Source of the DNA: Opitutales bacterium
GTDB taxonomy: Bacteria; Verrucomicrobiota; Verrucomicrobiia; Opitutales; UBA953
Length of the DNA stretch: 64,000 nucleotides
Assembly: GCA_017935025.1 (NCBI GenBank)
Contig: JAGBIL010000035.1
Coordinates: 1-64,000 of the forward strand
Direction: 5' to 3'
The notes under the pieces are model-generated. The model saw nothing but the letters and a program-made list of their open reading frames with translations, did not search any database and was not told where the DNA came from. Shown one piece after another: positions 1-64,000 of the stretch. How positions within the stretch are numbered: the stretch's first letter is position 1; each line of letters starts with the position of its first letter. Both the position numbers and the translations under genes were made by a program.

Positions 1-78
1 AACATCGCCAACATCATTGACCGAGCGGAAATGTTCTACGAAAAACTTCCCAAGGCTGCACGCCAAACGACGGTTTAA
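1..78 (+). CDS. C-terminal end of an unidentified protein (cut by window edge)
   Basis: Frame 1 is open from the first base and ends at the TAA at 76-78, giving 25 residues that end in ARQTTV. It is followed 25 bases later by a strong terminator hairpin, as expected for a real gene end, and it converges on alr. The fragment is too short and too generic to identify the protein. Confidence 0.6.
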   Translation, partial: NIANIIDRAEMFYEKLPKAARQTTV

Positions 79-103
79 TCTTAGTAAACCGTTTTTCAAA
101 AAC

Positions 104-140
104 AAAAAGCGTTCCCGTCAGACCCGCGGGAACGCTTTTT
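104..140. terminator. Bidirectional terminator built from an inverted octamer pair
   Basis: Perfect 14-bp arms at 104-117 and 127-140 enclose a 9-nt loop. The stem core is CGTTCCCG paired with CGGGAACG, so the dispersed octamer forms the hairpin itself. The arms begin with A5 and end with T5, giving a U-tract in either direction. It serves the partial gene on the left and alr on the right. Confidence 0.85.
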
Positions 141-146
141 TGTGTG

Positions 147-1298
147 TTATTGAATACGCAAACCGCGATAAATGCGCGGAACTCGCTTAGTGATGGAAAC
201 GAGGGCTTCCCAGGGAATGCAGTCGCTACTGGAACAAAATTCTTCGATGGAAATGCGTGCGCCTTCGGATTCTCCGATGAGCGTCGCCGCATCGCCGACG
301 GTGATTTCGGGAAGCGCGTCGGCGGCGATGAGGGTTTGATCCATCGTCACGCGTCCGATCACGGGAACGCGTTTGCCGCGTACGAGGACTTCCGCGCGAT
401 TGCTTGCGGCGGTGGGAATTCCGTCTCCGTAGCCCGCCGTGAGCACGGCGATGCGCGAATCATTTTTCAGCGTGAATGTGCGGTTGTAGCTGACAGGCGT
501 TCCCGCAGGAAGATTTTTTACGAGTCCGACGCGCGTGCGAAAAGAAAGTACGGGTTCCGGAGAAATTTTTTCAAACAGGGAGCCGGGCGCGGGCTTCCAG
601 CCGTATTGCAAAATGCCCACGCGAACGGCATTAAACGGGCGTTCCCGCGAAAACGTCTCCAGCCCGGCGGAATTGTCGGCGTGGATGGTAAGGCGTTTTC
701 GGAGCGCTTCGGGAATTTTCCCGACGGCGGCGAGAAAGCGCGAGCGTTGCAGCGCCGTGTATTCCGGGGAGGAATCCGCGCTGGAAAAATGAGTGAAAAC
801 TCCGCGCCAATCCAACTCCGGAGCATTGGCGACGGCGGAAAAAACAGATTGTGCCTGTTCGTGCCAAATGCCCATGCGTCCCATACCGGTATCCACAGCG
901 ATGTTTACGCGTGCTCGGCGTTTCAGCGCTCCCGCAATGCGGGCGAGCGTGCGGATGTCGTTTGTGTCGGATACGGCAACGGTCAAATCGTCCGCGAGGG
1001 CTTGGGGGATTTCCTCCGGAAGCGTCGGACCGAGAATCGCGATTTCCGCTTGCGGCGCAATGTAGCGGACATCGGAGCCTTCCCGCGCATTGGCGACGGC
1101 AAAACTGTCGATCCCGCACTGCAAAAGGCGCTCCACGATATGCGCGACTCCGTGCCCGTATCCGTCGGCTTTCACCACGGAAATGTATCGGACGTGCGCG
1201 GGCAACGAAGCCTTGATTTTTACGACATTGCGTTCAAATGCAGGCAAATCGATTTCCGCCCACGCTCGCGGTAACGGAACTGAAAATGCGGGATTCAT
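147..1298 (-). CDS. alr: Alanine racemase
   Basis: 383 residues, the usual length for the family. It interconverts L- and D-alanine with pyridoxal phosphate, supplying D-Ala for peptidoglycan. The PLP-lysine motif VVKADGYGHG is at residues 41-50, so Lys43 should form the Schiff base. The C-terminal domain has VSYNRTF with the catalytic Tyr, and an MDQ motif follows. The start is ATG at 1298; I see no Shine-Dalgarno, only an A+T-rich repeat. It lies downstream of tsaB on the same strand with a 53-bp gap and is probably co-transcribed with it. It ends at the shared hairpin at 104-140. Confidence 0.96.
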   Translation of the reverse strand: MNPAFSVPLPRAWAEIDLPAFERNVVKIKASLPAHVRYISVVKADGYGHGVAHIVERLLQCGIDSFAVANAREGSDVRYIAPQAEIAILGPTLPEEIPQALADDLTVAVSDTNDIRTLARIAGALKRRARVNIAVDTGMGRMGIWHEQAQSVFSAVANAPELDWRGVFTHFSSADSSPEYTALQRSRFLAAVGKIPEALRKRLTIHADNSAGLETFSRERPFNAVRVGILQYGWKPAPGSLFEKISPEPVLSFRTRVGLVKNLPAGTPVSYNRTFTLKNDSRIAVLTAGYGDGIPTAASNRAEVLVRGKRVPVIGRVTMDQTLIAADALPEITVGDAATLIGESEGARISIEEFCSSSDCIPWEALVSITKRVPRIYRGLRIQ

Positions 1299-1305
1299 TT
1301 TGGGG

Positions 1306-1327
1306 AAAATTAGAAATTAGAAATGCG
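1306..1327. repeat. Degenerate 7-bp-periodic intergenic repeat
   Basis: Three heptamer units of the type AAAATTA, GAAATTA, GAAATGC fill most of the gap between tsaB and alr. The same period and similar units recur at other junctions in the window (near 3.9, 7.0, 9.3, 16.9, 31.9, 44.8 and 55.0 kb). Confidence 0.55.
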
Positions 1328-1351
1328 AACCCGGGAAAGGCGTAAAAATAC

Positions 1352-2047
1352 TCAATTCCCGCGATGCCGCTCGGGTGTCCAACGCGCGTAGGAATTGACA
1401 TCGGAAGTGTTTACGGCATCGGGCGCGTTCCCGCAGTCGTGCAGGAGCGCGGGAACGTCGGCAAAAACGGCGGGGTCGTTTTTCAGCATTTCGAAAACGG
1501 GACAGGGCACGGCGGCGGCAAGCGTCGGCGGGAGCGCACGCCGATGCGGCAGGATAAAAATTTTTTCGTCAGCGAGCGCCGTCGTTTCCGAGGTTTTGAT
1601 TTCGGAAAATTTCTCTGCGGGAACGCCGTTTTCGACGCGTAGCATATTCCATGCGTTTATGCGGGATTCTGCGATAACGACGAAGTTTTTCTCTTGTGGG
1701 AACGCACGCAAAATCAGATGAGCTGCCAGATGCAGACTTTGGTACGCAAAAACGGGACGTGCGGAGGCGCCCGGTGCGGCGCAATCGAGCGCGAGGCGGG
1801 CGCGAATCGAGGCTGCGGCGATGCGAATCCCGAGAATGGATCCCGGACCTTCGCAAAATAGAAATCCGGAAACGCCTGCGGGAACGTCGGCTTCGCAGAT
1901 TTTTCTCGTCGCGGAAAAAACGCCTTCGAGTGCGGCGGATTTTTCTTCCGAAAACCGGAGCCACGTACGCGCGTTTTCGCCCAGAATTCCCGCACAAACG
2001 GAAATCGGCGAAGAGGCATCAATCAGCAAAAAATTTTCCGGATTCAC
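1352..2047 (-). CDS. tsaB: TsaB-like tRNA threonylcarbamoyladenosine biosynthesis protein
   Basis: 231 residues with the TsaB/YeaZ layout: an actin/ASKHA-like N-terminal motif (LLIDASS) and a signature CEGPGSILGIRIAAASIR near residue 65, matching the family GPGSFTGLRIG motif. In known systems TsaB partners TsaD and TsaE in making t6A37 on ANN-decoding tRNAs. A tsaE homologue is at 35495-35953 in this window; tsaD is not seen. The start is taken as GTG at 2047, because the domain begins almost at once and no in-frame ATG fits better. It diverges from kdsB. Confidence 0.85.
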   Translation of the reverse strand: MNPENFLLIDASSPISVCAGILGENARTWLRFSEEKSAALEGVFSATRKICEADVPAGVSGFLFCEGPGSILGIRIAAASIRARLALDCAAPGASARPVFAYQSLHLAAHLILRAFPQEKNFVVIAESRINAWNMLRVENGVPAEKFSEIKTSETTALADEKIFILPHRRALPPTLAAAVPCPVFEMLKNDPAVFADVPALLHDCGNAPDAVNTSDVNSYARWTPERHRGN

Positions 2048-2106
2048 GGCTCAACATTGAAAAACTCCGAGCTTTCGGCTTCAAGCCGCAAATTTTATTT
2101 CAATCC

Positions 2107-2135
2107 TTGAAGCTTTACGCATAAGTGCGTAAAAT
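2107..2135 (+). promoter_or_regulatory. Predicted sigma70-type promoter of kdsB
   Basis: TTGAAG at 2107-2112 and TAAAAT at 2130-2135 are separated by exactly 17 bp. Transcription would start near 2142-2143, just before the ATG at 2146. That argues against the GTG at 2125 or the ATG at 2134 as start codons, because both lie inside the promoter. Confidence 0.6.
2114..2133. repeat. Perfect 8-bp inverted repeat inside the kdsB promoter
   Basis: TTTACGCA at 2114-2121 and TGCGTAAA at 2126-2133 flank a 4-nt centre. The palindrome fills the spacer between the -35 and -10 boxes of kdsB, a classic position for an operator. It could also be a coincidental hairpin. Confidence 0.5.
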
Positions 2136-2145
2136 GCCCCCCGTC

Positions 2146-2901
2146 ATGTGCAATACCTCTGTTAAAGCTACCGTTGCTATTCCTGCGCGCCTCGGTTCGA
2201 CGCGCCTTCCGGGGAAAGTTCTCCTCGATCTCGGCGGAAAACCCGTCGTTCAACACGTTTGGGAACGTGTTTGTAAAATGAAAAACGCCGCGCGTGTTGT
2301 AATTCTTGCCGATACGGAAGAAGTGTGCTCTGCGGCGACGGCGTTCGGCGCGGAAGTGATCATGACTTCGCCGGAATGCCGCTCGGGAACGGAACGCCTT
2401 TCCTCCGTACTGGCGCAACTTCCGGGCGAATTTTTCCTGAATGTGCAGGGCGACGAACCGTTTGTTGACACGGCGATGCTCGACGCACTTGTTGCCCGCT
2501 ACGCGGAAACGCGCTGTGAACTCGTTACTGCGGTAGCGAAAATTACAGATCCCGCGAAGCTGCAAAACCCGAACGTCGTCAAAGTCGTTCGCGGGAGCGA
2601 CGGTCGCGCGATTTATTTTTCACGTTCGGCGGTGCCGTATCTGCGCGGCGTTCCCGTGGAAGATTGGATTGCAAGCGACAAAAATACATGGTGGTCGCAT
2701 ATCGGCGTTTACGGCTACGCGCGCTCGACACTCGAAGCACATCCGACGATGCCCGTTACCGTGCTCGAAACCGTAGAATCCCTCGAGCAACTTCGCTTCA
2801 TTGATCGCGGCATGAGCTTCCAGACGATTGAGACGGATTACCATCCCGTTGCCATCGACACGGCGGAAGACCTCGAAAACGCAAGAAAACTCTTTAACTG
2901 A
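2146..2901 (+). CDS. kdsB: 3-deoxy-manno-octulosonate cytidylyltransferase
   Basis: Activates Kdo as CMP-Kdo for the LPS inner core. The N-terminal nucleotide-binding motif AIPARLGSTRLPGK and the downstream VQGDEPF motif, which carries a metal-binding Asp, are typical of KdsB. The length from ATG 2146 is 251 residues, the usual size. I chose this start because the predicted -10 box ends at 2135 and the sequence upstream is promoter rather than protein; ATG 2134 is the alternative. The mRNA would be essentially leaderless. kdsD follows after 11 bp, so these two Kdo-pathway genes probably form one operon. Confidence 0.95.
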   Translation: MCNTSVKATVAIPARLGSTRLPGKVLLDLGGKPVVQHVWERVCKMKNAARVVILADTEEVCSAATAFGAEVIMTSPECRSGTERLSSVLAQLPGEFFLNVQGDEPFVDTAMLDALVARYAETRCELVTAVAKITDPAKLQNPNVVKVVRGSDGRAIYFSRSAVPYLRGVPVEDWIASDKNTWWSHIGVYGYARSTLEAHPTMPVTVLETVESLEQLRFIDRGMSFQTIETDYHPVAIDTAEDLENARKLFN

Positions 2902-2912
2902 CGGGCGACCCG

Positions 2913-3896
2913 ATGATGACAAACGAAAAGATTATTGAGGCAGGGAAGCACGTTCTCGGTGCGGAAGCGGATGCGCTTCGCGTCATGCAGAGCGGGTTGG
3001 ACGAGAATTTTGCCAAGGCGGTGGAAATCCTTTTTGCGGCGGAACGCAAAGTTGTGATTTCCGGTGTCGGAAAATCCGGTCTTATCGGACAAAAAATCGC
3101 GGCGACGATGTGCTCCACGGGAACGCCGGCGATTTTTCTTCACAGTGCGGACGCGGTTCACGGCGACCTCGGCATCTGTCAGCCGGGCGACCCCGTCGTT
3201 TTGATTTCCAAAAGCGGAACGACATCCGAAGTTGTTCGCCTGCTCCCGAGTCTGAAAAAAATGGGCTCGAAGATTATTGCGATTGTCGCAAACAAAAGTT
3301 CCCCGCTCGCGGAAAAAGCGGATGTTGTTCTCGATATCGGCGTGAAAACCGAGGCGGATCCGATCGGAATCGTTCCGACGACGAGTACGACGCTCCAACT
3401 TGCGATGGGCGACGCACTTGCCGCCGCGCTCATGCACAAACGCCATTTCGGGGAAAAGGATTTTGCTCAATTCCACCCGGCGGGACAGCTCGGGCGTAAT
3501 TTGCTTCTGACGGTAAAAGACGTGATGCACCCGCTCGGAAAAGTCGCCGTCGTTCCCGCAGACGCGTCCCTGCGCGACACGGTGGTTGCGATGACGGCGT
3601 TCCCGCACGGTGCGGCGCTTGTTGCGGAAGGCGAGGGGGAACTGTTAGGGATTATTACCGACGGAGATTTGCGCCGCGCACTTCACAAGTACGACAATAT
3701 TTCTGACGTTCCCGCAAAGGATTTGATGACGGCAAAGCCGATTTGTGCTTTTGAAACAATGTCGCTCGGCGATGCCGCGCGTGTGATGGAAGACCGTCCC
3801 TCGCAAATCTCCGTGCTTCCGGTCTTGGATACACCGGGCGGAAAAATCGCCGGGCTCATTCGCATTCATGATATTTACCAGGCGGGCTTGGTTTAG
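2913..3896 (+). CDS. kdsD: D-arabinose-5-phosphate isomerase (SIS plus two CBS domains)
   Basis: 327 residues. The N-terminal SIS sugar-isomerase domain (about residues 35-170) contains the family motif VISGVGKSGLIGQKIAATMCSTG and the SKSGTTSEV phosphosugar loop. Two CBS motifs fill about residues 205-325. This is the KdsD/KpsF/GutQ architecture that converts ribulose-5-phosphate to arabinose-5-phosphate, the first committed precursor of Kdo. Its position directly behind kdsB supports the assignment to LPS synthesis rather than capsule or sorbitol metabolism. The start is the first ATG of a tandem ATGATG at 2913. Confidence 0.94.
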   Translation: MMTNEKIIEAGKHVLGAEADALRVMQSGLDENFAKAVEILFAAERKVVISGVGKSGLIGQKIAATMCSTGTPAIFLHSADAVHGDLGICQPGDPVVLISKSGTTSEVVRLLPSLKKMGSKIIAIVANKSSPLAEKADVVLDIGVKTEADPIGIVPTTSTTLQLAMGDALAAALMHKRHFGEKDFAQFHPAGQLGRNLLLTVKDVMHPLGKVAVVPADASLRDTVVAMTAFPHGAALVAEGEGELLGIITDGDLRRALHKYDNISDVPAKDLMTAKPICAFETMSLGDAARVMEDRPSQISVLPVLDTPGGKIAGLIRIHDIYQAGLV

Positions 3897-3902
3897 CCCG
3901 GA

Positions 3903-3977
3903 AGGATTAGAGGTTAGAAAGTAGGAATGAGAGGGAATGCCAACTTCTCATTTCTAATTTCTCATTCCTAATTTTTC
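3903..3977. repeat. Fold-back pair of 7-bp-periodic repeats after kdsD
   Basis: The left half (3903-3935) reads as heptamers such as AGGATTA, GAGGTTA, GAAAGTA, GGAATGA. The right half (3943-3977) is the complement of the same type (TCTCATT, TCTAATT, TCTCATT, CCTAATT). The halves can fold into a long imperfect hairpin ending in a short T-run, so it may act as a terminator between kdsD and the ligase-like gene. Confidence 0.55.
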
Positions 3978-3994
3978 TGCTTTAATCCTCCGCC

Positions 3995-5484
3995 ATGCAA
4001 TTTCCGGCTCCAGGATGTCTTGCCGAGTGGCGGGCGAATTTACCGCCGATGCGGGAACGCATTGTCGGCGCGCTTGCCGCGGTAACAATTATTTCAACGC
4101 TGTGGAACGTTTCCGGCATGGCGGCGATTCCGTCGATTATTTCCGTCGCACTGGCGGGAACGGCATTTTTGTCCGCGCTGATTCCGCTTCCGTTTCGGGA
4201 CGGCTCGCGGGAAATCGGACAGGATAACCGCCGACGGCTTCTGCGTTTTCCCGGGTTCTGGGTCGGCGTTGCTCTGACGGCACTGATGCTTTGTCAGCAT
4301 TTCAACCCGAGCCTTGAGGTTTTTCTTCCGGAAAAAGGCTGGTGGCATATCGGTTATTTTGAGGATTGCGTGACGTGGCTGCCGAACGGAATCGTCGCAC
4401 CGTTCGGGATGGATAGCCGTCTCGGAATGAACGCGTTGCGGCAGATTTGCGTTTTCGGAAGCGCGTGGCTCGTGCTTTGCACCCTCTGGTGCGGATTGCG
4501 TTCCCGTCGCGTTCGGACGTGGCTGGTTTGGGTGCTCGTGCTGAATGCGGTTTTGCTTGCCGTGTTTTGCCTTTTGCGTTGGTCGAATGATCTGACAAAA
4601 GAATATCTCGGCTACAAAACCGGCGTGGGCAGTTTCTTCGGTGTATTTTCGTACAAAAACCACGCGGGCGAGTTTTTTGTGGAGAGTTTGGCGCTGACCG
4701 TTGCGCTCGCGCTGGCGACGTGGCGCCGAAATGCGGAAAAGTTCAAGAAAAGCGGCTCGCACGTTTTGCTTGCCGTGTTTGCTCTGTTTCTGTGGATTGC
4801 CGGGCTGTGCACGGCGAGTTTTGCGGGAATTGCAGAGAGTGCGGCGTGGCTCCTGATCGTTCCCGTGCTGGTTCTGACATCCGGGCTGATGCGCCGGGCA
4901 ACGTGGATCGCGGCGGCGTTCGTGAGTGTGATGATTCTCGGGCTTGCGGCGGTTTGGTTCACGACGGCGGACATGGAATCGACATGGAAAAAGGTCGGAA
5001 CGAAGTTTGAAATGATGAAGGCGGAGGAAATCGACGATCGAGCACCGCTTCGCGATTTGACCCGGCAAATGATTGAGCGTAGCGAAATGCGGACTTGGTT
5101 GGGCTGGGGCGCCGGCTCCTACCGTTGGATAGCTCCGTCGTTTCAGGCGCAAATGCCGGAGTTTTGAATAAAAAAGGCGATTTGAAAACGCGGACGGAAT
5201 ACGCGCATTGCGATCCGTTACAGATGCTGGCAGAGTGGGGGCGTATCGGCGCGGGCATTTTCGCCGCGGGAACGCTGTGTTTTGTTGTCTTCGCCGTAAG
5301 AAATGTCCGGCGCTGGCGCGGACAAACCGTTGCGTTGCTGTGCGGAATTTTGTTTTTCGCTGCACACTCGACAATGGATTTCGTGAGCTATAATCCGGCT
5401 TTGTTACAAATGCTCGCCGTACTCGCCGTCGGCGTGAAGTGGAGCTTGAAGCGGCTTCCGTCGGAAAACGTTTCTCGGGCGTAA
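3995..5484 (+). pseudogene. O-antigen ligase-like membrane protein, interrupted by a -1 frameshift
   Basis: The first frame (3995-5167) gives 390 residues with many hydrophobic segments, the YKNHAGEF-type motif and LGWGAGSYRW typical of O-antigen ligase/polymerase (Wzy_C) proteins. It stops at TGA 5165-5167 right after QMPEF. The -1 frame carries on without a break as LNKKGDLKTRTEYAHCDPLQ and then AEWGRIGAG, the expected C-terminal motif, plus more membrane segments to 5484. Adding one T to the run at 5161-5164 restores a single frame (PEF-LNKK). This could be a sequencing or assembly error in a homopolymer, a true mutation, or, less likely, recoding. Its place next to kdsB-kdsD fits surface polysaccharide work. 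Confidence 0.75.
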
Positions 5485-5536
5485 ATTATTGTTTTTTATT
5501 CGCATTCGCGGGAACGCGAGGCGTAGAATCCGCGTC

Positions 5537-6055
5537 ATGGACAATGAAGCGTTGAAGGTGATTTTTACGCGCTGTACGGTGCGACATTTTTTAGATAAAC
5601 CGATTGCGTCGGGCGACCTTGAAACGATTTGCCGGGCGGCGATGTGCGCGCCGTCCGCCTGCAATCGCCAAATGTGGCAATATGTGGTTATCACGGAGCG
5701 GGCCGTGCTTGATGCAATGGTCGAATTTCTGCCGAACGCACGAATGTTGGCGCAAGCTCAGGCTGCGATTGTCGTTTGCGGCGATCCTGCGGAAGATTAT
5801 GGGTTTTACTGGCAGCAGGATTGTTCTGCGGCAACGCAAAACGCTTTGCTTGCGGCGCACGCATTGGGGCTTGGCGCGTGCTGGTGCGGGCTTTATCCTC
5901 GTGAGGACCGTGCGGCATCTGCAGCAAAATTTCTCGGAATTCCCGAAAAAATTATCCCGATGGCGATTTTGGCAATCGGCTATCCCGATCCCGCTGCCGG
6001 GGAAAAACCGAAAGATAAGTGGAAACCGGAAAAAATCCACTACGGGAAGTGGTAA
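5537..6055 (+). CDS. Nitroreductase-family FMN oxidoreductase
   Basis: 172 residues from ATG 5537. FMN-binding and fold motifs are present: FTRCTVRHFLDKPI near the N-terminus, the AAMCAPSACNRQMWQYVVI phosphate-binding region, and LGLGACWCGLYP later. Family members use NAD(P)H to reduce nitro-aromatics, quinones or flavins; the substrate cannot be told. I prefer ATG 5537 to the upstream ATG at 5489 because the family starts right at this point and a -10-like TAGAAT (5524-5529) lies only 7 bp before it, which suggests a leaderless transcript. Confidence 0.88.
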   Translation: MDNEALKVIFTRCTVRHFLDKPIASGDLETICRAAMCAPSACNRQMWQYVVITERAVLDAMVEFLPNARMLAQAQAAIVVCGDPAEDYGFYWQQDCSAATQNALLAAHALGLGACWCGLYPREDRAASAAKFLGIPEKIIPMAILAIGYPDPAAGEKPKDKWKPEKIHYGKW

Positions 6056-6088
6056 TTTCCCGCCTTCTCGACAAAATTTTTCCTCCCG

Positions 6089-6985
6089 ATGTCCGAGCGC
6101 GTAAAAGGACACCTGTTGATTTTTACGGCGAACCTGATTTTCGGAATCAATTACGCGGTTTCGAAATGGTTGCTCGCCGAGCGCCTTACGCCGGAATTTC
6201 ACACGCTGGCACGCATGGTTGCCGCGTGCGTGCTGTTTTGGGGAATTTCGTTCTTTTTGCCGCGTGAAAAACTTTCGCCGAAAGAAATCGGCGTGCTTTT
6301 CCTGTGTTCGCTGTGCGGTGTGGCGGGGAACCAGGCGCTGTTTATCTGGGGGCTGAGTATGACATCTCCGATTGACGCGTCGGTCATCACCACGGGAACG
6401 CCGATCATTGTGATGCTACTCGCCGCGTTTATTTTGCGCGAGCCGATTACATGGCTGAAAGCGACCGGCGTGTTTACCGGCGCGGCGGGCGCGGTTTGGC
6501 TTGTATTGCTTTCGGGCACAGCCGGCGGGAACTCGGCATCGAGTCTGGCGGGGAACCTTTGTATTTTCGGAAGCAGTTTTATCTACGCCGTCTATTTCGT
6601 GTTTTCCAAACCCTTGTCCGTCAAATATCAGGCAGTAACGATGATGAAGTGGATGTTCCTCTTCGCCGTACTGGAAGTTTTGCCGTTGACCGTTCCGGGA
6701 ATTCTGAGGCCCGGGGGAATGTTTTTGGCGCCGCCGGACTGGGAAACGTTTGCCGCGATGGCGTATGTCTTGGTCGGAGCCACGTTTCTCGCGTATATGC
6801 TGATTCCGATGGCGGTGCGCTACATTCGACCCACGACGGCGAGTATGTACAACTATGTACAACCGATTGTTGCGTGCGCGCTCGCCATCATTGTTGCGCA
6901 GGACGAATTTTCTTGGACGAAACTTCTCGCCGCAGCAATCGTCTTTGTCGGCGTTTACATGGTTACAAAAAGCAGGAAGAATTGA
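6089..6985 (+). CDS. EamA/DMT-superfamily transporter
   Basis: 298 residues with ten predicted membrane segments arranged as two repeats of five, the EamA pattern. Motifs include NLIFGINYAVSKWLL in the first helix, GLSMTSPIDASVITTGTPI in the middle of the first repeat, and the closing YMVTKSRKN. Members export or import small metabolites, drugs or amino acids; the substrate is unknown. The start is ATG 6089, 33 bp after the nitroreductase. Its stop codon lies inside the left arm of a long inverted repeat. Confidence 0.9.
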   Translation: MSERVKGHLLIFTANLIFGINYAVSKWLLAERLTPEFHTLARMVAACVLFWGISFFLPREKLSPKEIGVLFLCSLCGVAGNQALFIWGLSMTSPIDASVITTGTPIIVMLLAAFILREPITWLKATGVFTGAAGAVWLVLLSGTAGGNSASSLAGNLCIFGSSFIYAVYFVFSKPLSVKYQAVTMMKWMFLFAVLEVLPLTVPGILRPGGMFLAPPDWETFAAMAYVLVGATFLAYMLIPMAVRYIRPTTASMYNYVQPIVACALAIIVAQDEFSWTKLLAAAIVFVGVYMVTKSRKN

Positions 6986-7104
6986 AATTCAGCGAAGCGC
7001 CAGGTGATTAATGAGAAGAATGGGATGAATGAGAGAAACGGGAAAATACTCATTCTTCTCTTTCTTCCCATTCCTCTCATTATGCTTCGCTAAATTTCAA
7101 TTTT
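6980..7104. repeat. Long imperfect inverted repeat between the EamA gene and sucC
   Basis: The outer arms are AATTGAAATTCAGCGAAGC (6980-6998) and its near-perfect complement at 7084-7104, with one mismatch. Inside them, 7-bp-periodic purine-rich units (7009-7035) face their pyrimidine-rich complement (7050-7080). The whole can form an approximately 125-nt fold-back. The right arm contains the TAAATTTCAATTT element also found upstream of galK and purB. Confidence 0.75.
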
Positions 7105-7109
7105 CGTCC

Positions 7110-7138
7110 TTGCGAAAAACACGGAAGAGCGCAACAAT
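7110..7138 (+). promoter_or_regulatory. Predicted promoter of sucCD
   Basis: TTGCGA at 7110-7115 and AACAAT at 7133-7138 are 17 bp apart, giving a predicted start near 7145. The A+T element TAAATTTCAATTT (7091-7103) lies just upstream, as in the dnaG, galK and purB promoters, although here there are about 6 extra bases before the -35 box. Confidence 0.5.
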
Positions 7139-7143
7139 AAAAA

Positions 7144-7185
7144 ACGAACCGTTTACACGGGAACAGCCGTTCCCGACGCGTTCGT
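7144..7185. other. Nested hairpin in the sucC leader, made of an inverted octamer pair
   Basis: Outer arms ACGAAC (7144-7149) and GTTCGT (7180-7185) enclose inner arms CGGGAAC (7158-7164) and GTTCCCG (7169-7175) with a 4-nt loop. If transcription starts near 7145, this structure would sit at the very 5' end of the sucCD mRNA, where stem-loops are known to stabilise messages. No U-tract follows, so it is not an obvious terminator. Confidence 0.55.
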
Positions 7186-7214
7186 AAGAATTATTATCTA
7201 TCCTTAGTTATTTT

Positions 7215-8417
7215 ATGAATATCCACGAATATCAAGCTAAGCAGCTTTTTGCGGAATTCGGTATTCCCGTTCCCGCAGGTGTTGCTTGTCAGAAAGAAGA
7301 AGAATTCGCTGCGGCGATCGATCAGATTCCGGGCGGCGTTTATGTCGTTAAGTCCCAGATTCATGCGGGCGGACGCGGCAAAGGCACGTTTACGGACGGT
7401 TATCAGGGCGGTGTCAAAGTGACGAAATCCAAGGAAGACGCGCTTGCTGCGGCGAAAGCCATGCTCGGCAATACGCTCGTTACGAAACAGACCGGACCGG
7501 CGGGTCGCGTCGTTCGCACAATCTATTTTAATGAAGCCTCTTCGATTAAGCACGAATACTATCTTGCAGTTCTTCTCGACCGTGCGACCTCGAAACCGGT
7601 TGTTATCGCTTCCACCGAAGGCGGGATGAACATTGAGGAAGTTGCCGAAAAAACTCCGGAAAAAATCGCCAAGGTTTGGATCGATCCGGCAATCGGTATG
7701 CGCGCTTATCAGGCGGGCGAACTCGCGTTCGCGCTCGGCTTTGAAGGCGACGAAGCGAAGCAGTTCAAGAAACTCGTGATGAATCTCTACAAACTCTTCG
7801 ACGCGAAGGATTGCTCGCTTGTCGAAGTAAACCCGATGGTTTCCACGAACGACGGCAAGGTCATCGCGCTCGACGCGAAAGTTTCTTTCGACGACAACGC
7901 GCTTTTCCGCCATCCGGAAATCGAAGCGCTCCGCGACATCACGGAAGAAGATCCGAAGGAAGTTGAAGCCCGCAAGTACGACCTCAACTATATCGCCCTC
8001 GACGGCTCCATCGCGTGCCTCGTCAACGGTGCCGGACTCGCCATGTCCACGATGGACATCATCAAGCACTGCGGCGGTTCTCCCGCAAACTTCCTCGACG
8101 TCGGCGGTTCCGCCTCGGTCGAACAGGTTACGGCCGCGTTCCGCATCATCACGCAGGACCCGAACGTCAAGGGCATTCTCGTCAACATCTTCGGCGGGAT
8201 TATGAGCTGCCTCACGATTGCCGAAGGCATCGTTGCCGCCGCCAAGACGGTTGAAATCAAGGTTCCGCTGATCGTTCGCCTCGAAGGTAATCAGGTTGAA
8301 GAAGGCAAGAAAGTGCTTGCCGAAAGCGGTCTGAAAATTACGCCGGCAGACAGCCTCATCGACGGCGCGCGCAAAGCGGTCGACGAAGTTAATGCTTACA
8401 TTGCAGCGAACCAATAA
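7215..8417 (+). CDS. sucC: Succinate-CoA ligase, beta subunit
   Basis: 400 residues. The N-terminus [20 protein letters not shown] is diagnostic. An ATP-grasp domain follows ([12 protein letters not shown] near residue 45; nucleotide-binding EVNPMV near 210), and the C-terminal CoA-ligase domain has GGSASVEQV and [10 protein letters not shown]. With SucD it performs the substrate-level phosphorylation step of the TCA cycle. No Shine-Dalgarno is visible before ATG 7215; the leader is about 70 nt and folded. Only one octamer copy lies in the gene, near its 5' end. sucD follows after 23 bp. Confidence 0.98.
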
Positions 8418-8440
8418 TTTTTAAGAGAAAGATTTAGACA

Positions 8441-9325
8441 ATGAGTATTCTCGTCAACAAGAACACGCGAGTCGTCGGTCAGGGCATCACGGGTAAAGCC
8501 GGTTCCAAGCACGCGCTCAACAACATCGCTTACGGCACGAACTACGTCGCAGCGGTTACGCCGGGCAAGGGCGGTCAGAAGTTCAACGACTCTCTTCCGG
8601 TGTTCAACACCGTTCGCGAAGCCGTTGAAAAAGAAGGCGCGAACACGTCCGTCATCTTCGTTCCGCCGCCTTTCGCGGCTGAAGGGATCATGGAAGCGAT
8701 CGACGCGGGCATTCAGACCATCGTTTGCATCACGGAAGGTATTCCGGTGCGTGATATGGCGCTCGTGAAGGAAAAGCTCCGCCAGGCTCCGGGTGTTCGC
8801 CTCATCGGTCCGAACTGCCCCGGTATCATGACGCCGGGTGAATGCAATATCGGCATTATGCCGGGTTACATCGCCAAGCCGGGTCGCGTCGGTATTCTTT
8901 CCCGCTCGGGAACGCTGACCTATGAAGGTATGTACCAGCTCACGCAGCGCGGCTACGGTCAATCGACCTGCGTCGGTATCGGCGGTGACCCGATTCAGGG
9001 GCTCACGCACCTCGATGTCGTCAAGCTCTTCAACGAAGACCCGGACACGGATGCGATTCTGATGATCGGCGAAATCGGCGGGACGGCCGAAATCGAAGCT
9101 GCCGAATACATCAAGGAACACGTCAAGAAACCGGTCGCGGCGTTCATTGCGGGGCGTACGGCTCCTCCCGGCCGCCGTATGGGCCACGCCGGTGCGGTCG
9201 TCGGCGGCAAGGGCACCTCGGCTGAAGATAAGGTTCGCGCGCTTCAAGCGGCTGGCATCGCCGTCGCGGAAACGCCGTCGCACCTTGCCGAAGCGCTTCT
9301 CTCCGTCTGGGATCCGGCGAAATAA
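8441..9325 (+). CDS. sucD: Succinate-CoA ligase, alpha subunit
   Basis: 294 residues. It has the N-terminal CoA-binding Rossmann domain ([15 protein letters not shown] near residue 12) and the phosphohistidine motif [13 protein letters not shown] with His249, which carries the phosphate during catalysis. It forms the enzyme with SucC, encoded 23 bp upstream, and is surely co-transcribed with it. A purine-rich GAGAAAG before ATG 8441 is at best a weak ribosome-binding site. The gene is followed by heptamer repeats and a strong terminator. Confidence 0.98.
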
Positions 9326-9328
9326 GAG

Positions 9329-9358
9329 AGCTTAAAGTTTAACGCTTAAGGCTTAAAG
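9329..9358. repeat. Heptamer repeat (CTTAAAG type) after sucD
   Basis: About four units with a 7-bp period: CTTAAAG, TTTAACG, CTTAAGG, CTTAAAG. Similar units occur at 31865-31885. It lies between the sucD stop and the terminator. Confidence 0.5.
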
Positions 9359-9363
9359 AAAAG

Positions 9364-9400
9364 CGTTCCCGTGGGAAGTTTCTCACGGGAACGTTTTTTT
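9364..9400. terminator. Terminator of sucCD formed by an inverted octamer pair
   Basis: Perfect 10-bp arms CGTTCCCGTG (9364-9373) and CACGGGAACG (9384-9393) enclose a 10-nt loop and are followed by T7. The stem is again the dispersed octamer facing its complement. On the other strand an A-rich stretch gives a weak U-tract for the convergent exonuclease gene. Confidence 0.88.
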
Positions 9401-9402
9401 GT

Positions 9403-10104
9403 TTAGAAAAAGTCGAATTCGGCTTGAATATGGTCTTGGAAGCGCTTTGCGCCGGAACTTGCTCTGACCAGATCCAGAATGCTTGATTTTTCAAATTCCG
9501 GATGCTCGCACATATTGATTAACAGGTGGGCAGCGGCGATTGCATCGTAAAGCGCGCAGTGGTAGCGCGCGCGGGCTTTCGGGCAGAATTTTTTCGCGTC
9601 TGCGTCGACGCGTTCCGGAAGTTCAAAGCGTTCAATGAGTGTTCCCAAATTATGCTTTCGCTCGTACGGGAACCATTCTTTGGCAATTTTGCAGGTGTCA
9701 ATCCACGGTCCCCAGTTGTTTGTCTCCGGGCGGGATTCCAGAGAAAAATCGGGAACCGCACCGGGGAACTTCCATATAGACGAAAGCATTCCGATTTCCG
9801 CCGGGGCATGATGGGAGCCGAGCAAACCGGTTTTACGCAAGTGCAGGAAAAATTCCCAGTCTGCTTCGACGGGCGGATTGCCTTCCACGTCTTCGTCAAA
9901 AATTCCGTGAATTTCGGATTCTTCGAGCGGGATTGGTTCCCGCACGGAGCAAAGACGCGTCGCGGCGCTTACAATGCGCCCGCCGAGCAGTGTTGCCACG
10001 CCGTATTCTACTATTCCCGTGCGCACCGAGCCCTCAAAATCGAGGACATGAATTTTGATGTCTTTCCAGTCCATCGCGGGAACGGCGGCATCAAAAATCG
10101 ACAC
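9403..10104 (-). CDS. DnaQ-like (DEDDh-type) 3'-5' exonuclease family protein
   Basis: 233 residues from GTG 10104. The Exo I motif (VLDFEGS, Asp22 and Glu24) and the Exo III motif (HCALYDAIAAAHLL) are clear. The middle Exo II motif reads HHAPAEIGML where the family normally has an FD pair, so the second metal-binding Asp appears as Glu. It may be a weak nuclease or a structural relative. The start is uncertain: GTG 10104 overlaps the upstream SDR gene by 14 bp, while ATG 10074 would leave a 16-bp gap and still precede the first motif. It converges on sucD. Confidence 0.75.
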   Translation of the reverse strand: MSIFDAAVPAMDWKDIKIHVLDFEGSVRTGIVEYGVATLLGGRIVSAATRLCSVREPIPLEESEIHGIFDEDVEGNPPVEADWEFFLHLRKTGLLGSHHAPAEIGMLSSIWKFPGAVPDFSLESRPETNNWGPWIDTCKIAKEWFPYERKHNLGTLIERFELPERVDADAKKFCPKARARYHCALYDAIAAAHLLINMCEHPEFEKSSILDLVRASSGAKRFQDHIQAEFDFF

Positions 10105-11059
10105 CTTTGATGAGTTTGCGAACGACTTTACGTCCGGTTTCCGCTTCGTACCACGCTTCGCAACCTGCGGGAACGCTCATTTCCGAGAGGATTTCGTCAA
10201 ACGATTGCACCCGCGTTTTCAGTTTTCCTGCCAACGGATGCAAGATGAACGAGAGGTCGCGCGGTCGCGATTTCGCCGCGTCGCCGATCTTTTCGTAGTT
10301 CGTTTTTTCGATACATTTTTCTGCGGAAAGACCGAAGTGTTCGGCAATGCGCACACCGATTTCGTAACGCGAAAGTTTTTCTCCGCCGGACCAATGATAG
10401 ACACCGCTCAAATTCGGGCGTTCGCAGAGTTCGACGAGCGCGTCCGCGAGATTGGAAACGCTGACGGGCTGACGTATTTCCTCCTCAAAAAGAGGTGTCT
10501 TTTTATCTTGCGCCCAATCCGAAAAGAGGCGTTCGTGCAGGCTTTTGTTCCCGCCGACTGAATTTCCGGAAAGGAGTGTTGTGCGTACGACGACGGCGTT
10601 TTCCTTTCCGAATTTCAGAACATCGCGTTCGCCGAGAAGTTTCGTTTGCGCATAAAGATTGCGCGGGAGCGGCATATCCGTGTGTTCGTAATTGCCCTTG
10701 TCCCCGTCAAAAACCATGTCGGTGGAAACGTGAATGAAGCGCCCGGAAATGTGGTTCGCAAGCATCGCGAGCGTGCGCGGGAGCGCCGCGTTGAGCTTTT
10801 CTGCGCGCACATGATCGGTTTCCGCGTCGGCGATTGAGGTTACGCCGGAGCAGTTGATGATCGCGTCCGGAAATTCCTGTAAAATAAAGCTTTGGACGGC
10901 GGTTGTGTCCGTCAAATCCATTTTGATCCGCCGCACCGTCGGAGGCAGGAAAACTTCCTTTTCGTGAAAAATAGCCGTAACGTCAAAGCCGCGCCGCAAG
11001 GCAGAGAAAACCGTTTCTCGCCCGAGAAATCCGGCTGCGCCCGTAATGATAACTTTCAT
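10091..11059 (-). CDS. Extended SDR, RmlD-like (dTDP-4-dehydrorhamnose reductase family)
   Basis: 322 residues from ATG 11059; an ATG 9 bp upstream is equally possible. The Rossmann motif TGAAGFLGRE is at the N-terminus, the STDMVFDGDKG loop is characteristic of the RmlD/RfbD family, and the catalytic YxxxK is YAQTKLLGE. Members reduce dTDP-4-keto-rhamnose, but the family also includes other sugar or methionine-related enzymes. No rmlA, rmlB or rmlC is nearby, so the substrate is uncertain. It overlaps the start of the exonuclease gene. Confidence 0.82.
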   Translation of the reverse strand: MKVIITGAAGFLGRETVFSALRRGFDVTAIFHEKEVFLPPTVRRIKMDLTDTTAVQSFILQEFPDAIINCSGVTSIADAETDHVRAEKLNAALPRTLAMLANHISGRFIHVSTDMVFDGDKGNYEHTDMPLPRNLYAQTKLLGERDVLKFGKENAVVVRTTLLSGNSVGGNKSLHERLFSDWAQDKKTPLFEEEIRQPVSVSNLADALVELCERPNLSGVYHWSGGEKLSRYEIGVRIAEHFGLSAEKCIEKTNYEKIGDAAKSRPRDLSFILHPLAGKLKTRVQSFDEILSEMSVPAGCEAWYEAETGRKVVRKLIKGVDF

Positions 11060-11126
11060 GGAAAACACTTTATCTTTTGCCGGACAGAATGCGACGGAAA
11101 AAACGTTTCCCTCTGAGGCATCGTTT

Positions 11127-12281
11127 TCAGTCCGCGCGCAGAATCAGCCCTTTGAGATAGTGGCTTTCCGGGAAATTAAGGAGGCAGGGATGGTCTTCCG
11201 GTTGCCCCGTGATTTCGAGCAGGGAAACATCGCGGCGAGCGTCGTGTGCGGCGCGGGACACAACGTCGATGTATTTTTCCAGACCGACGCGTTGCGAGCA
11301 CGAGTAGGTGGCGAGAACTCCGCCCGGGTTGAGCATTTTCAGCGCGCGCAGATTCAGTTCTTTGTAGCCGCGAAGTGCACCTTCGAGGGCGTTTTTCGAG
11401 CGGGCAAACGGCGGAGGATCGAGTACGATGAGGTCGAACCTGCGTTCCCGGTTTGCGCCGAACCAGTCGAAGAGATTTGCCGTTTCAAACGCACAGCCGT
11501 CAAATCCGTTTTCCTTTGCGTTGCGTCGGCAGGTTTCGACCGCGAATTCGGAAATATCGATGCCGAGCGTTTGTGCGGCTCCGGCGCGCGCGCATTGGAA
11601 CGAAAATCCGCCCTGATTGCAGCACGCATCGAGCACGGTTTTTCCGCGTGCGTACTTGGCGACGTTGGTGTGCTGTTCCCGCTGGTCGAGGTAAAATCCG
11701 GTTTTTTGTCCGTTCGCCAAATCGAGAAAATAGCGTACGCCGTCGATTTCAAACCAACGCGGCGTGTGCGGTTTGTTTTTGTAAAATGAAATGGAATTTC
11801 CCAGACCTTCAAAGCGGCGAGACGGAGCATCATTGCGGAAGATGATTTCCGAAGGCGCAAGATTTTTGTCGAGCCAATCGGCGATAAACGGAAGCATATT
11901 GTCCGTTCCCGCGGTGAGCGCCTGCACGACGAGAGAATCTTCAAATCGGTCTACCACCAGTCCCGGAAGCGAGTCTGCCTCCGACCACACGATGCGGCGC
12001 GATGCAGGCGCGGGAACGCGCTTGGCGACGGCTTTTCCCAGCGCCTCGGCAAGAAATGCCCCGTCCCATTCCCGTGTCGCCGATGAGAATTTTCTCCACA
12101 CGATCTGCGATTTTGCGTTCCAGATTCCGCTTCCGAGCGAGCGTCCGCGTGAGTCAAGCAATTCTGCAGCAGTCCCGTCGGGAATGCGCGGAGGAGTCTC
12201 GATTTCTCCGGAGAAAACCCACGGATGTCCGAAGAGCACGCGTGCAGGTCGCGAAGCGAGTTTGAGGCGAATCTGTTTCAT
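11127..12281 (-). CDS. RlmI-like class I SAM-dependent rRNA methyltransferase
   Basis: 384 residues. The order is an N-terminal PUA-like domain (LASRPARVLFGHPWVFSGEI), a central region with GFYLDQREQH, then a Rossmann methyltransferase with VLDACCNQGGFS for SAM binding and VLDPPPFARSK as the catalytic motif. This matches RlmI/YwbD-type 23S rRNA cytosine-C5 methyltransferases. The family's TYSCS motif (ATYSCSQ) is also present. ATG 12281 is followed directly by the conserved KxIRLK start. It diverges from the acyltransferase-GT9 fusion gene. Confidence 0.9.
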   Translation of the reverse strand: MKQIRLKLASRPARVLFGHPWVFSGEIETPPRIPDGTAAELLDSRGRSLGSGIWNAKSQIVWRKFSSATREWDGAFLAEALGKAVAKRVPAPASRRIVWSEADSLPGLVVDRFEDSLVVQALTAGTDNMLPFIADWLDKNLAPSEIIFRNDAPSRRFEGLGNSISFYKNKPHTPRWFEIDGVRYFLDLANGQKTGFYLDQREQHTNVAKYARGKTVLDACCNQGGFSFQCARAGAAQTLGIDISEFAVETCRRNAKENGFDGCAFETANLFDWFGANRERRFDLIVLDPPPFARSKNALEGALRGYKELNLRALKMLNPGGVLATYSCSQRVGLEKYIDVVSRAAHDARRDVSLLEITGQPEDHPCLLNFPESHYLKGLILRAD

Positions 12282-12442
12282 GTCGGTCTGAAAAATGTCG
12301 TTTGTGGTTCTGAAAGGGAAAAATTCTCGCGCAAAGTTTTAGAATCGCCAAGTTTTTTCCTCGGAAAGGCGGGGCTCCACGTTTCTTTGCGTTTGAAAAT
12401 GGGGCGTGCGACTGATAAGTTCTGCGCATCGTTGCACAAAAC

Positions 12443-14341
12443 ATGAGAGCGCTGATTGTTATTTTAGGCGGGTTTGTTGCGTTGATGCCGCGCTGGTTGG
12501 CGGCGGGAACGGCTTCGTTACTCGGAAATTGCGTTTACTTTTTTATGCGGAAGCGCCGCGCGATGATGTTGCGGAACCTGTACCTTTGTTTTCCGGAAAA
12601 AACGGAAGCGGCGCGCCGTAATATCGCGCGGGAAAGCTGTTGCCGCATGGTTGAAATGGGGATGTTCGTGTTGGCTTCGCCGCATTTCACGCGTTCCCGC
12701 ATTTTGAGAAATTTTACCGCTGACGGAAAAAGTCTGGATGCCGTCGTTTCGCCCGGCACTCCCCTGGTTGTCGCAATTCCGCATTTTTCTCTGATGGAGG
12801 CGCTGACGATGATTCCGTTGGTTTATCCGCCGCTGGCGAAACGTTCCGTCGGCGTGTTTTACCGCCCGTTTGACAATCCGGCGATTGAGCGCTGGGTCAA
12901 GCGCACGCGCGAACGTTGGGGCTGCCGTCTGCTTTCCCGAAAAAAAGGACTGACACAGGCGCTCGCCTTCCTGCGCGAAAACGGGCTTGTGTGCGTGTTG
13001 CCGGACCAGGGAACGGGGCGCCGACGCGGAGTGCTTTCCCTGTTTTTCGGTCGCGTGGCAACGTGTAGCGAACTCGCGGGAACGCTTGCCGCCGGGCACG
13101 CGGGAACGCGCACGATTGCGGCTTGGTGTGAGCGAAAAGGCTTTTGGCGCGGTGAAATTCGCGTAGCGGAAATCGCGCCTGCGGGAACGCCGCGCGATGA
13201 AGTGAATTTGCGTATCAACCGCTGGCTGGAAGGCAAACTTTCCGAATCTGACTCCGCCTGCGCGGATTGGCTTTGGATGCACGACCGCTGGAAAGGTGCG
13301 GCGGATTTTAACCTGAATCATCGCCGCAATCGGATTGCGGAAACACTTCACCTTCAAGGTTTGGAAAAAATGCCGAAGAAAAAGAAAATTTTTGTGCGCC
13401 TGCCGAATTGGCTGGGCGATATCGTAATGGCGCTTCCGTTGATTCAAACGCTGCGTCAGGCGCGTCCGGACGCGGAAGTTACCCTTGTTGCGCGCGCGCA
13501 TTTCCTCCCGATGCTCGAGTTGCTGAATTGCGCGGACAAGCTGATTGCGCTTCCCGCAAAATCCAAAGGACTCGGCTATTGGCTCGCGTGCCGTAAATTG
13601 TTAAGGGAGGAGCGCCCGGAAGTTTTCGTAATGTTTACGAATTCCCTGCGCGGCGACGCGGAAGCGTGGCTTTCCGGCGCCCCGATGCGTTGCGGCATGA
13701 CGCGCGATGGCTATCCGCGTCCGTTGCTGACGAAGTCTTGGCGCGTTCCCGCCGATTTGGATTTGACAAAAAACCACCAGACGCTCGTTTGGGCGCGTTG
13801 GTTGCGCGAGCGCCACGGGCTGAACGAGGAACTTAATTTTGCTCCGTTGCGTATCGACGTTCCCGCGCCCGAAAAACCGGTTATCGGTTTGATTTGCGGA
13901 ACGGAAAATTCTCCGGAAAAACGCTGGCAGGTTTCGCGTTGGCGCGAGCTCGTCGAACTTCTGCTTGCGGCGTTCCCGCAACTCGAAATCCGGCTTTTCG
14001 GCACGGCAAAAGACGCGGCGATTACTGCGCAGGTTGCGGAAGGCTTCGACGGAACGCGCGTTCTCGACCGCGCCGGAAAAACCAATTTGCCCGATTATAT
14101 GCGAGAACTTTCCGCTTGCCGCGCAATCTGCGGGAACGATACCGGAGGGCTTCACCTCGCGAATATGCTCGGCGTAACCGTCGTCGGCATTTTCGGACCG
14201 ACGAATCCCGTGCGCACGGGACCGATTTTTGATGCGAAAAAGGTTATTCTCCAGCCGGACGGATGTCCCGCGACGGGCGGCGCGCCGATTGAAGGCGTTC
14301 CCGCGAAAGCCGCGTTCGACGCACTTGCGGCGGAGTTGTAA
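12443..14341 (+). CDS. Fused lipid A acyltransferase (LpxL/HtrB-like) and GT9 heptosyltransferase
   Basis: 632 residues in one frame. Residues 1 to about 300 form a membrane-anchored LpxL/HtrB-type acyltransferase with the catalytic HX4E motif HFSLME (His114, Glu119) and the VLPDQGTG motif. Residues from about 310 form a glycosyltransferase family 9 domain with VRLPNWLGDIVMALP at the start and GNDTGGLHLAN plus VGIFGPTNPVRTGP at the end, as in ADP-heptose:LPS heptosyltransferases. In most genomes these are two genes. An internal ATG at 13370 (residue 310) could give a separate GT product. Ten or more octamers occur here in all three frames. It would act at the cytoplasmic face of the inner membrane in LPS assembly. 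Confidence 0.88.
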   Translation: MRALIVILGGFVALMPRWLAAGTASLLGNCVYFFMRKRRAMMLRNLYLCFPEKTEAARRNIARESCCRMVEMGMFVLASPHFTRSRILRNFTADGKSLDAVVSPGTPLVVAIPHFSLMEALTMIPLVYPPLAKRSVGVFYRPFDNPAIERWVKRTRERWGCRLLSRKKGLTQALAFLRENGLVCVLPDQGTGRRRGVLSLFFGRVATCSELAGTLAAGHAGTRTIAAWCERKGFWRGEIRVAEIAPAGTPRDEVNLRINRWLEGKLSESDSACADWLWMHDRWKGAADFNLNHRRNRIAETLHLQGLEKMPKKKKIFVRLPNWLGDIVMALPLIQTLRQARPDAEVTLVARAHFLPMLELLNCADKLIALPAKSKGLGYWLACRKLLREERPEVFVMFTNSLRGDAEAWLSGAPMRCGMTRDGYPRPLLTKSWRVPADLDLTKNHQTLVWARWLRERHGLNEELNFAPLRIDVPAPEKPVIGLICGTENSPEKRWQVSRWRELVELLLAAFPQLEIRLFGTAKDAAITAQVAEGFDGTRVLDRAGKTNLPDYMRELSACRAICGNDTGGLHLANMLGVTVVGIFGPTNPVRTGPIFDAKKVILQPDGCPATGGAPIEGVPAKAAFDALAAEL

Positions 14342-14362
14342 AAAAGAAATAAAGAAACGGTT

Positions 14363-14929
14363 ATGGACAATATTTTCCCCGTAGAACCCGAAAAGGCGTA
14401 CCGCCTGCTCAACGTGGGCGGGACAACGTTGGTTTCCGCAAAGTGCGACGGCGTTTGCGACGTGATGCCCGCAACTTGGGCGTGCCCGCTAGATGTTTTG
14501 CCGTGCAAGGCGACAGTCGTTGTCGACAGCACGCATTTTACGCGCAAGCTGATTGATAAAAGCGGAATGTTCGCGTTGCAGTTACCGACGGTCGGGATTT
14601 TGCGCGAGACGATGGCGCTCGGCTCCGTCAGCAAAAACGACGATCCGGAAAAAGTGGAAAAGAGCGGAGCCGGACTTTTTTACATGGACGGTTTTGTCAT
14701 TCCGCTCGTAAAGGGTTGCGCCGGATGGATGATTTTTAAGCGCGTTCCCGAGCCGCACAATGAGCAAACTTATGATTTGCTGATTGGCGAATGTCTCGGC
14801 GCGTGGGCGGATGCGCGCGTTTTCAAAAACGGGCATTGGACGTTTGAGTCCGCACCGCCCGAATTGAGAACGCTTCACTACGTCGCCGGCGGAAATTTTT
14901 ACGCTATCGGCGACGCAATTTCGGTTTAG
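14363..14929 (+). CDS. Flavin reductase-like (FMN-binding split barrel) protein
   Basis: 188 residues. It matches the flavin-reductase-like split-barrel family: VSAKCDGVCDVMPATWACPLD is the flavin-binding loop, followed by FALQLPTVGILRETMALGSVS. Proteins of this group bind FMN; some reduce flavins, others have unknown substrates. The start is ATG 14363, 21 bp after the fusion gene. The last 4 bp overlap the end of the convergent M48 protease gene. Confidence 0.85.
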   Translation: MDNIFPVEPEKAYRLLNVGGTTLVSAKCDGVCDVMPATWACPLDVLPCKATVVVDSTHFTRKLIDKSGMFALQLPTVGILRETMALGSVSKNDDPEKVEKSGAGLFYMDGFVIPLVKGCAGWMIFKRVPEPHNEQTYDLLIGECLGAWADARVFKNGHWTFESAPPELRTLHYVAGGNFYAIGDAISV

Positions 14930-16203
14930 CGCGTTTCGTTTCTCAGCGCTTTTTCGCGCTCGGCAAGCGTCGGGTGTGAATAGAAAAACGCACTGTAAAG
15001 CGGGTGCGGGGTCAGGTTGCTGAGATTTTTTTCATGCAACTTGTGAAGCGCGGAAATGAGTGTTTCCGGCGTTCCCGTAGCTTCTTTTGCGAAGGCATCG
15101 GCTTCGTATTCGTGTTTGCGCGAAAAATGAGCGGAAAGCGGAGAAATCCAAAATGTGACCAGCGGCGCGATTTGCGAGAGCAGGAGAAACGCGGGAACGA
15201 GCATCAATCCGGGAACAAATTCAAACCCGAAGGCGGCGAAAAATTCCTTTTGACCTAAGAGCCAGCCGATAAAACCGAGCATGGCGAGCCCGATGAGTGA
15301 GGAAACGACGAGGCGCTTTGTGATGTGCCCGCACTTGGAATGCCCGATTTCGTGCGCGAGCACAGCTTCGATTTCCTTAGGTGAAAGTTGTTCGACAAGT
15401 GTATCGAAAAGTACGATACGGCGCCATTTCCCGAAGCCCGTGAAGTAGGCGTTGGAGTGTCCGGAGCGCTTCGAGCCGTCGATGATTTCGATTTTCTTAG
15501 CGATGAATCCGCAACGCTCGGCGAGTGCAGTGAGCGTATCGCGCAGTTCGCCTTCCGGAAGCGGGGAAAGTTTGTTAAACAGCGGAAGAATCAGTTTCGG
15601 GAAAATGACGAGCATTAGCAGTTGGAAGCCGACAAAAAGCACCTGAGCCCAAATCCACCACGTTTGCGGGAACGCATAGTAAAATGCAATGATCGCCCAG
15701 AGCAGGGGAAGCCCGATGACGCAACCGAGAATCAGCCCTTTGATTTTGTCCGTAACCCAGAGTTTTTGCGTGGATTTGTTGAAACCGAATTGTGCTTCGA
15801 TACGGAAATTTTCGTACCAGTCAAACGGCAGGTCGAGCAATCCGATGAGCGACGAGATCAGCACAAGCACAGCGCTTTCACGCCAGATGCGAGCCCAACC
15901 GGAAAGCTCTCCGGTGAGTCCGAAGAGCGTTCCCGCAAAATCGTAGAGCGCCGGGAGCAGGGCGATGACGAGCACCAGCGTAACCGCCGCACCGAAAAAC
16001 GTTTCAATGTAGCCGAAATCAATTTTCCGTAACGTATACGCGACGGATTTGCGGTAGGTCGGCTCGTCGATGGTGTCGCGAAACGCAACGGGAACGGTGT
16101 CCGCGTTGCGCACGGTTTCTTTGCGATTCAGCGCATCAAGTGCGAACGATGCCGCCGTTTTTGCGGCAAGCAAAATAAGAAAGATGATTTGGAGGGTGTT
16201 CAT
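14926..16203 (-). CDS. M48 family (Ste24-like) membrane metallopeptidase
   Basis: 425 residues from ATG 16203. Several membrane segments precede the zinc site HEIGHSKCGH (HExxH), and the third ligand lies in HEYEADAFA. The length and layout match the CAAX prenyl protease 1 (Ste24) type found in many bacteria, where it probably degrades membrane proteins rather than processing prenylated ones. An upstream TTG at 16215 would add only four residues, so I chose the ATG that begins MNTLQIIFLILL, a membrane segment. DedA lies upstream with an 18-bp gap. Confidence 0.92.
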   Translation of the reverse strand: MNTLQIIFLILLAAKTAASFALDALNRKETVRNADTVPVAFRDTIDEPTYRKSVAYTLRKIDFGYIETFFGAAVTLVLVIALLPALYDFAGTLFGLTGELSGWARIWRESAVLVLISSLIGLLDLPFDWYENFRIEAQFGFNKSTQKLWVTDKIKGLILGCVIGLPLLWAIIAFYYAFPQTWWIWAQVLFVGFQLLMLVIFPKLILPLFNKLSPLPEGELRDTLTALAERCGFIAKKIEIIDGSKRSGHSNAYFTGFGKWRRIVLFDTLVEQLSPKEIEAVLAHEIGHSKCGHITKRLVVSSLIGLAMLGFIGWLLGQKEFFAAFGFEFVPGLMLVPAFLLLSQIAPLVTFWISPLSAHFSRKHEYEADAFAKEATGTPETLISALHKLHEKNLSNLTPHPLYSAFFYSHPTLAEREKALRNETR

Positions 16204-16221
16204 AAAAAGGAACAAAAAACG

Positions 16222-16863
16222 TTATTGTTCGTCGTTTTCCGGCTTTTTTTTCAAAAGCGACTTCAGAATCCAGCATACGAGAGCGACGGCGACAACCCCT
16301 GCGATGGAATATCCGATCATGTGGCTGTATTCGAAAACTTTTTCCATGAGTTGTTCTTTCGGTACAAACGAGTGCAGGTAGTAGCCGATTCCCGCCAGAA
16401 TGATGTTCCAAATTCCCGCGCCGATGGTGGTGTAAAGCAGGAACGGAAGAATCGGCATTTTTGCCAACCCGGCAGGAATCGAAATGAATTGGCGAATCAC
16501 GGGAACGAGGCGTCCGGTAAGTGTAGCAATTACGCCGTATTTTTCAAAAAACGTCTCCGAGCGACGAATTTTTTCTTCGTCCACGAGGCAGAGATGCCCC
16601 AGTTTGCTGTTGGCGAATTTGTAAACGAACGGACGCCCGAGCCAGCGCGCGAGCACATAATTGAAAAGCGCGCCGATGTTTGCACCGATAGTCGCAAAAA
16701 TAATCACGAGGACGAGGTTCATTTCCCCGGCGGCGGCTTTGTAGGCGGCGGGCGGAACAACCGCTTCCGACGGGAACGGAATGAACGAGCTTTCAACTGC
16801 CATAAAAAGCGTAACCGTCCAATAGTTAATGTGTTCGAAACACCAGTTTATAAGTTCGGCCAT
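16222..16863 (-). CDS. DedA family membrane protein
   Basis: 213 residues. Family motifs are ESSFIPFPSEAVVPPAA (the polar re-entrant loop with the conserved acidic residue), GANIGALFNYVLARWLGR and TGRLVPVIRQFISIPAG with its paired arginines. DedA proteins are inner-membrane transporters or scramblases, some of them undecaprenyl-phosphate flippases. The protein has about four to five hydrophobic segments and a basic C-terminal tail. It is probably co-transcribed with the M48 gene downstream. Confidence 0.93.
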   Translation of the reverse strand: MAELINWCFEHINYWTVTLFMAVESSFIPFPSEAVVPPAAYKAAAGEMNLVLVIIFATIGANIGALFNYVLARWLGRPFVYKFANSKLGHLCLVDEEKIRRSETFFEKYGVIATLTGRLVPVIRQFISIPAGLAKMPILPFLLYTTIGAGIWNIILAGIGYYLHSFVPKEQLMEKVFEYSHMIGYSIAGVVAVALVCWILKSLLKKKPENDEQ

Positions 16864-16865
16864 TT

Positions 16866-16935
16866 TTAAGAATTAAGAATTAGGAATTAGGGATTAAGAA
16901 TGAGAAATCAGGAGTGATCCCCCTGATTCCTGATG
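16866..16935. repeat. Heptamer repeat tract plus hairpin upstream of the DedA gene
   Basis: Five units with a 7-bp period (AAGAATT, AAGAATT, AGGAATT, AGGGATT, AAGAATG) run from 16866 and are the cleanest copy in the window. They are followed by a small inverted repeat (ATCAGGA with TCCTGAT, up to 16934) and a T-run on the plus strand. It lies between cysE and the DedA gene, where it could separate their transcripts. Confidence 0.6.
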
Positions 16936-16939
16936 TTTT

Positions 16940-17776
16940 TTAAATCAACCGATGGTTCATGCCGAGGCTGGGCTCGGCTTCCGTAGATTCTCCGACGATT
17001 TTCGCGGGAACGCCGGCAACGGTCGCGTGCGCGGGAACGTCGTCGAGAACGACTGAGCCCGCTCCGACTTTCGCACAAGTACCGATTTCGATGTTGCCGA
17101 GAATTTTTGCGCCCGCGCCGATGAGTACTCCGGCGCGCACTTTCGGGTGGCGGTCGCCGCGCGTTTTTCCCGTTCCGCCAAGCGTTACGGCGTGAAGAAT
17201 TGAGACGTTATTTTCGATAACCGCTGTTTCCCCGACGACAAATCCCGTCGCGTGGTCGAGCAAAATCCCGCAACCGATTTCCGATGCCGGATGAATGTCT
17301 ACGGAAAATGTTTCCGAAATATGGCTTTGCAAATAATAGGCGAGGTGGCGGCGCCCGGTGATCCAAAAATGGTGCGAGACACGGTATGCGGAAAGCGCGA
17401 GAAAGCCTTTAAACCACAGAAAGGGAGCAAGGAGGGAATCGCAGGCGGGGTCGCGCTCCGCCGTCGCGAGCATATCGTTTTGCGCTTGGGTGAGAATGAA
17501 CGGCGTTCCCGCGAAGGCCTCGCGTGCGAGCGCAAGAAAGGTATCGTATTCTTTCGTCGTACTCGACAACTTGTGAGCAATACGCGCCGCAAGTGCTTCC
17601 GAGAAACTGTTCCTCGACAAAATAAAATCGTTCGGCAGATGTGAAATCAGCGGCTCGGCTCGAACGATTTTTTCCGCCTGAACTCGCATTTCTTCCCAAA
17701 GGTCAATTTCCCGGTCGATGTCGTTGGTGCAGCAATTCTTCATTTCTTCAAGCGAACGATGAAACCGAGATTCCAT
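16940..17776 (-). CDS. cysE: Serine O-acetyltransferase
   Basis: 278 residues, close to the 273 of E. coli CysE. An all-helical N-terminal domain is followed by the left-handed beta-helix with hexapeptide repeats. Signature motifs are DIHPASEIGCGILLDHATG with the catalytic His, TLGGTGKTRGDRHPKV, and GAGSVVLDDVPAHATVAGVP. It makes O-acetylserine from serine and acetyl-CoA, the first step of cysteine synthesis. No cysK is nearby. ATG 17776 is the start; it diverges from dnaG. Confidence 0.95.
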   Translation of the reverse strand: MESRFHRSLEEMKNCCTNDIDREIDLWEEMRVQAEKIVRAEPLISHLPNDFILSRNSFSEALAARIAHKLSSTTKEYDTFLALAREAFAGTPFILTQAQNDMLATAERDPACDSLLAPFLWFKGFLALSAYRVSHHFWITGRRHLAYYLQSHISETFSVDIHPASEIGCGILLDHATGFVVGETAVIENNVSILHAVTLGGTGKTRGDRHPKVRAGVLIGAGAKILGNIEIGTCAKVGAGSVVLDDVPAHATVAGVPAKIVGESTEAEPSLGMNHRLI

Positions 17777-17868
17777 TCCCGCGGCGAGAGAAAAAAAAAT
17801 AAAAACAACCTGACCGCGGAGCTCGTTTTCTCAATTTATTGCGCGGGTTTAACTGAAATTTCCCGCAC

Positions 17869-17909
17869 ACAAATTTCAATTTGCGGGAACGTGGTGAGTT
17901 TGACAATAT
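17869..17909 (+). promoter_or_regulatory. Composite promoter element upstream of dnaG
   Basis: The A+T element AAATTTCAATTT (17871-17882) runs into TTGCGG (17881-17886), and CAATAT follows after 17 bp (17904-17909). The same order, A+T element then TTGCGS then 17 bp then a -10 box, is found before galK and purB. An 8-bp inverted repeat TGAAATTT/AAATTTCA (17854-17861 and 17871-17878) overlaps it. The predicted start is near 17916, about 11 bp before the start codon. Confidence 0.6.
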
Positions 17910-17926
17910 CTACGCTTTTATCCTCC

Positions 17927-19852
17927 GTGCCCTTAATTACCAGAAGATCAATTGACGAAATCCGTTCCCGTGCCGACATTGTTGCGTTCATCGGGGACTA
18001 CACGAGTTTGCGGCGCGCGGGATCAAAGTGGAAGGGGTTGAGCCCTTTTACGAGTGAGAATACGCCTTCGTTTTTCGTCGATCCGGAAAAAGGTTTTTAC
18101 TACTGCTTTAGCACGGGACAAGGCGGAGATATTTTTAAGTTTTTGATGGCTCGGGAAAGCCTGACTTTCGGCGAGTCTGTCGAGCGTGTTGCAAAACGCT
18201 TCGGCATTACGGTCGAATACGAAAAAGGCGGCAGGAATGTTGACCGCTCTCTGCGCGGAGAGCTTTTTGATATTCACGAATTTTCCGCCGGATATTTTTC
18301 CGAAAAATTTCGGGAAAATTCTCCTCTCGGTGAAAAAGTACGCCTGTATTGGATGCGGGAACGCGGATTCGATGCGGAAACAGCGCGTGAATTTCGCATC
18401 GGCTTTTTACCGCCGAACGGCTCCCGTGCGTTTGCCGAAGCGCTAAAAAACAAGGGCTTTTCTGCAAAAGCGCTTGCCGTGTCGGGAATTTTTGTCGGGA
18501 CGGAACGTTTCCCCGAAAGTCCGGAAACGTGGCGTTCCCGCTTCGAGGCGCGCCTGATTGTTCCGATTTCGGATATTCAGCGTCGCGTGATTGCATTTAC
18601 GGCACGGAAAATTTCCGGAATTACGCCGGATGACGGGCGCGGAATGAACGAAGCGAAGTACGTCAATTCGTCCGAAACGGAAATTTTCCATAAAGGCTCG
18701 ACGCTGTTTAACATTGATAAGGCGAAAGATATTTTCGCCGGCAAACGAAGTGCGGGAAAAGACTCCGCCGAGCCTGCGGGAACGCGCGAAACGCCGTTCG
18801 TTCTGGTCGAAGGGCAACTCGATGCCATTCGTTGCTGGAAATGCGGTTTGCGCACGGCTGTCGCCGGGCAGGGCACGGGGATTACGGAAGATCAGCTTCG
18901 GCTCTTGCGTCGCTACAGCGACCGTTTGGATTGCCTGCTTGATGCGGATACCGCCGGACAAAAAGCGGCTCTGCGGCTCGCACCGATTGCGTTCAAGACG
19001 GGGTTGGATTTGCACTTTTTAAGTGTTCCCGGCGGAAAAGATCCCGACGAATTTTTGTTAAAAAACGGAGCGGACGGTGTTTCCGCCATTCTCGCAAGCG
19101 AAATCTCGGCAATGACCTTTATCGCACGGAAATTTTTTCCGGAAGGTGAGCGGCTGAGCTCGGCTCAGACGCAGAGCGCGTTGGAGGAGATTTACGGAAT
19201 TGTCGCGGCATCCTCTTCGGAAGTTTTCCGCACGGATTGCCTAATGACGCTCGCTCGCTCCGCCGGATTGGAGCGTCTTGCCGTGGAGCGGGATTTCGCG
19301 CGTTTCGTCGCCGCCAAGGCTACAGAAGAACGTTCCCGCGCGGGTTTCGCTGCGGTTGCCGCTCCGGCCGTTTCGGCGATTTCCGTGGGGAACTCCCCCT
19401 TGACAACGGCAGAGGAGGACCTTTTAATTTTCGCCCTCAACCACGATGTCGTTACGCCTTTGCTCGCCAACACCATTCCTCCGGATTGGCTTGATTCGGA
19501 AACTTGTGCAGGCCGCCTTCTCAGCCGCATTTTTGCGGAAGTCCTTGAAGGCGAATGGCGGGGTGCCGACGCGATTCACGACTTGCTCGAAACGGATGAG
19601 GAACGGGATTTTGTGGCAAGAATCCGCAACGGTTTTGACAGCGACTCTACGGAAGATGTCGAACGCATCGCTAACGAATGTCTTTCCCGCCTTTGTTCCA
19701 AGCATTGTGAGCGAGAACGCCGTGAAATTGATAGGCGGATGGAAACCCTTTCTCCCGATGCTCCGGAGCTTCTTTCCTTGCAGAAGAGGCGTATCGAATT
19801 GAGACGGATTTTGCGGAATCCGCCGCGTATTCAGTTAGAGCAATCCATTTAA
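17927..19852 (+). CDS. dnaG: DNA primase with a degenerate zinc-binding domain
   Basis: 641 residues from GTG 17927, giving MPLITRRSIDEIRSRADIV, the usual DnaG start; an ATG at 17759 would add 56 residues that look like promoter DNA. The N-terminal CHC2-type domain is recognisable (SENTPSF, VDPEKGFYYCF), but the zinc ligands Cys-His-Cys-Cys read Ser39, Thr42, Cys60, Thr63, so only one remains. The TOPRIM domain is intact (FVLVEGQLDAIRCW, then LDCLLDADTAG). A C-terminal helicase-interaction region follows. It primes DNA replication. rpoD lies 27 bp downstream, the classic dnaG-rpoD order. Confidence 0.93.
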   Translation: MPLITRRSIDEIRSRADIVAFIGDYTSLRRAGSKWKGLSPFTSENTPSFFVDPEKGFYYCFSTGQGGDIFKFLMARESLTFGESVERVAKRFGITVEYEKGGRNVDRSLRGELFDIHEFSAGYFSEKFRENSPLGEKVRLYWMRERGFDAETAREFRIGFLPPNGSRAFAEALKNKGFSAKALAVSGIFVGTERFPESPETWRSRFEARLIVPISDIQRRVIAFTARKISGITPDDGRGMNEAKYVNSSETEIFHKGSTLFNIDKAKDIFAGKRSAGKDSAEPAGTRETPFVLVEGQLDAIRCWKCGLRTAVAGQGTGITEDQLRLLRRYSDRLDCLLDADTAGQKAALRLAPIAFKTGLDLHFLSVPGGKDPDEFLLKNGADGVSAILASEISAMTFIARKFFPEGERLSSAQTQSALEEIYGIVAASSSEVFRTDCLMTLARSAGLERLAVERDFARFVAAKATEERSRAGFAAVAAPAVSAISVGNSPLTTAEEDLLIFALNHDVVTPLLANTIPPDWLDSETCAGRLLSRIFAEVLEGEWRGADAIHDLLETDEERDFVARIRNGFDSDSTEDVERIANECLSRLCSKHCERERREIDRRMETLSPDAPELLSLQKRRIELRRILRNPPRIQLEQSI

Positions 19853-19879
19853 CGACAAACATTTTTACGAATTCGAATT

Positions 19880-22279
<2,400 letters not shown>

Positions 22280-22303
22280 AATTTCCGAGTTCCCGCGAAA
22301 CAC

Positions 22304-22341
22304 AAAAAAACTCCGTGGCGTTCCCGTGACGGAGTTTTTTT
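22304..22341. terminator. Terminator of dnaG-rpoD with the octamer in its loop
   Basis: AAACTCCGT and ACGGAGTTT form the stem (arms within 22308-22316 and 22329-22337). The 12-nt loop GGCGTTCCCGTG holds one octamer, and T7 follows at 22335-22341. The terminator at 48746-48781 has nearly the same stem and also an octamer core in the loop. Confidence 0.9.
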
Positions 22342-22411
22342 GTGTCGGGATAAGGCTTTCCGCCCTCGACAGAAGTTACGGGAACGGGCAGAATGAATCG
22401 AAAGAAAACGT

Positions 22412-22933
22412 ATGCTAAATCTCTCGAGTAATTTATTCCAGCTTCGCAAGCGCCTTCACGAAAAACTGGAGGCGCGTTTGGAGTCTGTTCCGCTTTTCAA
22501 TGTTTTGCTGATCGCCGTTTTGCTGATGCTTACGGGATCACGTTTCGTATTCGCTCCCGGGCTTCCGCTTTCTTTGGGAAAAGAAGATTCCGGGGAATTT
22601 TCGAAAACCGTTTCCGGCGGGATTCCCGAATTGGTTTTGCCCGAAACGTCTACGGTTTTGTCCGGCGTGGCAACGTCATCGGTTTTGACGGTAAAAAGCG
22701 ACTCGATGTTTGTTTTCGATGGGCACATCTACGATAATTTGGAAGACGTTTTTTCCGAAAAAAATCGTCTTTTGATCGAAAAGGAATCCAACGGAGTCCT
22801 GCTCGTAAAGCTTGACCGGGCCGTGAGCGTACAGGGACTTTTCCGAATCGCGGAATTGGCGGGAAAAGCCGGTTTTTCGTCTCTGCAAATCGCCGGAGAA
22901 TCACCGTCTTACCGTCCGAGGGATATTCGCTAA
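22412..22933 (+). CDS. ExbD/TolR-like single-pass membrane protein
   Basis: 173 residues: a charged cytoplasmic N-terminus, one membrane helix around residues 27-45 (VPLFNVLLIAVLLMLTGSRFVF), then a periplasmic part. The final 55 residues (VLLVKLDRAVSVQGLFRIAELAGKAGF) resemble the periplasmic domain of ExbD/TolR proteins that work with ExbB/TolQ as proton-driven motors. The usual Asp in the membrane helix is not evident and no exbB lies nearby, so the assignment is by topology and C-terminal pattern only. ATG 22412 is the start. Confidence 0.5.
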   Translation: MLNLSSNLFQLRKRLHEKLEARLESVPLFNVLLIAVLLMLTGSRFVFAPGLPLSLGKEDSGEFSKTVSGGIPELVLPETSTVLSGVATSSVLTVKSDSMFVFDGHIYDNLEDVFSEKNRLLIEKESNGVLLVKLDRAVSVQGLFRIAELAGKAGFSSLQIAGESPSYRPRDIR

Positions 22934-22949
22934 TTTTTTTTCAAGAAAA

Positions 22950-23591
22950 ATGACTTCGATGAATCCGGTCGGTGTAGCGCTTTTCTGTGCCGTTTCTCTT
23001 TGGCTGGCGCGTATATGGATTCGCGAAGCGCGGGAAAACCCGCAGGGCGGGGCGCTTCCGGGGGCGAGCTTTTGTCCGTGGCGGGCGATCATCATCGCCG
23101 TCGCGGGAACGCTGATTTTACTCGCATTGGAAACTTGGGGCGAAATCCGACTCGGGATTTCCGAAGAACAAAAAGACGTGTCGTGGCTGGCGTTGCCGAT
23201 GTTCGCGGCGGCGGCGTTTACAGAGGAAGTGATTTTTCGCGGCTACCTCGTAGTGGAACGTCGCGGGAACACGCTCCGCTGGGCGAGCATTATTTTGTTT
23301 TCGCTGATTTTTGCGCTGATTCACGATCATCTTTGGAGTTTTGAAATGCCGGAAGATCGCTCTGCGGGAACGCTTGCCGCGATTTGGGAAGGGTTTTCGC
23401 TCAATCTCTCGATTAAAGGATTTTTCTCGACGGGTTGTATCTTTGTCGGCGCGCTTTGGTTTTATTTTGTGAGATTTTTCAAGTGGAACCCGAATGCTTC
23501 GTTATTGGCCCCGGTGGCGGCTCACTTGGTAAAAAATCTGGCCGTGTTTTTTATCAAATTGGCACAGGGACACGTTACGGGGTTGCTGTAA
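22950..23591 (+). CDS. CPBP-family intramembrane metalloprotease
   Basis: 213 residues with several membrane segments. The three motifs of the CAAX-protease/bacteriocin-processing (CPBP/ABI) family are present: EEVIFRG (catalytic Glu pair and Arg), FALIHDH, and AHLVKN near the end. Members are related to Rce1 and often process peptides or handle self-immunity; here the substrate is unknown. The start is ATG 22950; ATG 22959 is an alternative. It follows the ExbD-like gene by 16 bp and precedes an unknown gene by 3 bp, so the three may form one operon. Confidence 0.85.
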   Translation: MTSMNPVGVALFCAVSLWLARIWIREARENPQGGALPGASFCPWRAIIIAVAGTLILLALETWGEIRLGISEEQKDVSWLALPMFAAAAFTEEVIFRGYLVVERRGNTLRWASIILFSLIFALIHDHLWSFEMPEDRSAGTLAAIWEGFSLNLSIKGFFSTGCIFVGALWFYFVRFFKWNPNASLLAPVAAHLVKNLAVFFIKLAQGHVTGLL

Positions 23592-23594
23592 ATT

Positions 23595-24128
23595 TTGAAA
23601 AAAAAACTGCCCGAAAAATCTTGTGCCGAATTGTTTACTCCTGATTTTCTTTCTCCGATGCTTGTCGAATGGATTCATTGCTTAAGCGGAAATCGCGGTA
23701 AAATTACCGTGTTTCCGGCGGCGGTGTCCGCAGACGGGAACAATCCCGGCGTAACGCTCCGCCTCGCGGAAAACGGCATTAAGATTTGTCCGGATTTCCG
23801 CGCGAAAGACATTTCTTTCAACGGAAGAAAAGTGCTTTTCTCTGCGCTTCTCGAGCCGGGCGTTCCCGCGTTTTTGCGCATGGGAAAAAGTTTGCTCCTT
23901 GCCTGCGCGAAAAATGCGACGGACGAAACGGACTGGGCGGCGCATTACCGTTTCCCGCTGTGGACGCTTTTTGAGCCGGAAACGCTCGACGGAATCACCT
24001 GCGTGCGTTCTCCGGCGGAAATCCCCGACGCGCTTGCGCGCTACGGACTTACGGCGGAAAACTGCCTCGTCGCTCCGTACGGCATAACGGCGACGATTCC
24101 GCTCGCCGCCGTCGCCGATCTTTTTTGA
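23595..24128 (+). CDS. Unknown protein, possibly with an FHA-like beta domain
   Basis: 177 residues from TTG 23595, three bases after the CPBP gene; ATG 23658 is the other candidate. I do not recognise the family. The stretch LRLAENGIKICPDF...DISFNGRKVLFSALLEPG...RMGKSLLLACAK has the spacing of an FHA-like beta-sandwich, but the phosphopeptide-binding residues are not clear. There is no signal peptide or membrane helix. The C-terminal part (SPAEIPDALARYGL, then CLVAPYGITATIPL) looks like a small alpha-beta module. The tight spacing suggests co-expression with the membrane protease upstream. Confidence 0.55.
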   Translation: MKKKLPEKSCAELFTPDFLSPMLVEWIHCLSGNRGKITVFPAAVSADGNNPGVTLRLAENGIKICPDFRAKDISFNGRKVLFSALLEPGVPAFLRMGKSLLLACAKNATDETDWAAHYRFPLWTLFEPETLDGITCVRSPAEIPDALARYGLTAENCLVAPYGITATIPLAAVADLF

Positions 24129-24172
24129 AAAATCGTCTTTAAAAATTTACCTCTCAGGCGTTAACTAAAACC

Positions 24173-24847
24173 ATGTCCGAAATCCCGAAGTCTTTCAAAA
24201 AAATCCTCTCTCCCTCCATCCTCGCTGCCGATCACGCCGCGCTTGCGGACGGGCTCAAAATCGTGCAGGAAAACGACTTGGAGTGGATTCACCTCGACAT
24301 CATGGACGGGAATTTCGTGCCGAATATTTCGTTCGGTCCGGGCGTTGTCAAAGCGTTGCGTTCCCGTGACAAAAAACTCTTTTTCGATACGCACCTGATG
24401 CTTGCGCGCCCCGATAAATACATCGAAAAGTTTGCGGATGCCGGTGCCGATTTAATTACAATTCACGTCGAACCGGATTACCCGAAGGCGGAAACGCTTC
24501 TGCGCATTCGCGCTCTCGGTAAACAGGCGGGAATTTCGCTCAATCCGGATACGCCGGCGGATACGCTTTTGCCGTATTTGGACAAAGTGGACCTTGTTCT
24601 TGTGATGTCGGTTTTCCCCGGCTTCGGCGGACAAAAATTTATTGCCGATGTTTTGCCGAAAATCGAGCAGCTCGCCAAGTGGCGCGAAGAACGCGGCGGA
24701 ACATGGCGCATCGAAGTCGACGGCGGAGTAGATGCAAACACCGCGCCGCTTTGCCTCGCCGCCGGAGCGGACACGCTCGTCGCGGGAACGGCGTTTTTCA
24801 ACGCTCCCGACAAACCGACGTTTATCCGTCTTTGCCAAGGCGAATAA
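24173..24847 (+). CDS. rpe: Ribulose-phosphate 3-epimerase
   Basis: 224 residues, the standard size. This TIM-barrel enzyme interconverts ribulose-5-phosphate and xylulose-5-phosphate in the pentose phosphate pathway. Motifs are SPSILAADHAAL (N-terminal catalytic strand), WIHLDIMDGNFVPNISFGP with metal-binding His and Asp, VMSVFPGFGGQKF, and EVDGGVDANTA with the second catalytic Asp. The start is ATG 24173, with no visible Shine-Dalgarno. Its product feeds KdsD, which uses ribulose-5-phosphate, although the genes are 20 kb apart. Confidence 0.97.
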   Translation: MSEIPKSFKKILSPSILAADHAALADGLKIVQENDLEWIHLDIMDGNFVPNISFGPGVVKALRSRDKKLFFDTHLMLARPDKYIEKFADAGADLITIHVEPDYPKAETLLRIRALGKQAGISLNPDTPADTLLPYLDKVDLVLVMSVFPGFGGQKFIADVLPKIEQLAKWREERGGTWRIEVDGGVDANTAPLCLAAGADTLVAGTAFFNAPDKPTFIRLCQGE

Positions 24848-24892
24848 ACGCGTACCGTTTTCTTTGAAAATTTCCTCTTACTTACGAATACC

Positions 24893-25468
24893 ATGAAAAA
24901 GTCCAAAAAATACCTCCTCGAAGTTTTGGCGCTTGCCGTAGTTTTGCCGTTTGCCGCGTGTGCATCCGATCCCGTTGCTGCAACTTCCACGCAGTATCGC
25001 CCGGAAAATCCGGCACCGATCGAAATCGTTGAACCGCTTGCGGAATACCTCAACGATACGGACGAAGCGTTCCGCGCCCGCGCAAGCGCAGAAGCGATGA
25101 GCGCAATGGCGGCGCAGAAAGCGGCGATGATGAACGCGAAGGTCGAACTCGCCGGAAAAATCAATACCGCCATCGATTCCGTCGGGAAATCCTCCACGGA
25201 AACGGCGCAGGACGACGCGGCAATCACCACGCAAACGAATTTCCGCGAGCTCGCCAAAGCTCACGTTGATCAGACGCTGAACAACATTCACGTTCTCGGA
25301 CAAAAAACGTTCCGCGATCCCGTGGACGGTCGCTACATCGTTTACGTTGCAATCGAAGTCAACAAAAAGGCGGTTGCAGACACGCTCGCGAACAAGGCCT
25401 CACAGACTTCTCCGGAACAGAAAGCGAAGTTGCGCGCCGCGCTCGAAACCGCTTTCGAGGAAAAATAA
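24893..25468 (+). CDS. LPP20-like lipoprotein
   Basis: 191 residues. It starts with a basic n-region and a hydrophobic stretch that ends in FAAC with Cys23, a lipoprotein signal. The mature part is helical with an Ala-rich segment (SAMAAQKAAMMNAKVELAGKI), then NFRELAKAHVDQTLNNIHVL and a DGRYIVYVAIEVNKK strand. This pattern resembles LPP20/FlgO-like proteins. It begins a run of four exported proteins that includes the caspase-like gene. The assignment is by pattern, not by a diagnostic motif. Confidence 0.65.
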   Translation: MKKSKKYLLEVLALAVVLPFAACASDPVAATSTQYRPENPAPIEIVEPLAEYLNDTDEAFRARASAEAMSAMAAQKAAMMNAKVELAGKINTAIDSVGKSSTETAQDDAAITTQTNFRELAKAHVDQTLNNIHVLGQKTFRDPVDGRYIVYVAIEVNKKAVADTLANKASQTSPEQKAKLRAALETAFEEK

Positions 25469-25536
25469 CGATTTGTCCGCCCGAGAATAGCGGGTTGTGT
25501 GCATTCGCTATTCGCGATTGTTTTCCGACGATAGAA

Positions 25537-26361
25537 ATGCGTCTCGCTTTGCTGTTTGCTTTTTTGACGGGAATGACCGTGTGCGTTCCCGCGTGCGTTG
25601 CGGTTCCCGAAGAAATCGTGACCCGGCGCGTGCGCGGCGAGTGGACGCTTTCGCCCGAGTCCGACGCTTCTCCGAAAGAAGCCTTTTTCCGCGCACAAAA
25701 CGAAGCGCGGCGCAAAGCGATTCTCGCTGTGTGCGGCGAGCGCGTTTCTTCGTGGGACACCTTGCTTTCGCAAGCCGACGGGCAGGCGTACAGCGGCGTG
25801 GTCGTTACGAACAGCGTCGGTGTCGTTCACTCGTTTAAGGAACTTCGCCGCGGTTGGACGTTCCCGCGCGCGGGCGAAACCGAGGCGCACGAATCGCCGT
25901 CGGTTTTTGTCGAAGCGGAAGTTTCCGTGAAAAAATCCGCCGAGGAACCCGATCCCGCTTTTACGGCGCTGGTTTCCGGCGGGAAAAGCGTTTACCGGAA
26001 CGGCGAGGAAGACACGTTTTCGGTAAAAGTCGCCCAAGACGCGTACCTGACGGTTTTCTGGCTGAATCAGGATTTTCGTGCGGATGTCGTTTTCCCCGAG
26101 CATCGCTGGGAAAGCAATCTGATTCGCGCGGAGAAAAAAGCACCGGAATTTTCGCTGGTTTTCGAAATTTCTTCCCCGCGCTCGAAACGCGAAACGGGAA
26201 CGCTCTTTTTCGTGCTGACGAAACAGCCGTATCCGTTTTTGAAAAACGACGACAATCGGAATTCCGAGCAAAACCGCGAACGCCTCGAACGCTGGATGGC
26301 GGACATCCCTCTGCGGGAACGCTTCATTTACGCCGTTCCGTTTGTAATTACAAAAAACTGA
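25537..26361 (+). CDS. Exported DUF4384-like protein
   Basis: 274 residues from ATG 25537, which opens a signal peptide (MRLALLFAFLTGMTVCVPAC). An upstream ATG at 25495 would bury that signal. The middle (SPKEAFFRAQNEARRKAILAV) resembles the LPP20/FlgO-like strand-helix unit. The later part (YRNGEEDTFSVKVAQDAYLT, then VFWLNQDFRADVVFPE) has the DUF4384 pattern, a beta-rich domain often found beside or fused to bacterial caspases. It lies 68 bp after the lipoprotein and 109 bp before the caspase gene. Confidence 0.7.
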   Translation: MRLALLFAFLTGMTVCVPACVAVPEEIVTRRVRGEWTLSPESDASPKEAFFRAQNEARRKAILAVCGERVSSWDTLLSQADGQAYSGVVVTNSVGVVHSFKELRRGWTFPRAGETEAHESPSVFVEAEVSVKKSAEEPDPAFTALVSGGKSVYRNGEEDTFSVKVAQDAYLTVFWLNQDFRADVVFPEHRWESNLIRAEKKAPEFSLVFEISSPRSKRETGTLFFVLTKQPYPFLKNDDNRNSEQNRERLERWMADIPLRERFIYAVPFVITKN

Positions 26362-26470
26362 CGAAATGCGCTTCGCGCCGCATTTCTCCACTTTTTTTTT
26401 CTCTGTTCCCGCGAATTTTCCGGCGATTCTCCGGAAAGAAAATCTCAAGTTCCTTAAAAAATTCCCCGCA

Positions 26471-28531
26471 ATGAAAAGTTTTTCTTTCGCAATTTTGTTT
26501 TTCGCGTTTGCCGTTCCCGCGTCGGCATTTTCCCTGCGCGATCTCGGCGACGGCGCGGCGGAAATTTCCGCTTACTCGGGCGGGGAATCGACGCTCGCCG
26601 TTCCCGCGACGCTCGACGGAAAACGCATCACTCGCATCGGCGCCAGCGCATTTTTCGGAAATGCGAATCTGCAAAGCGTTTCGCTTCCAGAAGGTGTGGA
26701 GGAAATCGCGCCGCTTGCGTTCGCGCATTGCGAAAATCTGAATCGGGTGTCGTTTCCGCGCAGCTTGAAAAAAATCGGCGCGCGCGCATTTTTTGCCTGC
26801 GAAAAGTTGCCGGAAATCGAACTTCCGGAGTCTGCGCAAACGCTCGGCGAAGAAGCGTTTGCATTTTGTTCCGCACTTGAAAAAATCTCCGCGCCGGCGA
26901 CGATTGCGAATCTCGGCGAAAACGCGTTCCCGCTGACATCGCCCGCACTTTTCCCGCCTTCAAAATTCCCCGCGATCGAAATTGAGTCCGCCGCCGTGGA
27001 ATTGCTCGATCCGTCGGGCGATTGCGCAATCGACGGCGCGGAAATTTGCACCTTGTGTGTTCCCGTGAGCAACGCCGGCGAAGCCGACGCGTACGGTTGC
27101 CGCCTTAAAATCGCGCTGAAAACGCCGAACGCCGAACTCGCATTTCCCGAGAGTCTCGGAATCACGAAAATTCCCGTCGGGGAAAAAGTTTTGCTCGAGA
27201 TTCCGGTTTCCGCGTCGCGTGCGCTTGCGGCGGGAACGGCGGAATTTTCGTTTTGCGTCGAAGAGCCGAACGGTTTGGGCTCGGAAGAAAAAATCCTTGC
27301 CCTCGAAACGCGTCCGTTCGTCGCTCCCGCCGTAAAAATCGTCGATTTTCTCGTGAGCGGACAGGGCGATTCCGTGCTGAAGAAAAACGCGCCGTTTGAT
27401 TTTCAGCTTTTCCTGCAAAACACGACTACGGGAACGGCGGAAGAGGTTTCCGTTACGCTTGAATTGCCGAACGGAATTCTCGTTCTCGACGGCAAACAAA
27501 CGCAAAAATTTCCCGCTCTGCGCGGCGGCGAAGCTCAACCGCTGGAATTTTCCCTGCTCGTACCGCGTCGCTATCGCAGCGAGGAAATTCCCGTCCGCGT
27601 GAAAATTTCGGAAAAATACGGCGAATTTGCTGAAAATTGGGAAACGACGCTTCGCCTCAATTCTTCCGTCGCAACGGCGAAAACCACGCTCGCTCCCACG
27701 GGAACGGCAAACGCGGAAATCGCGACGGCGTCTTTCCGCTCCGACGCGGACAAAGACATTCCCGTAAATCCCGAAACGCCCGCGCGCAATATTTTTGTCG
27801 CCATCGTCGCCAACGAAAAATACCGCTATGTGGCTCCCGTGAATTTTGCGGAAAACGACGGCGAAATTTTCCGCGAATATTGCCGGAAAACGCTCGGCGT
27901 GCCCGAAAAACAAATCCGTTTTTTCAAAAATGCGACGGTCGGCGATATGAATCTGGCGCTGAATTGGCTCGAAACGCGCGGAAAGTTGCCCGGCGCCGAG
28001 CTGATTTTCTACTATTCCGGGCACGGCGTACCGGACGATTCGGATCGCACCGCGTACCTGTTGCCGGTTGACGGCGACCCGTCCGGCCTCGGCTTTCTGC
28101 GTTCGCTGGACGACGTTTACGCGCAGCTTGCGCGTTCCCGCGCCAAGATAGCCGCCGTGTTTCTGGACGCGTGTTTCAGCGGAATGCGCCGGGACAACGC
28201 GCCGCTCGTTTCCGCCAAAGGCGTACGTCGCGCGGCTTCGTCCGGCGATATTTCGCGGCTTCCGTCGAACCTCGTCGTTTTCACGGCGGCGAGCGGCGAC
28301 CAAACCGCGCATTTCGCAAACGCCGAAAAACACGGGCTTTTTACGTATGTGCTTTTGAAAAAACTTAAAGAAACGCGCGGGAACGTTTCCTTCGCCGAGC
28401 TCGCGGAATATTTGCGCAAAACCGTTCCCGAGCAATCTCTCAAACTCGGCGATTTTGAGCAGACGCCGAGCGTTCTTGCGCACGACGATTTCCCGCATTG
28501 GGATGAAAAACTTTACGGAAACGAAAAATAG
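26471..28531 (+). CDS. Exported LRR (BspA-type) and caspase-like (C14) peptidase
   Basis: 686 residues from ATG 26471. A signal peptide (MKSFSFAILFFAFAVPASA) is followed by BspA-type leucine-rich repeats at about 30-145 (IGASAFFGNANLQSVSLPEG and similar units), two Ig/CARDB-like beta domains at about 165-420, and a C-terminal caspase/gingipain-fold domain from about 440. The catalytic dyad is visible: YYSGHG with His518 and LDACFSG with Cys568. The fold predicts Arg, Lys or Asp specificity, but which one cannot be read here. Bacterial caspases usually act in the cytoplasm in conflict systems; this one is exported. The SUMF1-type gene follows after 11 bp. Confidence 0.85.
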   Translation: MKSFSFAILFFAFAVPASAFSLRDLGDGAAEISAYSGGESTLAVPATLDGKRITRIGASAFFGNANLQSVSLPEGVEEIAPLAFAHCENLNRVSFPRSLKKIGARAFFACEKLPEIELPESAQTLGEEAFAFCSALEKISAPATIANLGENAFPLTSPALFPPSKFPAIEIESAAVELLDPSGDCAIDGAEICTLCVPVSNAGEADAYGCRLKIALKTPNAELAFPESLGITKIPVGEKVLLEIPVSASRALAAGTAEFSFCVEEPNGLGSEEKILALETRPFVAPAVKIVDFLVSGQGDSVLKKNAPFDFQLFLQNTTTGTAEEVSVTLELPNGILVLDGKQTQKFPALRGGEAQPLEFSLLVPRRYRSEEIPVRVKISEKYGEFAENWETTLRLNSSVATAKTTLAPTGTANAEIATASFRSDADKDIPVNPETPARNIFVAIVANEKYRYVAPVNFAENDGEIFREYCRKTLGVPEKQIRFFKNATVGDMNLALNWLETRGKLPGAELIFYYSGHGVPDDSDRTAYLLPVDGDPSGLGFLRSLDDVYAQLARSRAKIAAVFLDACFSGMRRDNAPLVSAKGVRRAASSGDISRLPSNLVVFTAASGDQTAHFANAEKHGLFTYVLLKKLKETRGNVSFAELAEYLRKTVPEQSLKLGDFEQTPSVLAHDDFPHWDEKLYGNEK

Positions 28532-28542
28532 GAGGTTTTGAA

Positions 28543-29499
28543 ATGAAGAAAACGCTTTTCGCTTTTTCCGCTTTTTTTGCGACGCTTACGAGCACGGCGT
28601 TCGCCTATTACGAGGAGCTTGCCGACCTGAAATATCGCGCCAATCGCGGCGAAACGGACGCGCTTGTCGCACTCGGCGAATGCTATGAGCGCGGCGACGG
28701 CGTTCCCGCAGACCAAGCGGTCGCGCTCAGTTACTATCTTGTTGCGTTCAAAAAAGACAAGAGCAACGAAGATTTGCAGGCTCGTATTGCGGCGCTCGGC
28801 GGCACGCGTTTTTTGTCGGAAACGGGCGCGGCTGTCCCCTCGGGAAAAACTTATGTTGTCGATTTAGGCAACGGAACGAAACTCGAACTTGCGGAGATTC
28901 CCGCAGGAATGTTTTTCATGGGTTCGCGGGAAGATTTTCTCGATGAAAAACAGGTGCGCGTGAAAATTTCCGAGCTGTTTTTTCTGGGTAAAACCGAAAT
29001 AACGCAGGCGCAATGGAGCGCCGCGTTTGAGAAAAATCCGTCGTTTTTCAAAAAAGCATCGTTGCCCGTCGAATGCGTAACATGGCACGAGGCGATGGCG
29101 TTTTGCGAAAAACTGACTGCGCGGGAACGCCGCGCGGGTCGTCTCCCGAAAGGCATGAAATTTTCTCTTCCCACGGAGGAACAGTGGGAATACGCCTGCC
29201 GCGCGGGAACGCAAACGCGCTTTTGTTCCGGAGAAACGGAAAACGATTTGTCGCGCGTTGCGTGGTGGAAGGAAAACAGCGGAGAAACGACGCACGCTCC
29301 CGCGCAGAAAGAACCGAACGCATGGGGACTTTATGATATGCACGGAAACGTTTGGGAATGGTGCGCGAATTTTGCGCGTCGCGGCGGCGGCTGGAACGGC
29401 ACGGCGAAAGATTGCCGCGCGGCGGACAGCTACCGCATCGTTCCGGTTACGCGTTCCCGCGGCATCGGCTTTCGTGTCGCTCTGGTAAAAGACGAATGA
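28543..29499 (+). CDS. Exported Sel1-repeat and SUMF1/FGE-like domain protein
   Basis: 318 residues. A signal peptide (about 1-21, ending AFA) is followed by one Sel1 repeat (GETDALVALGECYERGDGVP, about 36-70), then a formylglycine-generating-enzyme-like domain from about 105 with MFFMGSRED, EITQAQWSAAFEKNP, LPTEEQWEYACRAG and WGLYDMHGNVWEWC. The end has RGGGW but lacks the paired cysteines of true sulfatase-modifying enzymes, so it is probably a binding domain. A strong Shine-Dalgarno AGGAGGT stands 7 bp before ATG 28543, rare in this window. It is tightly linked to the caspase gene. Confidence 0.85.
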   Translation: MKKTLFAFSAFFATLTSTAFAYYEELADLKYRANRGETDALVALGECYERGDGVPADQAVALSYYLVAFKKDKSNEDLQARIAALGGTRFLSETGAAVPSGKTYVVDLGNGTKLELAEIPAGMFFMGSREDFLDEKQVRVKISELFFLGKTEITQAQWSAAFEKNPSFFKKASLPVECVTWHEAMAFCEKLTARERRAGRLPKGMKFSLPTEEQWEYACRAGTQTRFCSGETENDLSRVAWWKENSGETTHAPAQKEPNAWGLYDMHGNVWEWCANFARRGGGWNGTAKDCRAADSYRIVPVTRSRGIGFRVALVKDE

Positions 29500-29540
29500 C
29501 GTTTCGTGTTTTTTTTTCGGGCTCTTTTTAAATAAAAATC

Positions 29541-29569
29541 GGCGAACAAAAGCGTTCGCCAATTTTTTT
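29541..29569 (+). terminator. Terminator after the caspase cassette
   Basis: GGCGAAC (29541-29547) and GTTCGCC (29554-29560) form a 7-bp stem, followed by AA and T7. It closes the exported caspase cassette and separates it from rlmN. Confidence 0.85.
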
Positions 29570-29595
29570 ATTTCTAATTTAGAATAAACGGCAAG

Positions 29596-30708
29596 ATGCA
29601 GGAAGCCCGACCGCTCATTTTTTCGGAAACCAAAGAAACGCTTGCCGCCGCTCTCGAAGCGCGCGGGGAAAAGGCGTTTCGCGCCACGCAAATTCTCGAA
29701 TGGATTTACAAAAAACGCGTCCGTTCGTTTGACGAAATGAAAAACGTTCCCGCCGCGACACGTGCTTGGCTCAACGAAACTTACGATTTTATGCCGGCAA
29801 AACTCGTCGCAAAAAGCGCCCAGTCGAGCGACGTTACGGAAAAATTTTTGCTTCAAATGCGCGACGGTTCTCTCGTCGAATGCGTAATTCTGCGCGCGCC
29901 GCAGGAAGGTACGGGCGAGGAGCGTTCCCGCAAAACCGTTTGCATTTCGACGCAGGTCGGCTGCGCGCAAGGCTGCAAATTCTGCGCGAGCGGGCTCGCC
30001 GGCTGGAAACGCAATCTCGACGCGGGAGAAATCATGGCACAGCTCATGTTCGTCTGCTGGGAAGGCGGCGACAAAGGCACGCGCGAAACGGGTTTTACGG
30101 ATTTTGACAATATCGTCGTCATGGGCATGGGCGAACCGCTCATGAATTACGATGCGACAATTCGCGCGCTCACGATTGCGAACGCGCCGTGGGGCTTGGG
30201 CGTGGGCGCGCGGCGCATCACGATTTCTACGAGCGGTGTGGTGCCGAAGATTTACGCGCTCGCCGCCGAGCCGATGCAGTTCCGCCTCGCAATCAGCTTG
30301 CACGGAGCAACCGACGAAGTGCGCTCGCAAATTATGCCCGTAAACCGGAAATATCCGCTTGCGCAACTCATTCCCGCGGCAAAGGATTTTTCCGAAAAAC
30401 ACGGGCGCATGATTACGCTCGAATTTATTTTAATCGAAAACGTGAACGACACGCTCGAACAGGCGCGCAAACTTGCCGAAATCGCGCGGGAACTCCACGC
30501 GCACGTCAACCTGATTCCCTACAACACGGTGGAAGGCCTGCCGTGGAAGCGTCCGTCGGGCAATCGCCAGATGCAGTTTTTGAAAATTTTGCAGGAGCGC
30601 CGCGTTCCCGCGACGTTGCGCCGCGAAAAAGGACACGACATCGACGCCGCCTGCGGGCAGCTTCGTCTCCGCAATTTGGACAAGGAGAAAACGGCAAATG
30701 CTTGCTGA
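29596..30708 (+). CDS. rlmN: 23S rRNA (adenine2503-C2) / tRNA (adenine37-C2) methyltransferase
   Basis: 370 residues. A helical N-terminal domain (TLAAALEARGEKAFRATQILEWIYKK) is followed by the radical-SAM core with the CxxxCxxC cluster in VGCAQGCKFCASG. MGMGEPLMNYD binds SAM, and RLAISLHGATDEVR is also diagnostic. The resolving Cys is in the DIDAACGQLR end motif. The start is ATG 29596; no Shine-Dalgarno is seen. The last 11 bp overlap the FAD oxidoreductase gene. Confidence 0.97.
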   Translation: MQEARPLIFSETKETLAAALEARGEKAFRATQILEWIYKKRVRSFDEMKNVPAATRAWLNETYDFMPAKLVAKSAQSSDVTEKFLLQMRDGSLVECVILRAPQEGTGEERSRKTVCISTQVGCAQGCKFCASGLAGWKRNLDAGEIMAQLMFVCWEGGDKGTRETGFTDFDNIVVMGMGEPLMNYDATIRALTIANAPWGLGVGARRITISTSGVVPKIYALAAEPMQFRLAISLHGATDEVRSQIMPVNRKYPLAQLIPAAKDFSEKHGRMITLEFILIENVNDTLEQARKLAEIARELHAHVNLIPYNTVEGLPWKRPSGNRQMQFLKILQERRVPATLRREKGHDIDAACGQLRLRNLDKEKTANAC

Positions 30709-31855
30709 ATTTCAAAATCCGCCTTCTTGCGCGGGAACGGGCCTTTTGATGGCGCTTCTTGGGGTTTTCCTTTTCCGTTTCTTTAAAAAGAAGAAGCCGG
30801 GCGAAGTTTCGCCGGATGCGCTCGATTTCGTCATCGTCGGACAGGGCTTGGCGGGAACGCTTCTTGCGCTTGAATTGGAGAAATGCGGGCGCAAAGTGCT
30901 CGTCGTGGACGACGGATGGAAAAGCGCCGCTTCGCAAGTCGCCGCCGGCGTGCTCAATCCCGTGACGGGAATGCGCATTGTTAAAACGCTCGGCGCGGAC
31001 GACCTCGTTCCCGCCGCCAAGCGCGTTTATGCGGCGCTCGGCGAACGTTTCGGCGAAACCTTTTTTCACGAAACGCCGTTTTACCGTTTTTACACCTCGG
31101 AGCACGAACGCGAGGTCAAAGCCAAGCGCGAAAAAAATCCCGAATACGAAGGTTGGCTCTCGGCGGACGTTCCGGCGGGAACGCTCTGCGGCGGCGGACT
31201 TGCCGACCGCCTCGGCGGATTTTTCGTCAATCGCGCCGGCTGGCTCGACATTCCGAAATTGCTTGATCGAGCCCGCGAAGAATGGCGCTCCCGCGGCGTT
31301 TTGCTCGAAGAGAATTTCGATTGCGCCGAGGTCGAAGTTTCGCGCACGGGAACGCGCTGGCGCGGACGCGACGTGCTCGGCGGAATCATTTTCTGCGAAG
31401 GCTTTCGCGTGCGGGAAAATCCGTGGTTTTCCCACTTAAAGTGGCAACCGGCGAAGGGAGAATTTGTCGAAATCGAACTCGCGGGAACGGAAAATTTCCA
31501 AGGGCAAATTCTGAAAAGTTCCGTCGCGGCGATTCCGCTCGGCGGCACGCGTTGGCGTGTCGGCACGAATTACGATCGCGACGTGCTCGACACGCGACCG
31601 ACGGCGGAAGTCGCGGAGCGCTTGCGGCGGTCATTCTGCGCGGCGTTTTCTCCTGCGAAAAGCGCAGGCGATGCGAAAATCGTCGCGCACCGCGCGGGCG
31701 TGCGTCCCGCTGTTCAAGGCACGCTCCCAAAAGTCGGCGCGCACGAAAAATTCCCAAAACTTTTTCTCTTCAACGGCTTCGGCTCCAAAGGCGTTACTTG
31801 GCTCCCGCTCTACGCCGAACGCTTCGCCGTCACCCTCTGCGGGGAAAAAGATTAG
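30698..31855 (+). CDS. FAD-dependent oxidoreductase (DAO / glycine oxidase-like)
   Basis: 385 residues. A short N-terminal hydrophobic stretch (LLMALLGVFLFRFF) with a basic follow-up suggests a membrane anchor. The dinucleotide-binding motif FVIVGQGLAGTLLALELE starts near residue 45, and the DAO-family C-terminal motif is HRAGVRPAV, then FLFNGFGSKGVTW. The substrate is unknown; amines or amino acids are usual for the family. It begins 11 bp before the rlmN stop, so translation may be coupled. Confidence 0.82.
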   Translation: MLAEFQNPPSCAGTGLLMALLGVFLFRFFKKKKPGEVSPDALDFVIVGQGLAGTLLALELEKCGRKVLVVDDGWKSAASQVAAGVLNPVTGMRIVKTLGADDLVPAAKRVYAALGERFGETFFHETPFYRFYTSEHEREVKAKREKNPEYEGWLSADVPAGTLCGGGLADRLGGFFVNRAGWLDIPKLLDRAREEWRSRGVLLEENFDCAEVEVSRTGTRWRGRDVLGGIIFCEGFRVRENPWFSHLKWQPAKGEFVEIELAGTENFQGQILKSSVAAIPLGGTRWRVGTNYDRDVLDTRPTAEVAERLRRSFCAAFSPAKSAGDAKIVAHRAGVRPAVQGTLPKVGAHEKFPKLFLFNGFGSKGVTWLPLYAERFAVTLCGEKD

Positions 31856-31886
31856 AGGTTAGGGCTTAAAGCTTAAAGACGAGCGG
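31853..31886. repeat. Heptamer repeat before der
   Basis: Units GATTAGA, GGTTAGG, GCTTAAA, GCTTAAA keep a 7-bp period. It starts at the stop codon of the FAD oxidoreductase. The remaining sequence up to der has only a TTGACGGGAACG stretch, with no clear -10 box. Confidence 0.5.
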
Positions 31887-31992
31887 GGCGCAGAAGCACG
31901 AATCCTCTTCGTCGTGCTGCGATGCCTTTTGCGTTTTCGCAATCGACTTGCGCGGCGGAATTTGAGACATTGACGGGAACGAAAGAATTTTT

Positions 31993-33582
31993 ATGGCAAA
32001 GCAGAATGAGATACCGCGAAGCGTCGCAATCGTAGGTCGCCCGAATGTCGGGAAAAGCCGCCTGTTTAACCGCCTTGTCGGGCGGAGAGTTTCGATTGTG
32101 CACGATATGCCGGGCGTGACGCGCGATTTAATTACGGAACGCGTTCCCGTGGACGATTATCTGCTGATGGACACGGGCGGGATCGGGCTTTTTACGGAAG
32201 ATGCCACGCCGAAAGTCATTGCCGACGCGGTCGAGGAGCAGGTTTCGTTTGCGATTCAGGCGGCGGAGTTAGTGATTCTCGTTACGGATGTTTCGCAGGG
32301 TTGCACGCCGCTCGACCACGAAGTCGCCACACGCCTGCGCAGTTTCGGGAAAAAGGTTTTGCTTGTTGTCAACAAGGTGGACAACGACGAACGCCACATG
32401 GAGCAGGGCGATTTCTTTTCGCTCGGCTTTGGCGCGCCGACGCTGATTTCCGCCGAGCACAATCGCGGAATCGAGTTTTTGAAGCGAAAAATTCTGGATG
32501 AAATCGGGCTTGCCGAAGTCGAAGAAGACGAGGACGGAAATCCGGTTAAACCCGATGCGGGAACGCCCGCCCCGATTCGTATTTGCTTAGCGGGGCGCCC
32601 GAATGTCGGGAAAAGCTCGCTCGGAAATGCTTTGACGAAAAATTCCCGCCTGATTGTCAGTGATGTTGCGGGAACGACGCGCGACCCGATTAAACAACGC
32701 TTGGATTATACGGACAAAAAGACGGGCGAAACTTCGACGTTTGAGCTGATTGACACGGCGGGAAAACGCGCGAAAAACAAGTTCGACACGCTGGAATATT
32801 TTTCCGCCTTGCGCACGGACGAAGCGATGCAACGCGCGGATGTCTGTTTCCTCGTTATCGATGCGGTAACGGGCGTTACGCGGCTCGACAAGCAGCTCGC
32901 CGGACAAATCATCGAGATGGGAACGGGGCTGATTGTCGTCGTTAACAAATGGGATTTGGCGCTGAAACATTTCCGCACGGGAACGGTTTCCGGCTACGAA
33001 AGTGAAGATGAATTTCGCCGTGCTTTTGCAAAAGCGGTAAACCGCGAGCTTTTCTTCCTGCCCGGGTCGACCGTGCTTTTTACGTCCGCGCTCGAAGGTC
33101 TGCGCGTGGAAACAATGCTCAAAGAAGCGCGCGCGCTTTACGACCGCATGAACGTGCAGATTCCGACCGGACAGCTCAACCGCGTCATTCACGGTGTAAT
33201 GGAAGCGAACCCGCCGAAAATGGTCAGCGGGCGCCGCTTCAAGTGCTACTACGCGGTGCAAACGGGAAACAAGCCGCTGCGCATCCGCCTTTTCTGCAAT
33301 TCGGAAGAAAAAATCGACGAAACCTACGAGCGCTTTTTGCTGTCGAAATTTTACGCGGCGTTTGAGCTCGGTGGCGTTCCCGTGAAGTTCGACTTTGTCG
33401 GAAAACCCAAGCAGGAACGCACATTTTTCATGGCGCAACAAACCGAAACCGTCGGCGGCGCTTCTACGGCAAAGACGCGCGGAAATTCCCGCATCGTTCC
33501 GCCGAAGAAACGCACGGGCGCAGGAGTGCCTTCCGGTAAGCGCGGCGGCAAAAAGCCGCCGTTCCCGCGCAAGAAACACTAA
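31993..33582 (+). CDS. der: Ribosome-assembly GTPase Der (EngA)
   Basis: 529 residues. Two tandem GTPase domains carry GRPNVGKSRLFNRLVG (from about residue 15) and GRPNVGKSSLGNAL (from about 199), each with DxxG (DTGG; DTAG) and NKxD-type motifs (NKVD; NKWD). A KH-like domain follows (FKCYYAVQTGNKPLRIRLFCN). The last 60 or so residues are a basic Lys/Arg/Pro-rich tail, making it longer than the usual 440-490. Der acts in 50S subunit assembly. The start is ATG 31993. Confidence 0.97.
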   Translation: MAKQNEIPRSVAIVGRPNVGKSRLFNRLVGRRVSIVHDMPGVTRDLITERVPVDDYLLMDTGGIGLFTEDATPKVIADAVEEQVSFAIQAAELVILVTDVSQGCTPLDHEVATRLRSFGKKVLLVVNKVDNDERHMEQGDFFSLGFGAPTLISAEHNRGIEFLKRKILDEIGLAEVEEDEDGNPVKPDAGTPAPIRICLAGRPNVGKSSLGNALTKNSRLIVSDVAGTTRDPIKQRLDYTDKKTGETSTFELIDTAGKRAKNKFDTLEYFSALRTDEAMQRADVCFLVIDAVTGVTRLDKQLAGQIIEMGTGLIVVVNKWDLALKHFRTGTVSGYESEDEFRRAFAKAVNRELFFLPGSTVLFTSALEGLRVETMLKEARALYDRMNVQIPTGQLNRVIHGVMEANPPKMVSGRRFKCYYAVQTGNKPLRIRLFCNSEEKIDETYERFLLSKFYAAFELGGVPVKFDFVGKPKQERTFFMAQQTETVGGASTAKTRGNSRIVPPKKRTGAGVPSGKRGGKKPPFPRKKH

Positions 33583-33637
33583 ACGGAAGAAGCGCGCTCT
33601 TGTCGCTTCCGCGACATTTGCGGGAAAAACAAAGTCC

Positions 33638-33667
33638 CACGGATAAACACTGATTTACACGGGTAAT
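33638..33667. repeat. Three tandem 10-bp units before the NERD gene
   Basis: CACGGATAAA, CACTGATTTA and CACGGGTAAT follow one another directly. Such CACGGATTNA-type tandem repeats are seen between genes in various bacterial genomes. This tract marks the left border of the A+T-rich NERD gene. Confidence 0.55.
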
Positions 33668-33686
33668 AATAAAAAAAATTGTTCCA

Positions 33687-34433
33687 ATGGAGCTACTGTT
33701 TTTTTGTCTGTTTGTCTGCGTTGTTGTTTGGGTAGCTGTTTCTTCGCTTTTTGAAAAATCTCCGCGCAGAAAGGGGAAAAAGGGCGAGTCCGTTATTTCG
33801 CAGTTACTTTTTGCGCTTCCGAAGGATTATTTGGTTTTTAACGACCTTTATTTAGATGTAGATGGACGCTCTGTTCAAATTGATCACGTTGTTGTTTCTG
33901 TTTATGGGATTTTTGTCATCGAAACTAAAAATTATTCAGGTTGGATATTCGGTGCAGATTCCTCGGAATACTGGACTCAATGTCTTTACGGAAACAAATA
34001 CAAACTTAGAAATCCGTTAAAACAGAATTTTTCACACCTCTTAGCTCTACGAACACTACTGAATATTCCCGGAAAACTTTTTTTCCCGATTGTCGTTTTT
34101 CTGAATAAGGCTGAATTAAAATTTCAGACACGGGGATGTGTTATAAACAGTAGAGACTTGCACAATGTCATCTTTGAAAAAAGAGAGAAACTTCTCACAG
34201 AGGCGATGGTCTCCGACATCGCCTTTCGTTTAGATGAAGCTGATATTAAAGACGAAGAAGTTCGCCACACACACGCATCGAAGATTCGGAAAATATTGGA
34301 AGAAAAACGACAATCCATTCAAAACGGAATTTGTCCGAAATGTGGAAGGTCTTTGCTCATTCGAAAAGGTGCTTACGGCGAGTTTCTTGGGTGTGAAAAC
34401 TATCCGCGTTGTAAATTCAAAATGAATTTATAA
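33687..34433 (+). CDS. NERD-domain protein with a topoisomerase-type zinc ribbon, probably acquired
   Basis: 248 residues. An N-terminal membrane helix (about 3-22) is followed by a NERD nuclease-related domain with VQIDHVVVSVYGIFVIETKN, which resembles the PD-(D/E)xK-like core with its IETKN strand. The end has a CPKCGRSLLIRKGAYGEFLGCENYPRCKF zinc ribbon (CxxC...Cx5C) as in topoisomerase I tails. A 60-base sample is 38% G+C against about 53-55% around it, and the gene has no octamer. Both suggest recent transfer. The role is unknown; NERD proteins are linked to DNA processing. Confidence 0.85.
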   Translation: MELLFFCLFVCVVVWVAVSSLFEKSPRRKGKKGESVISQLLFALPKDYLVFNDLYLDVDGRSVQIDHVVVSVYGIFVIETKNYSGWIFGADSSEYWTQCLYGNKYKLRNPLKQNFSHLLALRTLLNIPGKLFFPIVVFLNKAELKFQTRGCVINSRDLHNVIFEKREKLLTEAMVSDIAFRLDEADIKDEEVRHTHASKIRKILEEKRQSIQNGICPKCGRSLLIRKGAYGEFLGCENYPRCKFKMNL

Positions 34434-34457
34434 ATTTTTAGAAAAATAGATTTTTTT

Positions 34458-35471
34458 ATGAAAAAGTATTTTGAAAAAGAGAGTGCGCGGTTTGCGGCGC
34501 TGTTGGAAAAGCTGGAAGGCAAGCGCGTGGCGGTGCTCGGACATATGAGGCCGGACGGCGATTGCATCGGTGCGCAACTCGCGGTCTGCCGCATTTTGCG
34601 TTCCCGCGGGATCGATGCGGTTTGCGTGAATCACCACCGCGTACCGTACAATCTGAAGGGTTTTGTGCGCGATACTCCGTTTTTTCACGAGGACGAATTT
34701 GAAAACGACGGTCGCGTCGGTCTTGCTGTGGATTGCGGAAATCTTTCCCGTCTTGGAAAAAACTTGCTCGCAAAGGCGTTTCCGCAGGGGATTTTTGCTG
34801 CTGTGGACCATCACGAAACGAACGAATTTTTCGCGTCGGAGGAAAACATCGTCATTACGAGCGCGGCGGCGACCTGCCACATTCTTGCGGCGTTTTGCTT
34901 GGATCTCGGAATCGAAATTGATGAGGCGCTTGCCGAAGCGCTTTACGTCGGAATCTCGACGGATACGGGGCAGTTTCAGTATTCTGCAACGAGTTGCGAA
35001 GTGATGGAAATAGCGGCGAAACTGGTTTGCGCGGGAGCGTCTCCGGCGAAAATTTCCCGGGAGCTTTACGAGCAGGAAAAATTTCAACGGCTCGAATTGC
35101 TCCAGCGTTATTTAGCAACGGCGAAACTGCTTGCCGGAGGAGAAGTCGCCGTTGCGTGGATTCCGAAAGATGCATTTGATGCGACGGGAACGACGCGCGA
35201 AGACGCGGAAAACTTCGTCAATTATTTGCGCAACATTGCGGGCGTGAAAATCGCCTGTCAGCTTGAGCAGTCGAACGCAGGCGTGAAGGGCAGTCTGCGC
35301 GGCGCGGAGGATTATTTGCGCGTGGATTTGCTTGCGCAAAAACTTAACGGCGGCGGGCATATCCGAGCGGCGGGCTTCAATCTCGACGGTGCGGATTTGG
35401 ATCGAGATCGCGAAAAGATTTTCTCGGTTATTCTTGAACATCTGCGCGAAGTCGGCGGCGCGGCGGACTGA
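34458..35471 (+). CDS. nrnA: DHH/DHHA1 phosphoesterase, NrnA-like oligoribonuclease/pAp phosphatase
   Basis: 337 residues. The DHH domain has GHMRPDGDCIGAQLA (motif I), AVDCGN (motif II) and VDHHETN (motif III, the DHH triad). The DHHA1 domain ends in GGGHIRAAGF, the RNA-binding loop. Members degrade nanoRNA and dephosphorylate pAp. ATG 34458 follows the foreign-looking NERD gene by 24 bp, so that gene may be inserted upstream of an older nrnA-tsaE operon. Confidence 0.9.
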   Translation: MKKYFEKESARFAALLEKLEGKRVAVLGHMRPDGDCIGAQLAVCRILRSRGIDAVCVNHHRVPYNLKGFVRDTPFFHEDEFENDGRVGLAVDCGNLSRLGKNLLAKAFPQGIFAAVDHHETNEFFASEENIVITSAAATCHILAAFCLDLGIEIDEALAEALYVGISTDTGQFQYSATSCEVMEIAAKLVCAGASPAKISRELYEQEKFQRLELLQRYLATAKLLAGGEVAVAWIPKDAFDATGTTREDAENFVNYLRNIAGVKIACQLEQSNAGVKGSLRGAEDYLRVDLLAQKLNGGGHIRAAGFNLDGADLDRDREKIFSVILEHLREVGGAAD

Positions 35472-35494
35472 TAATTTTTTTTTTCGGAAAAAAA

Positions 35495-35953
35495 ATGGAC
35501 GCGATATTGTCGGAGTTCGGAGATTGGGTCGTGTGCGATTCCGTGGAGAAAACGGCGGCGGCGGCGGCACGCGTGGCGGAGCTTTTGCCGGCGGGCGCGG
35601 ATTGTACGCTTGCTCTGCACGGAACGCTCGGCGCGGGAAAAACGACGTTCGTGAGCGGTTTGGCGCGCGCGCTCGGTGTGCGCCAACCGGTAACGAGTCC
35701 GAGTTACAACATTTACGCCGTTTACGAAGGTCGTTCCCGCCAGCTTATCCATATGGATGCGTACAGGTTGACTTCGCCGGGTGCCGTGGACGCACTGATG
35801 TTGGAGGAATTCATGCGCAGTCCGTGGGTTTGGGTGGTGGAGTGGCCGGAGAAAATCGGCGACGCACTTCCGCCGGATACCATTCACCTCGATTTTGAAA
35901 TATTGAGCGCGGGAACGCACCGCGTTCGCGCTCGCGGGAACGCGGCGGATTGA
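35495..35953 (+). CDS. tsaE: tRNA threonylcarbamoyladenosine biosynthesis ATPase TsaE
   Basis: 152 residues. The P-loop LHGTLGAGKTTFVSGLARALG (from about 44) and the motif VTSPSYNI are diagnostic of TsaE/YjeE, followed by HMDAYRL and WVVEWPEKI. TsaE drives the TsaB-TsaD cycle in t6A synthesis; tsaB is at 1352-2047. The start is ATG 35495. It lies between nrnA and a TPR-like gene in a co-directional run. Confidence 0.95.
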   Translation: MDAILSEFGDWVVCDSVEKTAAAAARVAELLPAGADCTLALHGTLGAGKTTFVSGLARALGVRQPVTSPSYNIYAVYEGRSRQLIHMDAYRLTSPGAVDALMLEEFMRSPWVWVVEWPEKIGDALPPDTIHLDFEILSAGTHRVRARGNAAD

Positions 35954-36026
35954 GCGGATTTTTTTTTTGAAAATAAAATCGCGTATTACTCTACAAATTT
36001 GGCAAAATCACTTCTTTAAAAAAACA

Positions 36027-37709
36027 ATGGAATTTTCAAACAGAGAATATTTGGGTTTTGCGACATATGCTCGCAGCAAAAGCGGGAAGTGGCGCCTTCA
36101 TTTTAATTGGCCGCGAATTTTTGTCATTCTGTCCATTGTGGGCGCGCTCGGTTATGCTTCAATCGGGTTGTTTTTCTATTATTTTCTAAAAGGCGAAGCG
36201 AGTTACGGAGAGGCGCTTGCTTATCCGGTTTCGCGGGAAGTGCGCAAGGAAGTGCGCCGCCGCCTCGGAAACAAATTCGTCGTCGAGGCAAAGGCGGAGT
36301 TCTCGGAAGATAAGGATTTCGGAAAATATTTTCAGAAGATTCGGGCAGGGTTGATTTATTCTCCGTACAATCCTGAGGCACGAATTGATTTTGCGTCGTT
36401 GCTCTTTTATCAAAAGCGGACGAAGGAGGCGTTCGAATTTTTGAAGGAAGGACTTCCGCATACGTTGACTCATCGCGCTTATGTGCAGTTTTTCGTGCGT
36501 CAGAGTTTGGACCTTGCCGAAGACGATGTGCTCGTTTCTGCCGCAGACGCGCTTCTGCCGCAGTTCCCGCTTGTGGAAAAAATCCTGCCGGGCGAGGCTG
36601 ATGCACTTCGCGACAATCGCCTGATTATTGCCGTCGGCGCGGCGCAGGCAAATCTTCTGCGCGGGCGTTTCAATCGCGCTCAAAAAGTGCTTGAGGATTA
36701 CGGCGTTCAAAATACGCTTTCCGGGCGTGTGCTCGTTGCGCAGATTGACTGGGAATCCGGACACCGGGAAAAAGCGCTTTCCGCTTTGGGCGATTCTCTT
36801 CGCCTTGCGCCCGGGAACGATCAAATTTCCCTGCTTTACGCGCTCTATCTGAAAGAAGACGGAAAACTCTCCGAAGCACGAGATGTGCTGACTCGTCTTG
36901 CTTTGCTCAAAAACGACCCGGCCATTCGCGTAAAGATTCTCACGCTCTTTCCGGGTGACGAAAATCGTCTTTATCGTGAAGGTTTGGAAAAAGACTTTTT
37001 TAATCGGTACAAAAACGATTCAGGTGCATTGCTCGTTTTTGCGCAGTACGCCACGGATGGGCAAGATTATGAACTGGTTCAAAAAATCTACGACCACGCC
37101 CGAAAAAATGCGCTCATTGATTTGCCGAAGTTTGAGCTCCTTCATCTGGAATCGCTCATTCTCGGCGGAAAATCCGCTCAGGCGATTGCATTACTCGACG
37201 AACTCAACAGCGGCAATTACGGTTGGGTAAAGAATTATCAGGGCGTACTTGATTGCCTGCGTGCACTTGCATACTACTCGAATAATCAGGCGAATTTGGG
37301 GAAAATCAATCTTGAGCGAGTCATGAAAAATCAATCCGTTCCCGCCGCGCGCCTCATTGTGTTGGCACGCCGGCTTGATGCGTTCGGGTTTGAAGATGAA
37401 GCACGTAATGTTTACGAGAACGCGTATCTGCTCGAAAATAACAATCAGCCGGTTTTGCTCGAACTGATTCGCTACGCACTTCGCCACGAAGACGTTTCCG
37501 TGCTGGTGCGTTACCTGCCGCCGCTTTTGGAAACACGCCGTCCGCCGCGTTCCATTTTGGAAAAAGTGCAAAACTTCCTCGGGAGCGACCGAATGCTTTT
37601 CGTCGCTAAGCGAGAAAGCCTGATTAACAGCGTTACGGAAATGCTCGACGAGACGAAGAGCGACCAAATTCTTCCTACGGACGAAACGACGCTTAAACCC
37701 TGGTTCTAA
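36027..37709 (+). CDS. Membrane-anchored TPR-like protein
   Basis: 560 residues from ATG 36027; the 60 bases upstream are A+T-rich and unlikely to be coding. One membrane helix lies at about residues 30-52 (IFVILSIVGALGYASIGLFFYYF). The rest is helical with TPR-like pairs (SPYNPEARIDFASLLFYQ; GHREKALSALGDSLRLAPGN; DFFNRYKNDSGALLVFAQYA). I do not recognise a named family. It has few octamers compared with its neighbours. It may be a scaffold facing the periplasm. dacA is 44 bp downstream. Confidence 0.75.
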   Translation: MEFSNREYLGFATYARSKSGKWRLHFNWPRIFVILSIVGALGYASIGLFFYYFLKGEASYGEALAYPVSREVRKEVRRRLGNKFVVEAKAEFSEDKDFGKYFQKIRAGLIYSPYNPEARIDFASLLFYQKRTKEAFEFLKEGLPHTLTHRAYVQFFVRQSLDLAEDDVLVSAADALLPQFPLVEKILPGEADALRDNRLIIAVGAAQANLLRGRFNRAQKVLEDYGVQNTLSGRVLVAQIDWESGHREKALSALGDSLRLAPGNDQISLLYALYLKEDGKLSEARDVLTRLALLKNDPAIRVKILTLFPGDENRLYREGLEKDFFNRYKNDSGALLVFAQYATDGQDYELVQKIYDHARKNALIDLPKFELLHLESLILGGKSAQAIALLDELNSGNYGWVKNYQGVLDCLRALAYYSNNQANLGKINLERVMKNQSVPAARLIVLARRLDAFGFEDEARNVYENAYLLENNNQPVLLELIRYALRHEDVSVLVRYLPPLLETRRPPRSILEKVQNFLGSDRMLFVAKRESLINSVTEMLDETKSDQILPTDETTLKPWF

Positions 37710-37753
37710 GCGAAGTTGCGTATTTTGATCGCTCCTCCTGATTTACAAAACTC

Positions 37754-38962
37754 ATGAAGTTCCGGGTCAAAGAATACGTTGTGCTTGCTATTGCGTTTGC
37801 CGCAGTCGTTTTCGCCGTTGTTTTTGCCTTCAACGGATCCTCGGCGGGAAGTGATTTTCGCGAAAAAAAATTGACCCCGGAGGAAGCCGTTCCCGCAAAT
37901 GTTTTCGGTGAAAATGAATCGGGCGGGATAGAGCTGCCTCCCGAACTTTCGCTTACTACAGGGATTTCTTCTGCGGAGGCAAGTCCCGCGACGGATCGTT
38001 CCGAGCTTTCCGTGCCGGCGGCAAAACCCGTCGTTCCCGCGGGCGTGCCGGGGAAATCGGCACCTGTGCTTGCCCGCGCTCCCGTAAAAGCCCCGCGTCC
38101 CGCGACGAAGAACTTTTCCTGTGCCGGGCAAATCTGTATTGATGCCGATACCGGAAAAATTCTTTCCGGGCGCAATGCCAACGTGCGGCATCCTCCGGCA
38201 AGTGTCACGAAGCTCATGACGATTTTCCTCGTTCTTGATGCAGTAAAAGCGGGGAAAATTGAACTCTCAACACCCGTAAAGGCCAGTCAGCGTGCACAGA
38301 ATATGGGAGGAACCCAAGTCCATCTTGCCGCCGGAGAAGTCAATTCCGTCGATGATTTGCTTTATGCGCTCATGCTACAGTCGGCAAATGACGCGGCAGT
38401 CGCTCTCGCCGAAAAAGTTTCCGGAAGTGTGGAAGATTTCGTCCTCGCAATGAATGTGAAGGCACGGGAACTCGGTTTGAGCAACACGAAATTTTCTACG
38501 CCACACGGTTTGCCCGTTTCTAAAAAAGAGCGTGCATCCGGAAAATTGCCGGACATGACCTCTGCCGCCGATTTAGCGGAGCTATCCCGTGCGCTGATAA
38601 AAACACATCCGGGCGTATTCCGTTACAGCGCGGCGAAAACCAAGATGTTTCGCGAACTTTCCGTCGACCGGAAACCGCTTCCGATGGGCAATCATAATAA
38701 GCTTTTGCGGCTTTTTCCGGGTTGTGACGGACTTAAAACCGGTTGGACGAATGCCGGAGCGTCGATTGTTACTACGGCCTCGCGAGGGAATCGCCGCGTC
38801 ATTGCTGTCGTTCTCGGCGGAATCGTTCCCGGTGCGCAAAAAGGGAGTGTGGACGCGAAAACTTCACAACGGGAACGCAATCAGCGCGCCGCAGAGCTGA
38901 TGTTTGACGGCTTGAAAAAACTCGATGCACTTAAATACGAACCGACTCCGGAACGTCCGTAG
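37754..38962 (+). CDS. dacA: D-alanyl-D-alanine carboxypeptidase (S11, PBP5-type)
   Basis: 402 residues. An N-terminal signal-anchor (VVLAIAFAAVVFAVVFAF) and a Pro/Ala-rich linker lead into the transpeptidase-like domain. All three active-site motifs are clear: SVTK (acyl-Ser in PASVTKLMTIF), SAND (SxN) and KTGWTN (KTG). It trims the terminal D-Ala of peptidoglycan in the periplasm. The C-terminal amphipathic domain of E. coli PBP5 seems to be missing, and the N-terminal anchor may hold it in the membrane instead. The symbol is by type; DacA and DacC cannot be told apart here. Confidence 0.92.
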   Translation: MKFRVKEYVVLAIAFAAVVFAVVFAFNGSSAGSDFREKKLTPEEAVPANVFGENESGGIELPPELSLTTGISSAEASPATDRSELSVPAAKPVVPAGVPGKSAPVLARAPVKAPRPATKNFSCAGQICIDADTGKILSGRNANVRHPPASVTKLMTIFLVLDAVKAGKIELSTPVKASQRAQNMGGTQVHLAAGEVNSVDDLLYALMLQSANDAAVALAEKVSGSVEDFVLAMNVKARELGLSNTKFSTPHGLPVSKKERASGKLPDMTSAADLAELSRALIKTHPGVFRYSAAKTKMFRELSVDRKPLPMGNHNKLLRLFPGCDGLKTGWTNAGASIVTTASRGNRRVIAVVLGGIVPGAQKGSVDAKTSQRERNQRAAELMFDGLKKLDALKYEPTPERP

Positions 38963-38986
38963 TCTTTGCAGAAATTTTTTGGAAAA

Positions 38987-39811
38987 ATGAAAATTCTTCG
39001 ATTCTTCGTATTTTTTATTTGTGCTTTTTTCGTGCTTCCGTTGGCGGCGCAGGATGATTTTCGCAAACTTTCGCCGGAAGACGCGAAAAAAGTGCTTTCC
39101 GAATTTCGCGCCTATCGCATGGCGGGAGATTTTTGCATGAAATTTGAAATCACGCACTATCTGCGGAAAAGTGATGAAACCGAAACTTGCACGGGAACGC
39201 TTTACGGGACGTGGGAAAAGGGCGCGCCGATCCTGCGTATCGAAATCACAAACGGGAACGGAGAAAAATCGTTCCTTCTGATCGGCGGGAACGCGCCGGA
39301 GCTTTGGACTCTGGATTCGGAAAAACGCCCCGTTCGCATGGACAAAAATTCGACGGAACCGTTTTTTGAAAATCTGATTTTTACGCCGTTTGAACTGCAA
39401 ACACCGTTTGTTTACTGGGAAAATGCACAGTACGAGCGGACGCGCCGCTTTCGCGGGCGTCCGGTTCACTTTTTTAAAATGACGCCGCCGGAAAGCTTCC
39501 TTTCGGAAAATTCCGATGTCGGATTCGTGCGCATCGGGTTTGACCGCGTATACAACGCGCTCGTTTCCGCAGAGGTTTTTGATGCTGCCGGGAAACTCAA
39601 AAAGACGTTTTCGCTTTCCCGTGTACAAAAAGTGCAGGAGCAGTACACGATTCGCGAACTTGAATTGCGCGATGATAAAACGCGAGACAAAGACGAATTT
39701 GTCGTTACCGCTGCCGCCTTGAATTTGCGCTTTCCGCGTTCCGTCTTTACGCCGGAAGGGCTCGCTGAGGCAGCACCTATCGTTCCTGCCGCGTACATGG
39801 AAAAGCTGTAA
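38987..39811 (+). CDS. LolA-like outer-membrane lipoprotein-sorting domain protein
   Basis: 274 residues from ATG 38987, which begins a signal peptide (MKILRFFVFFICAFFVLPLAAQ). The mature part alternates strands in the manner of the LolA/LolB/LprG superfamily: TCTGTLYGTWEKGAPILRIEI, then SFLLIGGNAPELWTLD, and later GFDRVYNALVSAEVFDAAGK. No Cys follows the signal, so it is probably soluble in the periplasm. It may move lipids or lipoproteins. The call rests on the fold pattern and is moderate. It follows dacA by 24 bp. Confidence 0.6.
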   Translation: MKILRFFVFFICAFFVLPLAAQDDFRKLSPEDAKKVLSEFRAYRMAGDFCMKFEITHYLRKSDETETCTGTLYGTWEKGAPILRIEITNGNGEKSFLLIGGNAPELWTLDSEKRPVRMDKNSTEPFFENLIFTPFELQTPFVYWENAQYERTRRFRGRPVHFFKMTPPESFLSENSDVGFVRIGFDRVYNALVSAEVFDAAGKLKKTFSLSRVQKVQEQYTIRELELRDDKTRDKDEFVVTAAALNLRFPRSVFTPEGLAEAAPIVPAAYMEKL

Positions 39812-39830
39812 AAAAACGTTCGGTTTTTGT

Positions 39831-40649
39831 TCAGGCGAGTTTTTTGCCTGAGACCGTCTGTGCATCGTGAAAACGGATAAGCGGATGTACCGAAAAATCG
39901 TTCCCGTAGGTTTTTACGAGTTTGCAGACTGAAAAATCGCGCGAGCGAAGTTCGTAGTTTTCCACCCAGCCCCGGTTTTCCCGATAGATTTCTTCCGTTT
40001 GCGGCCAAGCATAACGGCACGTTGTGATTTTCATCCGGTAGGGCTTGGGGCTGAGTCGGGCGCGAAAGCAATGCTGCCGCACGCAAAGCTCTGTGTAGCG
40101 ACGGTCTGCGCGAAGTCTTGAAGAAATCATTCGAAATTCCCGGCTTGAAGGAGAAAGTTCCCGTGTGTTCAGAATAATGCGGAATCCGGCAGCGGTTTCG
40201 TAAATTCTGGCATCGAAGTGCTCCTTCTCGAGCACGGATTCGATGTGGGCGAGTGTTACCTGCTTCAGGGGAATCGGTGCAGGGTCTTTTTTCCCGAAAA
40301 GTTTTTTGAAAAAGCGGACAATCGGGTCTTGCGGAATCCCCGGCGGGAACGTGTCGACGTCGATAATTGTCAGTTCCTGTGTATTCAGGACTCGCGCGCC
40401 GTAGCGGTTGCGCGTGACGATGGTCCGGGCGGAAATTTTTTCAACGACTTCTTCAATGATGTCCGCTTTGTAGGTGTCGATGTTCTGCGGTTCGCCTCGA
40501 ATTTTTCGGAGAATTTTGTCCGCTCGTTCCCGCGCGTCTCGGAGAGCATCTTCTTCGCAGATATCCGAAACACCCCAGCAAGAGAAGCGTAGTTGATTGT
40601 TGTTCGGGTCAGAAAATTCGCCGCGAATCCAGTATTTCCCTATACGCAT
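39831..40649 (-). CDS. Conserved protein of unknown function
   Basis: 272 residues from ATG 40649. There is no signal peptide or membrane helix. The first 95 residues hold an HTH-free alpha-beta part (DALRDARERADKILRKIRG; a possible coiled helix). The later part has ARIYETAAGFRIILNTREL followed by CVRQHCFRARLSPKPYRM. I associate this pattern with a family of uncharacterised bacterial proteins, but I cannot name it or give a function. It converges on the LolA-like gene and lies downstream of galK, separated from it by a hairpin. Confidence 0.6.
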   Translation of the reverse strand: MRIGKYWIRGEFSDPNNNQLRFSCWGVSDICEEDALRDARERADKILRKIRGEPQNIDTYKADIIEEVVEKISARTIVTRNRYGARVLNTQELTIIDVDTFPPGIPQDPIVRFFKKLFGKKDPAPIPLKQVTLAHIESVLEKEHFDARIYETAAGFRIILNTRELSPSSREFRMISSRLRADRRYTELCVRQHCFRARLSPKPYRMKITTCRYAWPQTEEIYRENRGWVENYELRSRDFSVCKLVKTYGNDFSVHPLIRFHDAQTVSGKKLA

Positions 40650-40692
40650 GGCTTGAAGATAGATTGCTTTTTTTTGAGGAGGTTTTAGACGA

Positions 40693-40730
40693 AAATTGCC
40701 TTCGAGCTTTTATGGGAACGAAGGCAATTT
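40693..40730 (-). terminator. Terminator of galK with a degenerate octamer in the loop
   Basis: Perfect 12-bp arms AAATTGCCTTCG (40693-40704) and CGAAGGCAATTT (40719-40730) enclose a 14-nt loop that runs into the core GGGAACG. On the minus strand the stem is followed by a short T-run (A40692 and neighbours), giving termination of galK. Confidence 0.75.
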
Positions 40731-40756
40731 GAGCGGATTTTTGTGTTTCGGGATTT

Positions 40757-41908
40757 TTAGCCGACGAGTGCGGCTCCGGTGCCGATGGTCGTTTTGAAAT
40801 ACGACGGGCGTTTTCCGAATTTGGCTTCAAACGCGTCGGCAACTTTTTCCGCCTGCTCCTCCGAGAAATCGCCGTTGGTGAGAGCGATCGAAATCCCGCC
40901 GAAGCCGCCGCCGCTCAAACGTGCGCCGTAAACGTTCGGTTGCGCGCTCAGTTCCGCCACGAGGAAATCGATTTCCGGGCAGGAATTTTCAAACAAGTCT
41001 CGGGAACTCGCGTGCGAGGCTTTCAGCAAATCGCCGACAGCCGTGAGGTCTCCGACGGCGAGCGCGTGTTCCATTTCGACAACGCGTGCATTTTCGCAAA
41101 CGACGTGCATCGCACGCTTGTAGTCTTCGGCGGAAAGTTTGCTGCGGCAGGCTTCCACGGCACTCGGCGTCGCGTCGGCGAGGCAGTGGATCTTGTCGTT
41201 GTATTTACCGAGTTCGGCGGCGGCTGCCATGCAGGAGGCGTGGCGCTTGGCGTAGTCGCCTGCGACGAGCGCGTGTTTGACCATCGAATTGAAAACCCAG
41301 AAAACCGTTCCCGCGGGAATCGGGCGCGTGGAAAATTCTTCCGTTTTGCAGTCGATGCGTACGATTGCGTCTTTTTCGCCGAATCCGGAAACGCCTTGGT
41401 CGAGAATGCCGCAGGGCATACCGACAAATACGTTTTCCGCTTTTTGCCCCGTGCGGACGATTTCGATTTTCGACATCGGGAAATTGTAAATTTTGCAAAG
41501 CGCGTAAGCTGTCGCGAGTTCAATTGCGGCGGAGGAGCTGACACCGGCGCCCGTCGGGACTGTAGACGCATCGGCAAGGTTGAAGCCGCGGTCGGCTTTC
41601 ATGCCCGCCTTGCGAAGCATTTCAAAAACGCCGAGCGGGTAGTTCATAAACGATTGCGAACCTTTTTGCAGGCGCACGTCATCGAGTTTTACCGACCCTT
41701 TGGCGTTCAGCCCGGCGCTCGCCATGTGGATCTCGTCATCGTTACGGAGCGAAACGGCGACGGAGATGTGTTTGTCGATGGCAACACCCATAACGAGACC
41801 TTTGTTGTAGTCAACGTGATTGCCGATGAACTCGAGGCGGCCGGGCGCTTGTGCGACGGCTTCGGGAGCCGTATTAAACTGAGACTGGAAAAAATCCTGA
41901 ATGCTCAT
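40757..41908 (-). CDS. galK: Galactokinase
   Basis: 383 residues from ATG 41908 (MSIQDFFQSQF); a longer frame upstream is promoter DNA. GHMP kinase motifs are all present: APGRLEFIGNHVDYNKG (sugar-binding loop), PTGAGVSSSAAIELA (phosphate loop), GILDQGVSGFGEKD with the catalytic Asp, and ARLSGGGFGG. In well-studied galactokinases the first loop reads GEHTDY; here Glu is Asn (GNHVDY), which touches the sugar O6 region and might change preference. It phosphorylates galactose at C1. No galT or galE is beside it. Confidence 0.93.
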   Translation of the reverse strand: MSIQDFFQSQFNTAPEAVAQAPGRLEFIGNHVDYNKGLVMGVAIDKHISVAVSLRNDDEIHMASAGLNAKGSVKLDDVRLQKGSQSFMNYPLGVFEMLRKAGMKADRGFNLADASTVPTGAGVSSSAAIELATAYALCKIYNFPMSKIEIVRTGQKAENVFVGMPCGILDQGVSGFGEKDAIVRIDCKTEEFSTRPIPAGTVFWVFNSMVKHALVAGDYAKRHASCMAAAAELGKYNDKIHCLADATPSAVEACRSKLSAEDYKRAMHVVCENARVVEMEHALAVGDLTAVGDLLKASHASSRDLFENSCPEIDFLVAELSAQPNVYGARLSGGGFGGISIALTNGDFSEEQAEKVADAFEAKFGKRPSYFKTTIGTGAALVG

Positions 41909-41954
41909 AGTGAGGGGTGATTTTGGGTTAAACGGGTTCGTTAAAGAAAACCGT

Positions 41955-41995
41955 ATTCTATGCGTTCCCGCGTTCCCGCGCAAATTGAAATTTAG
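41955..41995 (-). promoter_or_regulatory. Composite promoter of galK with two abutting octamers in the spacer
   Basis: On the minus strand TAAATTTCAATTTG (41982-41995) runs into TTGCGC (41978-41983). The 17-bp spacer (41961-41977) consists of two head-to-tail octamers, and TAGAAT (41955-41960) is the -10 box. The predicted start is near 41948, about 40 bp before the galK ATG. Confidence 0.7.
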
Positions 41996-42158
41996 TGTGT
42001 CGGCGGTATCGGCTCCGCAAGTGCTTTTACCGGTCCGCGAACCCGGCGCACGCCGAATTTTAATTTTTTCTTGCCAAGAGAGCGGCAAAACTCCAAAACG
42101 CATTTAAATAGAACAGCCAAGCAGTTAGTTGAATTTATCGGAATTTTATAAAAACAGA

Positions 42159-44774
42159 ATGAAGACGCTTATCATTGCCGAGAAACCGTCCGTAGCCAAA
42201 GACATCGCAAAAGTTATTAAAGTTCCCGCGAAGGGAGATGTTTTTGAAAATGACGATTTTGTCATCTCCTCGGCGGTCGGGCACCTGGTCGAACTCTGCG
42301 AACCGGAAGACTATGATGCGAAATTTAAGCGTTGGTCGCGGAAAACGCTTCCGATTGTTCCTGCGGATTTTAAAATTAAGCCGTCCAAAGAAAAAGGGGC
42401 CAAGGATCAGTTTTTAAAACTGAAAAAACTGATGGCACGCAAGGATGTCGGAACCGTTGTGAACGGATGCGACGCCGGGCGCGAAGGCGAACTCATTTTT
42501 GCGTATATTTACGACCTCGCGGGAAGCAAATTACCCGTAAAACGCCTTTGGCTGACGAGTATGACGCCCGCCGCGATTCGTGAAGGCATCAAAAATCTGC
42601 GAGACGGCTCGGAGATGCAGGATTTGTGCGCCGCTGCGCGCTGCCGCTCGGAATCTGACTGGCTGATCGGCATGAACGGAACGCGCGCGGTAACGCTCCG
42701 CACGTCGCCTGCGGGAACGGGACACGTCGCAACTGTCGGGCGCGTGCAAACGCCGACGCTTTCGCTCATCGTGCAACGCGAGCTCGACATCCGCAATTTC
42801 GTTCCGAAAGTTTATTGGCGCTTGGCGGCGGAGTTCGGTCTTTCTGCGGGAACGTACGAAAGCTTGTATCAGCGTCCGGACTACAAAAAGCCTGCAAAAG
42901 GCGAAACGCCCGCCAATCCGGATGATCGCGGCGATCGCATTTGGGAAAAATCCCTCGCGGAAAAAATTCTCGCCGAATGCCAAGCCTGCGCCACGGGAAC
43001 GGTTTCCGAGGAAAAAAAGCGCACGACGGAAGTTTGCGGACGCCTTTACGACTTGACGACACTTCAGCGCGAAGCGAACAAACGCTTCGGCTTTCCCGCA
43101 ACGAAAACGCTGCAAATCGCCCAGGCTCTTTACGAAAAATACAAAGCGACGACTTATCCGCGAACGGATTCCCGCGCGCTTCCGGAAGATTACATTCCGA
43201 CTTGCTACAACACGCTGAACGCTCTTGATTCCACGCGTTTCGGCGCGTTTGCCGCCCGCGTTGTCGAAAACAAATGGGTGCGACCGAATCGACGGATTTT
43301 TAACAACGCGGAAGTCAGCGATCACTTCGCGATTATCCCGACGGATCAGCCGCCCGCAAGCCCGCTCCCGCCGGATGAAGCCAAGATTTACGAAATGGTG
43401 GTCCGCCGCTTTATTGCCGTGTTTTACCCGCCGGCAGAGTTTGACGTAACGACGCGCATCACCACGCTCGCGGGAACGCATCAGTTTAAAACCGAAGGCA
43501 AAGTCCTTGTCGCTCCGGGCTGGAAAGAAGTTTACGGAAAAGAAGAGGGCGCTCCCGAGGACGCGCTTCCTGCGCTTGCACCCGAAGACGGCGGGAACGC
43601 CAAAGTCAACGAACTGCAGTTGCAGGAAGAAGCGACCAAGCCGCCCGCACGCTACACGGAAGCGACCTTGCTCGCGGCAATGGAAAGCGCCGGAAAGTTT
43701 GTCGAAGACGAAGAACTCGCCGAAGCGATGAAAGAACGCGGACTCGGCACGCCGGCGACGCGTGCGGGCATCATTGATCACCTTATCCGCACAAAATACG
43801 TCGAACGCGCCAACCGCGAAATGATTCCGACCGTCAAGGCAGAGCAACTCATCGCGTTTCTCAAAGTCGCAGGCGTGGAGTATCTCACCAGCCCGGCAAT
43901 GACGGGCGATTGGGAATACAAATTGCGTCAGGTTTCAGAGGGGAAACTTTCCCGTCCGGAATTCATGAAGGGAATCGTTGCACTTACACAGCAGATTGTG
44001 GACGGAGTAAACGGCGGCGGGAGCGATGATCAGTGGACGGAAACGTCCGTGATTTCGCCGACAGACAATGCGCCGATGATTGAAAATTACCGTCTTTACC
44101 GTTCGCAGGACGAAGTCAAAGTCGGCAACGGTCGCGAATTTCCTGCGTTGGTCGTTTACAAAAACGCCAGCGGACACAACGTTACCGCCGAAGAGTTGGC
44201 GCTTTTGGTTGAAAAGGGCGAAATCGGTCCGTTCTCGGATTTTAAGTCTCGTTTCGGGAAAGCGTTTACGGCAACGCTCAAACTTGAGAAAAACGACAGC
44301 GGTTTGCTCCGCACGACGTTTGTGTTCCCGCCGCGCGAAGGTGACGAAGAGGATGCCGCTCCGACGGATTTTTCAACGGCTCCCGTCATCGGCGTCGATC
44401 CCGTCACGAAATGCAATGTTTACGAAACGGCGACGGGCTACACCGTCAATCCCGCAGACTTGCCGAAAGAGGCGAAGAAACTTCAGCCTTTTTCGATGAA
44501 GAAAAAACTGCTCGGGCTGGAAATTCCGCGGGAACAGATTGAGAAACTGCTTCGCGACAAGAAAACGGATTTGCTCAGCGGCTTTGTTTCCAACAAAACG
44601 AAGCGGAAGTTCGACGCGTTTCTCGTTCTGAAATCAAGCGGCAAGCTCGGCTGGGAATTTCCGCCGCGCGAAGCCAAGCCGAAAACGGCGGGAACGGCGA
44701 AAAAAGCTCCGGCAAAGCGGAAACTTATCAAAAAACCGACGAAAAATGCCGATGCCGATTTTGAAGTCGGATAA
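42159..44774 (+). CDS. topB: Type IA DNA topoisomerase, topoisomerase III-like
   Basis: 871 residues from ATG 42159 (MKTLIIAEKPSVAKDIAKVI, the TOPRIM start). NGCDAGREGELIF is the metal-binding motif typical of topoisomerase III, and TTYPRTDSRALP carries the active-site Tyr333. RGLGTPATRAGIID is the conserved lower-domain motif. After about residue 630 come C-terminal topo repeats without zinc cysteines (two copies, ending near 850) and a Lys-rich tail. It decatenates or relaxes DNA. It diverges from galK. Confidence 0.9.
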   Translation: MKTLIIAEKPSVAKDIAKVIKVPAKGDVFENDDFVISSAVGHLVELCEPEDYDAKFKRWSRKTLPIVPADFKIKPSKEKGAKDQFLKLKKLMARKDVGTVVNGCDAGREGELIFAYIYDLAGSKLPVKRLWLTSMTPAAIREGIKNLRDGSEMQDLCAAARCRSESDWLIGMNGTRAVTLRTSPAGTGHVATVGRVQTPTLSLIVQRELDIRNFVPKVYWRLAAEFGLSAGTYESLYQRPDYKKPAKGETPANPDDRGDRIWEKSLAEKILAECQACATGTVSEEKKRTTEVCGRLYDLTTLQREANKRFGFPATKTLQIAQALYEKYKATTYPRTDSRALPEDYIPTCYNTLNALDSTRFGAFAARVVENKWVRPNRRIFNNAEVSDHFAIIPTDQPPASPLPPDEAKIYEMVVRRFIAVFYPPAEFDVTTRITTLAGTHQFKTEGKVLVAPGWKEVYGKEEGAPEDALPALAPEDGGNAKVNELQLQEEATKPPARYTEATLLAAMESAGKFVEDEELAEAMKERGLGTPATRAGIIDHLIRTKYVERANREMIPTVKAEQLIAFLKVAGVEYLTSPAMTGDWEYKLRQVSEGKLSRPEFMKGIVALTQQIVDGVNGGGSDDQWTETSVISPTDNAPMIENYRLYRSQDEVKVGNGREFPALVVYKNASGHNVTAEELALLVEKGEIGPFSDFKSRFGKAFTATLKLEKNDSGLLRTTFVFPPREGDEEDAAPTDFSTAPVIGVDPVTKCNVYETATGYTVNPADLPKEAKKLQPFSMKKKLLGLEIPREQIEKLLRDKKTDLLSGFVSNKTKRKFDAFLVLKSSGKLGWEFPPREAKPKTAGTAKKAPAKRKLIKKPTKNADADFEVG

Positions 44775-44796
44775 AAATCGCAGATAAGAAATTAGG

Positions 44797-44851
44797 AATC
44801 GCGAGCCGGGAATGAGAAAAATCAAAAGTTCGTTCCCGGCTCGCGATTTTT
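44797..44851. terminator. Strong terminator after topB
   Basis: Perfect 16-bp arms (44797-44812 and 44833-44848) read AATCGCGAGCCGGGAA and its complement, enclose a 20-nt loop and are followed by a T-run. Heptamer-like units (AGAAATT, AGGAATC) precede and overlap the left arm, so the repeat family and the hairpin are merged here. Confidence 0.85.
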
Positions 44852-44883
44852 AATTTCCGATTTCCTTATCCGTCAGTTTCTCA

Positions 44884-44912
44884 TTGCTTCGCGGGGCGGT
44901 TTTCGAGAGAAT
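44884..44912 (+). promoter_or_regulatory. Predicted promoter of purL
   Basis: TTGCTT (44884-44889) and GAGAAT (44907-44912) are separated by 17 bp, 24 bp before the start codon. This matches the TTGCNN-17-NANAAT pattern seen before recJ, galK and purB. Confidence 0.5.
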
Positions 44913-44936
44913 CCCAGAACCATTTTTCTTTCCACT

Positions 44937-47900
44937 ATGAAGCGTATCTTTGTCGAAAAAAAAGCGGCATTCCGCGAACAAACGAAACACGTCCTCCAAG
45001 ACCTCCGCGAATCGCTCGGCTTGCCCGGGCTGGCTGACCTGCGTATCGCGCAACGCTACGACATCGACGGTCTCGGCGATGAAGACTTCCGCAAGACGCT
45101 CCCGACGATTTTTGCGGAACCGCAAGTCGACGACGTATTTGAAGACACGCTCCCGTGCGGCGAAAGCGACACGGTTTTTGCCGTGGAGTATTTGCCCGGT
45201 CAATTTGACCAGCGCGCAGACTCCGCCGCGCAATGCGTGCAGATGCTCACGCTTAAAGAACGCCCGCTGATTGCCTCCGCCCGCGTGTATGTGCTGAGCG
45301 GAGAAATCTCCGAAGAAGACGTTGCTCGCGTAAAAGCGTATCTCATTAATCCCGTCGATTCGCGCGAGGCTTCCCTCGACGTTCCCGCGACGCTCAAGCA
45401 GGAAATTCCCGCTCCCGCCGCAATTCCGAGCATTGAAAACTTTTCTCAAAAAACGCCGGCGGAACTTTCTGCGCTTCGCAAAGAGCTCGGTTTGGCTATG
45501 AGCGATGCGGATCTCGCATTTGTCCAAAAATATTATCGCGACGAAGAACACCGTGAACCGACGCTGACGGAAGTTCGCGTGCTCGACACGTACTGGTCGG
45601 ACCACTGCCGCCACACAACGTTCCTCACGCGCCTGAACAACGTTACTTTCGACAAATCTCCGCTCGTTTCGCCCGTCGAAAAAGCGTGGAAAAACTATCT
45701 CGAACTGCGCGAAGCGCTCGGACGCGGAGACAAAACCGTTTGCCTGATGGACGTAGCCTTGCTCGCCATGCGGGAACTCAAAAAACAGGGCAAGCTCGAC
45801 GACCTCGAAGTTTCCGAAGAAATTAACGCCGCCTCCATCGTCGTTCCCGTTACCGTTGACGGCGTGACGGAAGATTGGCTCGTGATGTTCAAAAACGAAA
45901 CGCACAATCACCCGACGGAAATCGAACCTTTCGGCGGCGCGGCAACTTGCCTCGGCGGTGCGATTCGCGACCCGCTTTCCGGACGCAGTTACGTTTATCA
46001 GGCGATGCGCGTTACCGGAGCGGCGGACCCTCGCGTTCCTTTTGCCAAAACGATTCCCGGCAAACTTCCGCAACGCAAAATCGTACGCGGCGCGGCGCAG
46101 GGCTACTCGTCTTACGGGAACCAAATCGGTCTTGCGACGGGAATGGTTCACGAAATTTACCACCCGGGTTACGTCGCCAAACGCTTGGAAATCGGTGCCG
46201 TCGTTGCAGCCGGTTTGAAGAAAAACGTTGTGCGAGGAACGCCCGCCCCCGGCGACATCATCGTCCTCGTCGGCGGCCGCACGGGGCGCGACGGTATCGG
46301 CGGCGCGACCGGTTCCTCTAAGGAGCACACGGAAAAGGCCCTCGAAAACAGCGCCGAAGTCCAAAAGGGCGACGCTCCGACCGAACGCAAACTCCAGCGT
46401 CTTTTCCGCGACGCGGAAGTTTCCCGCCTCATCAAGCGCTGTAACGACTTCGGTGCCGGCGGCGTTTCCGTGGCAATCGGAGAGCTCGCGCCGTCGCTCG
46501 ACATTCATCTCGACCGCGTTCCGCGCAAATACGAAGGCTTGAACGGGACGGAGCTTGCGATTTCCGAATCGCAGGAACGCATGGCTGTCGTTATCGATCC
46601 CGCGGATTTGGAAAAATTCCGTGCCGCCGCCGAACGCGAAAATTTGGAATCCACGCACGTCGCCGACGTTACCGATACCGGACGCCTGCGCATGTTCTGG
46701 CAAGGGAACACGATTGTCGACCTGCTCCGTGCATTTCTTGACACCAACGGAGCAACCCAGGAAGCCGATGCGCACGTTTGCGCTCCCGATCCGACGAAAA
46801 ACCCGATGCACCCGAAACCGCTTTGGAACAACGACGCAAAAGCGACGTGGATGAACGTGCTCGGCGATTTGCGTTGTTGCGGTCAGCGCGGCTTAGTGGA
46901 ACGCTTCGACGCGTCCATCGGCGCGGGAACGGTTCTGCACCCGTTCGGCGGAAAGACGCAAACGACTCCGGTGGAAGCCATGGCGGCGAAAATCCCGGTT
47001 CTCGAAGGCGAAACCGACGATTGCACATTGATGAGCTTCGGCTTTGATCCGGAAGTCTCGAGCTGGTCTCCGGCGCACGGCGCGGCGTTTGCCGTTGTCG
47101 ATTCCGTTGCGCGTCTTGTCGCCGCCGGCGGCGATCCCTCCAAGGCGCGGCTTACGCTTCAGGAATATTTTGAAAAACTCGGCAACGATCCGAAACGCTG
47201 GGGTAAACCGCTTGCGGCTTTGCTCGGAGCGTTTACGGCGCAACTTGAACTCGGTAACGGCGCAATAGGCGGGAAGGACTCGATGTCCGGCTCGTTTAAA
47301 AATCTTGATGTTCCGCCGACGTTGGTTTCCTTCGCGATCGTTCCCGCGAAAGCATCGAAAGTCATTTCTCCTGAACTGAAGAAAACCGGAACTAAAATCG
47401 TTCACGTTCCCGCAAAGTTTTCCGCCGACCGTATGCCGGACTGGGCGGATTTGCGCTCGAAACTTTCGGCTTTGCACAAATTGATTTCCGAGGGACGCGT
47501 CCTCGCTGCCCGTACGGTGCGCGAAGGCGGTATCGCCGTCGCACTTACGGAAATGGCGCTCGGGAACCAAATCGGTGTCGTGCTGAATGCGTGCCCGGAC
47601 GGAAAGTTTTTCACGCCCGAATACGGAAGTTGGGTGCTTGAGGTCGAAGCAGACGAAATGCTCGACGGTTTGCCTCACGCTGTGCTTGGTATGACACAGG
47701 AGAAAGCCGATATTTCATGGCAGGGCGAATCCGTCCCGCTTGCGGAAATGCGAAAAATCTGGGAATTTGTGCTCGAAAGCGTTTTCCCGACGCGTGCCGC
47801 TCCTGCGGACACCGCTCCCGCGCCGCAAGTTTTCTCCTGCACGAAACGCGCCGTTCCCGCGCACGCTAAAATTCAGGTCGCCAAGCCGCGCGTTCTCATT

Positions 47901-48680
47901 CCCGTGTTCCCGGGGTCAAACTGCGAATACGATACGGCACGCGCATTCCGCGAAGCCGGAGCGGAACCGGAAATTTTTGTCGTACGGAATCTGACAACGG
48001 CTGCGGTCGATGAATCGCTTCGCGCGCTCGCGGAAAAGATTTCGCAAACGCAGATTCTCATGATCCCGGGCGGGTTCTCGGCGGGCGACGAACCGGACGG
48101 CTCCGGAAAATTTATCGCCTCCGTCTTCAAAAATCCGGCGGTTCGCGACGCTACGAATGCGCTCATCAAGGAACGCGACGGGTTGATTCTCGGAATTTGC
48201 AACGGTTTCCAAGCGCTGATTAAGCTCGGACTCGTTCCGTTCGGCGAAATTCGCGACATGGACGCAACTTGCCCGACGCTTTTCCACAACCGCATCGGAC
48301 GCCACATTTCCCGCTACGTCCACACGCGCGTTGCTTCGGTAAAATCACCGTGGCTTGCAAATGTAAATGTCGGTGATGTGTTCACCGTTCCCGCGTCGCA
48401 CGGGGAGGGTAATTTCACGGCTTCACCGGAAACGGTCGCGCAGCTTGCCGCTAACGGACAGATCGCATTCCAGTATTGCGATGCTGCGGGAACGCCGAGC
48501 TACGACATCGGTTACAATCCGAACGGATCTTACCAGGCGATTGAAGGAATCATTTCTCCGGACGGTCGCGTCCTCGGAAAAATGGGGCACTCGGAGCGCC
48601 GGGGAACAAATGTCGGGAAAAATATTCCGGGCAACAAGAATCAGCCTTTGTTTGCCGCCGGTGTCGCCTACTTCGCGTAA
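44937..48680 (+). CDS. purL: Phosphoribosylformylglycinamidine synthase, large single-chain form
   Basis: 1247 residues, the size of the long purL that fuses synthetase and glutaminase. Synthetase motifs include DTYWSDHCRHTTF, FKNETHNHPTEIEPFGGAATCLGG and GATGSSKEHT; the linker and second half-site follow with GGKDSMSGSF. The C-terminal class I glutaminase has MIPGGFSAGDE, and LGICNGFQ with Cys1088 as the nucleophile; SHGEG holds the catalytic His. It converts FGAR to FGAM in purine synthesis. purB is at 62504-63928. ATG 44937 has no Shine-Dalgarno. Confidence 0.98.
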   Translation: MKRIFVEKKAAFREQTKHVLQDLRESLGLPGLADLRIAQRYDIDGLGDEDFRKTLPTIFAEPQVDDVFEDTLPCGESDTVFAVEYLPGQFDQRADSAAQCVQMLTLKERPLIASARVYVLSGEISEEDVARVKAYLINPVDSREASLDVPATLKQEIPAPAAIPSIENFSQKTPAELSALRKELGLAMSDADLAFVQKYYRDEEHREPTLTEVRVLDTYWSDHCRHTTFLTRLNNVTFDKSPLVSPVEKAWKNYLELREALGRGDKTVCLMDVALLAMRELKKQGKLDDLEVSEEINAASIVVPVTVDGVTEDWLVMFKNETHNHPTEIEPFGGAATCLGGAIRDPLSGRSYVYQAMRVTGAADPRVPFAKTIPGKLPQRKIVRGAAQGYSSYGNQIGLATGMVHEIYHPGYVAKRLEIGAVVAAGLKKNVVRGTPAPGDIIVLVGGRTGRDGIGGATGSSKEHTEKALENSAEVQKGDAPTERKLQRLFRDAEVSRLIKRCNDFGAGGVSVAIGELAPSLDIHLDRVPRKYEGLNGTELAISESQERMAVVIDPADLEKFRAAAERENLESTHVADVTDTGRLRMFWQGNTIVDLLRAFLDTNGATQEADAHVCAPDPTKNPMHPKPLWNNDAKATWMNVLGDLRCCGQRGLVERFDASIGAGTVLHPFGGKTQTTPVEAMAAKIPVLEGETDDCTLMSFGFDPEVSSWSPAHGAAFAVVDSVARLVAAGGDPSKARLTLQEYFEKLGNDPKRWGKPLAALLGAFTAQLELGNGAIGGKDSMSGSFKNLDVPPTLVSFAIVPAKASKVISPELKKTGTKIVHVPAKFSADRMPDWADLRSKLSALHKLISEGRVLAARTVREGGIAVALTEMALGNQIGVVLNACPDGKFFTPEYGSWVLEVEADEMLDGLPHAVLGMTQEKADISWQGESVPLAEMRKIWEFVLESVFPTRAAPADTAPAPQVFSCTKRAVPAHAKIQVAKPRVLIPVFPGSNCEYDTARAFREAGAEPEIFVVRNLTTAAVDESLRALAEKISQTQILMIPGGFSAGDEPDGSGKFIASVFKNPAVRDATNALIKERDGLILGICNGFQALIKLGLVPFGEIRDMDATCPTLFHNRIGRHISRYVHTRVASVKSPWLANVNVGDVFTVPASHGEGNFTASPETVAQLAANGQIAFQYCDAAGTPSYDIGYNPNGSYQAIEGIISPDGRVLGKMGHSERRGTNVGKNIPGNKNQPLFAAGVAYFA

Positions 48681-48694
48681 AAGAAATTACGAAA

Positions 48695-48737
48695 AACCGC
48701 AAAGTAAATGCTTCCTTTTACTTTGCGGTTCCTTTTT
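48695..48737 (+). terminator. Terminator of purL
   Basis: Perfect 14-bp arms AACCGCAAAGTAAA (48695-48708) and its complement (48717-48730) enclose an 8-nt loop, followed by CC and T5. It is preceded by A-rich sequence, so it may also work on the other strand. Confidence 0.9.
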
Positions 48738-48745
48738 GTACAGAC

Positions 48746-48785
48746 AAAAAAAACTCCGTGTTCCCGTAGGACGCGGAGTTTTTTC
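48746..48785. terminator. Terminator of efp with an octamer core in its loop
   Basis: AAACTCCG (48751-48758) and CGGAGTTT (48774-48781) form the stem, with A-run before and T-run after, so it can act both ways. The 15-nt loop contains GTTCCCG. It is nearly a copy of the rpoD terminator at 22304-22341. Confidence 0.85.
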
Positions 48786-48804
48786 TTGCGGGAACGCTTA
48801 AGAA

Positions 48805-49368
48805 CTAAGCGCGACCGAGGTAGCTTTTGTCTTCCGTGCTGACGCGGATGATTTCGCCTTCCTTGATAAAGAGCGGAACCATAACGGTAAGACCGGATTC
48901 GATTTTGACGGCTTTCTGTGCGTTGCCGGATGTGTCTCCCTTAATCGCGGGCGGCGCTTCAACGACTTTCACGTTTACAGAAGCCGGAAGGTTTACGGAA
49001 ACCGGTTTTTCTTCGACAAAAAGGATGTCGTAAGACTGACCTTCGATGAGGAAGCCTTCGGAATCTTTCAGCGTAGATGCCGGAATCGGGTATTCCTCAA
49101 ACGTTTCCGCGTCGGAGAAAACGTAGTTGCCGTCCGCCTGGTAAAGCAACTCGAGCTGGCGGACATTGTTTTCGAGAACGTCAAACGAAGCCCCGATGTT
49201 GGTGCGGACGGGAATGACGCGTCCCGAAGCCAGCGAACGCAATTCCATTTGGCAGTAGGACGCGTTGTTCGGCGGAGTGCGAACTTGGCACTCGAGCACG
49301 AGGCAAAGGTCGTTGTTGTAGCGAATGATATTTTTACGCTTGATGTTGTTGACGGTGGTATTTGCCAT
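48805..49368 (-). CDS. efp: Translation elongation factor P with Asn at the modified position
   Basis: 187 residues in three beta-barrel domains. N-terminal KOW-like domain: NNIKRKNIIRYNNDLCLVLEC; the end has GDTSGNAQKAVKIESGLTVMVPLFIKEGEIIRVST, the EF-P signature. EF-P rescues ribosomes stalled at polyproline. The tip loop is RTPPNNASY, so the residue at the E. coli Lys34 position is Asn34, not the usual Lys or Arg that is modified. No epm, ear or ymfI-type modifying gene lies in the window. The predicted promoter is TTGACG (49416-49421). Confidence 0.95.
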   Translation of the reverse strand: MANTTVNNIKRKNIIRYNNDLCLVLECQVRTPPNNASYCQMELRSLASGRVIPVRTNIGASFDVLENNVRQLELLYQADGNYVFSDAETFEEYPIPASTLKDSEGFLIEGQSYDILFVEEKPVSVNLPASVNVKVVEAPPAIKGDTSGNAQKAVKIESGLTVMVPLFIKEGEIIRVSTEDKSYLGRA

Positions 49369-49445
49369 AGGATTGAAAGAAATTAAGGTCTAAAAATCTC
49401 AAAAACGCAGGTAAGCGTCAATTTCAAATTTACCTGTAAGGCGCT

Positions 49446-50036
49446 TTAAAAGAGGGTGCGCACGCCGAGTGCGATGAGTACGAGCCCCGCGGCGGTTCCG
49501 AGCAACTTCACGGGAAGTCGACGAAAAATACGCGTCGCATAAAAGGCGGCAAGAACGCAGAAGAATGTCGTTCCCGCGATAACGGCGGCGGGAACAAATA
49601 TTTTTTCGGAAAGAGGTCCTGTGGTGTTTCCGCTGAGCTTGGAGCAGGCAATTCCGGCACCGACGGCAAGCGCGTCGATACTCGTTGCAACTCCGATTGC
49701 AAAAATACTTTTCCAGCAACGCAACGCGCAATGCGTACACCCGCAACGAGCTTTGTCCTGCAACTCCGTCCACGCGTTATAGATAAACATCGCACCGAGC
49801 GCCAGAAAAACGGAAAACGCGAGCCAATGCGCCCACGCGCTGATGTAGCTGACAAACGTTCCCGCAGCAAAAAAACCTACGGTCGGCATCAGCCCCTGAA
49901 ACGTTCCCGTGACGGCTGCGAGTTTTAACGGGCATTTCCATTGGTGTTCCCGCGAAGTCAGTCCGCAGGAAAACGCAACAACGGACGCATCGACCGCTAA
50001 GGCCAAACCGAGACTCACTGCAGAGGGCGCATCCAT
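49446..50036 (-). CDS. mntP: Manganese efflux pump MntP
   Basis: 196 residues, six membrane segments. The two family repeats each hold an acidic motif in the membrane: GLALAVDASVVAFSCG in the first and GVATSIDALAVGAGI in the second, whose Asp residues bind Mn. A cytoplasmic loop in the middle is Cys-rich (ARCGCTHCALRC), which is not typical and might bind metal. It exports Mn2+. A Fur-family regulator is encoded 2 kb away. ATG 50036 is the start. Confidence 0.92.
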   Translation of the reverse strand: MDAPSAVSLGLALAVDASVVAFSCGLTSREHQWKCPLKLAAVTGTFQGLMPTVGFFAAGTFVSYISAWAHWLAFSVFLALGAMFIYNAWTELQDKARCGCTHCALRCWKSIFAIGVATSIDALAVGAGIACSKLSGNTTGPLSEKIFVPAAVIAGTTFFCVLAAFYATRIFRRLPVKLLGTAAGLVLIALGVRTLF

Positions 50037-50055
50037 TTTTTTTCAAAAAAAAAGC

Positions 50056-50772
50056 TCAAAGTGCGTGTGAAGGCACACAGGTACGCACGTCGATCAGGCG
50101 GGATTCAATTTCGGCAGGCGACATGGATTGAAGCGCTTCAAGTGTTGTTGCGTCCGACACATCGTGGTCGCCGGACGCGATACGGCGCAAGGCGGTAAGC
50201 GAGGCCCCCGGACCGAGCTTGCGTCCCAAATCGTGAGCAAGCGTTCTTACGTAAGTCCCTTTGGTGCATTCGACGCGAAAACGGACTTCGGGAAGCTCCG
50301 CGCCAATCACATCGAACGAGGAAATGCGGATAAAACGGGGCTCGCGTTCCGTTTCCTGACCCTTGCGCGCCATTTTGTAAAGCGGTTGTCCGTTAATTTT
50401 GATCGCGGAAAACATCGGCGGAGTCTGGTATTGGTCCCCGAGCATGGAGCGCATCGCTTCCGAAACTTTTTCGACCGTGAGCTCTGCGGGAACGGGATTT
50501 TCCTCCACGATTTCTCCGTCGGAATCCTGAGTGTTGGTCACGCGACCGAGGCGGAATGCGCCTTCGTAGATTTTCCCCTGACTCATCAGATATTGCGAGG
50601 CCTTGCACGCAGTTCCGACGAGGATGACAAGCAAGCCCGTGGCGAGCGGATCAAGCGTTCCCGCGTGTCCGACGCGGCGCGTGTGCAGAATTCCGCGTAG
50701 CTTGGCGACCACATCGTGAGAGGTCCAGCCCGTCGGTTTGTCGATCAGTAAAATTCCGTTAAAATCAGGCAT
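50056..50772 (-). CDS. truB: tRNA pseudouridine-55 synthase
   Basis: 238 residues from ATG 50772 ([20 protein letters not shown], the normal TruB start). [15 protein letters not shown] contains the catalytic Asp, and later [20 protein letters not shown] is diagnostic. The C-terminal PUA-like domain seen in E. coli TruB is short or absent, as in many bacteria. It makes psi55 in the T-loop of tRNA. Its first 8 bp overlap the end of the upstream membrane gene. Confidence 0.96.
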
Positions 50773-51400
50773 CAGCTTCCTGTCTTTTAGCTTTTTTGTC
50801 GGCGATGACGAGTTCGCATTTTTCCAGAATCGCTTCCGAGCCCGCATATTTGTAATCGTCGATTTCCACTCTGCATGGACGACCCTTTTCGTTCTTGTAG
50901 TGAACGATTGCGATACCTTTGTTTTTCCATTTGCGGCGGTCGATCCCGAAGACGGAATCAAACCGGACAGACGTTTTTCCGTTAAACGGCGGAAATGCCA
51001 TCGTCAAACCGTCAAACGTTTCGTCGTTCGCGCGGACAACGCGCTTCATTTCGCGCAAAACCCATAGCAAAAATGCGACTGCAAGCACACCGAGCCCGAC
51101 ACCGAACTGCAATTGCTGAGCGACATTTTTCGGGTGTTTCGGAGGTTCTTTCGGGTCGCCGGAAAACTCGGCGGCGCACTTTTCCCAGCGGCTTGCGGCT
51201 TCCGCGTCGACAGCGTCTTCGGCAACGCCTTCTTCCTTCACCATTTCCACGATTTGCGCGTATGCGGCAGCGCCTTCGTTGTATTTCGGGTAGGAGACGA
51301 GCCCGTCGTAGAAAAACCATCCGGAGCTTCCCGCAATCATGAGCAAAATGATTCCCATGCGGTCGCGCCATTCGCGGCTGTATTTGGCTTCAAGATTCAT
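50765..51400 (-). CDS. Membrane protein of unknown function, two helices
   Basis: 211 residues. Helices lie at about 15-33 ([21 protein letters not shown]) and about 98-115 ([16 protein letters not shown]). Between them is an acidic segment ([23 protein letters not shown]) predicted outside the membrane. After the second helix a cytoplasmic beta-rich part follows ([36 protein letters not shown]), similar to PH-like folds in bacterial membrane proteins. I do not recognise a family. The overlap with truB suggests translational coupling. Confidence 0.7.
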
Positions 51401-51445
51401 ATAAGAAATGTGTTTTTTGGATTTTTTTTTTGAGAAAAAGCAAAA

Positions 51446-51886
51446 TTAGGCTCCGGTTGAGCCGAAGCCCCCCGCGCCGCGGGCAGTTTCCGAAAGCTCG
51501 TCCGACTCGATTGTTTGGACCTGCGGATAGGGCATGATGATGAGTTGCGCGCAACGGTCTCCGACAGTGTAGGGCTTCGCTCCTGCGGGAACGTAAAAAA
51601 TCGAGCAAACTTCGCCGCGATATCCGGAATCAATAACGCCGACGCAGTTGGACATAATCAGCCCGCTTTTGTGTACGGAACTGCGCGGGAACAGCAAGCC
51701 GACGTAGCCGAAAGGAATTTCCATCGCCAAGCCGAATCCGACTTTGAGTTTGCGCGTCGTTTCATCAAATTCCACGGAGGTCGCCGTAAGGTCGAGTCCG
51801 GCATCGCCCGGTTTCGCGTACGCGGGAACGACGGCTTCCGGAACGAGTTTTTTCATACGGAGCTGGAGAGTAGTTGCGGTATTCAT
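51446..51886 (-). CDS. dut: Deoxyuridine triphosphatase (dUTPase)
   Basis: 146 residues of the homotrimeric class. All five motifs are visible: AKPGDAGLDL (I), PRSSVHKSG (II), GVIDSGYRGEV with the catalytic Asp (III), GDRCAQLIIMP (IV) and the C-terminal arm RGAGGFGSTG (V). It hydrolyses dUTP to dUMP and keeps uracil out of DNA. ATG 51886 is the start. An A+T element (TAAATTTCAAATTT) stands about 40 bp upstream. Confidence 0.97.
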   Translation of the reverse strand: MNTATTLQLRMKKLVPEAVVPAYAKPGDAGLDLTATSVEFDETTRKLKVGFGLAMEIPFGYVGLLFPRSSVHKSGLIMSNCVGVIDSGYRGEVCSIFYVPAGAKPYTVGDRCAQLIIMPYPQVQTIESDELSETARGAGGFGSTGA

Positions 51887-51967
51887 AATTTCCGTCTATT
51901 CAATCACAGAAAAAACGCCCAGGTAAATTTCAAATTTTGAAATCTCGAGGGCAACGTTTCCGCGAAA

Positions 51968-51999
51968 CAAAAAAAAGACAGGCAAACAATGCCTGTCTT
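51968..51999 (-). terminator. Terminator of the fur-family gene
   Basis: AAGACAGGC (51975-51983) and GCCTGTCTT (51991-51999) enclose a 7-nt loop; the A-run at 51969-51976 gives T8 on the minus strand. It ends transcription of the Fur-family gene. Confidence 0.88.
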
Positions 52000-52026
52000 T
52001 GGTACGAATACCAATTGCGACGGAAA

Positions 52027-52467
52027 CTACACGCAATCGGAAACAGCGGTTTGCTGTGCGTTACATTCTTTGCAAACGCCGCGAAGGTAGAGTTGCGTTT
52101 CGTTTGTGCTGAAGCCTTCGGGAAGTTGCATCGACGCTATGGCGAGCGTTTTATCGCAGAAAAAGTCAAAAATTTTTCCGCAACAGGTGCATTTGAAGTG
52201 CCCGTGCGGGCAAGTGGTGGCATCGAAACGCATTTCGTTTTCTTCGAGCGTAACCATCTGCGCGGCGCCGCGGGAACAGAACAGGCGAAGCGTGTTGTAG
52301 ACGGTTGTGCGCGAAAGCGTTTTGATCTTCTTGTAAAGCGCCTGATAGACATCTTCCGCAGTCGGATGCGTCGGATGCTCGGCAATGAATTTCAGGATGG
52401 CACGGCGTTGGCGGGAGGGGCGAATGCCGTGCTCGATAAGAACAGAATCGGGATTGTATTCGGTCAT
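52027..52467 (-). CDS. Fur/PerR/Zur-family metalloregulator
   Basis: 146 residues from ATG 52467 (MTEYNPDSVLIEHGIRPSRQR). The winged-helix part has LSRTTVYNTLRLFCSRGAA, the recognition helix of Fur proteins. The dimer domain holds metal ligands DATTCPHGHFKCTCCGKIFDF (HxHxxCxxC) and a final CKEC pair, so a structural zinc site is likely. Sequence alone cannot say whether it senses iron, peroxide, zinc or manganese. A perfect 6-1-6 palindrome lies in its promoter region, fitting autoregulation. It diverges from recJ. Confidence 0.92.
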   Translation of the reverse strand: MTEYNPDSVLIEHGIRPSRQRRAILKFIAEHPTHPTAEDVYQALYKKIKTLSRTTVYNTLRLFCSRGAAQMVTLEENEMRFDATTCPHGHFKCTCCGKIFDFFCDKTLAIASMQLPEGFSTNETQLYLRGVCKECNAQQTAVSDCV

Positions 52468-52501
52468 GGTTTTTTTTCTCAAAAGTTGGTTGGCGATATT
52501 C

Positions 52502-52514
52502 TGTAATGATTACA
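52502..52514. promoter_or_regulatory. Fur-family operator candidate TGTAATGATTACA
   Basis: A perfect 6-1-6 palindrome (TGTAAT, G, ATTACA) sits 35 bp upstream of the Fur-family start codon, near the expected promoter. Its pattern is like known Fur, PerR and Zur boxes (for example TTATAATNATTATAA). recJ, on the other side, starts 95 bp away and has its own promoter. Confidence 0.7.
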
Positions 52515-52567
52515 TTATTGTTTCCTGCAAAATAAGAAGCAAGTCGTTTTTTTTTGCGTTCCCGCGC

Positions 52568-52596
52568 TTGCTTTCGGGTCCTCGCAATCATAGAAT
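52568..52596 (+). promoter_or_regulatory. Predicted promoter of recJ
   Basis: TTGCTT (52568-52573) and TAGAAT (52591-52596) are separated by 17 bp. The start of transcription would be near 52603, only about 6 nt before ATG 52609, so the recJ mRNA is probably leaderless or nearly so. Confidence 0.65.
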
Positions 52597-52608
52597 GAAC
52601 AAATTTTC

Positions 52609-54360
52609 ATGAAGTGGATTCACACAGAATCGGACGTGCAACTTGTGCACGAGTTGCAGGACGCATTGGCGTTACTGCCTCCGATTGCGTCCGTTCTGGT
52701 GAAAATGGGTTACACCGATGTCGAGAGGGCGGAGAGGTTTCTTTCCCCGAAGCTCTCATACGTTACAGATCCTTTTTTGATCCCCAATCTTGAAACAGCG
52801 GCGGAGCGTATCATGCGGGCGATAGACGAGCAGGAAACTGTTTCCGTTGTCGGGGATTACGACGTGGACGGTGTAACGGCGGTAACCTTGCTCGTTTGCT
52901 TCTTGCGCCGCTTCGGGCTACGTCCGCACTATTTCGTGCCTCGCCGTAAAGACGAAGGCTATGGATTGAGCACGGCGATTGTCGATCGTGTGTTGACGCG
53001 GGAACGTCCCGCGCTGTTTTTCGCGCTCGATTGCGGGACAAATGCCAACGAACAGGTTGAACGGCTTCGTTCCCGCGGAATTGATGTTGTCATCGTGGAC
53101 CACCATCGCAGCAAAACCGCCGAAGCACCGGATGCGGTTCTGGTGAATCCTAATTCCGCATTTTCTGCCGCGCCGGATTTTTCCCCGATGTGTACGGCGG
53201 GGCTGATGTTTAAGGTCCTGCACGGAGTGCTGAAAATCATGCGATCCCGGCGCGACCCGCGTTCGTTTGATATTATTTTGAGGGAATACCTCGATTTGGT
53301 CGCACTCGGAACGATTACGGATATTTCTCCGCTTGTCGGCGAAAACCGTACGATGGTCCGCTTCGGGCTTCGCCAAATGAAAAACACGAAGCGCAAAGGT
53401 CTGCGTGCTCTGATTTCCGCAAGCAACATTGCCGATACCGCAGACATTCTCCCCGTAGATGTATCCCACCGCATAGGTCCGCGTATCAACGCGAGCGGGC
53501 GCCTCGCGGACGCGGCGCTTCCCGTGGAAATGTTTCTTTGTGAAAACGAAAAACGTTGCGCCGATCTCGCGCGGGAACTCTCCGAAATGAATCGAGACCG
53601 ACAGGAAATTGAGCGCGGAATTTACGACGAAGCGTTGGCGCAAATCGAGGCCGATGTCCAGCACCGAAACGCGCTACTTGCTTGCGGAGAATGGCATCCG
53701 GGCGTGGTCGGAATCGTTGCGGGAAAACTTTCCCGCCATTTCAACCGTCCGTGCGTGGTGCTTGGTATAGAAGGGAATTTGGCAAAAGGCTCCGGGCGTG
53801 GCGTTCCCGGGCTGAATCTCATCGATGTGCTGCGTCCGTACGGTGACGAATTGGACTCGTGGGGCGGCCATCCGATGGCGGTCGGCATTTCCGTCGACGT
53901 GAACAAAGTCGCAGAATTCCGCGAATATCTTGACCGGGCGGTCGGCGAAGCCCTCGCAAAAGCCGGGACGGGCGACGCGAACGAGCGCACGCTCGACATT
54001 GCCGAGTGGCTTTCTCCGGAGGATATCACGGCGGAACTTTTTGACCAAATCGAGCAACTTTCTCCGTTCGGTGAAGGGAATCAGGAACCGGTTTTCGGCA
54101 TCAGAAACATTGTCATGCCATCCGGCGCCATCGTTTTCGGCGGGGATAATTTTCGCTTCCAAATTCTTTTGCCGAATTTTTCGCGTCTTGGGGTTGTCGC
54201 ATGGCATAAGCCGGAAGGCGTTCCCGCCGCAGGAACGCGAGTCGATTTGGCGGTGCGACTTTCGTGGAATAATTATAACGGAAGAAAGTACCAGCAGGCG
54301 GAACTCGTCGCATGGCGTCCCGCTGTGCCGGAACCCTCTGCGGGAACGGAATCACGATGA
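52609..54360 (+). CDS. recJ: Single-stranded-DNA-specific exonuclease RecJ
   Basis: 583 residues. DHH motifs are DYDVDGVTAVTLLV (about 82-95), ALDCGTNA, and VDHHRSK (about 165); then DHHA1 with GWGHPMA-type motif (SWGGHPMAVGI) and an OB-fold domain at the end. It degrades ssDNA 5'-3' in the RecF pathway, base-excision and mismatch repair. It overlaps the recO-like gene by 4 bp (ATGA), so translation is coupled and both function in RecF-type repair. Confidence 0.97.
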   Translation: MKWIHTESDVQLVHELQDALALLPPIASVLVKMGYTDVERAERFLSPKLSYVTDPFLIPNLETAAERIMRAIDEQETVSVVGDYDVDGVTAVTLLVCFLRRFGLRPHYFVPRRKDEGYGLSTAIVDRVLTRERPALFFALDCGTNANEQVERLRSRGIDVVIVDHHRSKTAEAPDAVLVNPNSAFSAAPDFSPMCTAGLMFKVLHGVLKIMRSRRDPRSFDIILREYLDLVALGTITDISPLVGENRTMVRFGLRQMKNTKRKGLRALISASNIADTADILPVDVSHRIGPRINASGRLADAALPVEMFLCENEKRCADLARELSEMNRDRQEIERGIYDEALAQIEADVQHRNALLACGEWHPGVVGIVAGKLSRHFNRPCVVLGIEGNLAKGSGRGVPGLNLIDVLRPYGDELDSWGGHPMAVGISVDVNKVAEFREYLDRAVGEALAKAGTGDANERTLDIAEWLSPEDITAELFDQIEQLSPFGEGNQEPVFGIRNIVMPSGAIVFGGDNFRFQILLPNFSRLGVVAWHKPEGVPAAGTRVDLAVRLSWNNYNGRKYQQAELVAWRPAVPEPSAGTESR

Positions 54361-54956
54361 AAGTTTTTATTCTCGGGCGCGCCGTTCACGGTGAGAAATT
54401 TTGGCTGATTACTACGCTTTCGGAAGAGGAGGGCGTGCTTTCCTGCCTGATCCGCCAGTCGACTAAAAAGACGGGAACGATAGTGCCGGATCTGTTCGAT
54501 GAAGCGGAATTGTCCCTGGAGCGGCAGAAAGCGGGAGCGGAAGGACCCCGTTTTGCGAAGGAATACACGTTGCTGACACGGCACACGGGAATTTCCGGAG
54601 ACTACGCCGGGTTGGTTTATGCAAGCCGTTTTGCAACCGTGCTCGCGCGCAACGCGTTCCCGCCGGATGCGAGAAAATCCGTTTTTTCTCTATGCCGGAA
54701 TGCAATTTCCGCGTTTTCCTCAAAGCCGCGCAAAGATGCAACGTATTTCAAGTCCCTTTGGCTTTTGGCGCGGGAATGCGGTTTGCCCGTGCGCGAAGAT
54801 TGGTTTGAAAGCCTACCGTTTGATGACAAATCCTGTGCTTCTCGGGTTTTAAAAACGCCGCTCGAGGCGTTAGATGTTCCCGTACGGGAAGCTGAGCGCA
54901 TGATTTCGCGCATTGAGTATTGGCTTGCACATGAAAACGAATTTTCGATTTTTTGA
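54357..54956 (+). CDS. recO: RecO-like DNA repair protein
   Basis: 199 residues, short for RecO (about 240). The N-terminal OB fold is recognisable: MKVFILGRAVHGEKFWLITTLSEEEGVLSCLIRQ. The zinc-ribbon cysteines found in many RecO proteins are not visible, and the C-terminal helical domain is brief (SLCRNAISAF; ARECGLPVREDWFESLP). The ATGA overlap with recJ and the shared pathway support the call. RecO loads RecA with RecR and RecF. An ATG at 54312 in this frame is inside recJ and less likely. Confidence 0.75.
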   Translation: MKVFILGRAVHGEKFWLITTLSEEEGVLSCLIRQSTKKTGTIVPDLFDEAELSLERQKAGAEGPRFAKEYTLLTRHTGISGDYAGLVYASRFATVLARNAFPPDARKSVFSLCRNAISAFSSKPRKDATYFKSLWLLARECGLPVREDWFESLPFDDKSCASRVLKTPLEALDVPVREAERMISRIEYWLAHENEFSIF

Positions 54957-55040
54957 GAAAAGAATAAGATTGATTTCCCATAAAATTTTTTTACCATTTA
55001 AGGAAGTTTGAATTTCCTGTGGATGTGAAAACATCAACGG

Positions 55041-55080
55041 GTAATAGAGAAGTTAGAGTTAAGTTAGTAGAGATAAGAGA
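55041..55080. repeat. Heptamer-like tract between recO and its terminator
   Basis: Units of the type AGTTAGA, GTTAAGT, TAGTAGA, GATAAGA keep a rough 7-bp period. The 263-bp gap from recO to sulP otherwise holds a terminator (55085-55116) and A+T-rich sequence; I see no gene or RNA in it. Confidence 0.4.
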
Positions 55081-55084
55081 CACG

Positions 55085-55116
55085 CCTCTCCTCATCTTAG
55101 ATGGGGAGAGGTTTTT
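55085..55116 (+). terminator. Terminator of recJ-recO
   Basis: CCTCTCC (55085-55091) pairs with GGAGAGG (55105-55111), extended by a U-G pair and CAT/ATG to an 11-bp stem with a 5-nt loop, followed by T5. Confidence 0.88.
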
Positions 55117-55219
55117 CTTCACCTTTGCTTGTACGTTCTGTCCTGTTTAAATGTACGTTTTTTGTTGGAAAATCTTACTTTGCAGGAGTATCGTTTGCGT
55201 TTTCCTATTTCTTTCAACT

Positions 55220-57010
55220 ATGCGTTCAGATCTAAAACCGAAATTGCTCTCAGTTCTGCAGAGCGGCTACGGGAAAAAGGATTTTAAGTCCGACTTGATT
55301 GCCGGCATCATCGTAGGAGTGATCGCCTTGCCGCTGGCGATCGCTTTAGCCGTCGCGTCCGGCGTTGCACCGGAAAAAGGGCTCTACACGGCAATTGTTG
55401 CCGGATTCGCTATTGCGCTTTTGGGTGGAAGCCGCACGCAGGTTTGCGGTCCGACGGGAGCGTTTATCCCGATTATTTACGCGATCGTTGCTCAGTACGG
55501 ATTGAGCGGATTGGCGTTCGCGACGGTTATGGCGGGTTTTATTCTCGTCGCGATGGGCTTGGCGAAAATGGGCGCGTTGCTCAAATTTATTTCGTATCCG
55601 GTGATTGTCGGATTTACGGCGGGAATTGCCGTGACAATTTTCTCGACGCAGATTCCGGATTTGTTCGGGTTGTCCATTCCCGAAAAAATTCCGGGAGACT
55701 TTATCGGAAAATGGTCATTGTATATCCAATATTTCGATACGGCAAACTGGAAAACCTGCCTGATCTCTATTCTCGCAACGATTGCCGTGTTCACTTGGCC
55801 GCGCCTGACATCTAAGATCCCGGGAGCGCTTTTCGTCATTGTCGCGGCAACGCTCGCAGTGCTTTTCCTCGGATGGGGCGCGGGAACGGAAAATCCGAAA
55901 GGCGTGGTTACAATCGGCAGTAAGTTCTTCATGGAAAAGCCGTTCCCGTCGGGCTTTCCGATGCCGGATTTCGGAATTTTCTCGGATTTGAGTTTTGAAA
56001 AAATGCGCGAACTGATCGCTCCCGCATTTCTGATTGCGCTTTTGGGGTCTATTGAGTCCCTGCTTTCCGCAGTTGTCGCAGACGGGATGACGGGGCGCCG
56101 CCACCGCCCGAATGCGGAACTCGTTGCGCAGGGGGTTGGAAATATCCTCTCGCCGATTTTCGGCGGGATTCCCGCAACGGGTGCGATTGCCCGTACGGCG
56201 GCAAACATTAAAAACGGCGGGCGCACACCGATTTCCGCTTTGATTCACGCCGGTGTTTTGCTTGCTATTTTACTTTGCCTCGGCGAATACATTGTTTTCG
56301 TTCCGATGTGCGCGCTGGGAGCGGTGCTCGTGCTCGTTTCCTACACAATGAGCGGGTGGCGCTCGTTCTATGGGTTGCTCCGCACGTCGCCGAAGAGCGA
56401 TATTATTGTTCTGATTTTGACTTTCCTGCTGACGGTGTTTGTCGATCTTTCCGTTGCGATTGAAGTCGGTGTAGTGCTTTCTGCATTCCTCTTCCTCAAG
56501 CGTGAATCCGAAACGGCGGAATTCCATGTGTTTTCGCGAAAACAGCTCGGAGAAGACGGGTACGACCCGCACGGAACGCTTGCCGTTTGGCGTGAAAAAC
56601 TGCCCGACGATGTGGAAATCTTTGAAGTTTTCGGGTCACTTTTCTTTGGCGCCGTCGACCAATTCCGCGAAAACTTCAAGCGCGTCGGGCGCAAACCGAA
56701 AGTGTTTATTCTCGATTTGAGCAACCTCATTTCCATCGACGCAACAGGGATTCGCGCAATTTCGGAAACGCATAGCGATATGTGTGCGAGCGGAACCGCG
56801 CTTGTGATTGCCGGATTGCATCCGCAGCCGAAAAAAGCAATCGAACACGCGGGACTCGACAAGGAAATCGGCATCGAAAATATTCGTCCGGATATGCAAA
56901 CGGCAATCAGTCGTTCCCGCTCGATTCTCGCAGCACGAAAGTTGGCAACGCTCCGCGCCAAGCGTGCCGCCAGAGCGGCAAAAGCTCAAAAATCCTCCAA
57001 TCAGGAATAA
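55220..57010 (+). CDS. SulP-family anion transporter with a STAS domain
   Basis: 596 residues from ATG 55220 (MRSDLKPKLLS); an upstream ATG at 55151 would add a short hydrophobic stretch and is less likely. Ten or more membrane segments carry SulP motifs: SDLIAGIIVGVIALPLAIALA, GPTGAFIPI, and GGIPATGAIARTAANIKNGGRTP. The C-terminal STAS domain spans about 450-560 with FILDLSNLISIDATGIRAISE. It may move sulfate, bicarbonate or another anion; the substrate is unknown. The tail is Ala/Lys-rich. Confidence 0.94.
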   Translation: MRSDLKPKLLSVLQSGYGKKDFKSDLIAGIIVGVIALPLAIALAVASGVAPEKGLYTAIVAGFAIALLGGSRTQVCGPTGAFIPIIYAIVAQYGLSGLAFATVMAGFILVAMGLAKMGALLKFISYPVIVGFTAGIAVTIFSTQIPDLFGLSIPEKIPGDFIGKWSLYIQYFDTANWKTCLISILATIAVFTWPRLTSKIPGALFVIVAATLAVLFLGWGAGTENPKGVVTIGSKFFMEKPFPSGFPMPDFGIFSDLSFEKMRELIAPAFLIALLGSIESLLSAVVADGMTGRRHRPNAELVAQGVGNILSPIFGGIPATGAIARTAANIKNGGRTPISALIHAGVLLAILLCLGEYIVFVPMCALGAVLVLVSYTMSGWRSFYGLLRTSPKSDIIVLILTFLLTVFVDLSVAIEVGVVLSAFLFLKRESETAEFHVFSRKQLGEDGYDPHGTLAVWREKLPDDVEIFEVFGSLFFGAVDQFRENFKRVGRKPKVFILDLSNLISIDATGIRAISETHSDMCASGTALVIAGLHPQPKKAIEHAGLDKEIGIENIRPDMQTAISRSRSILAARKLATLRAKRAARAAKAQKSSNQE

Positions 57011-57016
57011 GCTCTT

Positions 57017-57046
57017 GCGCGGGAACGTTCTCCCGCGCCATTTTTT
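57017..57046. terminator. Terminator of sulP containing an octamer
   Basis: GCGCGGGA (57017-57024) and TCCCGCGC (57031-57038) form an 8-bp stem; one octamer spans the left arm and loop. T6 follows at 57041-57046. The downstream gene on the minus strand ends at 57045, inside the T-run. Confidence 0.88.
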
Positions 57047-57449
57047 AGCGAAAGGGATTTTCCGTGATAAGTACGACCGGATGCCCCTCGCTTTTCAGCG
57101 CGGGAATAACGACGTGAAGAAACCGGTCCTGCGGGAACGACGCCTGAGTTTCCGTGTCGCGGCAAAGTCCAAAGATCTCGCTTCCGTCCGCGCGGCGGGA
57201 GAGTTTCCCGATGACGTTCCCGCGTTCATCGCAAAGCAAGGCTTCCGCAAACGGCGTTTTCCCGTTTGAGAAGATCTTGAAGTTCCCGTCTTCAAATTTT
57301 ACGCGAACCACTTCATCGCTGTCCGTTTGTGCGATTGCACCCTGATCAATGCTGTTTTTCCATTGAAAAAGAAACGCCGCAACAAGTCCGATTACCGCGA
57401 GGATGATCCAGCCTTTATTGAAAGGTTTCTCTTCCGTTTCGTCAGTCAT
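57045..57449 (-). CDS. Small single-pass membrane protein of unknown function
   Basis: 134 residues. The membrane helix at about 14-30 (WIILAVIGLVAAFLFQW) follows a short acidic cytoplasmic start (MTDETEEKPF). The remainder is predicted periplasmic and beta-rich (VRVKFEDGNFKIFSNGKTPF; EALLCDERGNVIGKLSRRADG). I do not recognise a family. It lies 17 bp downstream of the OleD-like gene on the same strand. Confidence 0.65.
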   Translation of the reverse strand: MTDETEEKPFNKGWIILAVIGLVAAFLFQWKNSIDQGAIAQTDSDEVVRVKFEDGNFKIFSNGKTPFAEALLCDERGNVIGKLSRRADGSEIFGLCRDTETQASFPQDRFLHVVIPALKSEGHPVVLITENPFR

Positions 57450-57466
57450 TGCAGAAAGAAAAAAAA

Positions 57467-58489
57467 TCAGCGGAAGTTTGCCGTCAGTTCGCGCACGCCG
57501 TCATCGTTGGCGACAATCGGCGTGTAGCCCAAATCATTTCGAAGCGCGGAAATATCGAACCAATGGTCATGAGAAAGCTCGGTCGCCACAAAGCGCGTAA
57601 TCGGCGGCTCTCCCGCGACTCCGAAAATTTTCCAGAAAAATTCGAGAAGCGCACCGGCACGATGCGCGGCCTTGAAAGAAATTTTTTGCTTAACGGCGGG
57701 GATGCCGACACCCTCCAAAAACGCGTTAATCCAGCCCCAGAGCGAGACGGGCGCGCCGTCGGAGACAAAGTAAACCTTCCCGTTCCCGTAAGTGCCGCTT
57801 GCACACAGCGCGTCCGCGTCGGCGATCAACGCTTCCGCCGCCAGTAAATGAGCGTGCGCGGCGTTTTCGACGTGCGTGAGGTCCACTTTATTTTTCCCGT
57901 CGCCGACGATGCGCAATTTCATTTGTGCGGCTTGCGCAATGACTCGCGGCAGCAGATGCGGATCGCCGATTCCCCAAATCAGATGTGGGCGGAGTGCCAC
58001 CGTGCGCAGCGCCGCAGAATGTGCCGCCCGCACCAACGCTTCCGCTTCAGCTTTGGTTTTCGCGTAGGGCGAAAGTTTCCCGGAGTAATAGGGCAGAGAC
58101 TCGTTCCCGCCGCAGATGGCTTCTCCGTTAAACGTAACACTCGGCGTGCTCGTGTAGACAAGATTGCGCGTTCCCGCGAGCTTGCAGGCGGCGATTACGT
58201 TCTGCGTTCCCGTGAGATTCGCACGTTCGAAATCTCGGTATTTTCCCCAAACACCCGCTTTTGCCGCCGTGTGGAAAACGACATCCGTTCCCGCAAAAAT
58301 CTTTGCAAGTTCCGGTATGTTTTTCGGTTCGGAAATATCGAGCGGGAAAAACTCAACGCCTTCGCAGACGAGCTCCGGGCGTGGCGTGCGCCCGATTGCG
58401 CGAACGTGCCAGCCGCGCTCCCGGCATTGGCGCAAAATCGTTTTTCCGAGAAAGCCGCCGCCTCCGGTGATCGCAATGTGTATCGACAT
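57467..58489 (-). CDS. OleD-like / 3-beta-HSD-family extended SDR
   Basis: 340 residues. The NAD(P) motif TGGGGFLGKT and the catalytic YxxxK (YAKTKAEAE, after YTSTPSV) are clear. VVFHTAAKAGVWGKYRDFERAN and ALRPHLIWGIGDPHLLPRV closely follow 2-alkyl-3-oxoalkanoate reductase OleD of olefin biosynthesis. oleA, oleB and oleC are not in the window, so the role in long-chain olefins is unproven; other sterol-like or sugar substrates are possible. Five octamers lie within 600 bp. Confidence 0.8.
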   Translation of the reverse strand: MSIHIAITGGGGFLGKTILRQCRERGWHVRAIGRTPRPELVCEGVEFFPLDISEPKNIPELAKIFAGTDVVFHTAAKAGVWGKYRDFERANLTGTQNVIAACKLAGTRNLVYTSTPSVTFNGEAICGGNESLPYYSGKLSPYAKTKAEAEALVRAAHSAALRTVALRPHLIWGIGDPHLLPRVIAQAAQMKLRIVGDGKNKVDLTHVENAAHAHLLAAEALIADADALCASGTYGNGKVYFVSDGAPVSLWGWINAFLEGVGIPAVKQKISFKAAHRAGALLEFFWKIFGVAGEPPITRFVATELSHDHWFDISALRNDLGYTPIVANDDGVRELTANFR

Positions 58490-58507
58490 TTTAATGACAA
58501 CAGGAAA

Positions 58508-60898
58508 TTACTTGCGTGGTGAAGGCGCCTTTGACGAGCGCGCTTCGCGTTCCCGCACGGGTGATTTCACTTTTTCCGTTTCAACCAGCTCCACCCAATC
58601 GGCGGCAATACGCACGGCTTCGCGGAGCAAAACATCGTAGTCGGGCCAATCGTCGTCGTTCCCGCCGGACATTCCGGGCAGGGCGCTTTGATTCGGTTTT
58701 AACAGGGATTTTTTCTTCGAGGCATTGTCTTCGGATTCCTTTTCCTGCTCGATGGCGGAATCCAATTTGATCTCGGTTTTGTTGTAGCCGGTTTGGCGAC
58801 TCAAATCCGTGTATTCTTTTTTGACGAGTTCGTAAAATGCTTTGTCGTTGTCGCGCAGAGCAAGGCGCTCTCTGATGCTGAGCGGGAGCGACTTGTCTTT
58901 TTCGCGTTCGTCCATCCATGCAATCGTGCGGTGGTGCGTGAGAAATTCCGGCAACTCGGCTTGGCGGCGGCGGCTGTTTTCCGCGAGGATTTCGATGAGT
59001 TCCGGCGAAACCGGCGCAGTGAGCCATTCAGGAATTTCGTCCCCGAGGGCGGACGGAACGCGGTCCCACGGGAGCGGGCGGTCGAGATCGCCTTCTCCTA
59101 CGGGAAGAACGCTGTAAATCGACGGCGTAACAACGTCTGACGAAACGCCCTTAATCTGGATGGAGTTTCCGGAGGGCGCGTACCATTTGCTACGCGTCAG
59201 CTTAATTGATGCTTCCTGCGATGAATCGTAAGCCTTAAACGGAATCACCTCCTGCACGGAGCCTTTTCCGTGAGTTTGCGGATCGCCTACGATGAGCGCT
59301 CGGTGGTTGTCCTGAAGCGCGCCGGCAACGATTTCGCTTGCGGAAGCGCTGAGCTTGGAGACGAGAACGACGACGGGTCCCGTCCACTCCGGCGTATCCG
59401 AGAAAAGGCTTTTCGCCATACCGAGCGTTCCACCCGTGATGAGTTTGCTCGTACGCCCTCCGGAACCTTGCGTGAGCACTGCGGGAACGCCGGGACCGAC
59501 AAAAAGTTCGAGTAAGTCAATGGCTTCATTCAGGTAGCCGCCACCGTTGCGACGCAAATCCAAAACGATGGCTTTGACTTTCGCCTTTTTGAGTTTGTCC
59601 AAAAGTTCCTTTACGTCCTCGGAAGTGGAAAACGCTGTTTTGTCCGAGCGGTCTTTTCCGTAAAAAGAGGGCAGGCTGATGACCCCCACGGGAACGGTGG
59701 AATCGCCTTCGGGAACTTCAAAAATTTTTGCGGAAGCAAGTTGTTCCGTGAGCTTCACTTCGTCGCGAACCAGCGTGATAAGCTGGCGGGAATGATCGTT
59801 GCCGGACTCGACGAGAAGCGTCACGGGAACGCCTTTTTCGCCGCGCAACATACGAACGATGCGGTTAAGCCGCATCCCGACGACATCTGTCAGTTGCTCG
59901 CCGTTCCCGCCCGGAGCTACGGCGACGATGCGGTCGCCCACGGAGAATTTTCCGGAGCGTTCCACCGGAGAGCCGGGCATGATTTCGCGAATCGTGCAGT
60001 AGCCGTCTTCCGTCGTAAGCACGGCACCGATCCCGCAAAGCGAGTTGCGCATCATAATTTCAAATTCCTCCATGGATTGCTTGGAGAAAAAAGAGGTGTG
60101 CGGGTCGTATTGCGTGGTCAGCGCGTTGAGGAAAAGTTCTTCGACTTCCCACGGTTCAAGCGTCAGGTTGTCGCGCAACTTGGAATAGCGCTCCCGCAGT
60201 TTTTTGCAGGCGGCGGCAACGGCTTCGACGGACGGATGCGTTTCGTCCTTTTTTGCGGGAACGTCGTCGATCTCGGGGACAGCCGTTTCTTCGCCGGATT
60301 TTTCGTTCTTATCCTCACCGAGCAATTCCGTAATGATTTCGCTGGTGAGGCGTTTTTCCCAAAGTGCGTTTGCGGCGGCTGTATTTTCCGGCCATTTTTC
60401 TTCCTTACGGTTGAGGCTCAGCGCGTCGTCACGGTTCAGATTGAACGTTCCCGGATTTTGGAGGCGTTTTTCAATCCAGGCGATGCGTCCGTCGAGGCGG
60501 TTGAGAAACAGATTGTAAATCGTGAATGCGGCGTGGAGATTCCCTCGTGAAATGTGGTCGGAAAGCGTCGGGGAAAAGCGTGCTTTCATCGAATCAAGGT
60601 CGCTTTGCAGAAAAATGGAATGCGTAGAATCCAAAGCGGCGAAATCGGATTCGATGAGAGAACCCATATCCAATTCCGCAATTTTTTTCTGCAAAATGTG
60701 TGCGCGTTCGAGAAAAAATGCAGTCAGAACGGTTTCGACCTTCATGTCCTGCGTGGTCGTGTACCGCAGGTTTTCCTTGGCGGGAGCGATGAGCGCGGGA
60801 GCGTTTTCCGGAGCCGTATGCGTTGCGAAAATGAAAGGAGCAACGGCAATCGCCGACGCAGAGAGGGTGAAAAGAATTCGTTTTTTAAGTTTAAGCAT
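58508..60898 (-). CDS. C-terminal processing protease (Tsp/Prc-type, S41)
   Basis: 796 residues, the large form. The order is: signal or anchor at 8-28, a long helical N-terminal domain, a PDZ domain (CTIREIMPGSPVERSGKFSVGDRIVAV, about 310-390), the S41 core with SKLSASASEIVAGALQD (catalytic Ser) and THGKGSVQ (catalytic Lys), and a helical C-terminal region ending in a basic tail. The family degrades or trims periplasmic proteins, including peptidoglycan hydrolases and ssrA-tagged proteins. ATG 60898 is the start. The rhomboid gene is 21 bp upstream. Confidence 0.93.
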   Translation of the reverse strand: MLKLKKRILFTLSASAIAVAPFIFATHTAPENAPALIAPAKENLRYTTTQDMKVETVLTAFFLERAHILQKKIAELDMGSLIESDFAALDSTHSIFLQSDLDSMKARFSPTLSDHISRGNLHAAFTIYNLFLNRLDGRIAWIEKRLQNPGTFNLNRDDALSLNRKEEKWPENTAAANALWEKRLTSEIITELLGEDKNEKSGEETAVPEIDDVPAKKDETHPSVEAVAAACKKLRERYSKLRDNLTLEPWEVEELFLNALTTQYDPHTSFFSKQSMEEFEIMMRNSLCGIGAVLTTEDGYCTIREIMPGSPVERSGKFSVGDRIVAVAPGGNGEQLTDVVGMRLNRIVRMLRGEKGVPVTLLVESGNDHSRQLITLVRDEVKLTEQLASAKIFEVPEGDSTVPVGVISLPSFYGKDRSDKTAFSTSEDVKELLDKLKKAKVKAIVLDLRRNGGGYLNEAIDLLELFVGPGVPAVLTQGSGGRTSKLITGGTLGMAKSLFSDTPEWTGPVVVLVSKLSASASEIVAGALQDNHRALIVGDPQTHGKGSVQEVIPFKAYDSSQEASIKLTRSKWYAPSGNSIQIKGVSSDVVTPSIYSVLPVGEGDLDRPLPWDRVPSALGDEIPEWLTAPVSPELIEILAENSRRRQAELPEFLTHHRTIAWMDEREKDKSLPLSIRERLALRDNDKAFYELVKKEYTDLSRQTGYNKTEIKLDSAIEQEKESEDNASKKKSLLKPNQSALPGMSGGNDDDWPDYDVLLREAVRIAADWVELVETEKVKSPVREREARSSKAPSPRK

Positions 60899-60919
60899 GA
60901 GAAAAATTTGTATGGATGT

Positions 60920-61621
60920 TTAACGACGAAAATAGCGGACGTTCCCGCCGCGTTCCCGCAGGCGTTCTTCGGCGAGGGCGAAAAGGGCCCCGAAAATCAA
61001 GCCTCCGAGGTGCGCAGAATGCGCCACGGAAACCGATTCGGAAACGCCTGCACGCAGAGACGGAAGCTCCGAAAAAATAAACCCGACCACGGAAATTCCC
61101 GCGAAAACGGCGAAAATCAGCCATGCGCGCATTTTTACGGGAAGCACGAAAAAAAGCATCGCACTGATTTCGGAATCACGGTACGCGATAGAAAAATAAG
61201 CGAAAAGGGCGGCGATTCCGGCAGACGCGCCGACCAAGGTTTGCGTTGCCGGATTCGCGGCAAACACCGCGACACAGGCAAACCAGACGATTCCGCCGAG
61301 AAGCGTTCCGCCGAGAAACAGCGCGAGCACGTTCCCGCCGGAGTTGTAGCGCTCGATTGCGTTTCCCGCAAAATACAGCGCCAGCATATTCAGCACGATG
61401 TGCCAAATTCCTCCGTGCAGAAAACCGTAGCTGATGAAATTCAGCCAAAACCCTTCGCGAATCCACGCCACGTTCAGTGTCAGCGCCGCAGAGAAAAACA
61501 AATTCAGCGATTGCGCCAAAAACACGCAAACGCAAACCGCGAGAAGTTTGTTCGTTACGGATTTCGCCCAGAAAGAACTCAGGAGAAAGCGCAACTCGGA
61601 AACTGTAGGGAAACGTCGCAT
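60920..61621 (-). CDS. Rhomboid-family intramembrane serine protease
   Basis: 233 residues, six or seven membrane segments. HIVLNMLAL holds the HxxxN motif (His74, Asn78), LVGASAGIAALFA carries GxSxG with Ser133, and SAHLGGLIFG has the catalytic His204. It should cleave substrates within the membrane; the targets are unknown. The start MRRFPTVSEL is at 61621. It is followed closely by the ctp protease gene and preceded by clpP, so three proteases stand in one run. Confidence 0.9.
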   Translation of the reverse strand: MRRFPTVSELRFLLSSFWAKSVTNKLLAVCVCVFLAQSLNLFFSAALTLNVAWIREGFWLNFISYGFLHGGIWHIVLNMLALYFAGNAIERYNSGGNVLALFLGGTLLGGIVWFACVAVFAANPATQTLVGASAGIAALFAYFSIAYRDSEISAMLFFVLPVKMRAWLIFAVFAGISVVGFIFSELPSLRAGVSESVSVAHSAHLGGLIFGALFALAEERLRERGGNVRYFRR

Positions 61622-61658
61622 GAAGTGAACGGCGGGAACGCGTTTTTACACGGAAAAT

Positions 61659-62294
61659 TTATTTCTTCTTGCGCGAGGCGGGTTTTGACGTCGCATTCGG
61701 AGTGGCTCCTTCCGGAGAAACAATCGCGTCGGCAAGCCCGTACGCGATGGCTTCTTCTGCCGTCAGGTAAAAGTCGCGATCGGTGTCCGCTTCGATTTTT
61801 TTAAGCGGTTGTCCGGACGCTTCGGAAAGAATGCGATTGAGCTCGTCGCGCGTGCGCTCCATTTCCTGCGCCTGAATGTGAATGTCCACCGCAGGTCCCT
61901 GGAATTGTCCCATAATCAGCGGTTGGTGAATCATAACGCGCGCGTGCGGGTAGAGCAGACGGTTCCCTTTGGCGGGAGCGCTCAGCAAAATAGAACCCAT
62001 CGATGCCGCCATTCCCGTAACGATGACTTTCACCGGAGACGAAATGAGCTTGATGGTGTCGTAAATCGCCATTCCCGCCGTGATAGAGCCGCCCGGCGTG
62101 TTGATGTAAAACGTGATCGGCTCGCCCGGAGCCGTCGCTTCCAGGTAGAGCAGCTTTTCCGTGATATCGCGCGCGCTCGCATCTTCAACCGCGCCCCAAA
62201 GGAAAATTTTGCGTTGCTTGAGAAATTCTTTCTGAATTTGCGCCGCAATCGGAGCATTTTCCGAATCGTTTTTCTTTTCGTTTTCTTCGCACAT
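61659..62294 (-). CDS. clpP: ATP-dependent Clp protease proteolytic subunit
   Basis: 211 residues from ATG 62294. The catalytic triad is visible: Ser98 in GMAASMGSILL, His123 in YPHARVMIHQP and Asp174 in DTDRDFYL. INTPGGSITAGMAIYDTI forms the substrate strand. The acidic N-terminus (MCEENEKKNDSEN) and Lys-rich end are extra. No clpX or clpA lies in the window. A frame reaching to 62444 runs through promoter DNA and is not used. It diverges from purB. Confidence 0.95.
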   Translation of the reverse strand: MCEENEKKNDSENAPIAAQIQKEFLKQRKIFLWGAVEDASARDITEKLLYLEATAPGEPITFYINTPGGSITAGMAIYDTIKLISSPVKVIVTGMAASMGSILLSAPAKGNRLLYPHARVMIHQPLIMGQFQGPAVDIHIQAQEMERTRDELNRILSEASGQPLKKIEADTDRDFYLTAEEAIAYGLADAIVSPEGATPNATSKPASRKKK

Positions 62295-62432
62295 AATAAA
62301 TTTTAAAAAGTCTATTTTCCATGCAGGACTTGTGCCAGAAAAATTTGTCGGTATTCGTTCCCGCGGCAAATCAGTTCCGAATATCGGTAGAAAGCGCCGG
62401 AGAGTCGTCTCCACGTATGTGTATTTCCGTTT

Positions 62433-62474
62433 GCTAAATTTCAATTTGCGGGAACGCGAAGATTAGGCGATAAT
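62433..62474 (+). promoter_or_regulatory. Composite promoter of purB
   Basis: TAAATTTCAATTT (62435-62447) leads into TTGCGG (62446-62451), then GATAAT after 17 bp (62469-62474). One octamer begins within the -35 box. The same arrangement stands before dnaG and galK. A second -10-like TAGAAT (62491-62496) is closer to the ATG but has no matching -35. Confidence 0.7.
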
Positions 62475-62503
62475 TTCCGCTTAATTTTTTTAGAATAAGA
62501 ACT

Positions 62504-63928
62504 ATGGAACAGATTGCAGACGTTCTCGCTCAACGCTACGCCACGGAGCCGATTCGCAAAATTTGGTCGGCAACGGGAAGAATTATTCTCGAACGCGAAT
62601 TTTGGATCGCGGTCATGCGCGCTCAGCGCGATCTCGGGCTCGACATTCCCGCCGAAGCGATCGAAGCCTACGAACGCGTCAAAAGCAACGTCAATCTCGA
62701 CTCCATCAACGCGCGGGAACGCATCACGCGCCACGATGTCAAGGCGCGCATCGAAGAATTTTGCGATCTCGCGGGGTTTGAGCACATTCACAAGGGAATG
62801 ACTTCCCGCGACCTCACGGAATCCGTCGAACAGCTTCAGGTTTTCCGCTCGCTCGAATACATTCGCCTCAAAACCGTTGCCGCAATCAAACGCCTTGCCG
62901 AACGTGCGGCGGAAACGCGCGACATTGCGATGACATCCCGTACGCACAACGTCGCCGCGCAGCTGACGACGTTCGGAAAGCGTTTTGCGATGTTCGGCGA
63001 AGATATGCTCGTCGCTTTGCGGGAACTCGACGCGCTTATCGCCAACTATCCGGCACGCGGCGTGAAGGGCGCAGTCGGCACGCAACTCGATTTGCTCACG
63101 CTTTTTGACCACGACGTCGAAAAAGCGATGGATTTTGATTCCCGCGTCCGCAAACACCTTGGAATTCCGCACGCATTCAACGCGACGGGACAGGTTTATC
63201 CGCGCTCGCTGGATTTCGCGACGATTTCCACGCTCGTACACATCGGATCCGGCGCATCGAGCTTCGCGAAAACCCTGCGCCTCATGGCGGGACACGAGCT
63301 CGCGAGCGAAGGCTTCCTGCCGGGGCAGGTCGGTTCGTCCGCGATGCCGCACAAGATGAATTCCCGCAGTTGCGAGCGCCTGAACGGTTTACACGTCATT
63401 TTGAAAGGCTACATGGCGATGGCGGCGGATCTCGCCGGCGACCAATGGAACGAAGGTGACGTTTCCTGCTCGGTTGTTCGCCGTGTGGCGCTTCCGGATT
63501 CGTTCTTCGCAATCGACGCGTTGCTCGAAACCTTCCTCGTGATTTTGAACCAAATGGAGATCAACGTTCCCGTGATTGAGCGCGAGAAGAATTATTATCT
63601 TCCGTTCCTGCTCACGACGACGATTATGATGGAAGCCGTCAAACGCGGAGTAGGGCGCGAAACCGCGCACGAAGTCATCAAAGAACACGCTGTCGCCACG
63701 GCACGCGACATCCGCCAAGGAAAAATCTCGAACAACAATCTGTTCGACCGGCTCGCCGAAGACGGCCGCCTGAATCTTTCCCGCGAAGACTTCGAAGCGA
63801 TTGCCAAAATCGCCGCTGCCGAAACGGGAACGGCAGGAATGCAGGTCGACAACTTTGTCGCCATGGCAGACGAGCTTTTGAAAAAGTTCCCCGCTGCCGC
63901 TGAAATTAAGCCCGGCGCAATTTTGTAA
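62504..63928 (+). CDS. purB: Adenylosuccinate lyase
   Basis: 474 residues. The signature GSSAMPHKMNSRSCE (about 282-296) holds the flexible catalytic loop, and MTSRDLTES and TSRTHNVAAQLTTFGKR are further active-site segments of this fumarase-superfamily enzyme. It acts twice in purine synthesis: cleaving SAICAR and adenylosuccinate, both with release of fumarate. purL is in the same window. The start is ATG 62504, about 22 nt after the predicted transcription start, with no Shine-Dalgarno. Confidence 0.97.
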   Translation: MEQIADVLAQRYATEPIRKIWSATGRIILEREFWIAVMRAQRDLGLDIPAEAIEAYERVKSNVNLDSINARERITRHDVKARIEEFCDLAGFEHIHKGMTSRDLTESVEQLQVFRSLEYIRLKTVAAIKRLAERAAETRDIAMTSRTHNVAAQLTTFGKRFAMFGEDMLVALRELDALIANYPARGVKGAVGTQLDLLTLFDHDVEKAMDFDSRVRKHLGIPHAFNATGQVYPRSLDFATISTLVHIGSGASSFAKTLRLMAGHELASEGFLPGQVGSSAMPHKMNSRSCERLNGLHVILKGYMAMAADLAGDQWNEGDVSCSVVRRVALPDSFFAIDALLETFLVILNQMEINVPVIEREKNYYLPFLLTTTIMMEAVKRGVGRETAHEVIKEHAVATARDIRQGKISNNNLFDRLAEDGRLNLSREDFEAIAKIAAAETGTAGMQVDNFVAMADELLKKFPAAAEIKPGAIL

Positions 63929-63969
63929 GGCGGGAACGAAACACGAAGAGATTCCCATCCGAAACGAAA

Positions 63970-64000
63970 AACCTTAACTCCCTTAGAGGGAGTTAAGGTT
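63970..64000. terminator. Terminator of purB at the window edge
   Basis: Perfect 14-bp arms AACCTTAACTCCCT (63970-63983) and its complement (63987-64000) with a 3-nt loop; an A-run precedes it. The window ends at the last paired base, so a T-run cannot be seen. Confidence 0.75.

Follow-up and report, generated by a model that had tools for sequence, protein, structure and literature searches.

What a caspase would do outside the cytoplasm is the question raised by four adjacent genes, here called P1 to P4 (Table 1), of an Opitutales genome (Verrucomicrobiota; 2.03 Mb) whose closest named relatives are MAGs recovered from the gut or faeces of ruminants. Research on bacterial caspases has treated them mainly as cytoplasmic defence or death effectors, and if some work outside it, they must respond to other triggers and cleave other substrates than the caspases of known defence systems. 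A sequence-only reading of the 64,000-nucleotide stretch that we analysed (the window) had described the genes as adjacent and co-directional between positions 24893 and 29499, and all four do lie on the forward strand, flanked by rpe on one side and rlmN on the other. Because its GC content (0.555) matches that of the window (0.539), the cassette gives no sign of very recent import. The arrangement exceeds chance: the genes are co-directional, they are orthologous in four species, and their dN/dS is low. With a probability of about 0.5, we propose that P1 to P4 form an outer-envelope sensing and proteolysis module, predicted to cut after basic residues.

Table 1. Features of the cassette, in window positions.
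Feature	Position	Strand	Length	Remarks
P1	24893-25468	+	191 aa	LPP20-like lipoprotein
Hairpin and T-run between P1 and P2	25485-25513	+		Terminator-like or attenuator-like
P2	25537-26361	+	274 aa	Predicted exported; DUF4384 protein
P3	26471-28531	+	686 aa	Predicted exported; LRR/Ig/Ig/caspase protein
BspA-type LRRs of P3	26531-26941	+		aa 21-157; LRR_5 E 8.7e-25
Two Ig-like beta-sandwiches of P3	26963-27670	+		About aa 165-400
Caspase (Peptidase_C14) domain of P3	27782-28486	+		aa 438-672; motifs SGHG, DACFSG
Catalytic His518 codon	28022-28024	+		Aligned to metacaspase catalytic His
Catalytic Cys568 codon	28172-28174	+		Aligned to metacaspase DxCHSG motif
Shine-Dalgarno of P4 (AGGAGGT)	28530-28536	+		
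P4	28543-29499	+	318 aa	Predicted exported; Sel1 repeat and FGE/SUMF1-fold domain
Terminator-like hairpin with T-run 3' of P4	29541-29560	+		

Export was judged with a home-made heuristic, not SignalP, which looks for a positive n-region, a hydrophobic core and an AxA or lipobox site. All four products pass this rule, P1 as a lipoprotein with Cys23 at the lipobox, while 0/11 control genes of the window do, which bears out the view that each carries a signal peptide. G012, a related species, has orthologues of P3 and P4 whose signal sequences share 40% and 24% identity with those of the window, compared with 67% and 55% for the protein bodies, and these diverged signals are still signal-like. 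That export signals are kept in orthologues despite such divergence supports the envelope module. Combined with intact catalytic residues in P3, the predicted signals support the earlier proposal of an envelope-located caspase carrying recognition-type domains.

The Peptidase_C14 domain of P3 (E 4.5e-16; 59.7 bits against a curated Pfam cut-off of 21.4) is the only one found in the host genome. His518 and Cys568, the catalytic pair named in the sequence-only reading, are both exact in the 686-residue frame and, in an alignment, coincide with the catalytic pair of the solved metacaspases 7qp0 and 4f6o, and the structure model of the domain is of low confidence (pLDDT mostly <50). Catalytic and pocket residues alike are conserved across Verrucomicrobiota, and Asp463 and Asp566 stand at positions conserved across the caspases compared. 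In metacaspases the corresponding residues line a pocket for basic residues, and their acidic nature suggests that P3 would cleave after Arg or Lys. The PADLOC caspase model also recognises the domain (E 9e-7), a general match; against the NCBIfam caspase_w_EACC1 model the domain stays below the cut-off (58.5 bits against 140). Upstream of it, the LRR part is modelled with pLDDT mostly 85-95 and fits TpLRR (6mlx) with an rmsd of 1.1, while the Ig region yields a sub-threshold CARDB match (E 0.012), a model with two beta-sandwiches (pLDDT 40-72) and Foldseek matches to the C-terminal Ig domains of transglutaminases. Among the matches listed, phage matches to P3 cover only the LRR or the Ig part.

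P4 combines an FGE-sulfatase domain (Pfam, E 1.6e-29) with one Sel1 repeat that scores under its cut-off. Cys291 is the only cysteine in the region of the FGE pair; FGE requires its second cysteine five residues before it, where P4 has Gly286, in agreement with the earlier remark that this SUMF1-type protein is devoid of the FGE cysteines. The solved structure closest to the domain is Treponema denticola variable protein 1 (2y3c, E 3.6e-27), with which P4 shares the FGE/C-type-lectin fold, followed by PorK/GldK lipoproteins; the match to the NCBIfam GldK model (E 2.8e-18) reaches 66.4 bits against an equivalog cut-off of 350. The nearest structure is thus a fold of the ligand-binding type and not catalytic FGE, which favours the earlier idea of recognition. 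Because of this nearest structure and the missing second cysteine, P4 is more likely a binding protein than a modifying one. Unlike the T. denticola protein, P4 has no hypervariable end between species: its C-terminus is conserved, and we rejected it as a target of a diversity-generating retroelement; no RT-like motif was detected in the window or in the stretches sampled near FGE genes. The 2 Mb host genome (G000) encodes further FGE-fold paralogues of P4 on contigs C31, C33, C37, C38, C40 and C44, some of which begin with export-signal-like starts. As had been noticed, P4 has the only strong Shine-Dalgarno, the other gene starts inspected having no site as strong. The terminator said to close the cassette is present, as a hairpin with a T-run 3' of P4, but similar patterns are not in excess regionally (20 found against 17.1 expected).

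P1 is best matched by LPP20 (PF02169) at E 0.0011 and 19.8 bits, under the curated Pfam cut-off of 25.9; LPP20 is likewise the best family for P1 in 5/5 orthologues (best E 0.00088, still under that cut-off), and the lipidation residue, placed in a lipobox by rule, is invariant in five species. An SHS2-like fold is common to LPP20, FlgP and FlgT, the last two of which form rings associated with the outer membrane (PMC12222027). P1 resembles this family in its best match and differs from it in its sub-threshold score and in having no flagellar gene beside it. P2 matches DUF4384 (PF14326) at 28.1 bits against a Pfam cut-off of 27. The family also matches 5/5 orthologues, and P2 is predicted to fold into an N-terminal beta-alpha-beta-beta part and a C-terminal DUF4384 beta-sandwich (mean pLDDT 63). 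A fold search with this weak model returned generic beta-sandwiches only, and a search for P2 in plasmids gave no match. P2 also gave short matches of 24-25 residues to Shiga-like B subunits, all under the cut-off, which we dismissed as chance.

Hairpins of unrelated sequence, a feature that the sequence-only reading did not mention, occur at the equivalent place between P1 and P2 in 5/5 genomes that have both genes. Their excess over shuffled expectation is well beyond the shuffles in G013 (z -6.7), G012 (-4.0), G014 (-2.3) and G015 (-4.5), and weaker in the window (-0.5). A terminator-like hairpin in every one of these genomes makes one plain four-gene operon unlikely and argues against plain co-transcription of P1 to P4; the P1 transcript may instead be separate or attenuated.

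The four-gene block is found in 4/8 genomes of the genus, namely the window genome, G013, G012 and G014 (in the last the two halves of the caspase gene lie on different contigs), and the individual proteins are 50-79% identical. Its left neighbour is rpe in 4/4 genomes, and its right neighbour is rlmN in two of them and an N-acetylmuramoyl-alanine amidase with MurJ in G012 and G014. In G015, P1 and P2 occur at another site and the caspase is absent, which indicates that the modules of the cassette can part; P1 to P3 are absent from G011, G016 and G017. P3 was not found in the four other genera of the family, and P2 is confined, within the sampled order, to the genus save for one marginal short match. 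Co-occurrence of the four genes elsewhere and phyletic patchiness, both put forward earlier as checks, were thus observed, the block being kept in four species and the caspase occurring in 1/5 genera of the family. All four genes are under purifying selection. Measured against the nearest species, G013, dN/dS is 0.02-0.10 per gene, and the caspase domain is the most constrained part of P3 (0.023); values against G012 are 0.16-0.39, with synonymous sites near saturation.

Two further observations concern these relatives. In G015, the genus member with P1 and P2 but without the caspase, a chimaera (L057:8130-9203, minus strand) joins a P3-like LRR start to LysM and an FGE domain, which suggests that P3-like and P4-like proteins have shuffled modules. 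In G014, part of the caspase region recurs at the ends of two contigs (L058:5809-6081 and L059:5-169), with a transposase-like frame on one flank; this second copy may have arisen by duplication and decay or through the assembly.

Beyond the genus, a C14 domain is present in 65/388 sampled Verrucomicrobiota genomes, and 10/20 of the caspase genes that could be judged have an exported start. The earlier statement that related systems are generally cytoplasmic therefore does not hold here, as about half of the sampled caspases look exported. DUF4384 occurs in 23/65 caspase genomes against 11/323 others (Fisher p 2.5e-12, or 1.7e-10 minus the window's genus) and lies at most 5 kb from a caspase in 12/21 matches outside the genus, where 0.19 would be expected at random positions; these counts span about nine families and carry no phylogenetic correction. 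Co-occurrence with LPP20 is under-counted, because the PF02169 model misses even P1 at the genome level. A gene-neighbourhood search, as suggested earlier, revealed further exported caspases that adjoin DUF4384, LPP20/LpoB or SUMF1 in other families of Verrucomicrobiota. In the distant genome G235 (L098), an exported 431-aa protein, an exported FlgO/CsgG-like DUF4384 protein and an exported caspase follow each other in the same order as in the window; unlike P3, that caspase has an Lcl_C-like tail rather than LRR/Ig domains, and we identified no gene of the Sel1-SUMF1 type in that stretch. A second locus of this genome (L110) has LPP20 followed by a caspase. LPP20, a CsgG-like DUF4384 protein and three exported caspases, of which the one scanned bears ankyrin and Sel1 repeats, make up locus L102 of G362. 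Exported DUF4384 proteins stand beside large exported caspases in G117, G126, G166 and G169, the one scanned being fused to a papain-type protease; LpoB lipoproteins accompany an exported caspase in G206 (L113); and G263 (L101) encodes an exported caspase-FGE fusion with an array of FGE-fold lipoproteins. The DUF4384-caspase pairs of G196, G258 and G432 look cytoplasmic. That DUF4384, LPP20, LpoB and FGE adjoin caspases in other genomes further supports the envelope module. Two of these loci belong to Opitutales, G126 (L097:2693-18692) and G117 (L096:2215-10653), where exported caspases of 1077-1281 aa stand in tandem after the exported papain-type protease/DUF4384 protein.

The closest caspase domain that we found outside the genus is encoded by the Sulfurimonas aquatica plasmid pSULFM1 (NZ_CP046073.1; 36% identity, E 7e-32), where the caspase gene overlaps that of an LPP20 family lipoprotein by four bases. 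As in the cassette, caspase and LPP20-type lipoprotein belong to one locus, and on the plasmid they directly adjoin; the plasmid differs in having no LRR or SUMF1 gene and in placing LPP20 after the caspase, not before it. Visual inspection suggests a DUF4384-like end in the Sulfurimonas LPP20 protein, which no tool confirmed, and profile comparisons from shallow alignments matched neither P1 nor P2 to this protein, nor P1 to P2.

Parts of this picture have precedents. Bacterial metacaspases have N-terminal helices that are possibly signal peptides, Sel1 and FGE-sulfatase are the third and fifth most common of their partner domains, and their operons have been linked to the cell surface, with extracellular action and a cell-death role proposed (Asplund-Samuelsson et al. 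2012, PMC3501461). For one QC-dyad clade of orthocaspases, a terminal DUF4384 has been noted (PMC6426788). Both exported caspases and proteins that combine caspase with SUMF1 are thus already published, and we found no description of an LPP20/DUF4384 linkage with caspases, or of the P1 to P4 gene order, in the open-access literature. The cassette shares with bacterial metacaspases and orthocaspases a C14 domain with its His/Cys pair, signal-like helices and the Sel1 and FGE-sulfatase partners (PMC3501461), and differs from them in that P3 joins LRR and Ig domains to its caspase, whereas FGE, DUF4384 and the LPP20-like lipoprotein are separate exported neighbours.

From these data we infer the scaffold, ligand binding, cleavage and role of P1 to P4. 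By analogy with the LPP20/FlgP/FlgT family, P1 and P2 would form or organise an outer-membrane complex, while P3 through its LRR/Ig arms and P4 through its lectin-type fold would bind an envelope or foreign ligand. Ligand binding or stress might then release the caspase of P3, which would cut envelope proteins after Arg or Lys. In a gut bacterium, such a module would more likely serve to sense the surroundings or to process surface proteins, defence or lysis being a weaker possibility.

According to the defence reading, which we regard as unlikely, an exported caspase would respond to contact with a phage, a competitor or a toxin and kill or lyse the cell from the envelope side. The PADLOC and sub-threshold caspase_w_EACC1 matches, the patchy distribution of the caspase, its relatives on plasmids and the extracellular cell-death role proposed for bacterial metacaspases (PMC3501461) all point that way, but no gasdermin, NACHT, EACC1, STAND or nuclease partner is found among P1 to P4, the neighbours are housekeeping genes (rpe and rlmN, or the amidase and MurJ in G012 and G014), and low dN/dS gives no sign of diversifying selection. 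Moreover, known defence caspases are cytoplasmic, while P3 is predicted to be exported.

In type IX secretion of Bacteroidota, the caspase-fold protease PorU works with the FGE-fold lipoprotein PorK/GldK, and an analogous apparatus for surface-protein maturation or adhesion would make sense of the likeness of P4 to GldK and to the solved PorK/GldK structures, of BspA-type LRRs typical of surface adhesins, and of the LRR-LysM-FGE chimaera in G015. We nevertheless consider this analogy improbable, since P4 scores 66 bits with the GldK model, whose cut-off is 350, the caspase domain of P3 is C14 and not C25, and other parts of type IX secretion were not seen in the cassette or window. That the four genes are independently useful and came together by chance, with no joint function, is quite unlikely in our estimation: the P1-P2 hairpins suggest separate transcripts, G015 holds P1 and P2 alone at another site, and SUMF1 proteins are numerous in these genomes, yet the block stays intact in four species at 50-79% identity despite a differing right flank, and the DUF4384-caspase linkage is far above chance in unrelated families.

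Verrucomicrobiota caspases sit with envelope proteins far above chance. Related clusters with caspases predicted to lie outside the cell occur across the phylum and suggest that envelope protease systems form a family that has received little study, and not a one-off. More tentatively, and with considerable doubt, exported caspases, DUF4384 and LPP20/LpoB-type proteins might constitute one widespread, hitherto undescribed envelope system, reaching at least Verrucomicrobiota and Campylobacterota, in which caspase proteolysis would be controlled from an outer-membrane scaffold and of which P1 to P4 would be a version whose sensors are of the LRR/Ig and lectin types. As partners of caspases, DUF4384 and LPP20 offer a concrete handle on domains of unknown function. 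Elsewhere in the window, at 19880-22279 on the forward strand, lies a sigma-70-family factor of 799 aa with an N-terminal extension of about 150 residues that is rich in Lys, Ala and Pro and resembles a histone tail.
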